Under the pieces are notes generated by a model. That model did not search any database. It worked only from the letters and a program-made list of their open reading frames with translations, and was not told the origin of the DNA. This document shows positions 1 through 32,920 of a stretch of DNA of 32,920 nucleotides, piece after piece. The position numbers were made by a program, and so were the translations under genes. Numbering within the stretch: the first letter of the stretch is position 1; each line of letters opens with the position of its first letter. Origin of the DNA: Clostridia bacterium. GTDB lineage: Bacteria > Bacillota > Clostridia > Oscillospirales > Acutalibacteraceae. The stretch covers positions 1-32,920 of the forward strand of contig JAGALQ010000049.1 in assembly GCA_017625095.1 (NCBI GenBank). Direction: 5' to 3'.

Positions 1-105
1 ATAGCTTCCTCCCGTAACTGTTTGTTTGGTCACTTACATTTTACACTAAAGAGGCTATGGTGTCTCTATTTATTTTTTTTGTTGCACTTCATATGATAAT
101 CTGTC
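1..105 (-). mobile_element. Possible end of an insertion sequence (IS30-like) cut by the window edge
   Basis: On the minus strand this stretch carries a candidate promoter and a strong GGAGG ribosome binding site (plus positions 7-12), followed at the very edge by AT. The first codon would therefore be ATG if the next base outside is G. The segment around 79-90 (GTTGCACTTCAT on the plus strand) resembles, from memory, terminal repeats of IS30-family elements, and the short promoter-leader arrangement fits the left end of such an element. No coding sequence of a transposase is inside the window and the other terminus cannot be seen. The upstream region of an ordinary gene is an equally acceptable reading. 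Confidence 0.3.
38..66 (-). promoter_or_regulatory. Candidate sigma-A promoter toward the left edge
   Basis: On the minus strand GAGACA (plus 61-66) and TAAAAT (plus 38-43) are separated by 17 bases. Transcription would start near 31 and run off the left end of the window toward the GGAGG site at 7-12. It fits a minus-strand gene that starts just outside. Confidence 0.45.
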
Positions 106-108
106 CAC

Positions 109-126
109 CTCCCTCATCAGAGGGAG
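109..126. repeat. Short REP-like hairpin, copy 1
   Basis: A perfect 7-bp stem CTCCCTC/GAGGGAG with loop ATCA. A similar CTCCCTT/AAGGGAG stem lies at 18393-18411. At both places it sits just beyond a hairpin carrying ACCGACC/GGTCGGT at the 3' end of a minus-strand operon. This looks like a shortened version of the common clostridial dispersed repeat built on an AGGCTCCCT core. Confidence 0.5.
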
Positions 127-137
127 CCTAAAGAAAT

Positions 138-170
138 AACCGACCTTTGATCTTAAAGCAAAGGTCGGTT
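138..170. terminator. Terminator hairpin downstream of the epimerase operon
   Basis: A perfect 12-bp stem: AACCGACCTTTG at 138-149 and CAAAGGTCGGTT at 159-170, with a 9-base loop. It lies 8 bases beyond the stop of the minus-strand gene ending at 179. The minus-strand U tract is interrupted (TATTTCTTT); on the plus strand a better T run follows (TATCTTTTTT). The hairpin may therefore work in both directions. Confidence 0.65.
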
Positions 171-178
171 TATCTTTT

Positions 179-1039
179 TTATTCCGCGTATTTTTTCAGG
201 TTTGCAAGGCCTGTTTTAATTGCCCACTCGTTATCTTCAACGCCCTCAAACTCGATGCTGACGTATCCGTCATAACCGCTGCGCTTGAGAGTCTGAACAC
301 ACTGATAAACGGGCACATCGCCGTGACCGACGACAGCACCTCTGAGGTAATCACCGCCGCGTGTGCGGAAAAATCCGTCACCCGGGTCAGGGCCGTTGCC
401 GCTCTTCTTATGGAAATCCTTTGCGTGGACGTGCTTTGCATAATTTGCAACTCTGCCAACTGCAACCGCAGGCTCATCGTCGGCACACATAAAGTTGCCC
501 ATATCGACGAGCAGACCGAAATTCGGGTGAGCAACTTCGTTGACAAGCTTCTCAACCCTTACGGAATCCTGACAGAAATAGCCGTGGTTTTCAACCATTG
601 TTGCAACGCCTTTTTTCTCGGCATACTCGGTGACCTTACGGCATCCGTTTGCCAGAATCGGCAGAGCACTGTCAAAGCTCTTATACTTTGCATCTTCGCC
701 CTTAAAGCCGCCCGTTGCATCGTGACGCATACGCTTGGCGCCCAGTGCCGCCGCAACATCGACCTGACCGTAAAGTCTTTCTGCCTCTGCTTCCCAGCCT
801 TTTTCGCCAAGGAAGTCCGCACCGATTGTATAAGCTACAATCTCAATGCCTGCTTTCTCTGCCGCAGCACGCAGCACCGCCGCATATTCAAGGTCGCTCA
901 TACCGTCTGTGGGACTCAGGTCGATAAACTCAATGCCGTCAAAGCCCATCTCTTTTGCAACGTTTATCAGATCAAGCTGTGTATACTTTCCGCTGTTCAG
1001 CAGGCGCTGAAAGCTGTATGAACTGACTGAAAATTTCAT
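179..1039 (-). CDS. Sugar phosphate isomerase/epimerase, xylose-isomerase-like TIM barrel (first of a pair)
   Basis: A 286-residue protein of the AP-endonuclease-2/xylose-isomerase-like TIM-barrel family, which uses a divalent metal to isomerise or epimerise sugars, sugar phosphates or cyclitols. Candidate metal ligands stand at the expected strand ends: Glu150 (VENHG), Asp179 (VDMGNF), His205 (HVHAKD) and Glu263 (SIEFEG). The N-terminus (KFSVSSYSF, then GFDGIEF near residue 32) is typical of the family. There is no signal peptide, so it is cytoplasmic. Its ATG overlaps the TAA of the upstream gene by one base (TAATG), which suggests translational coupling and a shared pathway with that second epimerase-like protein. 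The substrate cannot be told from sequence; D-psicose 3-epimerase, inosose-type and hydroxypyruvate isomerase-type members all share this fold. Confidence 0.85.
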   Translation of the reverse strand: MKFSVSSYSFQRLLNSGKYTQLDLINVAKEMGFDGIEFIDLSPTDGMSDLEYAAVLRAAAEKAGIEIVAYTIGADFLGEKGWEAEAERLYGQVDVAAALGAKRMRHDATGGFKGEDAKYKSFDSALPILANGCRKVTEYAEKKGVATMVENHGYFCQDSVRVEKLVNEVAHPNFGLLVDMGNFMCADDEPAVAVGRVANYAKHVHAKDFHKKSGNGPDPGDGFFRTRGGDYLRGAVVGHGDVPVYQCVQTLKRSGYDGYVSIEFEGVEDNEWAIKTGLANLKKYAE

Positions 1040-1893
1040 TATCTGATATGATCCTCCAGGAATTTAACTGCCTTGCGGATATCCTCTGCAGGATTGTCGC
1101 CGACCTCACGCTCGATTGTAAGGAAACCCTTATAACCGATATCGTCAAGTGCCTTGAGATATCCATCCCACGGAACACTGCCTTCACCGAGCGGAACTTC
1201 GTCGAACGAATCGCCTGTGACGATAACGTCAACGGGTCTCTTCTTAAGGCCGTAAACGATTTCGGGATCTTCTGCAAAATTCTGAACGCCGTCCTTAGCG
1301 TGTGTATGTACGATATACTTCTGAAGGTTATATACAGCACCTACGGGATCATCACCTGTTACCATAACAAGGTTTGCGGGGTCAAGGTTGACACCGACAC
1401 CGGTTGAACCGAGTGAATCGAGGAAATCCTTGAGCACTGCAGATGTTTCGGGACCTGTTTCAATTGCGAAATGCGCACCGATTTCGTCTGCATAGCGTGA
1501 AAGCTCGTAGCAAGCCTCCTGCATAACCTTATATCTGTCGTGGTTCTTATCCTCGGGCACAACACCGATATGTGTTGTTACAACGTTTGTGCCAAGCTCC
1601 TTTGCAAGGTCGAGAATTCTCTTTGATTTCTCAATCTTCTCGGGGTTTCTGTCAGCAAAGCTGAATCCGCCGCCGCCAAGGTCACCGCAGAGAGCAGATA
1701 TAACAAGGCCGTTGCCCTCAACCAACTTCTTGAATTCGGCACGTGCAGCAGCATCAAGGTTCTCGGGAGCCATTTCGCCCCTTGTTGAGTAAACCTGAAT
1801 GCCCTGAGCACCAACCTCAGCAGCCTTCTTTACCGCATCCTTGATAGGAAGACGGAATGAGTCAATAATTACGCCGATTGAAAAATTATACAT
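1039..1893 (-). CDS. Sugar phosphate isomerase/epimerase, xylose-isomerase-like TIM barrel (second of a pair)
   Basis: A 284-residue protein of the same TIM-barrel superfamily as its neighbour but clearly diverged from it. It starts MYNFSIGVIIDSFRLP, and the likely metal ligands are Glu145 (AIETGP), Asp171 (NLDPAN), His198 (HTHAKD) and Glu261 (TIEREV). The start is supported by GAGGTG about 8 bases upstream of ATG. It lies 24 bases downstream of the DUF896 gene and overlaps the next gene by one base, so the three are probably one transcript driven from the promoter at 2492-2520. The pairing of two non-identical epimerase-fold enzymes suggests consecutive steps on one sugar or inositol-like compound. 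That is inference; no dehydrogenase or transporter lies beside them. Confidence 0.85.
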   Translation of the reverse strand: MYNFSIGVIIDSFRLPIKDAVKKAAEVGAQGIQVYSTRGEMAPENLDAAARAEFKKLVEGNGLVISALCGDLGGGGFSFADRNPEKIEKSKRILDLAKELGTNVVTTHIGVVPEDKNHDRYKVMQEACYELSRYADEIGAHFAIETGPETSAVLKDFLDSLGSTGVGVNLDPANLVMVTGDDPVGAVYNLQKYIVHTHAKDGVQNFAEDPEIVYGLKKRPVDVIVTGDSFDEVPLGEGSVPWDGYLKALDDIGYKGFLTIEREVGDNPAEDIRKAVKFLEDHIR

Positions 1894-1917
1894 TTTAAAG
1901 CACCTCTCAGTGTTAAA

Positions 1918-2130
1918 TTATTTTTTCTTTTTCTTACGCTCGAGCTTAGTTTTGTTGCCCTTTTCGTCAACAATATAAGTCACGTCAAGCTGTGAAGTAA
2001 GGCTTCTCTTGAAAGAATCAATATACCTTCTTCTCAGGTCTGCACGCTCCTCCTGCTCTTCAGGCGTCAGCTCACGCTCACGTGCAATCCTTGTCAGCTC
2101 ACTTATTCTGTCCAATTCCCACTGTTCCAT
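1918..2130 (-). CDS. DUF896 (UPF0291, YnzC-like) small protein
   Basis: A 70-residue charged protein matching the DUF896 family of small Firmicutes proteins: an N-terminal helical hairpin (DRISELTRIARERELTPEE), then LRRRYIDSFKRSL and a lysine-rich tail. The family is known from Bacillus (YnzC, with a two-helix fold) and its function is not established. Here it is the first gene of a putative three-gene unit with two epimerase-like enzymes, although elsewhere it is usually found alone, so the link may be only transcriptional. The ribosome binding site GAGGT lies 7 bases before ATG, inside the 76-bp repeat unit. A diverged second copy of the same binding site and start region lies upstream. Confidence 0.8.
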   Translation of the reverse strand: MEQWELDRISELTRIARERELTPEEQEERADLRRRYIDSFKRSLTSQLDVTYIVDEKGNKTKLERKKKKK

Positions 2131-2281
2131 TTTTAATACCTCAATAAAATCGATTTACTATTCTGAGTTGAGACACCGAGGAGAGTTTCAGCCTCTGTCT
2201 TTCCGTTTTTGATACCTCAATAAAATTGATTTACTATTTTAGATTGAGACACCGAGGAAAGTTTTTTCCTCTGTCTTTACG
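2127..2281 (-). repeat. Two tandem copies of a 76-bp leader unit including a ribosome binding site
   Basis: Positions 2127-2202 and 2203-2278 align without gaps at a period of 76 bp with about 11 differences. Read on the minus strand, each copy has an AGACA...TGTCT hairpin with inner GAGG/CCTC pairing and a GG bulge. A 5-bp stem (TCAAT or TCGAT pairing with ATTGA) follows, then TTGAGGTAT and an A-rich stretch. In the gene-proximal copy this ends in the ATG of the DUF896 gene; in the distal copy the equivalent codon is ACG. Several differences keep the pairing, for example TCAAT to TCGAT through a G-T pair. Confidence 0.85.
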
Positions 2282-2301
2282 TATTTTAAATTTCAGACAA
2301 T

Positions 2302-2451
2302 GCGATGCAATCGCAAATCATGCAAAAAATTTGCAATTCATGATTCTTTGAATCAAATCATGCCGTAAGGCAAATCATAAAATTCACCTCTAAATGATTT
2401 GCTTCGCATGATTTGGCTTTCGCCATGATTTATCGCATAGCTCCGTGATTT
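2302..2451. repeat. Ladder of complementary 7-base boxes with mini-hairpins (multi-branched cruciform element)
   Basis: On the plus strand the left half has AAATCAT at 2315, 2355 and 2372 with a variant AATTCAT at 2335. The right half has ATGATTT at 2394, 2408 and 2425 with a variant GTGATTT at 2445. Box pairs 2372/2394, 2355/2408, 2335/2425 and 2315/2445 are nested and complementary. Between boxes lie small hairpins: GCGAT/ATCGC (2302-2314), TGCAAA/TTTGCA (2321-2335), GATTC/GAATC (2342-2354), GCC-GTAA-GGC (2362-2371), GC-TTC-GC (2401-2407), GGC-TTTC-GCC (2415-2424) and ATCGC/GTGAT (2432-2449). It lies inside the predicted transcript leader of the DUF896 operon. Clostridial genomes carry dispersed repeats of this general style; I cannot name the family. 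Confidence 0.75.
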
Positions 2452-2453
2452 GA

Positions 2454-2468
2454 ATTGATTACATCAAT
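2454..2468. repeat. Small palindrome ATTGAT/ATCAAT beside the ladder element
   Basis: ATTGAT (2454-2459) and ATCAAT (2463-2468) flank TAC. It lies at the 5' end of the predicted leader, about 17-30 nt after the likely transcription start on the minus strand. With the ladder and the tandem unit it means that nearly all of the 393-base gap 2131-2523 is palindromic or repeated sequence; no open reading frame in it looks real. Confidence 0.45.
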
Positions 2469-2491
2469 CCATTTTAATATTTTCTTAAATG

Positions 2492-2520
2492 ATTTTACCA
2501 CAAGCTAAGCTCAATATCAA
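2492..2520 (-). promoter_or_regulatory. Sigma-A promoter for the DUF896-epimerase operon
   Basis: Minus strand: TTGATA (plus 2515-2520), a 17-base spacer, then TAAAAT (plus 2492-2497) preceded by TGG as an extended -10. It begins 4 bases after the stop codon of the U32 peptidase gene. The start of transcription is expected near 2485, which gives a leader of about 355 nt before the DUF896 start codon. Confidence 0.65.
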
Positions 2521-2523
2521 GGT

Positions 2524-4569
2524 TTATTCAACGCCTCTGTAATACAGACCGCGTGTAAATTCCTTTGTATCCGGTGCGGGTGCACCGCTCATATACTTTT
2601 CAAGCACCTGTTTACATTCCTCTGCGCTTTCATCCGTAAACCAGAGCAGATTAAAATCGGTAAACGCCGTTTCGTCAAGTCTGTCCGCCATATAAATCGG
2701 ACGTGAATTGAGCACCTGCGAATAGCCGTTTTCACACACAACAGGGAACTGAACGCCGAGCCTGTCTGTCAGGTGACGTTTGCCGCCGCAGTGAGCACAG
2801 TCCGCACCGTTCTTTATGGGGCAATTGCGGGTTATCATAAGCGGCAGCTTGCCGTAAACTATGAGTCCCTTTTCGCTCTTGCCGCCGACCTTTGAAGCCT
2901 GTATCAGTGTAAGCTCCGGCGAGAGGACAATTTTTTCCGCGCCGAGCTCCTCTGCCTGCGCGGCACTCAGCGAGTTGAAAACGTTGCTTCCCATACTCAG
3001 CATAATCCGCAACTGAGCCTTTTTTGCAAGGTAAACGGCATCGAGCGTTGAGCACGCCGCCCACTCTACTCCGAGCTGTTTTAAGGTGCACAGTTTTTCG
3101 AGCACTGCGTCCTCTTTTCCGAAAAATACTCTCGGTATTTCCGCCACTGTTTTTGCCGCATTTTTCTCTGCCGATTTCTGTGCCTGAGAGAGCGGAAGAA
3201 TAATCTTTTCCACATTTTCCCAAACCGCTTTTGCCTGTTCAAACTTAGAAAAACGTGCGAAAAACTGCGGGTTTTTCACTTTTTTCACATAGTTTTCCAC
3301 ATTAATTGCCCCAAAACCGTGGTTGTAAGGGCGTTTTAACTCTTCGTAGAGTTTATCAAAAGCAGCTCTGCGAAGCGCATTTATTGACGACAAAGGCAGG
3401 CTGATATTATCATCAATATCCGTTTCAATGCTGTTCACAAAGAAGGGTGTGCCGCCGCATTTTTCGAGCTGCTGGCTCACCTTTTCCTGTGTAAGAGGAA
3501 CGTTCTGTGCAGGCTGCGCCTCGACCTCACCGAGCACAAAAGCGCTCTTGCCTGCCGCCTTTGCGGAGAGGCTTGCCGTTTCGCCCTCATAGGCGCAGAA
3601 CATAAAATCAACACCTACGCGCGGCGTCTCTTTTTCATAAAGCCTTGCAAGCTCTTTGAGCACGGGTGCAGCAGCGGTAACATCATCCTTGCGGCGGATG
3701 CCGAACATATCCCTGCCAAGCTCACCCGTCAGGTAGCCGTGCGTAAAGCCCGAGCGTGAGAACACACTGCGCAGCTGATCACGCAGAACATCATCATTTT
3801 CGTTTTTAAGTGCCTTTCTGCACGCCGTAACAGCGGCAGCGACATATTCCGGGCGTTTCATTCTGCCTTCTATTTTAAACGATTTAACACCGATTTCGCG
3901 AAGCCTTTCAAGATAATCGACCGCCGAAATGTCCTTAAGGCTCAGGTCATTACCCGTGCCGTCGGGTGCGGCAAAGGGCAGGCGGCAAGGCTGGGCGCAA
4001 AGCCCTCTGTTTGCGCTGCGTGAACCGAGCATAGCGCTCATCAGGCACTGACCCGAAACACACATACAAAGCGCACCGTGAACAAACACCTCTATATCAA
4101 TAGGTGAATTTTTAACTATATATTCAATCTCATCAAGTGAAAGCTCCCTTGCGAGCACAGCGCGTGAAAATCCCATCTCCGCAAGCTGCTTTACACCTGC
4201 GAGTGTATGCACCGACATCTGTGTTGAAGCGTGCAGCGGCATTGTGGGCGCACACATTTTTGCAAGACGAAAAACGCCCATATCCTGAACGATAAGAGCG
4301 TCAACACCTGCCGCACACGCATCACGCACGGCACACTGAACCTCATTTTTAAGTTCAGCATCCGAAGCGAGCGTATTAAGCGTCAGATAAACCTTTGTGC
4401 CTCTGACGTGACAATATTCTGTTGCCGATTTAAGCTCCTCTAAACTGAAATTGCCCGCATTTCGGCGGGCATTCAGCACTTTGCCGCCGAGGTAAACAGC
4501 GTGAGCGCCACAGCGCACCGCCGCCTCGACAGCTTCATATGTTCCGGCAGGAGCTAATACCTCAACCAC
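2524..4569 (-). CDS. U32 family peptidase-like protein (RNA hydroxylation type) with extended C-terminus
   Basis: A protein of about 681 residues with the U32 signature: VEVLAPAGTYEAVEAAV at the N-terminus, then EVFVHGALCMCVSGQC near residue 161 and NRGLCAQPCR near 189. Conserved cysteines are at about 169, 171, 176, 192 and 196. Characterised relatives (RlhA, TrhP) take part in hydroxylation of rRNA or tRNA with the cysteines as likely iron-sulfur ligands, so an RNA-modification role is more likely than collagen degradation. The C-terminal half (DUF3656-like, then another LGVEWAACSTLD...CPIKNGADCAHCGGK segment) is typical of the long clostridial forms. The frame is open further upstream to 4746, but that part lies over zapA and shows no family similarity. 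I place the start at GTG 4569, overlapping the zapA stop by 8 bases (GTGGTTGA), which implies coupled translation. Confidence 0.85.
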   Translation of the reverse strand: MVEVLAPAGTYEAVEAAVRCGAHAVYLGGKVLNARRNAGNFSLEELKSATEYCHVRGTKVYLTLNTLASDAELKNEVQCAVRDACAAGVDALIVQDMGVFRLAKMCAPTMPLHASTQMSVHTLAGVKQLAEMGFSRAVLARELSLDEIEYIVKNSPIDIEVFVHGALCMCVSGQCLMSAMLGSRSANRGLCAQPCRLPFAAPDGTGNDLSLKDISAVDYLERLREIGVKSFKIEGRMKRPEYVAAAVTACRKALKNENDDVLRDQLRSVFSRSGFTHGYLTGELGRDMFGIRRKDDVTAAAPVLKELARLYEKETPRVGVDFMFCAYEGETASLSAKAAGKSAFVLGEVEAQPAQNVPLTQEKVSQQLEKCGGTPFFVNSIETDIDDNISLPLSSINALRRAAFDKLYEELKRPYNHGFGAINVENYVKKVKNPQFFARFSKFEQAKAVWENVEKIILPLSQAQKSAEKNAAKTVAEIPRVFFGKEDAVLEKLCTLKQLGVEWAACSTLDAVYLAKKAQLRIMLSMGSNVFNSLSAAQAEELGAEKIVLSPELTLIQASKVGGKSEKGLIVYGKLPLMITRNCPIKNGADCAHCGGKRHLTDRLGVQFPVVCENGYSQVLNSRPIYMADRLDETAFTDFNLLWFTDESAEECKQVLEKYMSGAPAPDTKEFTRGLYYRGVE

Positions 4570-4909
4570 CGAGCTTTGCCTGAGCGTTCTGAAGCTCTCT
4601 TGTAAGTCTTTCGACCTCACGCTTTGCAATCTCAGCATCCATCTTGGAGCGTGCGGAATCCTCAAGATATTCCTTGATCTGACCGCGGAGATTGTCTGCG
4701 CTGACCTCTGCCTTCTTGTACATATCAGCATACTCGAGAGCTGCAAGGATAGCAGCCTGTGTTACGGAAAGACGGCTGTTCTCGCGAAGTGTCTTTGTGA
4801 GAGCTGCATCAAGCTCATCGCCAAGCGCCATAACGTACTTGGGATCGTCCTCTGTTGTAATGCTGTAATCTGCACCGCAGATATTGAGTCTGACTCTGTT
4901 TTTCTCCAT
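4562..4909 (-). CDS. zapA: Cell division protein ZapA
   Basis: A 115-residue protein. The N-terminal domain (RVRLNICGADYSITTEDDPKYVMALGDELDAAL) is the ZapA fold that binds FtsZ. The C-terminal half, from about residue 60, is a long charged coiled coil (EYLEDSARSKMDAEIAKREVERLTRELQNA). ZapA cross-links FtsZ protofilaments and stabilises the Z ring. The ribosome binding site AAAGGTGA lies about 7 bases before ATG. The gene has its own near-consensus promoter at 4963-4991 and overlaps the U32 gene downstream; the zapA-U32 neighbourhood recurs in clostridia. Confidence 0.88.
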   Translation of the reverse strand: MEKNRVRLNICGADYSITTEDDPKYVMALGDELDAALTKTLRENSRLSVTQAAILAALEYADMYKKAEVSADNLRGQIKEYLEDSARSKMDAEIAKREVERLTRELQNAQAKLGG

Positions 4910-4962
4910 AATAAGTCACCTTTACTTTTTTAGTTCTGTTAAAAATATTTATACCTGAAGCC

Positions 4963-4991
4963 ATTATACATTAAAACAGCGAGATTATCAA
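4963..4991 (-). promoter_or_regulatory. Sigma-A promoter for zapA-U32
   Basis: Minus strand: TTGATA (plus 4986-4991), 17 bases, TATAAT (plus 4963-4968). The -35 box lies inside the last codons of the DUF1624 gene. Predicted transcription start is near 4956, about 47 nt before the zapA start codon. Confidence 0.7.
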
Positions 4992-5717
4992 GCCTATTAA
5001 AAATATAATCGGCCAGTGAAGTATATAAATTATAAGTGTTTTGCCGCCGACAACAGCCAAAGGCCTGCACCGCTGAGTGTACCACCACTCAGGCAGCTTA
5101 CCCGATGTTGCGAGCCTGCCGAAAAACGTGCCGGCAAAAAACACAAACACAAACGGAATAAGCGGAAAATAATCCGCCGAATAGAAACCCTGACCCGGAA
5201 AACCGAGCGGTGCCAGAAAGCCGAGGTCATACAGCGCATCGGGCAAATCAAACCCGAGTAAGCTACCCTTTTGCACAGTATACGTCAGCGCAAAGAGCAC
5301 AAGCGACACGAGTATGCCGACAGTTGTAGGCACCTTTGACAGCGGCTTTTTCAGCAGCGCATAAAGCAGCATTGACACGCTCAGCAGATGGAGCACGCCG
5401 AAATAAATCTCCGCACCCGTGATGTCAAACCGCGGCAGTATAACCGCCGTAACAAGTGTAAATCCGAGCGCAATGCCCAGCAACCTTATACCGCGCTTGA
5501 AATTGCTGCGCGACAGGTTTGACGAAATGCCCGAAATGAATATAAAAAGACAGGCAAACACAGGCTGAAGCGGCTCGAAAAAGACCTGCGCTTTTGCAAG
5601 AAACTCTATCACGAAAAAATAGCCGAGCATAAAGAACGCGTGGTAAAACACCATCAGTATTATTGACAGACCTCTTGCCTCGTCGATGAGATGTATTCTG
5701 CGACGGTCACTGCTCAA
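4971..5717 (-). CDS. DUF1624 membrane protein (heparan-alpha-glucosaminide N-acetyltransferase-like)
   Basis: A 248-residue integral membrane protein with about seven hydrophobic segments. The N-terminal motif RIHLIDEARGLSIILMVFYHAFF and the later LFIFISGISSNLSRSNFKRGIRL are the hallmarks of the DUF1624 acyltransferase-like family, related to the transmembrane enzyme HGSNAT. The bacterial members have no firmly known substrate. The start is TTG at 5717 with AGGTG about 7 bases upstream; no better in-frame start was found. It follows the ribulokinase gene by 29 bases and may be transcribed with it, though a functional link is not apparent. Confidence 0.75.
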   Translation of the reverse strand: MSSDRRRIHLIDEARGLSIILMVFYHAFFMLGYFFVIEFLAKAQVFFEPLQPVFACLFIFISGISSNLSRSNFKRGIRLLGIALGFTLVTAVILPRFDITGAEIYFGVLHLLSVSMLLYALLKKPLSKVPTTVGILVSLVLFALTYTVQKGSLLGFDLPDALYDLGFLAPLGFPGQGFYSADYFPLIPFVFVFFAGTFFGRLATSGKLPEWWYTQRCRPLAVVGGKTLIIYILHWPIIFLIGLIISLF

Positions 5718-5746
5718 ATTCCGGCACCTGCGTTTCCTTTAAAAAT

Positions 5747-7411
5747 TTATTCGTTCTCGCCCTTGATTGCCTTAAGGCGCTTCATAACATCGTTGCCGCC
5801 CTGACCGAAGTAATCGTGAAGAATCTTATACTCGGCATAGAGCTTATCGTAAATATCTGAATTCTCCTTGATGGGCTCATAGACAACGTCCTTGACCTTG
5901 CCCATAATGCTTGCGGCATAGAAAGCATCGTCATAGCCACCCTTTTCGCTGCCTGCGGCAACAGCGCCGAATATAGCTGAACCGAGTGCGCCGCCCTGGT
6001 CAGAGCCTGCAATCTTGATAGGCATCTTGATGATATCTGCATAAATCTGCATTGTCATCGGGTCTTTCTGTGAGATACCGCCTGCGGCGTAGAAAGAGTT
6101 GACCTCAACACCCTGCTCACGGTAATTTTCAATAATCATTCTTGTGCCGTATGCCGTTGCCTCGATAAGTGTACGGTAAATCTCCTCGGGCTTTGTGCGA
6201 AGTGTCATACCGACAATCATACCCGTAAGGTCAACGTCAACGAGGATTGAACGGTTGCCGTTCCACCAATCGAGTGCGACAAGTCCGCTGGCACCCGGCT
6301 TCTGTGCCTCACACTTGGAGCGAAGGAGCTTGTGGATATTGATGCCCTTTTCCTTTGCTTCTTCATAGTAGCTTGTGGGCAGGCAGTTATCAATAAACCA
6401 GCCGAAGTGATCACCGACACAGCTCTGACCTGCTTCATAGCCGTAAAGACCGGGCATAATACCGTCTGCAACAACACCGCAGATACCCTTAACCTTCTTC
6501 TCAACGTCTGACATCATCATATGGCAGGTTGATGTGCCGATAATGGCAACCATCTCACCGGGCTTTGATACACCGACGGCGGGAACAAAAATATGAGCGT
6601 CAATAATACCTGCCGCAACAGCTGTGCCGGGCTTGAGACCTGTGAGCTTTGCAGCCTCTTCTGTGATATAGCCTGCACACTTACCGCTTGCAAGCACCTC
6701 TCTGCCGAATTTTTCATCAATAACGTTCTCCATTCTGGGGTCGAGAGCCTTGAAAAATTCGTTTGAGGGATAGCCCGTGGTCTTATTCCACATTGCCTTA
6801 TAGCCTGCACAGCAGGAGTTGCGTGTTTCAACACCTGTGAGCTGCCATACAACCCAGTCTGTTGCCTCGATAAAGCGCTCTGCCTTCTCATAGATTTCGG
6901 GAGCTTCATCGAGAATCTGCCACAGCTTCGGAATTGCCCACTCGGAGGAAATCTTACCGCCGTAATTTTCAAGCCACTCCTCACCCATTTCGATTGCGAT
7001 ATCGTTAAGGCGTGTTGCGTGTGCCTGTGCAGCGTGGTGCTTCCAGAGCTTTACATAGGCGTGCGGCTCTTCCTTATACTCATCAAGGAAGCACAGCGGA
7101 GTGCCGCTCTTTGTTGTGGGGAGCACCGTACAAGCTGTAAAGTCGATACCGACACCGATAATATCAGCCGCATCAACACCGCTCTTTTTAATAACGTCGG
7201 GGATTGTGATGCTGAGCACGTCTATGTAATCCTGCGGGTGCTGAAGAGCCCAGTCCTGACCGAGCTTTTTGCCGCAGGGAAGCTTCTCATCCATAACTGC
7301 GTGGGGATATTCGTAAACGCTGCTTGCAAGCTCCTCGCCTGTTTCAACGTTGACGATAAGTGCACGACCCGAAAGTGTGCCGTAATCGAGACCTATTGTA
7401 TACTTTGCCAT
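5747..7411 (-). CDS. araB: Ribulokinase (FGGY carbohydrate kinase)
   Basis: A 554-residue FGGY kinase of ribulokinase length. The N-terminal phosphate-binding segment is [33 protein letters not shown] and [24 protein letters not shown] follow, a typical AraB stretch. The C-terminal FGGY signature is [20 protein letters not shown]. The expected reaction is ATP-dependent phosphorylation of L-ribulose to L-ribulose 5-phosphate in the cytoplasm. The arabinose isomerase and the 4-epimerase (AraA, AraD) are not in the window, so the pathway must be completed elsewhere. The start is supported by GAAAGG 8-9 bases upstream. A weak promoter overlapped by a 19-bp palindrome lies in the 93-base gap before it. 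Confidence 0.87.
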
Positions 7412-7458
7412 TTTTCATCAGCCTTTCGTTTATAAAATACTTTGAGTTTATTACCTGA

Positions 7459-7487
7459 TATATAAAATGTGTTTTGAAAAAACACAA
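7459..7487 (-). promoter_or_regulatory. Weak candidate promoter for the ribulokinase gene
   Basis: Minus strand: TTGTGT (plus 7482-7487), 17 bases, TATATA (plus 7459-7464). The predicted start lies about 40 nt before the ribulokinase start codon. The boxes deviate from consensus, as expected of a regulated promoter, and the spacer is occupied by the palindrome at 7468-7486. Confidence 0.4.
7468..7486. promoter_or_regulatory. Perfect palindrome TGTGTTTT-GAA-AAAACACA (operator or terminator)
   Basis: An 8-bp perfect inverted repeat around GAA. It sits 18 bases downstream of the DUF4364 stop codon and covers the spacer and part of the -35 of the candidate ribulokinase promoter. It could be a repressor operator for ribulokinase. 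As RNA it could be an A/U-rich weak terminator, since TTTTATATA follows on the minus strand. The sequence alone does not separate the two. Confidence 0.45.
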
Positions 7488-7504
7488 ATCATGCAAAATT
7501 TATT

Positions 7505-8047
7505 TTACACTGTAAGTGAAGCTATGATGCCCGAATACAGCTTGATGGGGTCTTCATAGAAATTATTCTTGACCGTTTCAACCTGCATTTCGTCAGCAAC
7601 GTAAATCGTCAGCTTCATCATTTCTTCCATCGTGAAGGTTACGTGGAAGCCGCCGCCCTCAAGCTTTTCGACCTCAACCTTATTCTCACGCTTGCGCTTT
7701 GCAAGGGTGAGCATTTTTATTGCGGCGTTGATTGCCTTCTCCCTGACGGAGCGCGGAAGCTGACTCTCGAGCGTTTTTGAGGATGAACGACCCTTTTCCG
7801 TAACGCTGAGGTATTCCTCACACTCAATAAAATCGGAAACAACTGCACCGTTTTCGATAAGCTCGCTCACAGCCTGGTTGACCTCGAAATAATTTGCAAG
7901 CCCCTTATCAAGTGCAATCTCGCAGAGCTGACTTCTTGTTATTCTCTCATCCACACCTGCAAGCAGATAGCAGACAAGCACCTTTATCTCATTGCGTGAC
8001 CTGAGTCCGCCCGGCTCAATGCCGTCATCAAACGTAAAATTTTCCAT
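7505..8047 (-). CDS. DUF4364 family protein
   Basis: A 180-residue cytoplasmic protein matching the clostridial DUF4364 family: NEIKVLVCYLLAGVDERITRSQLCEIAL near the N-terminus followed by YLSVTEKGRSSSKTLESQLP. This resembles a winged-helix fold and suggests, but does not prove, DNA or RNA binding. A beta-rich C-terminal part follows (KVEVEKLEGGGFHVTFTMEEMMKLTIYVADEMQ). The function is unknown. GGAGG lies 8-9 bases before ATG, and the gene is 24 bases downstream of recD2, so it belongs to the same unit. Confidence 0.75.
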   Translation of the reverse strand: MENFTFDDGIEPGGLRSRNEIKVLVCYLLAGVDERITRSQLCEIALDKGLANYFEVNQAVSELIENGAVVSDFIECEEYLSVTEKGRSSSKTLESQLPRSVREKAINAAIKMLTLAKRKRENKVEVEKLEGGGFHVTFTMEEMMKLTIYVADEMQVETVKNNFYEDPIKLYSGIIASLTV

Positions 8048-8071
8048 TATCTTTTCCCTCCTGTTTATTTA

Positions 8072-10267
8072 TCACTCAAGCAGAAAATGTCTGAGTGCCG
8101 AATAGCGCCTTGCCTTTTTGTCATTGCGCGCCATTCTGTAAACCTGCTCCTCATTGCCGACAATTATCATCAGCTTTTTCGCTCTTGTAACCGCAGTGTA
8201 CAGCAGGTTACGGTAGCTGAGAAGCTCGGGTGTGTTCAGCACGGGCATTATGACCGCCTCAAACTCATTGCCCTGACTTTTGTGCACGGTAACGGCATAG
8301 GCAAGCTCAAGCTCCCTCATCGTGTCGGGGAAATAGCTGCACTCCCTGCCGTCATCGAAAATTATCTTTGTCATTCCGTCGGGTCTTATTGACTCTATTG
8401 TGCCGATGTCGCCGTTGAAAACTCCGCTGCCCTCTTCGCCGTCAGGCTTTTTCCAGAGGATATCGTAGTTGTTTTTGATGTGCATTACCTTATCGCCCTC
8501 GCGGAAGCGGAACATACCGACGGTAATTTCATTTTTGCGTTTATCCGGCGGATTTATTACCTCCTGCAAACGGCGGTTGAGGTTGTACGTGCCCATTTCA
8601 CCCCTCCTTGAAGGGCAGAGCACCTGAATATCGGTTATCGGTGAATAGCCGTATGCCTTGGGCAGGCGTGCCGCACAAAGCTCACACACGGTTTCTGCCG
8701 CCTGCGAACCGACTCTTCTCGGCATAAAGAAAAAGTCGCCGTCCTTGCGTGTAAGGTCGGGGTTTTCACCCGAAACAATTTTGTGCGCATTTGTGACAAT
8801 AACACTGCGTTGAGCCTGACGGAACACTTCCTTGAGCTCAACAACGGGCAGCATACCGCTGCCTATCATATCGTGAAGCACGTTACCTGCGCCGACAGGC
8901 GGAAGCTGATCGGAATCGCCCACCATTATCAGTCGGCAGCCCAGAGGCAGCGCATCGAGCAGACTTGAGAAAAGCTGAATATCAATCATCGAAAGCTCAT
9001 CCACAATAAGCACGTCAGCCTCAATCGGGTTGCGCTCATTTCTGGAAAATGCCTGATTGTCTTCATCATCCCATTCAACCTCGAGCAGTCTGTGAATGGT
9101 CTTTGCCTCCATACCCGTAATCTCGCTCATCCGTTTTGCCGCTCTGCCTGTTGGTGCGGCAAGCGCAATGCGCAGATTATCCTTCTGAAAAAGCGATATC
9201 ATACCGTTTATCGCGGTTGTCTTACCCGTACCGGGGCCGCCCGTCAGGATAAGCACACCTTTTTCGACAGCGGTGATGATTGCCGCCTTCTGCTTTTGCT
9301 CATATCTTATGCAAAGCGTATTCTCAATATCCTCAATATCCTGAAGCAGTGTAGGTTTGCCTGCAGGAGGAAATGAGCAGAGAACCTTGATGCGCCTTGC
9401 AGCGTTTTTTTCACTTCTGTGTATATACGGCAGAAAAAGGAACTCCCTGCCGTCAAGCTCCTCGCTGACAAGCTGTCTGTCGCGTATAAGTGCATCCGTT
9501 GCCTCACGAAGAAGCTGTTCTTCAACACCGAGCAGCTCGGTTGCTGGCAGGGCCAGCTTATCTCTCGGGCAGCAGGTGTGACCGTTACCGAGGTTATGAC
9601 GCAGCACATGAAGCACACCTGCACGTATGCGGTGCATCTGCTCGGGCTGCTCAGGCAGGGACGATGCAATCGCATCGGCGCGCTCAAAGTTGACACCTAT
9701 GCCCTCGGCACAGAGGATATAAGGATTTGTTTTTATCATATCAACGGCATTGAAGCCGAAAATTTTGTATGCGTTAAGGCTCTCTCTTGCGGTCATACCG
9801 AATTTCTCGAGCGCAATCAGAGTCTGTCTGACGGCAAACTGCCGCGAAAACTCCTCGCAGATTGTGTTTGCCTTCTGCCTTGAAATGCCTTTGATTCTGC
9901 TGAGCTTTTCGGGATGGTTTTCGAGAATATCGAAGGCATCGTCACCGAATTCCTCAACAATCTTCTGTGCTGTTGCGGGACCTATGCCCTTGACCGTGCC
10001 TGCGGAAAGGTACTTGAATAAATCCTGCGCACTCGACGGAAGCGAACGGGCAAACGATTTTGCCTTGAACTGTCTGCCGTAGAGCGGATGCGTATCGTAA
10101 TTGCCTCTGACGGTCAGCTTTTCACCGACTGCAACATCGGGCAGCACACCGACAACGGTGATGAATTCATCATCGCTCGACAGCTCAAGCACGGTAAAGC
10201 CGGTCTCTTCTATATGCACCGAAACGTCTTCGACGATACCGATGATTTCTGTTTCATCATTAACCAA
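8072..10267 (-). CDS. recD2: ATP-dependent RecD2-type DNA helicase
   Basis: A 731-residue SF1B helicase of the RecD2 type, which works without RecBC. The N-terminal OB-like part is followed by tandem helix-hairpin-helix segments (TVKGIGPATAQKIVEEFG, about 91-108, and LSRIKGIS). The motor has Walker A GGPGTGKT (343-350), APTGRAAKRM (371-380), Walker B VDELSM (422-427), GDSDQLPPVGAG, and the C-terminal VTVHKSQGNEFEAVIMP motif. It unwinds DNA 5' to 3' in repair and replication stress. The start is TTG at 10267 with GAGG 6 bases upstream; the nearby ATG is out of frame. It follows the O-antigen-ligase-like gene by 31 bases. Confidence 0.92.
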   Translation of the reverse strand: MVNDETEIIGIVEDVSVHIEETGFTVLELSSDDEFITVVGVLPDVAVGEKLTVRGNYDTHPLYGRQFKAKSFARSLPSSAQDLFKYLSAGTVKGIGPATAQKIVEEFGDDAFDILENHPEKLSRIKGISRQKANTICEEFSRQFAVRQTLIALEKFGMTARESLNAYKIFGFNAVDMIKTNPYILCAEGIGVNFERADAIASSLPEQPEQMHRIRAGVLHVLRHNLGNGHTCCPRDKLALPATELLGVEEQLLREATDALIRDRQLVSEELDGREFLFLPYIHRSEKNAARRIKVLCSFPPAGKPTLLQDIEDIENTLCIRYEQKQKAAIITAVEKGVLILTGGPGTGKTTAINGMISLFQKDNLRIALAAPTGRAAKRMSEITGMEAKTIHRLLEVEWDDEDNQAFSRNERNPIEADVLIVDELSMIDIQLFSSLLDALPLGCRLIMVGDSDQLPPVGAGNVLHDMIGSGMLPVVELKEVFRQAQRSVIVTNAHKIVSGENPDLTRKDGDFFFMPRRVGSQAAETVCELCAARLPKAYGYSPITDIQVLCPSRRGEMGTYNLNRRLQEVINPPDKRKNEITVGMFRFREGDKVMHIKNNYDILWKKPDGEEGSGVFNGDIGTIESIRPDGMTKIIFDDGRECSYFPDTMRELELAYAVTVHKSQGNEFEAVIMPVLNTPELLSYRNLLYTAVTRAKKLMIIVGNEEQVYRMARNDKKARRYSALRHFLLE

Positions 10268-10298
10268 GCTGAACCTCGTCCTTTAAAATAATGTGTTG

Positions 10299-11606
10299 TT
10301 ATTCTTTCTTCTTTAGGTAGATATTCACCGCCGCAGACGCAAGACCGAAGAACATCATCATATAGATGTTGAGCTTGAGTCCGTAGAAAAGGCAATCCGT
10401 CATACCGCAGGCACAGAAAGACAGAAGCGAAGCGATGAGTGTTATTGCAACGGCACGCTCTTTTTTACCTTTGCGGCAGAGTCTGAGCATCATTATGCCA
10501 AAGGCTATAAATGAACCCAGCAGAAGTGCAGTGCCGATAATGCCGTTTTCAAGCGTAGTCTGAATAAAAATATTATGTGCGTGCGGCTGATTTATATGGT
10601 ATGTACCGTGAAGCTGCTCACGCACGTTATTGACACCCGTACCGTAGCCGAAAACCCAGTGACCTTTGAGCATATCAAAGCAGGCGCGCCAGATATCCGA
10701 GCGGGTGTTGACCGAAATATCGTTGCCGTTGAAAAGCGTAAGTAAGCGTTTGAAAACACCGTCGGCAACAACCGCAACCGCAGCAATTCCGCCGACACCT
10801 ATGCCGAGCAGGGCAAGTGTGCGTTTGCCGCCGTAAAAAAGCAGCACGATAAACGATGCCGCAAGCGCAAGATACGGACCTCTTGAATAAGATGCGGCAA
10901 TACCGCCGACAATAAGCACGGCACAGCCGAAGCTGACCAGCTTTTTGCCCCTGCCGTTAAGATAAAACATACAGTAAACTGCAAGCGGCAGCATCATCGT
11001 AAGGAATGCGGCAAACATAACGGGGTTTGTGAAGGTGCTGCTTGCACGCTCTTCAATTGAAATAAATTCGGTGCGCTGAATATATTGTTTTGCAAAGTCA
11101 GGCAGAAGATAGTTGATTGCCAGCTTTGCAACAAGGTTATCAAGCTGATGCCAGAAAGGGTTGAAAATTGTTTTAAGCGGTGCCCAGATAAGCTCACCGT
11201 AATGGAAAAGCACCATCTGCATAACGCCGATACCGCCTGCGATACCTCCGCCGATTGAGCCTGCAAACATAACCGTGTCAAGCCTGAGCGGAGAGTCAAT
11301 GCTTCTGCTCATCATAATGACCGAAACGAAGCCTGCAAGCCATACCGCAATGCCTGACAGACCCGAAACCGCTGAGCCGCTGTAAAACAGACCGATTATC
11401 TGCCACACTGCAAACAGCAGAAGAAATACGCCGTGTGGGCTGACCGTACGAAGAGATAAATTTTTAAAGCTGACGGTTTTTATGTAAGCAATCAGCAGCA
11501 GAATCGGGAACACATATTCCTGCAAAAGTGCGCAAAGCGCAAAAGCCGCAACCGCCCAAAGCCATTTGCCTTTATTCTGTACAAAAAAGCTTTTCAGCTC
11601 AGCCAC
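10299..11606 (-). CDS. O-antigen ligase/polymerase-like membrane protein (Wzy_C family)
   Basis: A 435-residue polytopic membrane protein with 10 or more hydrophobic segments. The family's large extracellular loop carries GYGTGVNNVREQLHGTYHINQPHAHNIFIQTTLENGIIG; the HAHN segment is typical of O-antigen ligases, polymerases and teichuronic acid polymerases. In a Gram-positive cell it would join or polymerise surface polysaccharide or glycosylate proteins. The start is GTG at 11606 behind a GGGGGCGG purine run about 6 bases upstream. No glycosyltransferases lie nearby, and its transcriptional partners are recD2 and DUF4364. A strong promoter is at 11644-11672. Confidence 0.8.
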   Translation of the reverse strand: MAELKSFFVQNKGKWLWAVAAFALCALLQEYVFPILLLIAYIKTVSFKNLSLRTVSPHGVFLLLFAVWQIIGLFYSGSAVSGLSGIAVWLAGFVSVIMMSRSIDSPLRLDTVMFAGSIGGGIAGGIGVMQMVLFHYGELIWAPLKTIFNPFWHQLDNLVAKLAINYLLPDFAKQYIQRTEFISIEERASSTFTNPVMFAAFLTMMLPLAVYCMFYLNGRGKKLVSFGCAVLIVGGIAASYSRGPYLALAASFIVLLFYGGKRTLALLGIGVGGIAAVAVVADGVFKRLLTLFNGNDISVNTRSDIWRACFDMLKGHWVFGYGTGVNNVREQLHGTYHINQPHAHNIFIQTTLENGIIGTALLLGSFIAFGIMMLRLCRKGKKERAVAITLIASLLSFCACGMTDCLFYGLKLNIYMMMFFGLASAAVNIYLKKKE

Positions 11607-11643
11607 AATAAACCGCCCCCTTATATATAGTTACTTAGAATAT

Positions 11644-11672
11644 AATATAACATTTTTACTGTAATAAATCAA
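11644..11672 (-). promoter_or_regulatory. Sigma-A promoter for the ligase-recD2-DUF4364 unit
   Basis: Minus strand: TTGATT (plus 11667-11672), 17 bases, TATATT (plus 11644-11649) preceded by TGT as an extended -10. The expected start is near 11637, about 31 nt before the GTG start codon. It is divergent from the promoter at 11758-11786. Confidence 0.7.
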
Positions 11673-11757
11673 CAATTTATAAAAAACACACGTAACAAAA
11701 ATTACGGGCAAAAATCAGCCTTTTTGCATAACGGAAATGCTCTTTTTTAATTTGATG

Positions 11758-11786
11758 TTGATTTTTTATCAGATTTCTCATATTAT
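11758..11786 (+). promoter_or_regulatory. Sigma-A promoter for the LOG-family gene
   Basis: TTGATT (11758-11763), 17 bases, TATTAT (11781-11786). The start would be near 11793, leaving a very short leader that contains only the AGGAG ribosome binding site. Confidence 0.6.
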
Positions 11787-11812
11787 ATATAATATCGGAA
11801 AGGAGTGTTATG

Positions 11813-12394
11813 ATGAGAATTTGTGTTTACGGTGCTGCGTCACCGACAATTGACCCCGAATATATCAGACAGACTGAGATTATGGGTGAGGAGCTTGCAA
11901 AGCGCGGCCATTCACTTGTATTCGGCGGCGGTGCAAACGGACTTATGGGTGCCGCGGCAAGAGGAATAAAAAAGCAGGGCGGACACATAATCGGTGTAAT
12001 CCCCAAGTTTTTCGGCGAAGAAAACGTTGAGGCGATTTTTGAGGAATGTGATGAGCTTATCACACCAGACACAATGCGCGAGCGCAAGCAGATAATGGAA
12101 GACCACGCAGACGCATTCATAATCACACCCGGCGGAATCGGCACGTATGAAGAGTTTTTTGAGATACTTACGCTCAAGCAGCTTTGCAGACACAACAAGC
12201 CGATTGCCGTATACAACATCCTTAACTATTATGACGGACTCAACGCAGTAATCGAGCAATCTGTTGAAAAGAATTTCATCCGAGAAAACTGCAACAACCT
12301 TTTCAGGACAACCTCAGACCTTGAGGAGCTTATCGCATACATCGAAACACCTGTTGACGATACACTCACGGTAAAGCAGCTCAAAGACGGTTAA
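11813..12394 (+). CDS. LOG-family protein (TIGR00730, nucleoside 5'-monophosphate phosphoribohydrolase-like)
   Basis: A 193-residue Rossmann-fold protein with the family hallmarks GGGANGLMGAAARGI near residue 42 and PGGIGTYEEFFE (PGGxGTxxE). MRERKQIM precedes the latter as the usual Arg-containing helix. Family members such as YvdD and plant LOG release ribose 5-phosphate from nucleoside monophosphates, including cytokinin nucleotides; older annotation calls them lysine decarboxylases, which is wrong. There are two adjacent ATG codons. The second (11813) is 7 bases from AGGAG and the first only 4, so I chose the second. The gene is monocistronic, bounded by its own promoter and the hairpin at 12411. 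Confidence 0.88.
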   Translation: MRICVYGAASPTIDPEYIRQTEIMGEELAKRGHSLVFGGGANGLMGAAARGIKKQGGHIIGVIPKFFGEENVEAIFEECDELITPDTMRERKQIMEDHADAFIITPGGIGTYEEFFEILTLKQLCRHNKPIAVYNILNYYDGLNAVIEQSVEKNFIRENCNNLFRTTSDLEELIAYIETPVDDTLTVKQLKDG

Positions 12395-12410
12395 TAAAGC
12401 AAACAAAAAA

Positions 12411-12452
12411 GCCGTACCGCTATCACTACGATAACGGTACGGTTCATTTTTT
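12411..12452. terminator. Bidirectional terminator between convergent genes
   Basis: A 14-base stem with one mismatch: GCCGTACCGCTATC (12411-12424) pairs with GATAACGGTACGGT (12430-12443) around ACTAC. T-rich sequence follows on the plus strand (TCATTTTTTATTT) and an A run precedes it, so the minus strand also reads a U tract. It closes both the LOG gene and the GH92-DUF4838 operon. Confidence 0.85.
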
Positions 12453-14334
12453 ATTTCCAATTAAAAGGACGGAGCATAAAATCCACCGTGCTCTTGTCCT
12501 GCGGAATCAGACCGAAGGAAGAAACTCTGTCAATTTTGTGTGCTATCATCGCATCATACAGCTCTTCGTTTGCCTTCAATCGCAGAGGATTGAGGAAGAA
12601 ATACTCGCCGAGGAATTGGTTAGCCTTGAAGTATTCCCAGCTGAGGTTTGCAACCTCGACGTTAAACATCTGCTCATCTGTTACGTCAGCGTTCAGGGCC
12701 TTGTCCCAGAGTCTGTCAAGCTTTGCGATTATTGAAAGCGGATAGAAGCCCGACTGATAGTGCCAGTCAAAATCAAACGCGTGCGCTGTCTTCTTTATCT
12801 GTGCGGTCTGTACGTCAAGAATCTCTCTGATATACGGTGCGGCATCCTCACCGTAATAAGCGTTGAGGAACTCTGTCATATGGTATTCAATATCGCAGTC
12901 AACATCCCACATAACCTTACAGTAGAGGTAGTTTCTCAGCTCATTAAAGGCGGCAGAGTGTCCGTCACCGCAGTTGTAGACATAGCCCGTGATACCGATA
13001 TCACGCATATACTGCATTGTCGGCTGAAGGGTTTCGAGGTTGGAGAAGAACTGCATTGAGTTGAGGAAGTTGATTGTGTAATCGTAGATATACGTTCTGT
13101 CCGCAACCTTCACCCAGTTTGCGTGATCCTGTGCAACAGTCGGCTCGTTTTCACCGTACAGATTCTGGAAGGTTTCGTTGCCGTCCTGCGCGCCGCATTC
13201 TGTCAGCAGATGGCTGCGGCAGGCTCTGTGAATACCGCAGAGCACGGGCACAACGTTATCGTTACATCTGAGTGTGAGATCCTGCGGCGGTCTGTCGGTT
13301 TCGCCGTATGCATAAAAAGTGAACGTGAAATTCGGGAATTCATCGTCGAGAGCATCGGCAAAGTTATTTGTAAATATCAGTGTCGGAGCACAGACACTGC
13401 CGTACTTTTCATAGAGTGCTGTGCAGCTTTCGCAGTGGCAGTAGTTTGAATTATCCTTCTGACCGATGTGAATATGGTCGGAGGTTTCTCTGGGGCAAGC
13501 GAGAATTGCCTGCCTTGCGTTTTCAATCGCAATCGGGAGCACGTCTGGATGTGAAAGGCAGACGTGATCCGTTGTGCGTGTGCCGTCGGGATTCATTGCA
13601 AAATATTCGGGATGCTCTGCAAAAAGTGTATCGGGCACAAGCCTGTCAAGTGTGACATCCCAGAGCACATAGGTGAGTGCACCGCCGTATTCGGGTGCTT
13701 CATTCCAGAAGGAAACATTCACCTTCATCTTTGCTCGGTAATTATCCGTTGAACCGGGGCAGGCATTGCGGCGGATTGCAAATGAGGGTCTGACAGTGCG
13801 GTTGAGTGCCGCATCGACAACAAGATCCTTGCTTTCGGGCACAACCTCAAGCGTTGGCGTAAACCAGCGCACACCAAAATACTCCTCAAGCAGTGTATAC
13901 ACACCGTAGAGCGTACCTCTGCTGTCGCCGCCTGCGATAAGCAGATAAGTGCCGTCTGCATAAAGCAGGAATCCGTCCGCTCCGATTGAGCTGCGGTCAA
14001 CCTGAGTTATCTGCGCTTCAAGCTCTGTTTCACCGACAACAATTGCTTTGCCGCCGTCATACTCCGACTCGGTGACATATTGGAGCTCAACACCGCTGAG
14101 CTTTCCGACATAGGTCTGAAGCTCATCAACGGCTGTGAGTATACATTCATCGGGTGAATCGGAGGTTACAATAACAAAATCGCTCGCACCGTCCTCGACG
14201 ATATACATCGGGGTTGTAACCGTAGGAGGTACATAGGTTGTTGAGCTGTAGCTGACTTCGCCGCCTATCGGTATTGCGAAAAATGACAGCAAAACCACCT
14301 CAATAAAGCCGATTATCGCTTTTAATGTTGCCAT
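12451..14334 (-). CDS. DUF4838 protein with GH67-N-like domain, probably secreted glycan-active enzyme
   Basis: A 627-residue protein. A hydrophobic stretch at about 4-24 (LKAIIGFIEVVLLSFFAIPIGG) acts as signal or membrane anchor. Residues 60-160 form the alpha-glucuronidase N-terminal-like domain (ECILTAVDELQTYVGKLSG ... GGDSRGTLYGVYTLLEEYFGVRWFTP). The DUF4838 region follows with HIHIGQKDNSNYCHCESC; cysteines 299, 301 and 304 may hold a metal. Family members sit in many polysaccharide-utilisation loci, but I know of no settled activity. It follows the GH92 gene by 13 bases with AGGAGG before its ATG, so it is co-expressed and probably acts on the same mannose-containing glycan outside the cell. 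Confidence 0.75.
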   Translation of the reverse strand: MATLKAIIGFIEVVLLSFFAIPIGGEVSYSSTTYVPPTVTTPMYIVEDGASDFVIVTSDSPDECILTAVDELQTYVGKLSGVELQYVTESEYDGGKAIVVGETELEAQITQVDRSSIGADGFLLYADGTYLLIAGGDSRGTLYGVYTLLEEYFGVRWFTPTLEVVPESKDLVVDAALNRTVRPSFAIRRNACPGSTDNYRAKMKVNVSFWNEAPEYGGALTYVLWDVTLDRLVPDTLFAEHPEYFAMNPDGTRTTDHVCLSHPDVLPIAIENARQAILACPRETSDHIHIGQKDNSNYCHCESCTALYEKYGSVCAPTLIFTNNFADALDDEFPNFTFTFYAYGETDRPPQDLTLRCNDNVVPVLCGIHRACRSHLLTECGAQDGNETFQNLYGENEPTVAQDHANWVKVADRTYIYDYTINFLNSMQFFSNLETLQPTMQYMRDIGITGYVYNCGDGHSAAFNELRNYLYCKVMWDVDCDIEYHMTEFLNAYYGEDAAPYIREILDVQTAQIKKTAHAFDFDWHYQSGFYPLSIIAKLDRLWDKALNADVTDEQMFNVEVANLSWEYFKANQFLGEYFFLNPLRLKANEELYDAMIAHKIDRVSSFGLIPQDKSTVDFMLRPFNWK

Positions 14335-14347
14335 TTGTCAATCCTCC

Positions 14348-16606
14348 TTATTCTGCGGTGCCGCTCATTGTGAATACGAGCTCACCGCCCGCCATAAGCT
14401 GCTCGTGCGTTACGTAGCAGCCTTCAAGCTCGACTCCGTTGAGTTTGACGGAGCTTACATAGATATTATCATCGGACTGGTTGAGAGCCTTGACCTTGAG
14501 CACGTTGCCGTTTGAAAGGTTGATTTCGGCGCTGTCAAGGTTGGGCGAGCCGAGCCAGTATTTATCTGTGCCCGCAAGCGGATAGAAGCCCATTGAAGAG
14601 AATACGTACCAGCAGCTGATTGTGCCGCCGTCATCGTTACCGTCAAGGCCGTTTATATCCGTGCTGTAGCGGTTTTCAAGTGTCCATCTGACCCATTTCT
14701 GTGTCAGGTCGGGTCTGCCTGCGTTTGCAAAAAGGTAGGGTGTGTGAATATCGTGCTGGTTACCTATCCAGAAGCCGTGACCCGGATCAATTGCAGCACG
14801 GCTGAGTGAAGCATCCTCCATAAAGTCCTCAAGCTCGCTGATAAAGTAATCCTTTGAGCCGAAGAGCTCAATCATACCGTCGATATCGTGTGTTGCGCTC
14901 CAACGCCACTGTCTTGCGCTGCCCTCACAGTAGTAGTCGGCATACTTGTTGATCATAATCATATCGTAGAACGATGTCATATAGGGGCTGAAACGCTTTT
15001 CAAAGCTGCCGTCAGAGTTTCTTGCGCGGAAGTATTTTGTTTCGGGGTCGAAGATATTCTTGTAATACATTGCCTTTTCGGAATATCTTTCAACATCCTC
15101 TGCGTAACCGAGCTCACCTGCAAGTGTTGCGATTGCCGCATCCTCCCACGCATACTCGATTGTGCGGCTTGCGGATTCGTTGCCGGGGCAGAGATCCTGC
15201 GGAACATAGCCGTACTGATTATATTCTTTTACGTGATCACGTCCTGACCTTGTGGCAGGATTTTCCGAAGTGTATTTCATAAAGCCGTATGCCGCCTCAA
15301 CATCAAAATCCCTGATGCCCTTGAGGTAGCTTTCGGTAATCATAATGTTTGCCACGTCGCCCATCATTGAGCTTGCGTAACCGGCACCCTGCGGCCAACG
15401 CGGAAGAACACCGACACCCTGCTTTGCCATTGTGACAAGGCTCTTGAGGCAGTCGGTCTGAACATCCTGAGCGATAAGAGTATAGAGCGGATGGGTTGAA
15501 CGCACGGTATCCCAGAGTGACATATCCGTTCTGTAGGTAAAGCCCTCTGCAACGTGAGCCTGCTTATCAAAGCCGAGGTATTCACCGTTAACGTCGGTGA
15601 AATTTGTGGGCATTATCATATTGTGGTAAAGTGCTGTGTAGAAAACTGTCTTTTTGTCCTCATCATCCGCACCGACTTTTATAACGGAGAGCGCATCGTT
15701 CCAGGTGTCTGCCGCTTTTTCACGCACACCGTCAAAGTCGAGACCGTCTGTTTCTGCCTTGAGGTTGAGCATTGCGTTTTCGGTGCTTACAAAGCTGATG
15801 CCGACCTTGAGCTCAACGCTTTCATCCTTGAGATTGCCGAAGTTGATATCGATTGAGCAGTTTTCGGGATCGGAAGAAATATCAACAGCTTTGATGGGTT
15901 TATCCGCAACAGCGGCAAAATATGTGGGCAGACCGTCGTATCTGCCTGCAAACTGACCGAAGAGAAGACAGCTGCCTTTGATTACACCCGTTTCAGGGTC
16001 GTATTCAACCTTGCCGTCGCGTGACTGTGACTTTGCAGCGGCACTTGTGACGTCGATAAACAACCTTGCATCCTTTGATGTATTGAAGGTGTATCTGTGA
16101 ACACCTGTATGCACGTCAGCAGTCATCTCCGCAAGACAGCCTACGCTCGGAAGATATACAGCATAGTAGCCTGTCGATGCCTGCTCATTTGCGTGTGAAT
16201 AAGCGAGCACACCTGCCCTGCTGCTGCCTACGGCAGGAGTAACCCTGAACATTGAATAGTCCTCAGCACCCGTACCCGAAAGTCTGGAGTGGCTGAAGCC
16301 TCGGATATGGCCGTGCTCATAATAATAACCGGAGGTGTTTGTTTTGACGATGTATGCACCGCCCAGGAAGCAGGTATCAGGTCCGAGCCTGACAGAGCCG
16401 AACGGCACTGTTGCCGCAGGGCTGACCATACCGCAGGTCCACGGTGTGCCGCCCGTGCCGATAAACGGGTCAACATACCTGCCGTATTCGGTTTCGGGAA
16501 TCTGAGGCATATCGACCTTAGCAGGTGCAACGCCGTTGAACAGCCCCGACAGACCCATTTCAAGCGTTACAAACAGTGAAACAAAAACTCTGATAATCTT
16601 CCACAT
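14348..16606 (-). CDS. GH92 alpha-mannosidase, secreted
   Basis: A 752-residue protein. The N-terminal 29 residues (MWKIIRVFVSLFVTLEMGLSG...) form a signal peptide or anchor. The GH92 fold starts at YGRYVDPFIGTGGTPWTCGMVSPAATVPFGSVRLGPD. Further landmarks are TDMSLWDTVRSTHPLYTL, GNESASRTIEYAWEDAAIATLA and the catalytic-base region GNDDGG (656-661) followed by SCWYVFSSMGFYP. GH92 enzymes are calcium-dependent inverting exo-alpha-mannosidases, mostly acting on alpha-1,2 linkages of high-mannose N-glycans or yeast mannan. The segment that is usually GNEPxHH reads GNQHDIH here (615-621), so linkage specificity or activity may differ. It is the first gene of the operon with DUF4838, behind GGGGG 6-9 bases before ATG. 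Confidence 0.9.
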   Translation of the reverse strand: MWKIIRVFVSLFVTLEMGLSGLFNGVAPAKVDMPQIPETEYGRYVDPFIGTGGTPWTCGMVSPAATVPFGSVRLGPDTCFLGGAYIVKTNTSGYYYEHGHIRGFSHSRLSGTGAEDYSMFRVTPAVGSSRAGVLAYSHANEQASTGYYAVYLPSVGCLAEMTADVHTGVHRYTFNTSKDARLFIDVTSAAAKSQSRDGKVEYDPETGVIKGSCLLFGQFAGRYDGLPTYFAAVADKPIKAVDISSDPENCSIDINFGNLKDESVELKVGISFVSTENAMLNLKAETDGLDFDGVREKAADTWNDALSVIKVGADDEDKKTVFYTALYHNMIMPTNFTDVNGEYLGFDKQAHVAEGFTYRTDMSLWDTVRSTHPLYTLIAQDVQTDCLKSLVTMAKQGVGVLPRWPQGAGYASSMMGDVANIMITESYLKGIRDFDVEAAYGFMKYTSENPATRSGRDHVKEYNQYGYVPQDLCPGNESASRTIEYAWEDAAIATLAGELGYAEDVERYSEKAMYYKNIFDPETKYFRARNSDGSFEKRFSPYMTSFYDMIMINKYADYYCEGSARQWRWSATHDIDGMIELFGSKDYFISELEDFMEDASLSRAAIDPGHGFWIGNQHDIHTPYLFANAGRPDLTQKWVRWTLENRYSTDINGLDGNDDGGTISCWYVFSSMGFYPLAGTDKYWLGSPNLDSAEINLSNGNVLKVKALNQSDDNIYVSSVKLNGVELEGCYVTHEQLMAGGELVFTMSGTAE

Positions 16607-16647
16607 AGCAAATCCCCCTGTTTTTTTCTTAAATAGGATTATTGATA

Positions 16648-16676
16648 ATTATAATATAAATTTTTACCAACTGCAA
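16648..16676 (-). promoter_or_regulatory. Sigma-A promoter for the GH92-DUF4838 operon
   Basis: Minus strand: TTGCAG (plus 16671-16676), 17 bases, TATAAT (plus 16648-16653). The start is expected near 16641, 35 nt before ATG. It is back to back with the promoter at 16704-16732, so a regulator bound between them could control both operons. Confidence 0.7.
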
Positions 16677-16703
16677 GGATTTGTAAAAAATATACAGTTT
16701 TTC

Positions 16704-16732
16704 TTTCAAATTGCGGTTTTATATGGTATAAT
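16704..16732 (+). promoter_or_regulatory. Extended -10 promoter for the epimerase-kinase pair
   Basis: TTTCAA (16704-16709), 17 bases, TATAAT (16727-16732) preceded by TGG. The poor -35 is balanced by the extended -10. The leader is about 29 nt. Confidence 0.6.
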
Positions 16733-16767
16733 CCGTTTTAATATCAACCGGAAGGCTGGAAACAGAT

Positions 16768-17427
16768 ATGAAAAAACTTCTCTCGGCATCAATGATGTGC
16801 GCTGACCTTACAAATGTTGAAAAGGCTGTAAGGGAGCTTGAGGCTGCAGAAATCGAATATCTTCACATTGATATAATGGACGGCAGCTTTGTGCCCAACA
16901 TCACGCTCGGCTTTGACTTTGTAAACGCACTCAAATCAATAACCGATATACCGCTTGACGTGCATATGATGGTAAATAACCCCGCACGCTTTATTGACAG
17001 AATGAAGCTTGATAAAGGCGATGTTATCTGCATACACTATGAAGCGGATGAAAACGCAAAAGATACGCTTGAGCTTATACGCAGCCACGGCTGTCAGGCA
17101 GGTCTTGCGATAAACCCGACAACGCCTCTCTCCTGCCTCGAAGGCTTTGAGGCCAGCATTGATATGGCGCTTGTGATGACGGTTACACCAGGCTTTGCAG
17201 GGCAGAAAATGTTTGACGGCGCACAGGAAAAGGTAACCGAAGCACGCAAACTGCTCAGCACTGCGGACAGATACATCCCCATAGAGGTTGACGGCAATAT
17301 GAGCTCCGAAAACGGCAGAAAGCTCAGCGCTGCAGGTGCAGACATATTTGTGCTTGGCACAAGCGGACTTTTCATAAAGAATAAAGATATGAAGGTTGCG
17401 GCAGACGAATTCAGAGCCGTACTTTAA
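16768..17427 (+). CDS. Ribulose-phosphate/allulose-6-phosphate 3-epimerase family protein (AlsE-like)
   Basis: A 219-residue TIM-barrel enzyme. All four family metal ligands are visible: His33 and Asp35 (HIDIMDG), His66 (VHMM) and Asp175 (VDGN). These enzymes epimerise ketose phosphates at C3. Features such as SMMCADLTN near the N-terminus, VMTVTPGFAGQ, and AAGADIFVLGTSGLF instead of the Rpe-typical GSAIF resemble E. coli AlsE (D-allulose 6-phosphate to fructose 6-phosphate) more than housekeeping Rpe. This is a recollection-based comparison, not a computed one. It is 11 bases ahead of a PfkB kinase and divergent from GH92, so the pair may feed a rare sugar into glycolysis. Confidence 0.8.
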   Translation: MKKLLSASMMCADLTNVEKAVRELEAAEIEYLHIDIMDGSFVPNITLGFDFVNALKSITDIPLDVHMMVNNPARFIDRMKLDKGDVICIHYEADENAKDTLELIRSHGCQAGLAINPTTPLSCLEGFEASIDMALVMTVTPGFAGQKMFDGAQEKVTEARKLLSTADRYIPIEVDGNMSSENGRKLSAAGADIFVLGTSGLFIKNKDMKVAADEFRAVL

Positions 17428-17438
17428 GGAGAAAGCTA

Positions 17439-18341
17439 ATGTACAGCAAAATAAAAGCTGCCGTTGTCGGCAGCATAAATATGGATATTATTCTCGGTAT
17501 GCAGCGTGTGCCCGAAGTCGGTGAAAACGTGCTCGGCACGGAATACAGCTACTCCTGCGGAGGAAAGGGTGCAAACCAGGCGTCCGCCCTTGCAAAGCTC
17601 GGTGCCGGCACAAGGATGATAGGCAAGGTTGCAGACGACACAAACGGCAGAAAGCTGATTGAAAACCTTGAGTCAAACGGCATTGACCGCTCGGGTGTTT
17701 CAACCGCAGGCACTCAGACGGGTATGGCGGCAATCATCCTTGACGGCGATGGCAGAAACCGCATTGTAGTTTATGAGGGTGCAAATGCAGAAATCGATCC
17801 CGATGAAGCGGCTGAATTTATAACAGATGAGCTTGACCTGCTGCTTGTGCAGTTCGAAACGGCAGAAGAGGTTGTCACACGGTGTGTAAACCGCGCAATT
17901 TCAAAGGGAATCATAACCGTTATCGACTGCGGACCTGCAAAGCAGTTTGCGCTTGAAAATATGCAGGGTGCAACCATAATCTCACCTAACGAGAGCGAAA
18001 CGCTTGCACTGACGGGGATTTCACCCGACAGCGAGGAAGACGTGCTCAAGGCTTCGCAGATAATAAAAGAGAGAAGCAAGGCGGAATACGTCGTGCTCAA
18101 GCTTGGCGAAAGAGGCTGCAGCATTTTTGACGGCAATGACCTGCGCATAATGCCCGCATACCCTGCCGATGTTGTTGACACAACGGCCGCAGGCGACTGC
18201 TTCACAGCAGCAATGGCGCTTGAGTATAAGCGAAGCGGCGATATTTATAAAGCCTGCGATATGGGCAACAAGGCAGGCAGCATTGCTGTCAGCCGTATGG
18301 CTGCCGCCGCATCAATGCCCGGCGTTGAGGACCTGATATAA
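17439..18341 (+). CDS. PfkB-family sugar kinase, ribokinase type
   Basis: A 300-residue cytoplasmic kinase. The first PfkB signature is GGKGANQASALAKLGA (41-56). The second is DTTAAGDCFTAAMA (247-260), with Asp253 as the catalytic base. GSINMDIILGMQRVPEVGEN at the start is characteristic of ribokinase. The likely reaction is ATP-dependent phosphorylation of D-ribose or a related sugar at the terminal hydroxyl. Coupling with an AlsE-like epimerase (11-base gap, AGGAG before ATG) leaves room for a ketohexose substrate such as allulose. No ribose transporter or mutarotase is nearby. Confidence 0.85.
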   Translation: MYSKIKAAVVGSINMDIILGMQRVPEVGENVLGTEYSYSCGGKGANQASALAKLGAGTRMIGKVADDTNGRKLIENLESNGIDRSGVSTAGTQTGMAAIILDGDGRNRIVVYEGANAEIDPDEAAEFITDELDLLLVQFETAEEVVTRCVNRAISKGIITVIDCGPAKQFALENMQGATIISPNESETLALTGISPDSEEDVLKASQIIKERSKAEYVVLKLGERGCSIFDGNDLRIMPAYPADVVDTTAAGDCFTAAMALEYKRSGDIYKACDMGNKAGSIAVSRMAAAASMPGVEDLI

Positions 18342-18390
18342 AAACTGCGCCCTGATTATTGACATAACAAAAATGCTGTGCATCACCAAA

Positions 18391-18415
18391 GCCTCCCTTT
18401 ACACAAGGGAGCCTT
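18391..18415. repeat. Short REP-like hairpin, copy 2
   Basis: A 7-bp stem CTCCCTT/AAGGGAG with a TACAC loop, flanked by GC on one side and GCCTTT on the other. It lies in the gap between the kinase and the GH38 gene, just beyond the terminator hairpin. Copy 1 is at 109-126. The rest of the 153-base gap shows nothing else recognisable. Confidence 0.55.
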
Positions 18416-18440
18416 TCTGAAACTTATAATTACAGAAAAA

Positions 18441-18470
18441 ACCGACCTGTGATCGAAATCACAGGTCGGT
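18441..18470. terminator. Terminator between convergent kinase and GH38 genes
   Basis: A perfect 13-bp stem: ACCGACCTGTGAT (18441-18453) and ATCACAGGTCGGT (18458-18470) around CGAA. The minus strand reads TTTTTTCTG after it, a proper U tract for the GH38 gene. An A run before and a TTTAATTGTTT after allow some activity on the plus strand too. The core ACCGACCT/AGGTCGGT is shared with the hairpin at 138-170. Confidence 0.85.
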
Positions 18471-18494
18471 TTAATTGTTTTGTTTTGGTTTATC

Positions 18495-21400
18495 TTATTT
18501 AACCTTGACCTTGTAGCACTTGATTTCAAACGGATTGATCTCGAAGCTGAGAGTCTTGCCGTCTGCAATGTCTGCTGCAACGTCCTCACGCTCAAGAAGG
18601 TTACACTCTGCAACGCTTGCGATTTCAGCAAAGAACTGAGCATTGACCTTTGTTCTTCTGCCTGATTTCTCGACAAAACGCACGATGTAAGCATCCTCAT
18701 CCTCACACTTCTTGACAGCCTCAAGTGTAACATTCTTGCCGTCAACACTGATGAAGGAGCCGCTCTCTGCGCCCTTAGCCTCATCGCTGAGCTCAACGGG
18801 AAGCATCGGGTTATTGAACTCAAGACCTCTTACAAGTGTCTCGGCATCCTTCCAGCCGCCAGCGTGCGGATAGAGTGAATATGTGAAGTAGTGATCGCCT
18901 CTGTCTGATGCGGGGTCAGGATTCATCGGAGCCTTGAGGAGAGTGATAATCATTCTCTGCTCGTTGACCTCGTAGCCGTACTTGCAATCGTTAAGAATTG
19001 TAAGACCGTAGCCATCCTCAGACATATCGATAAAGTTGTGAGCAGAAACCTCGAACTTAGCCTTATCGTAAGGATTGTGGCGGTAGTTGGAGCTTTCGAT
19101 TGTTGCATAAGCGATATCTCTTGTGAACTTCTGAGCCTTGATATCAACGTCAAAGCCGACCTTGAGGAGCTTCTCCTGCTCGTGCCAGGAAATGAATGTA
19201 TCAAAGTCGATTCTGTCAAGCTCATTATAGATAATGATGTTCTGCTTGAGAACAGACTTCATAATATTCTTTGTGATTGTAACGCAGGTGAATACGTCGC
19301 CTGTTACAACGCTCTCAACCTTGCCTGCCTCGGTGTCAAACTCACGGTCTGTGTAGGTTGCAACGATATCCCATGCATCGTACTTGCCGGGAAGGTCCTC
19401 GTAAATGCGGAATACGTTACCCTTGCCCTCGAGAACCTCTCTGCCGTTCTTCTTGTCATAGATTGAAACAAGCTGAGCAGCTGCATCAAACTTAAGGCTG
19501 AAGTTAGCGTTCTCGATATCTGCGCTCTCAACTGCCTTTGCAGCGGGAACAGCAGCTTCCTTGGTGTAGTAAACCTTGTAACCGACGGCGGGAACATCCT
19601 TTGCAACAAATGTGAGAACCTTTGTGCCGTCAAGCTTTGTGTAAGCCTGAACAGGAACCTTGTTGCCGTCAGCATCGTAAATCTCGACATCCTTGTAGGG
19701 AAGCTCAACCTTTGAGGTTGCAGCTGTACCGAGTGAGTTGAACAGAGCAAAGGGCTTGCCGTACTTGTTGCCTGCGCCGATGTTGCCTGCGATTGCGTTG
19801 AGAGCTTCATCACGTACGTTCTCACCGATTGCAATGATATCCTTATAGATGTCGCAAAGGTCGCCGAATACCTCTGTGATGTGTGAGCCGGGCAGTGAAT
19901 CGTGGAACTGGTTTGTGAGAATCATCTGCCAACCTTCATTGAGCTTTGCAAGAGGATACTCATAGCCGTAGCCCATTGCAATGCTTGCAAAAATCTCAGC
20001 CTGACGGTAGAGGTTTTCGCTGTATCTGTTGAGCTTCTTGAGCATAGCCTTTGTGGTGTGAACACCTCTGTGCTCCTCAAGATAAAGCTCATCTTTCCAT
20101 GTAGGAATATTTGTGTCGGTTGCCTTTGCCTTCATACGTGCAAGTGAATCCTCAATCTTGCTTGTCTGTGTTGCGGGCAGACCGGGGAAGTTCTTATAAC
20201 GCTTGACGTACTCGAGCATTTCGGTGTCAACACCGCCGCCGCCGTCACCCCAGCCGTAGCAGTACATTGACTCGCCGATTGTTGCCTTGTCTGTGTACTT
20301 CTTCCAGTTCATCTTGAGCGAGTCAGCCTCAACCGTGCCGATGAAGTGTGTGGGGGGAACAATGGAGAATACCTTTGAACCGTCGGGGCCTTCCCACCAG
20401 AAGGTGTTATACTGCCAGGGGTTGGTATCGTTCCAGATGCCCATCTTATGAGTTACGAAATATTCAACGCCTGCCTTCTTGAGAATCTGAGGCATTGCGT
20501 AGCCGTTACCGAATACGTCGGGTACCCAACAGGTCTTGGGTGTGATGCCGAATGTTTTCTCAGCGTATCTTACGCCGTGAAGAAGCTGACGGACAAAGGA
20601 TTCACCGGAAACAAGGTTACAGTCGGGCTCAACCCACATTGCGCCGATGTATTCCCATCTGCCCTCTGCGATGCGCTTCTTGACCTGCTCGAACATTGCA
20701 GGGTAGCGCTTCTCCATTTCGATGTATGTGGGAGCTGTGCTCTGTGAGAAGATGAAGTCGGGATACTGCTCCATAAGTCTGAGCATTGTTGCGTGAGTTC
20801 TGCCGAGCTTACGTACATACTCCTTATATGCCCACATGAATACAATATCAAGGTGAGAGTTACCGACAAGAGCGAGTGTACCCTCTGTCTTGTAGTTGGG
20901 GTTGTTATAAACTCTGTCCTTGAGCACCTTCTGTGCCTCAAGAAGTCCTGCCTTGAACTCGTCACCGTCAACGTCGAAGTTAACGTGTGTGAAAGCCTCT
21001 TTGAGTGCGGAGCGGATAAGCTCTGCAAGGCCTGTGTCGAGAACGGGCATAAACAGTGCGTTGAACACTGCCTTGAAATCCCAGTAAACCTCTTCGATTA
21101 CGGGATCGACAACACCGATGAATGAGCAGGAAAGAGTCTTGACAGTTGACTCGTTTGAGTGCCATACATAGTATGACTCGATATCAACATCGTAGTGCTT
21201 GCCTGCCTCGGCACAGTCGGAAAGAAGAACGCTGTTGCGGAAGGGGTCGAGACCCTGATAGGGCTCACCGTTGAGTGAAAGAAGGGAGTCACCGCCGAAA
21301 TAGACGTTGAGTGTAACCTTCTTGCCTGCAAAACGCTCGGGAATTTCGAATGAGTTTTTGAAGAATGCGCTCCAGCCGTTGTTGCCCCAGCGGTCACCGA

Positions 21401-21659
21401 CGTTGAGGTCCTTCCACTCGTCATAAAGATATTCGTAATCGCCGATACCCTTGTAGATGCATTCCTTCATCTTCCATGCGGGGATTGACTCAATATCCGT
21501 GTAAATTCTTTTCTTGAGGGTCTTGAGCTTGACGTTGACAACATCGTCAAATGAGAATATACCTCTCTGCTTGCCCTTTGTGGCGTCACGCCAATCGTCA
21601 ACGTGAGCATCCATTGCGTCGAGAGCAGCAACAGCGTCAAGGTTTTTGATTTCTGCCAA
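18495..21659 (-). CDS. GH38 alpha-mannosidase, large form
   Basis: A 1054-residue protein without signal peptide. The GH38 catalytic domain begins near 262 after an N-terminal beta-rich domain. Zinc ligands are His269 and Asp271 (GNSHLD), the nucleophile is Asp381 (WVPDVFGNG), and a further zinc ligand is His586 (QFHDSLPGSH). C-terminal beta domains follow. GH38 enzymes are retaining, zinc-dependent alpha-mannosidases acting on alpha-1,2/1,3/1,6 mannosides. Being cytoplasmic, it probably hydrolyses imported manno-oligosaccharides. The start is TTG at 21659 with AAAGGA 9 bases upstream; the ATG between them is out of frame. It has its own promoter, and a terminator separates it from GH125, although both read the same way. 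Confidence 0.93.
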   Translation of the reverse strand: MAEIKNLDAVAALDAMDAHVDDWRDATKGKQRGIFSFDDVVNVKLKTLKKRIYTDIESIPAWKMKECIYKGIGDYEYLYDEWKDLNVGDRWGNNGWSAFFKNSFEIPERFAGKKVTLNVYFGGDSLLSLNGEPYQGLDPFRNSVLLSDCAEAGKHYDVDIESYYVWHSNESTVKTLSCSFIGVVDPVIEEVYWDFKAVFNALFMPVLDTGLAELIRSALKEAFTHVNFDVDGDEFKAGLLEAQKVLKDRVYNNPNYKTEGTLALVGNSHLDIVFMWAYKEYVRKLGRTHATMLRLMEQYPDFIFSQSTAPTYIEMEKRYPAMFEQVKKRIAEGRWEYIGAMWVEPDCNLVSGESFVRQLLHGVRYAEKTFGITPKTCWVPDVFGNGYAMPQILKKAGVEYFVTHKMGIWNDTNPWQYNTFWWEGPDGSKVFSIVPPTHFIGTVEADSLKMNWKKYTDKATIGESMYCYGWGDGGGGVDTEMLEYVKRYKNFPGLPATQTSKIEDSLARMKAKATDTNIPTWKDELYLEEHRGVHTTKAMLKKLNRYSENLYRQAEIFASIAMGYGYEYPLAKLNEGWQMILTNQFHDSLPGSHITEVFGDLCDIYKDIIAIGENVRDEALNAIAGNIGAGNKYGKPFALFNSLGTAATSKVELPYKDVEIYDADGNKVPVQAYTKLDGTKVLTFVAKDVPAVGYKVYYTKEAAVPAAKAVESADIENANFSLKFDAAAQLVSIYDKKNGREVLEGKGNVFRIYEDLPGKYDAWDIVATYTDREFDTEAGKVESVVTGDVFTCVTITKNIMKSVLKQNIIIYNELDRIDFDTFISWHEQEKLLKVGFDVDIKAQKFTRDIAYATIESSNYRHNPYDKAKFEVSAHNFIDMSEDGYGLTILNDCKYGYEVNEQRMIITLLKAPMNPDPASDRGDHYFTYSLYPHAGGWKDAETLVRGLEFNNPMLPVELSDEAKGAESGSFISVDGKNVTLEAVKKCEDEDAYIVRFVEKSGRRTKVNAQFFAEIASVAECNLLEREDVAADIADGKTLSFEINPFEIKCYKVKVK

Positions 21660-21716
21660 AGTTCATCGTCCTTTCTTATGTAAAAATCGGGTTTGAGACC
21701 GTATTGTGTCTTATAC

Positions 21717-21745
21717 AGTATAACACCAACATTAAAATATTTCAA
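21717..21745 (-). promoter_or_regulatory. Sigma-A promoter for the large GH38 gene
   Basis: Minus strand: TTGAAA (plus 21740-21745), 17 bases, TATACT (plus 21717-21722). The start is near 21710, 51 nt before the TTG start codon. It lies immediately after the GH125 terminator. Confidence 0.72.
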
Positions 21746-21756
21746 TATAAAAAGAA

Positions 21757-21786
21757 GGTTTGCACAGGAAATCATCCGTGCAAACC
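21757..21786 (-). terminator. Terminator after the GH125 gene
   Basis: A 9-bp stem GGTTTGCAC/GTGCAAACC (plus 21757-21765 and 21778-21786), with a few further pairs inside (GGA with TCC). It is followed on the minus strand by TTCTTTTTATA. It sits 27 bases past the GH125 stop. Confidence 0.75.
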
Positions 21787-21813
21787 CGAAATTTATTTTT
21801 TAAGTCTTATCGC

Positions 21814-23082
21814 TCAGCCCTCAAGCCCTTCAAGCATCTGCGCAAAGAGCGTGTTTGCCCAGGCAAACCAGACCCTTGTGAAATCTGACGGGTCATCCGC
21901 ATTGAATGACTCGTGCATAAAGTTGGTGCCTGCGTGTGTGTTGCTTATCATCTCAAGACAGCTGCGGATTTCTTCCTTATCAGAGCTTGTGATAATCTGC
22001 ATTGTCAGAGCAATGTGCCAGATATTGTTCTTCGGTGTGTGCGGACTGCCGACACCCTTTGCCGCCTTACCCTCAAAGTAATACGGATTATCCTTCGAGA
22101 GAATAAAACGGCGCGTATTGACGTAGATTTCATCGTCCTTATCGCAGTAGCCGAGATACGGTGCGGCAAGCAGGCTCGGAGAATTGGCATCGTCCATAAG
22201 GTTGTAATTGCCGAAGCCGTCTGTTTCATAGGCATAAATCCTGCCGTACTTCGGATGATTTACAACGGCATAGTTTCTGATTCCGTCATCAATCTCAGCA
22301 GCCAGCTTAAGGCATTTTTCCGCAAGAGCCGTATTGCCGAAGCCTTCCTCTGCAAGCTCTGCGGCTTTGCGCATTGCAACAACAGCCATCATATTTGACG
22401 GCACAAGATAGTTGAAAATGCACGCATCATCCGACGGGCGGAAGCCTGACCAGGTCATACCCGTGAAGTTGACGGGTCTGCCGTAGCCGCCGAAGGGAAG
22501 CGTATCGGATACGGGACAGTTTTTGCGGTCAAAAAAGTATGTTGAATTTTCCTTGTGGTGCTGTTCTTTTATGAAATGGTCCGCAATTGTTTCAAGCATT
22601 TTTTCGGTTTCAGCCGTGAGCACAAGCGGATCCTTCGTCACCTTGTAATACTCATACATAAGATAAACCGAAGCACAGAGCGAATCAACCTCATACTTGC
22701 GCTCCCATATCAGATCGTGATCAAAATCGGAGGCATCCTTCCACTTGTCGGGGCAAGGCTCGGCATTGAAGGCGTTTGAATACGGGTCGAGGTTGACATA
22801 AGAAGCGTGCCTTGCGATAACACCGCGCAATATTTCTTTAAGTTCATCATCCTCTGCGGCATATTTTATATAGGGCTTGAGCTGTGCCGCACTGTCACGC
22901 AGCCACATTGCAGGAATATCGCCCGTTATTACAAAATAAGTGCCGTCGTCAAGCTGTTTTGTCGTTGTTTCGATTGTGTTGAGGAAGCACTGCTTTGCAA
23001 GAGGTGCAAGGGACGGAAAAACTCTGAACATCTTCTCCTCAAGTTCCTGTGCTTTTTTTACAAGAATATCAGGTGTCTTCAT
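21814..23082 (-). CDS. GH125 exo-alpha-1,6-mannosidase
   Basis: A 422-residue protein of the former DUF1237 family, now GH125, an inverting metal-independent alpha-mannosidase with (alpha/alpha)6 fold. The diagnostic stretch ITGDIPAMWLRDSAAQLKPY is at 53-72, followed by DPYSNAFNAEP and ERKYEVDSLCASVYLMYEYYK. Characterised members (Streptococcus, Clostridium) release non-reducing alpha-1,6-linked mannose from N-glycan cores. There is no signal peptide. AAGGAG lies 6 bases before ATG. It precedes the large GH38 gene on the same strand, a pairing known from N-glycan-degrading loci of streptococci; here each gene has its own promoter. Confidence 0.93.
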   Translation of the reverse strand: MKTPDILVKKAQELEEKMFRVFPSLAPLAKQCFLNTIETTTKQLDDGTYFVITGDIPAMWLRDSAAQLKPYIKYAAEDDELKEILRGVIARHASYVNLDPYSNAFNAEPCPDKWKDASDFDHDLIWERKYEVDSLCASVYLMYEYYKVTKDPLVLTAETEKMLETIADHFIKEQHHKENSTYFFDRKNCPVSDTLPFGGYGRPVNFTGMTWSGFRPSDDACIFNYLVPSNMMAVVAMRKAAELAEEGFGNTALAEKCLKLAAEIDDGIRNYAVVNHPKYGRIYAYETDGFGNYNLMDDANSPSLLAAPYLGYCDKDDEIYVNTRRFILSKDNPYYFEGKAAKGVGSPHTPKNNIWHIALTMQIITSSDKEEIRSCLEMISNTHAGTNFMHESFNADDPSDFTRVWFAWANTLFAQMLEGLEG

Positions 23083-23105
23083 TTTTTCTCCTTATCAGAT
23101 AAAAA

Positions 23106-23145
23106 TGCTCCGCTGAAAAAGCGTTGTAAATTATATATCGGAGCA
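23106..23145 (-). promoter_or_regulatory. Stem-loop at the 5' end of the GH125 transcript
   Basis: TGCTCCG and CGGAGCA (plus 23106-23112 and 23139-23145) pair across a 26-base loop. Because the promoter predicts a start near 23146, this stem would form the very 5' end of the mRNA. It may stabilise the message or be part of a control site; no known riboswitch is recognised. Confidence 0.4.
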
Positions 23146-23152
23146 CAAAAAT

Positions 23153-23181
23153 ATTTTATCATACGGCACTCCCCTTTTCAA
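23153..23181 (-). promoter_or_regulatory. Sigma-A promoter for GH125
   Basis: Minus strand: TTGAAA (plus 23176-23181), 17 bases, TAAAAT (plus 23153-23158) preceded by TGA as an extended -10. It is divergent from the lipoprotein promoter at 23226-23254. Confidence 0.7.
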
Positions 23182-23198
23182 GAAGTAAATTTTTTGGC

Positions 23199-23218
23199 GG
23201 GTTACTTTCCCGTAACCC
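23199..23218. promoter_or_regulatory. Operator-like palindrome between divergent promoters
   Basis: GGGTTAC and GTAACCC form a perfect 7-bp inverted repeat around TTTCCC. It lies 17 bases behind the -35 of GH125 and 7 bases before the -35 of the lipoprotein promoter. That is a good place for a regulator acting on both genes. No second copy of this palindrome was noticed at the other mannosidase promoters. Confidence 0.4.
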
Positions 23219-23225
23219 TTCGCTA

Positions 23226-23254
23226 TTGAATTTTGCCGAAAATAGGATTATACT
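23226..23254 (+). promoter_or_regulatory. Sigma-A promoter for the lipoprotein gene
   Basis: TTGAAT (23226-23231), 17 bases, TATACT (23249-23254). The start is near 23261, about 31 nt before ATG, with a GGGGG ribosome binding site in between. Confidence 0.7.
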
Positions 23255-23291
23255 TTAATTCACAAACGGAAAACTCAGGGGGAAATACATT

Positions 23292-24113
23292 ATGAAAAAA
23301 ATCGCCGTCATCTGCCTTGCGGCAATGATGCTGTCAACAGCCGCCTGCGGCAGCAAAGAAGCTCCCGGGCAGACAACACAGCCGACTCAGGATGCATTTG
23401 CTCAGACAACAGCCGCAGACACAGCTCCGACAGAAGAAACAACAACCGTTGAGGTTGAAAGCACCGAGGCTGAAACAACTGCAGAAACGACCACTCAGCC
23501 GCAGACACCCTCCTCAACAGAAGATATTGTTGAGCTGTTCAACGAAAGTGCAAACAAAATCAAGGCAGACGCTTCTGCCGTTACCAAAAACTATGAAAAG
23601 CGTATTGTAAACAAAGACAGGCTTGTTGTGCCCGCAGGTCTTCAGTCAACGGCAGACACTATGATAGCCACTTTTATGAAGGACGACACCGACCCGATAG
23701 TATACACAGGCAAGGATGCAATCAAGGAAAACTTCATTGTGCCCGGACAAAGCTACGTCAGCAAGCTTGACCCGTCATACGTCAGCAAGGCAACCTGCAC
23801 GGACAAAGGCGACACATACGAAATTTACCTCAAGCTCAACGGTCAGACAAGCCCCACTGCAGGCTTAGGCATCGGCGCGGTATGCGACGTAATTGAGGCA
23901 GGCGAGGTTGCCGAAAAAGCTCCCTTTGTAGAAAAATTCACGACAGAATACTACAACTGCGAAATCACAGCAACCGTTGACAAAGAAACAGACAGGGTAA
24001 CACACATTGTTTACTCCACACCGCTCACGCTCAACATAACCGTCAATATGTTCGGCACGCACGACCTTGTTATCGGTTTCACCTTTATCAAGGATTACGA
24101 TGTGAAATATTAA
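23292..24113 (+). CDS. Threonine-rich lipoprotein of unknown function
   Basis: A 273-residue protein with a clear lipoprotein signal: MKKIAVICLAAMMLSTAAC, lipobox LSTAAC with lipidated Cys19. It is followed by a low-complexity Thr/Glu/Pro/Gln linker (about 24-78) of the kind that spans the cell wall. The remaining 190 or so residues form a mixed alpha/beta domain (VELFNESANKIKADASAVTKNYEKR ... DTYEIYLKL ... YYNCEITATVDKETDRVTHIVY). I do not recognise the family. The domain's helix followed by paired strands resembles small extracellular binding or inhibitor-like domains, but that is only impression. It is divergent from GH125 and followed by a terminator, so it is monocistronic. Confidence 0.8.
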   Translation: MKKIAVICLAAMMLSTAACGSKEAPGQTTQPTQDAFAQTTAADTAPTEETTTVEVESTEAETTAETTTQPQTPSSTEDIVELFNESANKIKADASAVTKNYEKRIVNKDRLVVPAGLQSTADTMIATFMKDDTDPIVYTGKDAIKENFIVPGQSYVSKLDPSYVSKATCTDKGDTYEIYLKLNGQTSPTAGLGIGAVCDVIEAGEVAEKAPFVEKFTTEYYNCEITATVDKETDRVTHIVYSTPLTLNITVNMFGTHDLVIGFTFIKDYDVKY

Positions 24114-24128
24114 CTTTATAATTTTTAT

Positions 24129-24160
24129 GCCGCCTCACCGTGAGTGAAGCGGCTTTTTTT
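24129..24160 (+). terminator. Terminator after the lipoprotein gene
   Basis: GCCGCCTCAC pairs with GTGAAGCGGC (one mismatch) around CGTGA, followed by TTTTTTT at 24154-24160. It is 15 bases after the stop codon. Confidence 0.88.
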
Positions 24161-24211
24161 AACAATAACACAATATATTGTAAAAATATGTCTGTTAATA
24201 TCAATATTTGA

Positions 24212-24240
24212 TTGAATTTATAAAACAGATGTGCTAAACT
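24212..24240 (+). promoter_or_regulatory. Sigma-A promoter for uraA-upp
   Basis: TTGAAT (24212-24217), 17 bases, TAAACT (24235-24240) preceded by TGC as an extended -10. The start should fall near 24247, on top of the ATG at 24248. This argues that translation begins at the later ATG, 24293. Confidence 0.65.
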
Positions 24241-24292
24241 CAAAACAATGGCAGAAACTAAACTGTCAAATAAAATCAGAGAGGTTTTCAGT

Positions 24293-25675
24293 ATGAGTAA
24301 CAAGCTCGTATACGACATCCACGACAAACCGAAATTCGGTCAGCTTATCGTTCTGGCATTCCAGCAGCTGCTTGCAATTATGGCAGCAACAATTGCCGTG
24401 CCCGCAATCGTCGGCAACGGTATGTCAATATCCGCAGCTATTTTCGGAGCAGGTGTAGGCACCTTCGTTTACCAGCTCTTCACAAAATTCCGCAGCCCTG
24501 TTTTCCTCGGCTCATCCTTCGCATTCATCGGCTCTATGCTTGCCGCTTTTGCAGGCGCATCATCAATGGCGCTCGGCTACCTCGGCCTTGTACTCGGCGC
24601 TGCATTTGCCGCACTCGTATACATCCTGCTCGCAGTTGTCGTTAAATTTGTCGGCGTAGGCTGGATCAACAAGCTTATGCCTGCGGCTGTTATCGGCCCG
24701 ACGGTTGCGCTCATCGGTCTTTCCCTCGCATCTGCAGCCATAAAAGACGTTTTCTCATACGGTCCTCAGGACAGCAACGGCGCATTCATTATGACCACCA
24801 ACATCTGGGTTTCTCTTATCTGCGCTCTCGTCACACTTTTCGTTGTTATTCTCTGCTCAACCTACGGCAGCAAAAAAATCAAGCTCATCCCGTTTATCTT
24901 CGGTGTGCTTGCAGGCTATGCCGTTGCAATGGTATTCACCGTTATCGGCTACACCGCAAATATTGATGCACTCAAGATCATCGACTTTGCTCCCTTTGAG
25001 GCTCTTGTCAAAGACGGTGTCGGTCTGAGCACCTTTGTTGCAGTGCCCGAATTTACATTCCTCAAGGCATTCACAGGCATCAAAGAGTTTAACGTAAACT
25101 ATCTTATAACAATAGCAGTTGCTTACGTGCCCGTTGCATTCGTTGTTTTTGCAGAGCATATCGCAGACCACAAAAACCTTTCCAGCATTATCGACAAAGA
25201 CCTGCTTGAAGACCCCGGCCTTCACCGCACACTTCTCGGCGACGGTATCGGCTCTGTTGCAGGTGCATTTTTCGGCGGCTGCCCCAACACAACCTACGGC
25301 GAATCCGTCGGCTGTGTCGCAATCACACGCAACGCATCCGTTATCACAATCTCGGCAACTGCCGCAATGGCAATTCTCGTTTCGTTCATCTCTCCGTTCA
25401 TCGCATTCCTCGATTCAATCCCCGGCTGTGTTATGGGCGGCGTATGCATCACACTTTACGGCTTTATCGCGGTTTCGGGTCTTAAGATGATAAGTAAGGT
25501 TGACCTTGAGGATAACGCAAACCTTTTCACCGTTTCCGTAATTCTTATCTGCGGTATCGGCGGCATGGCAATCTCTATCGGCAAGGTAACAATCACAGCT
25601 ATTGCCTGCGCACTTATCCTCGGCATCATCACAAACACCGTCCTCAAAAAATCACAGAAAAACAAGAAGAAATAA
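24293..25675 (+). CDS. uraA: Uracil-xanthine permease (NAT/NCS2 family)
   Basis: A 460-residue membrane protein with about 12-14 transmembrane segments. It starts MSNKLVYDIHDKPKFGQLIVLAFQQLLAIMAATIAVPAIVGNG, the usual opening of UraA/PyrP-type proton-nucleobase symporters. The NAT signature region is GGCPNTTYGESVGCVAITRN. The frame is open to an ATG at 24248, but that ATG lacks a ribosome binding site and falls at the predicted transcription start. ATG 24293 has GAGG 8 bases upstream. It is followed after 15 bases by upp, so uracil import is coupled to its conversion to UMP, which supports uracil as the substrate over xanthine. No pyrimidine attenuator hairpin is visible in the 46-nt leader. 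Confidence 0.9.
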   Translation: MSNKLVYDIHDKPKFGQLIVLAFQQLLAIMAATIAVPAIVGNGMSISAAIFGAGVGTFVYQLFTKFRSPVFLGSSFAFIGSMLAAFAGASSMALGYLGLVLGAAFAALVYILLAVVVKFVGVGWINKLMPAAVIGPTVALIGLSLASAAIKDVFSYGPQDSNGAFIMTTNIWVSLICALVTLFVVILCSTYGSKKIKLIPFIFGVLAGYAVAMVFTVIGYTANIDALKIIDFAPFEALVKDGVGLSTFVAVPEFTFLKAFTGIKEFNVNYLITIAVAYVPVAFVVFAEHIADHKNLSSIIDKDLLEDPGLHRTLLGDGIGSVAGAFFGGCPNTTYGESVGCVAITRNASVITISATAAMAILVSFISPFIAFLDSIPGCVMGGVCITLYGFIAVSGLKMISKVDLEDNANLFTVSVILICGIGGMAISIGKVTITAIACALILGIITNTVLKKSQKNKKK

Positions 25676-25690
25676 GGAAAGTGAAGCTTT

Positions 25691-26332
25691 ATGAAAAACT
25701 ACGAAAACGTTACGATATTTGACCATCCGCTCGTAAACCACAAAATCGCAATTCTCCGTAACGAAAAGACAAGCATGAAGGAATTCAGAGAGCTGATTGA
25801 AGAAATCACAACGCTGATGACCTTTGAATGTCTTAAAGAGGGTGTGCCCACGGTTGAGGTTGAGGTTAAAACACCGCTTGAAACCTGCAAACAGCAGGTA
25901 GTAAAAGACAACTCAATCGTAATCGTGCCCATACTCAGAGCAGGTCTCGGTATGGTCAACGGTGTTCACGTGCTCTTCCCCAGCGCAAAGGTAGGCCACA
26001 TCGGTCTCTACCGCGATGAAGAAACACTCGAGCCCTGCGAATACTACTGCAAGCTGCCCGTCGGAATCGAGGACAAGCTCGTGCTGCTTGTTGACCCGAT
26101 GCTTGCAACAGGCGGCAGTGCCTGCGACGCAATAAATCAGCTCAAAAAGCGCGGCTGCAAAAACATCAAGTTTATGGCAGTTATCGGCGCCCCCGAAGGT
26201 GTCAGCCGTGTTGCTGAGGAGCATCCCGACGTTCACATCTTTGTATCAACACTTGACCGCTGCCTCAACGAAAACGGCTACATTCTGCCAGGTCTCGGCG
26301 ATGCAGGCGACAGACTTTTCGGCACAAAATAA
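25691..26332 (+). CDS. upp: Uracil phosphoribosyltransferase
   Basis: A 213-residue protein, normal length for Upp (about 208-210). Uracil and PRPP are converted to UMP and pyrophosphate. Seen motifs are HPLVNHKIAILRNEKTSMKEFRELIEEI at the N-terminus, PILRAGLGMVNG, the PRPP loop VDPMLATGGSACDAINQLKKRG, and a C-terminal GDAGDRLFGTK as in other Upp proteins, where this loop contacts uracil. GGAAAG lies before ATG. It is the second gene of a uracil salvage operon with uraA. Confidence 0.95.
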   Translation: MKNYENVTIFDHPLVNHKIAILRNEKTSMKEFRELIEEITTLMTFECLKEGVPTVEVEVKTPLETCKQQVVKDNSIVIVPILRAGLGMVNGVHVLFPSAKVGHIGLYRDEETLEPCEYYCKLPVGIEDKLVLLVDPMLATGGSACDAINQLKKRGCKNIKFMAVIGAPEGVSRVAEEHPDVHIFVSTLDRCLNENGYILPGLGDAGDRLFGTK

Positions 26333-26345
26333 AATAAACTTTTCT

Positions 26346-26378
26346 GCAGGCACTTATCTTACGGTAAGTGCTTGCTTT
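26346..26378 (+). terminator. Weak hairpin between upp and GH42
   Basis: GCAGGCACTTATC (26346-26358) pairs with GGTAAGTGCTTGC (26363-26375) with two G-U pairs around TTAC, followed only by TTTAAAATT. The short U stretch suggests incomplete termination. No promoter of quality was found between this hairpin and the GH42 start, so GH42 and the second GH38 may depend on read-through from uraA-upp. Confidence 0.5.
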
Positions 26379-26409
26379 AAAATTACAGAAAATAAGGGAA
26401 CAAAGCTTT

Positions 26410-28413
26410 ATGAACAAAAAATTTTTTGATCACATAGTACACGGCGGCGATTACAACCCCGACCAATGGATAAGCACGCCCGAGATATGGGACGAGGATA
26501 TGCGGCTGATGAAGCTGGCACACGTCAATTCGGCAACAATCAATATCTTTTCGTGGTCGCTTATCGAGCCTGAAGAGGGCGTATACAACTTCGGCTGGCT
26601 TGACACGATGATGGACAAGCTGCACGCAAACGGAATTGACGTAATCCTCGCGACTCCCTCAGGCGCAAGACCGCCATGGCTTGCACAGAAATATCCCGAG
26701 GTGCTGCGCGTTGAAGAAAACGGAATACGCAATGAGTACGGTGTGCGTCACAACCACTGCCTCACCTCACCGATATACAGGCAGAAGGTGCGCGAAATCA
26801 ACCACATTTTAGCCGAGCGTTACAAGAATCATCCTGCGCTTAAAATGTGGCACATATCAAACGAATACTGCGGCGAATGCCACTGCGAGCTTTGTCAGGA
26901 GGCTTTCCGTGACTGGCTTAAAGATTATTACCACAACGATATTGAAGAGCTTAACGAAAAATGGTGGAACGGATTCTGGAGCCACAGAATAAGCGACTGG
27001 AGCCAGATAAACTCGCCCAAATACAGAGGTGAAAACCACGTTTCGGCAATGAAGCTGTGCTGGAACAGATTTGTTTCCGACAGCCACATCTCATTCTATG
27101 AAAACGAGATTGCTCCGCTGCGTGAAATCACACCCGATATTCCGATAACAACAAACTTTATGAATATGTATGACGGCATAGACTACCAGAAATTCGCCTC
27201 TCACCTTGACCTTATTTCGTGGGATAACTACCCCGCATGGGACAGAGGAAACAACGGCAGCGTTGCCGTAAGGACAGCCTTTGCCCACGATGCTTTCCGC
27301 TCAATGAAAGGCGGTCAGCCGTTCTTTATGATGGAGAGCACGCCCTCACTCGTCAACTGGCACGATGTGAACAAGCTCCCGAAACCCGGTATGCAGGAGC
27401 TTTCATCCATCCAGTCGGTTGCACACGGTGCAGACAGCGTGCAGTATTTCCAGTGGAGAAAGAGCAAGGGCGGACACGAAAAATATCACGGCGCTGTTGT
27501 TGACCACTGCGGACACGAAAACACGAGGGTTTTCCGCGACGTTGCCCGTCTGGGCACAGTGCTTGAAAAGCTTGACAGCGTTGTCGGCGGCTACAGCAAC
27601 GCTAAGGTTGCCGTAATTTATGACTGGGAAAACTCCTGGGCAATAAAGCATTACTGCGGCTTCAACAACCTAAAAAGAGATTACGTTGGCGAATGTGTCA
27701 AGTGGTACAAGCCGTTTTACGATATGGGCATTGCCGTTGACGTTATCCCGATGGATGCGGATTTCTCGCAGTATGACCTTGTCATTGCCCCCTACCTCTA
27801 TATGCTCAAGGACGGCACGGCAGAGAGAATTGAAAAATATATTGCCGAGGGTGGCAGCTTTGTTGCAGGCTATCTCTTCGGCTTTGTTGACAGCAACGAT
27901 ATGTGCTTCCTGGGTGGCTGGCCTGCAGACAACCTCAAACAGGTTTTCGGCGTATGGTGCGAGGAGACGGATTCTCTGCCCGAGGGTATGAAAAACGTTG
28001 CAACATACGGCGGCAAGGATTATGACGTTGTGCATATATGCGACATTATCCACGCAAACACCGCCGAGGTGCTCGCCACATACGGCAGGGATTTTTACGC
28101 AGGTATGCCTGCACTCACCGTCAACAGCTTCGGCAAGGGCAAGGCATATTATGCCGCCTTCCGCAACGATGACAGCTTCACAGCGGATTTTTGCAGAGAG
28201 CTTGTTTCACAGCTTTCAATCGCACCCGATGCAGGCATAGTCACACCCGAAAACGTGACTGTCAGAAAGAGGGGCAACACCGTATTCGTTATGAATTTCA
28301 CAGACGAAGCGGCTGAAATTGAGCTTGACAGAGAGTACAGAAACATTGTAAGCGGCGAAAAGATAAGCGGCAGGGTGACACTTGATGTCTGCGGTTATCT
28401 TGTGCTTGAATAA
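26410..28413 (+). CDS. GH42 beta-galactosidase
   Basis: A 667-residue GH42 enzyme, standard length. It opens with HGGDYNPDQW, as family members do. The acid/base is Glu152 in HISNEYCGECHCELC and the nucleophile Glu309 in FFMMESTPS. Cysteines 117, 157, 159 and 162 match the zinc site of GH42. The beta-galactosidase trimerisation domain and a small C-terminal domain follow (VRKRGNTVFVMNFTDEAAEIEL). It is retaining and cytoplasmic (no signal peptide), acting on beta-galactosides, often oligosaccharides rather than lactose. The frame is open to a GTG at 26368 inside the hairpin; ATG 26410 with AAGGG 11 bases upstream gives the family N-terminus. It is 19 bases ahead of the second GH38, so galactose-capped complex glycans are a possible target. 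Confidence 0.92.
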   Translation: MNKKFFDHIVHGGDYNPDQWISTPEIWDEDMRLMKLAHVNSATINIFSWSLIEPEEGVYNFGWLDTMMDKLHANGIDVILATPSGARPPWLAQKYPEVLRVEENGIRNEYGVRHNHCLTSPIYRQKVREINHILAERYKNHPALKMWHISNEYCGECHCELCQEAFRDWLKDYYHNDIEELNEKWWNGFWSHRISDWSQINSPKYRGENHVSAMKLCWNRFVSDSHISFYENEIAPLREITPDIPITTNFMNMYDGIDYQKFASHLDLISWDNYPAWDRGNNGSVAVRTAFAHDAFRSMKGGQPFFMMESTPSLVNWHDVNKLPKPGMQELSSIQSVAHGADSVQYFQWRKSKGGHEKYHGAVVDHCGHENTRVFRDVARLGTVLEKLDSVVGGYSNAKVAVIYDWENSWAIKHYCGFNNLKRDYVGECVKWYKPFYDMGIAVDVIPMDADFSQYDLVIAPYLYMLKDGTAERIEKYIAEGGSFVAGYLFGFVDSNDMCFLGGWPADNLKQVFGVWCEETDSLPEGMKNVATYGGKDYDVVHICDIIHANTAEVLATYGRDFYAGMPALTVNSFGKGKAYYAAFRNDDSFTADFCRELVSQLSIAPDAGIVTPENVTVRKRGNTVFVMNFTDEAAEIELDREYRNIVSGEKISGRVTLDVCGYLVLE

Positions 28414-28432
28414 ATAAAAAACGGTGATACAG

Positions 28433-30850
28433 ATGAAAGAATTACATATGATATGCAACGCACATCTTGACCCCGTATGGCTGTGGCAGCGTCCCGAGGG
28501 AATTGCCGAGGCCATTTCAACATTCCGCGTTGCGGCAGATTTCTGTGATGAATTTGACGGATTCATATTCAACCACAACGAATCCGTGCTTTACGAATGG
28601 GTTGAAGAAAACGAACCTGAGCTTTTTGCGCGTATTCAGCGCCTTGTAAAGCAGGGCAAGTGGCACATAATGGGCGGCTGGTATCTTCAGCCCGACTGCG
28701 TTATGCCCTGCGGTGAAAGCTTCATCCGTCAGATTGAAACAGGCAGAAAATATTTCAAAGAAAAATTCGGCGTAACACCCACAACGGCAATCAACTTTGA
28801 TCCCTTCGGTCACACGAGAGGTCTTGTGCAGATACTGAAAAAATGCGGCTATGATTCATACGTGTTTATGCGCCCGTCAGGAATTGATGCAGAGCACGAT
28901 TTTATCTGGCGCGGCTTTGACGGCAGCGAAATAATCGCGCATAAGCTGCTTGGCGGCTACAACTCGGGCAAGGGCAAAGTGATGAACAAAATCAATCGCG
29001 CACTCAACGAGGAATACGGCGACGGAATAAATATGACATTCTGGGGCATCGGCAACCACGGCGGCGGTCCGTCAAGGGTTGACCTGCAGACAATTGCTGA
29101 ATTTATGAAAGCTCACCCCGAGCACGGCATCAGACACTCTTATTGCGAGAGCTATTTTGAGCGCATCAACAAATCCGGGCTTGAGGTTTTTGACAAATCG
29201 CTCAACTACACTATGATCGGCTGCTACACAACAATGGCACGCATCAAGCAATCTCACCGCAGGCTTGAAAACGAGCTGAGCGTATGCGAAAAAATGCTTG
29301 CACTCAGCGGCATTGATTACGATAAATCAGAGCTTGAAAAGGCGGAAAAAGCGCTGCTGTTCTGCGAGTTTCACGATATTCTGCCCGGCACAAGCATAAA
29401 GGCGGCAGAGGATGACTGCCTGCGTCTGCTCTCCTACGGCTGTGAGATCACCGAGCGATACAAAAACAAGGCTTTCTTTAAGCTTTGCTCGGGTCAGCCA
29501 AAGGCAAAGGACGGCGAAATTCCCGTTCTTGTTTTCAATCCGCATCCGTATAAGGTGGTTCAGGATGTTGAGGTTGAGTTCCAGCTGCAGGATCAGAACT
29601 GGACCGAAAATGAGGTAACGCTTGTGCGTGTGCGCGATAAAAACGGCAACTACCTGCCCGCACAGAACGAAAAGGAAGCCTGCACGTTCAGCCTCGACTG
29701 GCGCAAGAGGGTCTGCTTCAGAGCAGAGCTTGAGCCGATGAGCATAAACCGCTTTGACTGCGAGCTGTATGTGGAAAATTATCCGAAACGTCAGATTGAA
29801 CCCTGCAGTCAGACCGATGAACACTTCACCTTTGACAACGGCACAATGCAGGTGCTCATCAGCAAAAAGACAGGTCTTATTGACAGATACTGCGTAAACG
29901 GCATTGATATGCTCCAAGCAGGCAGTGCAAACATAACCGCAAGCCGTGACAACGAAGACCCGTGGGGTATGGATACAGACGGCTTCAATGACGTTATCGA
30001 CCGCTTCACACTTCTCAGCGATGAAAAAGCCAACGCATTCAATGGCTATCCCGACGAAAAAACAGGCAACGTAAGGGTTATTGAAAACGGTGCGGTAAGG
30101 CTTAAGATTCAGGCGACCTTCGGCTGCGGCAGCTCGTTTGCAAGCGTAACTTATACATTGCCCAAAAACGGCAACCACATCGACATAAAAATACGTATGC
30201 TTTCAAACGACAGCAGCAGATTCTATAAGCTCAACTTTGATTCAACTCTTGACAGTCCCGATTTCTACGGTCAGACAGCCTTCGGTACAGAACAGCTGCG
30301 CACAGAGGGTAAAGAAGCCGTATACCAGAAATGGTGCGGCATAACCGACGGCAAAAACAGCCTTGCCGTAATCAACAACGGCACTCACGGCGGCAGCGTT
30401 GACGGCAGCAAGCTTTGCATTTCACTGCTGAGAACTCCCGTTTATTCCGCTCACCCGATAGGCGGCAGACCCCTTGCCGACACCGACCGCACACACGACC
30501 GCATCGACATAGGCGAGCGCGAATTCGGCTACAGATTAACGGCTGACACAGACTTTACCGATATGCAGGCACAGCTTTTCAACGAGCCATGTATCGCGCT
30601 TTCGTTCTTCCCGTCGGGTCTTGGCGAGATAAAAGAAACCGCAATCGAGCTTGATAACAACAACGTAATTCTAACAAGGCTTTGCAAAAAGGATGACGGC
30701 ATTCTGCTCAGGCTGTTCAACTCAACCGATAAACCTGCAGCCACAATGCTGAAAGCCTTCGGAATATCCGCTGAAATTAAACTCAACGCGTTTGAATTCG
30801 GCACATTCATATTCGACGGCAAAAGCCTTAAACCGACACAGACAATATAA
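28433..30850 (+). CDS. GH38 alpha-mannosidase, short form
   Basis: An 805-residue GH38 protein lacking the 260-residue N-terminal domain of the other GH38 in this window. Zinc ligands are His11 and Asp13 (CNAHLDPVWLW), the nucleophile Asp123 (INFDPFGHTRGL) and a third ligand His314 (CEFHDILPGTS). C-terminal beta domains follow. It is cytoplasmic. I place the start at ATG 28433 with GGTGA 5 bases upstream; an upstream GTG (28424) adds only three residues and lies in the binding site. It resembles the MngB-type or the broader bacterial GH38 group; mannosylglycerate hydrolysis cannot be excluded without alignment. It is co-transcribed with GH42. Confidence 0.92.
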   Translation: MKELHMICNAHLDPVWLWQRPEGIAEAISTFRVAADFCDEFDGFIFNHNESVLYEWVEENEPELFARIQRLVKQGKWHIMGGWYLQPDCVMPCGESFIRQIETGRKYFKEKFGVTPTTAINFDPFGHTRGLVQILKKCGYDSYVFMRPSGIDAEHDFIWRGFDGSEIIAHKLLGGYNSGKGKVMNKINRALNEEYGDGINMTFWGIGNHGGGPSRVDLQTIAEFMKAHPEHGIRHSYCESYFERINKSGLEVFDKSLNYTMIGCYTTMARIKQSHRRLENELSVCEKMLALSGIDYDKSELEKAEKALLFCEFHDILPGTSIKAAEDDCLRLLSYGCEITERYKNKAFFKLCSGQPKAKDGEIPVLVFNPHPYKVVQDVEVEFQLQDQNWTENEVTLVRVRDKNGNYLPAQNEKEACTFSLDWRKRVCFRAELEPMSINRFDCELYVENYPKRQIEPCSQTDEHFTFDNGTMQVLISKKTGLIDRYCVNGIDMLQAGSANITASRDNEDPWGMDTDGFNDVIDRFTLLSDEKANAFNGYPDEKTGNVRVIENGAVRLKIQATFGCGSSFASVTYTLPKNGNHIDIKIRMLSNDSSRFYKLNFDSTLDSPDFYGQTAFGTEQLRTEGKEAVYQKWCGITDGKNSLAVINNGTHGGSVDGSKLCISLLRTPVYSAHPIGGRPLADTDRTHDRIDIGEREFGYRLTADTDFTDMQAQLFNEPCIALSFFPSGLGEIKETAIELDNNNVILTRLCKKDDGILLRLFNSTDKPAATMLKAFGISAEIKLNAFEFGTFIFDGKSLKPTQTI

Positions 30851-30853
30851 ACA

Positions 30854-30892
30854 GAAGGCTTATGAGCATCTGACTCATAAGCCTTCATTATT
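30854..30892. terminator. Terminator between convergent GH38 and SDR genes
   Basis: A perfect 13-bp stem: GAAGGCTTATGAG (30854-30866) and CTCATAAGCCTTC (30874-30886), loop CATCTGA, followed by ATTATTTTA. It is 3 bases after the GH38 stop and 9-15 bases beyond the SDR stop on the other strand, so it may serve both. Confidence 0.85.
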
Positions 30893-30901
30893 TTAACGGT
30901 T

Positions 30902-31696
30902 TTATTCTGCATACATCGAACCGATTATTCTGTTTGCAAGCGATGCGGGTAAGACCTTGCCCGCCAGACACAGCGCCCTGTAGCTTAAGCCCAGCGTACA
31001 GACAGGCTTTGATTTCTTTTTAAGTGCGATTTTTGCAATCATTGCGCCTGCTTTGTCCGCATCCATTCCGTTCTCTTCGTCCTTTTCCATCTTCGAAACG
31101 CTACGGCTGATTCTGCCGCCGTATTCGCCGTCACCCTCGGCGGATTTTGCACGGGATGCGGTGAAATCCGTTTTTATATCGCCGGGCTGCACGGCAACAG
31201 CCGTAATTCCGAAAGCCCTCACCTCATTGGCAAGTGCAAGGGTATAGGCATTTATCGCCGCTTTTGATGCTGAGTAATAGGTCTGGAAAGGTATGGGGAA
31301 GGCTGCGGCAACAGAGCTGATATTGACTATTCTGCCGCTGCCTGCTCTTCGCATATACGGCAGCACAGCCTTTGTCATATTGACCGTACCGAAAAAGTTG
31401 ATATCCATCTGCTTTTTCGCATCTTCAAGCCGTGTAAACTCAACAGCGCCCGAAATTCCCGAGCCTGCGCAGTTGATAAGCACGTCAATCCTGCCCTCTT
31501 TCTCCGCTACGGCACGTGCCGCCGCCTGAGTCGAGGCTTCATCCGTAACGTCGAGCGTGATATGTGTTATTCCCTCGATATTGCTCTCTCTGCGGCTGCC
31601 TTCATAGACTATGCAGCCTGACCTGCTGAGCGCAAGCGCGGTTTCCTTGCCGATACCCGAGCTGCCGCCCGTTACAAGAACTACGGTTTTTTTCAT
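30902..31696 (-). CDS. Short-chain dehydrogenase/reductase (classical SDR)
   Basis: A 264-residue NAD(P)-dependent oxidoreductase. The cofactor loop is TGGSSGIG (9-16), with an SRRES segment after the second strand (34-38) whose arginines suggest NADP preference. NCAGSG stands at 75-80, the catalytic Ser in NISS (125-128), and YYSASK gives Tyr141 and Lys145. The substrate is not predictable. The C-terminus (KPVCTLGLSYRALCLAGKVLPASLANRIIGSMYAE) resembles the SDR group that acts on lipid-like or acyl substrates, but this is weak. It is monocistronic with its own promoter and GGAGG 9 bases before ATG. Confidence 0.9.
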   Translation of the reverse strand: MKKTVVLVTGGSSGIGKETALALSRSGCIVYEGSRRESNIEGITHITLDVTDEASTQAAARAVAEKEGRIDVLINCAGSGISGAVEFTRLEDAKKQMDINFFGTVNMTKAVLPYMRRAGSGRIVNISSVAAAFPIPFQTYYSASKAAINAYTLALANEVRAFGITAVAVQPGDIKTDFTASRAKSAEGDGEYGGRISRSVSKMEKDEENGMDADKAGAMIAKIALKKKSKPVCTLGLSYRALCLAGKVLPASLANRIIGSMYAE

Positions 31697-31729
31697 CGCT
31701 TATTTCCTCCCCGTGTGCTTCATAATGCG

Positions 31730-31758
31730 AGTATATCACAGCAAACGGCGATATACAA
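31730..31758 (-). promoter_or_regulatory. Sigma-A promoter for the SDR gene
   Basis: Minus strand: TTGTAT (plus 31753-31758), 17 bases, TATACT (plus 31730-31735) preceded by TGA as an extended -10. Confidence 0.65.
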
Positions 31759-31854
31759 TGCGTTTTCAACCGCTTTTCAGGCATATTGACGCCACAGAAT
31801 AATAATTGCACAAAAAAAATTTAATATACAGGTCAATTAGCGGTAAAAATACTG

Positions 31855-31883
31855 TTGATTTTTGCGCAAGGATATTTTATAAT
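31855..31883 (+). promoter_or_regulatory. Sigma-A promoter for guaA
   Basis: TTGATT (31855-31860), 17 bases, TATAAT (31878-31883). The leader is about 46 nt, too short for a purine riboswitch, and none is visible upstream. Confidence 0.75.
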
Positions 31884-31935
31884 AAATCATCATTTTTTTT
31901 AAAGATGTTAATTTACTCTAAGGAGGAAACATATA

Positions 31936-32919
31936 ATGGATTCAAACAAGAGACCCGAATCAATGGCACGCATCACCACACCTGAGCTTGCAGCCGCTTT
32001 TATCGACGAGCAGGTTGCCCTCGTACGCGAGCAGGTTGGCGACAAAAAAGTTCTTCTCGCACTTTCAGGCGGTGTTGACAGCTCTGTTGTTGCAGCACTT
32101 CTCATCAAGGCAATCGGCAAGCAGCTTGTCTGCGTACATGTTAACCACGGCCTTATGCGTAAGGGCGAGAGCGAAAACGTAATCGAAGTTTTCCGCAACA
32201 GACTCGATGCAAACCTTATCTACGTCGACGCAACAGACCGTTTCCTCGACAAGCTCGTTGACGTTGCAGACCCCGAAACAAAAAGAAAAATTATCGGTAA
32301 CGAGTTTATTTACCTCTTCGCAGAGGAAGCACGCAAGCTCGCAGACGATGTTGACTTCCTTGCACAGGGCACAATCTACCCCGACATTATCGAGAGCAAG
32401 GGCGTTAAAGCTCACCACAACGTCGGCGGTCTCCCCGAGGACCTTCATTTCGGACTTGTCGAGCCTATCAAGCTCCTTTACAAAGACGAAGTACGCGTAG
32501 TCGGCAGAGAGCTCGGCCTCCCCGCAGAGATGGTTGACCGTCAGCCCTTCCCCGGCCCCGGTCTTGGTGTACGCTGCCTCGGCGCAATCACACGCGACAG
32601 ACTTCACGCACTGCGTGAGGCAGACGCAATCCTTCGCGAAGAGTTCGATAAGTCAGGCCTTTCAAACCACGTATGGCAGTATTTCATCGCTGTGCCCGAT
32701 ATGAAGAGCGTAGGCGTCAGAGACGGCAAGAGATATGAAGGCTGGCCCGCAATCATCCGCGCTGTCAACACATCAGACGCTATGACAGCCACAATCGAGG
32801 AAATCCCCTACACTGTCCTCCACACAATCACAGCAAGAATCACCGCAGAGGTCGAAGGCATCAACCGCGTCCTCTACGACCTCACCCCGAAGCCCACTGG
32901 CACCATCGAGTGGGAATAA
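31936..32919 (+). CDS. guaA: GMP synthase, ATP-pyrophosphatase subunit without amidotransferase domain
   Basis: A 327-residue protein that converts XMP to GMP with ATP. The PP-loop SGGVDSS is at 44-50. HVNHGLMRKGE, FLAQGTIYPDIIES, QPFPGPGLGVRCLG and the C-terminal dimerisation part ending VNTSDAMTA ... INRVLYDLTPKPTGTIEWE are all intact. Common bacterial GuaA is about 510-525 residues with an N-terminal class I glutamine amidotransferase domain, and that whole domain is absent here. A near-consensus promoter and AGGAGG 9 bases before ATG show that the start is genuine, not a truncation. The enzyme must use free ammonia or a separate glutaminase subunit, as archaeal GMP synthases do; the partner could lie just beyond the window. 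Third-position C is unusually frequent, which suggests high expression. Confidence 0.92.
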   Translation: MDSNKRPESMARITTPELAAAFIDEQVALVREQVGDKKVLLALSGGVDSSVVAALLIKAIGKQLVCVHVNHGLMRKGESENVIEVFRNRLDANLIYVDATDRFLDKLVDVADPETKRKIIGNEFIYLFAEEARKLADDVDFLAQGTIYPDIIESKGVKAHHNVGGLPEDLHFGLVEPIKLLYKDEVRVVGRELGLPAEMVDRQPFPGPGLGVRCLGAITRDRLHALREADAILREEFDKSGLSNHVWQYFIAVPDMKSVGVRDGKRYEGWPAIIRAVNTSDAMTATIEEIPYTVLHTITARITAEVEGINRVLYDLTPKPTGTIEWE

Positions 32920-32920
32920 T

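Follow-up and report, generated by a model that had tools for sequence, protein, structure and literature searches.

The element at positions 2299–2473 of the window (the whole 32,920-nt stretch of Clostridia DNA analyzed) is probably a single copy of a mobile DNA repeat that is interspersed, REPIN/BIME-like and non-autonomous. Copies of this element are dispersed and have fixed ends; their stems are conserved as structure and their boxes as sequence; they are present in some relatives and absent from others, differ from each other at the same sites, and decay. The original prediction, made from the letters of the window, had supposed that AAATCAT-type repeats might form a mobile REP-like family; a dispersed REP-like family was supported by our data, and we infer its mobility.

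Anatomy of the window copy and of the family

The AAATCAT-type boxes and mini-hairpins of the window were real and lay where they had first been noted, at 2302–2451. The element itself is longer than that and spans 2299–2473, because its ends had been overlooked: an AAT at 2299–2301 with a hairpin at 2302–2314 on one side, and a hairpin at 2452–2470 with an ATT at 2471–2473 on the other. The features are as follows.

2125–2289, minus strand: two tandem units of ~76 bp (TRF period 76, 2.2 copies)
2299–2314, plus strand: A end, AAT and the terminal hairpin GCGATGCAATCGC
2315–2378, plus strand: A half, four boxes (AAATCAT 2315–2321, AATTCAT 2335–2341, AAATCAT 2355–2361, AAATCAT 2372–2378) with three mini-hairpins between them (13, 13 and 10 nt)
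2379–2393, no strand: short centre of 15 bp, where long copies have at least one ~76-bp unit
2394–2451, minus strand: B half, boxes AAATCAC, AAATCAT, AAATCAT and AAATCAT with spacers GGAGCTATGCGAT, GGCGAAAGCC and GCGAAGC (in plus-strand letters, ATGATTT 2394–2400, 2408–2414 and 2425–2431, GTGATTT 2445–2451)
2452–2473, minus strand: B end, terminal hairpin and ATT (AAT on the minus strand)
7466–7501, minus strand: remnant of a second copy, with a mini-hairpin tail, one box ATGATTT, an A-terminal hairpin and ATT (limits counted by eye)

In the window copy, two boxes, one on the left and the outermost on the right, each deviate from the box consensus by one base. The spacers at 2322–2334, 2342–2354, 2362–2371, 2401–2407 and 2415–2424 are short perfect hairpins (2–5 pairs, by eye), and the spacer at 2432–2444, which reads GGAGCTATGCGAT on the minus strand, holds two Watson–Crick pairs and a tandem G.A, nothing else. 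The 150-bp stretch first noted was more stable than its shuffles (folding z −3.74 on the plus and −2.78 on the minus strand).

To describe the family, we compiled a catalogue of 103 halves or part-halves and 43 paired elements from fetched stretches of three genomes of the genus, each a different species (G000, G203 and G148). The half-finding script demanded at least 2 pairs per spacer, so that internal pairing in this catalogue is partly built in, and it left 7 of 86 ends untyped, the coordinates of which are rough. Paired elements measured 118–479 bp and fell into a compact class (118–182 bp, 17 of 43) and a long class (227–479 bp, 26 of 43). Each half is a polarised array consisting of a terminal hairpin followed by four AAATCAT boxes with three mini-hairpins between them, and the usual copy has two halves inverted about a centre. 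A typical A half reads AAT-GCGTTTT..AAAACGC-AAATCAT-GCAAAA..TTTTGC-AAATCAT-GATTT..AAATC-AAATCAT-GCCGTAAGGC-AAATCAT, and a typical B half AAT-GAATTGATTTATCAATTC-AAATCAT-GTTGC..GCAAC or GGAGC..GCGAG-AAATCAT-GGC..GCC-AAATCAT-GC..GC-AAATCAT. A hairpin class may occupy another slot; the B half at G203:C54:34355, for instance, carries GCCGTAAGGC. Spacer length ranged from 7 to 18 nt across the catalogue, and AAT preceded 74 of the 79 typed ends (A, 39 of 41; B, 35 of 38). In long copies, the centre is occupied by the ~76-bp unit seen at 2125–2289, which in those that were read had one orientation relative to the halves. The gene-proximal unit in the window ends in GAGGTATTAAAA-ATG, where the ATG is the start of the DUF896 gene and GAGGTATTAAAA resembles a ribosome-binding site; the tandem unit may itself be a structured leader. 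A similar unit lies ahead of another ATG, near 68250 of G000:C17.

A blastn search with the 150-bp stretch yielded 14 matches in its own genome; of the 11 genomes of the genus, five had matches (14, 28, 46, 6 and 5). A two-box pattern matched 40 times in the own genome, with no match for the reversed control, and a three-box pattern matched 21 times there and 35 times in G148, the reversed control giving 0 in both and 2 matches across all 200 genomes searched. In this family-level survey, three-box matches occurred in 8 of the 200 genomes, four of which (G151, G169, G184 and G096) by eye resemble coding or simple repeats. A class-wide survey with a GC-hairpin pattern was positive in 1 of 291 genomes, the own genome only. 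No match was found in the plasmid and phage collections searched, and among the matches listed for viral contigs, 0 of 120 had two neighbouring spacers forming stems of at least 3 pairs. Ten of the 43 paired elements crowd on one 111-kb contig, G203:C9. A search of the open-licence PMC literature returned no recognised description of the AAATCAT-box family.

Conservation and folding of stems and boxes

The mini-hairpins had been described as sharing pairing but not sequence, and this was borne out: the stems co-vary, as the tests on terminal hairpins show. Of the 1169 pairs counted in internal hairpins, 1150 were Watson–Crick, 5 G.T, 6 A.C and 8 other; counting ended at the first mismatch close to the loop, a rule biased towards Watson–Crick pairs, and 21 hairpins of the G.A type were set aside. 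The 13 distinct 18-nt B-terminal hairpins were 100% paired over 91 cells, versus 92.2% after shuffling, with 5 G.U cells and no A.C; their covariation score was 0.405, versus 0.225 when shuffled and at most 0.092 when slid, and 0 of 500 shuffles scored as high. Second sets were chosen blind to pairing, by taking whatever lay between AAT and the first box; an AAT of this kind was missing from three A and two B halves. Among 40 distinct A-terminal sequences, 184 of 199 cells were Watson–Crick (3 G.T, 3 A.C, 9 other), and pair 2 was Watson–Crick in 37 of 40, versus 19.7 when shuffled, with 0 of 500 shuffles as high and 11 double changes, a number that would be raised by any B ends that this loosely typed set may include. 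Among 23 distinct B-terminal sequences, 103 of 115 cells were Watson–Crick (6 G.T, 1 A.C, 5 other), and pairs 4 and 5 were each Watson–Crick in 21, versus 16.0 and 14.9 when shuffled (0 of 500 as high for each). These counts are not independent, because the hairpins share ancestry and orthologues were counted apart. Earlier, near-100% terminal pair counts were dropped, since those hairpins had been preselected for at least 4 pairs and the values were built in.

The boxes behaved differently from the stems. In 33 elements with four boxes per side, 36 of 132 opposing pairs contained a variant, and the same variant occurred on both sides in only 1 of the 36. Judging from these sequences, the boxes are kept as sequence and not as pairing partners, whereas the stems are kept as pairing; the nested complementarity thus follows from one word arranged in inverted orientation.

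This result bears on the stacked four-way ladder into which the nested boxes had been predicted to fold. With the box pairs enforced and the rest left free, the fold lay 1.9 (RNA, plus strand), 5.1 (RNA, minus), 4.3 (DNA, plus) and 2.7 (DNA, minus) kcal/mol above the minimum, and the inner mini-hairpins opened to give one long helix. The full ladder as drawn lay 18.2, 25.8, 18.0 and 20.6 kcal/mol above the minimum in the same order, a gap that is somewhat overstated because the drawing omitted the B-terminal hairpin and the one at 2432–2444. Nesting of the boxes is therefore energetically possible, but the full ladder is not favoured by these models, and the opposing boxes do not co-vary. To use the ladder energy alone as a case against nesting would be an overstatement, since box pairing without all of the mini-hairpins comes near the minimum, and for the same reason the whole element may, according to these models, have a folded role.

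We then considered the sense in which the hairpins are read. Read in the AAATCAT sense, distinct hairpins with 3–4-nt loops had GN(N)A loops in 17 and a TN(N)C loop in 1 of 53 cases in A halves, and in 20 and 1 of 44 cases in B halves. Since A and B halves lie on opposite strands, no single transcript carries both in the favoured loop sense. Sixteen distinct hairpins had the form (T/G)GAGC..GCGA(A/G), one of them having T and A substituted for the inner C and G and one ending in T; from their sequence, tandem G.A pairs are predicted to close them, on the AAATCAT strand only. GCGAAGC, one of the spacers of the window copy, is an unusually stable DNA mini-hairpin. RNA energies favoured the AAATCAT strand over the other by 26:7 (of 72) in A and 21:6 (of 59) in B halves, and DNA energies barely did so (20:14 of 72 and 17:5 of 59); a strong DNA bias of 86:1 and 62:2 obtained earlier was dropped as an artefact of dangling ends and rough A/B assignment. 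The choice of DNA over RNA is made by orientation and placement, not by the strand evidence alone.

Placement, probable movement and loss

The gap between the U32-peptidase and DUF896 genes contains the element in G000, G203 and G148, with 2, 1 and 3 of the 76-bp units, and the G148 copy has lost one box-hairpin module. The same gap is 3 bp long in G207 and in G202, 18 bp in G018 and 55 bp in G206; in G200, G205 and G204 it holds other sequence, 320, 424 and 543 bp long. In G201, where the script found no DUF896 gene, the 260 bases past the U32 gene are without an array. Nine other genomes of the genus had both flanking genes readable, and the element was absent in seven of them. Among the 43 paired elements, 35 have co-directional neighbours, with which the B-to-A reading agrees in 23 cases and disagrees in 12; 5 lie between convergent and 3 between divergent genes. 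The scoring used an automatic choice of ORFs that was wrong at least once (G148:C34:37545), and it counted orthologues apart. Conservation of place and orientation before a gene was thus not found, and an Rfam search yielded nothing at gathering score, its lower-scoring matches being at chance level.

These data weigh against reading the window copy as a structured RNA leader or attenuator that controls the DUF896 operon through nested box pairing, which we regard as unlikely. Its position between co-directional genes, kept here in G203 and G148, is consistent with such a leader, as are the box-paired folds close to both RNA minima, the RNA parameters that favour AAATCAT-sense hairpins, and the G.U cells in B-terminal hairpins that show no A.C. 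By contrast, the boxes lack covariation, the full ladder is 18–26 kcal/mol above the minimum, the locus is without the element in most readable relatives, copies occur in both orientations, the loop sense is the same in halves that lie on opposite strands, and Rfam gave no match at gathering score. The regulatory leader proposed for this site was therefore not upheld, and any effect on neighbouring genes would be incidental. Covariation and conserved placement had been named as what should be seen in related genomes: the former was present, in the stems, and the latter did not extend beyond three close species.

It is similarly unlikely that the element is a fixed, double-stranded array of binding sites for a chromosome-organising protein, with hairpins produced by replication-slippage correction of palindromes and not by mobility. 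Sequence-conserved boxes, near-perfect internal stems (under a pair-counting rule that favours Watson–Crick) and the crowding of elements on G203:C9 would fit such an array. However, spacers of 7 to 18 nt leave the boxes without helical phase, and the AAT ends, the presence and absence of copies, and the different copies at one site argue against it.

Returning to an interspersed mobile repeat, we compared copies at corresponding sites. G203:C9 and G000:C17 are largely collinear, and several C9 elements have no counterpart on C17. At two orthologous sites the elements were in opposite orientation, and their aligned bases had identities of 0.852 and 0.878. In 131 non-orthologous pairs, mean identity was 0.864 (sd 0.021, maximum 0.932), and nine hand-picked orthologous pairs in the same orientation, among the matches listed, had identities of 0.897–0.983; since 10 of the 131 non-orthologous pairs reached 0.897, identity by itself leaves some cases unseparated. 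In-place inversion of the whole element at the two sites was rejected, because those pairs were no more alike than unrelated copies. On these sequence grounds we prefer to see them as separate insertions at favoured sites; they may instead reflect replacement by recombination.

Loss was also evident by eye, as remnants in the window (7466–7501) and in G148:C33 and as a scar in G203:C9. The window remnant sits between minus-strand genes at 7505–8047 and 5747–7411, and full elements occupy the orthologous site in G148 and G203. Among candidate empty sites none was strictly clean, all having scars or small differences. Target duplication gave no signal over 43 flank pairs (5.93 versus 5.78, sd 0.18), 7 of which had one untyped and roughly placed end, and a possible 18-bp duplication at G203:C9:67912 was not upheld over all copies. 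A classical MITE of a DDE transposase is therefore improbable: the copies are non-coding with inverted ends and, when paired, 118–479 bp long, but they lack a target duplication signal, and their ends share AAT and a hairpin of varying sequence only, not a terminal repeat.

Counting against the mobile reading, neither a transposase nor an autonomous copy was found in the stretches fetched. Y1 (PF01797) proteins were encoded in 7 of 11 genomes of the genus, ladder-free ones included, and not in the ladder-bearing G207 (83% complete). None of the RAYT-like Y1 ORFs that were read was bounded by AAATCAT arrays (for the second set, within 250 bases upstream and 350 downstream), and one weak Y1 ORF in G203 lay ~1.2 kb from a ladder. 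A RAYT was thus set aside as the mobiliser, as it did not co-occur with ladders. In several RAYT-like Y1 ORFs (L101, L147, L150, L151, L288–L290 and L294), a stretch within the reading frame (VGGDALIAPQT or VGATLRGRPNN, for example) resembles a repeat read as protein, and GTAGGG-type palindromes occur in or beside L101, L291 and L292.

We propose that the elementary part is the polarised half, made of AAT, the terminal hairpin, and AAATCAT boxes alternating with mini-hairpins. A putative enzyme encoded elsewhere would recognise AAATCAT where the word adjoins a hairpin; in each half it would probably do so on the strand reading AAATCAT, in single-stranded form. By what we infer to be active transposition, this enzyme would carry the element from one intergenic site to another, leaving no target duplication.

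Known repeats and related box words

The AAATCAT family appears to work most like the REPINs described in the available part of PMC3116915, which are inverted doublets with compensatory change; an inverted doublet with arms kept by compensatory change is also what we found. According to the available parts of PMC3116915 and PMC3733652, REPINs and BIMEs, which are associated with RAYT, are likewise short intergenic palindromes in inverted pairs, head to head or tail to tail, with compensatory changes, and their supposed movement is in trans, as we propose here. The part of PMC3733652 available distinguishes two REP super-families tagged GTAG or CGTC and notes that G.T pairing is often observed. 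Unlike these REPs, the AAATCAT family has no GTAG or CGTC motif unpaired at the palindrome end, its ends being marked by AAT and its box being AAATCAT; no RAYT gene flanked by the same repeats was found in the flanks examined; a 7-nt word is repeated before each of several 7–18-nt hairpins; and G.T was rare in internal stems (5 of the 1169 pairs counted). BOX elements of Streptococcus pneumoniae, compared by their description in the available part of PMC3049150 only, are also modular interspersed repeats with a variable number of inner modules, but consist of boxA-boxB-boxC modules. The TAACTGA heptamer repeats of Beggiatoaceae also involve a 7-nt word repeated in intergenic DNA; they were considered and set aside. 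The description in the available part of PMC4679880 is of direct repeats of the word, with hairpin spacers unmentioned there.

If our interpretation is right, a tag-and-hairpin repeat design would be added beside the GTAG and CGTC REPs, one that cleanly splits a constant word from a variable hairpin, and it would point to a putative mobilising enzyme in gut bacteria. It would also be a warning that a DNA repeat carried as a passenger, and not a riboregulator, can underlie a nested and covarying fold upstream of a gene.

A stricter, de novo scan for repeated 6-mers with hairpin spacers recovered 34, 51 and 14 arrays from the contigs of G000, G203 and G148, with AAATCAT, ATATCG and ATATCA among the box words, whereas a sampled control for each contig set gave 0. 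In the window itself the scan recovered no array (control also 0), an absence that we attribute to the AATTCAT box and the 2-bp stem of the window copy. The ATATCG-box family is built on the same design as the AAATCAT family, and its arrays were found in 9 of 11 genomes of the genus, with 34 matches in G201, 83 in G202 and none for the reversed control in all 11. Among the matches listed, ATATCG loci mostly had their halves turned outward, two copies on G000:C17 being inward, and outward AAATCAT/AATTCAT arrays were present at six loci of G202 and G207. As with REP dimers, the occurrence of both arrangements points to the half as the basic unit. At ~122600–122860 and 123980–124250 of G000:C17 there are ATATCG ladders where G203:C9 has AAATCAT ladders, and a hairpin of the tandem-G.A type was seen in both the AAATCAT/AATTCAT and the ATATCG families.

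Tentatively, these arrays from gut Clostridia might represent one more super-family of tag-plus-hairpin mobile DNA, characterised by a 6–7-nt tag repeated before each mini-hairpin. Several dialects of the tag (AAATCAT, AATTCAT, ATATCG and ATATCA) would share the design and the intergenic spots in related species, and a putative new enzyme would move them as folded single strands. In a scan of genomes covering at least 118 stretches, filtered in two lots of 80 and 38, hairpin-spacer arrays were found outside RGIG6285 in RUG14159 (L164), RGIG5880 (L191), RGIG4012 (L249) and RUI438 (L254). The third box word, ATATCA(T), was seen with hairpin spacers at ~159–212 of G203:C9.
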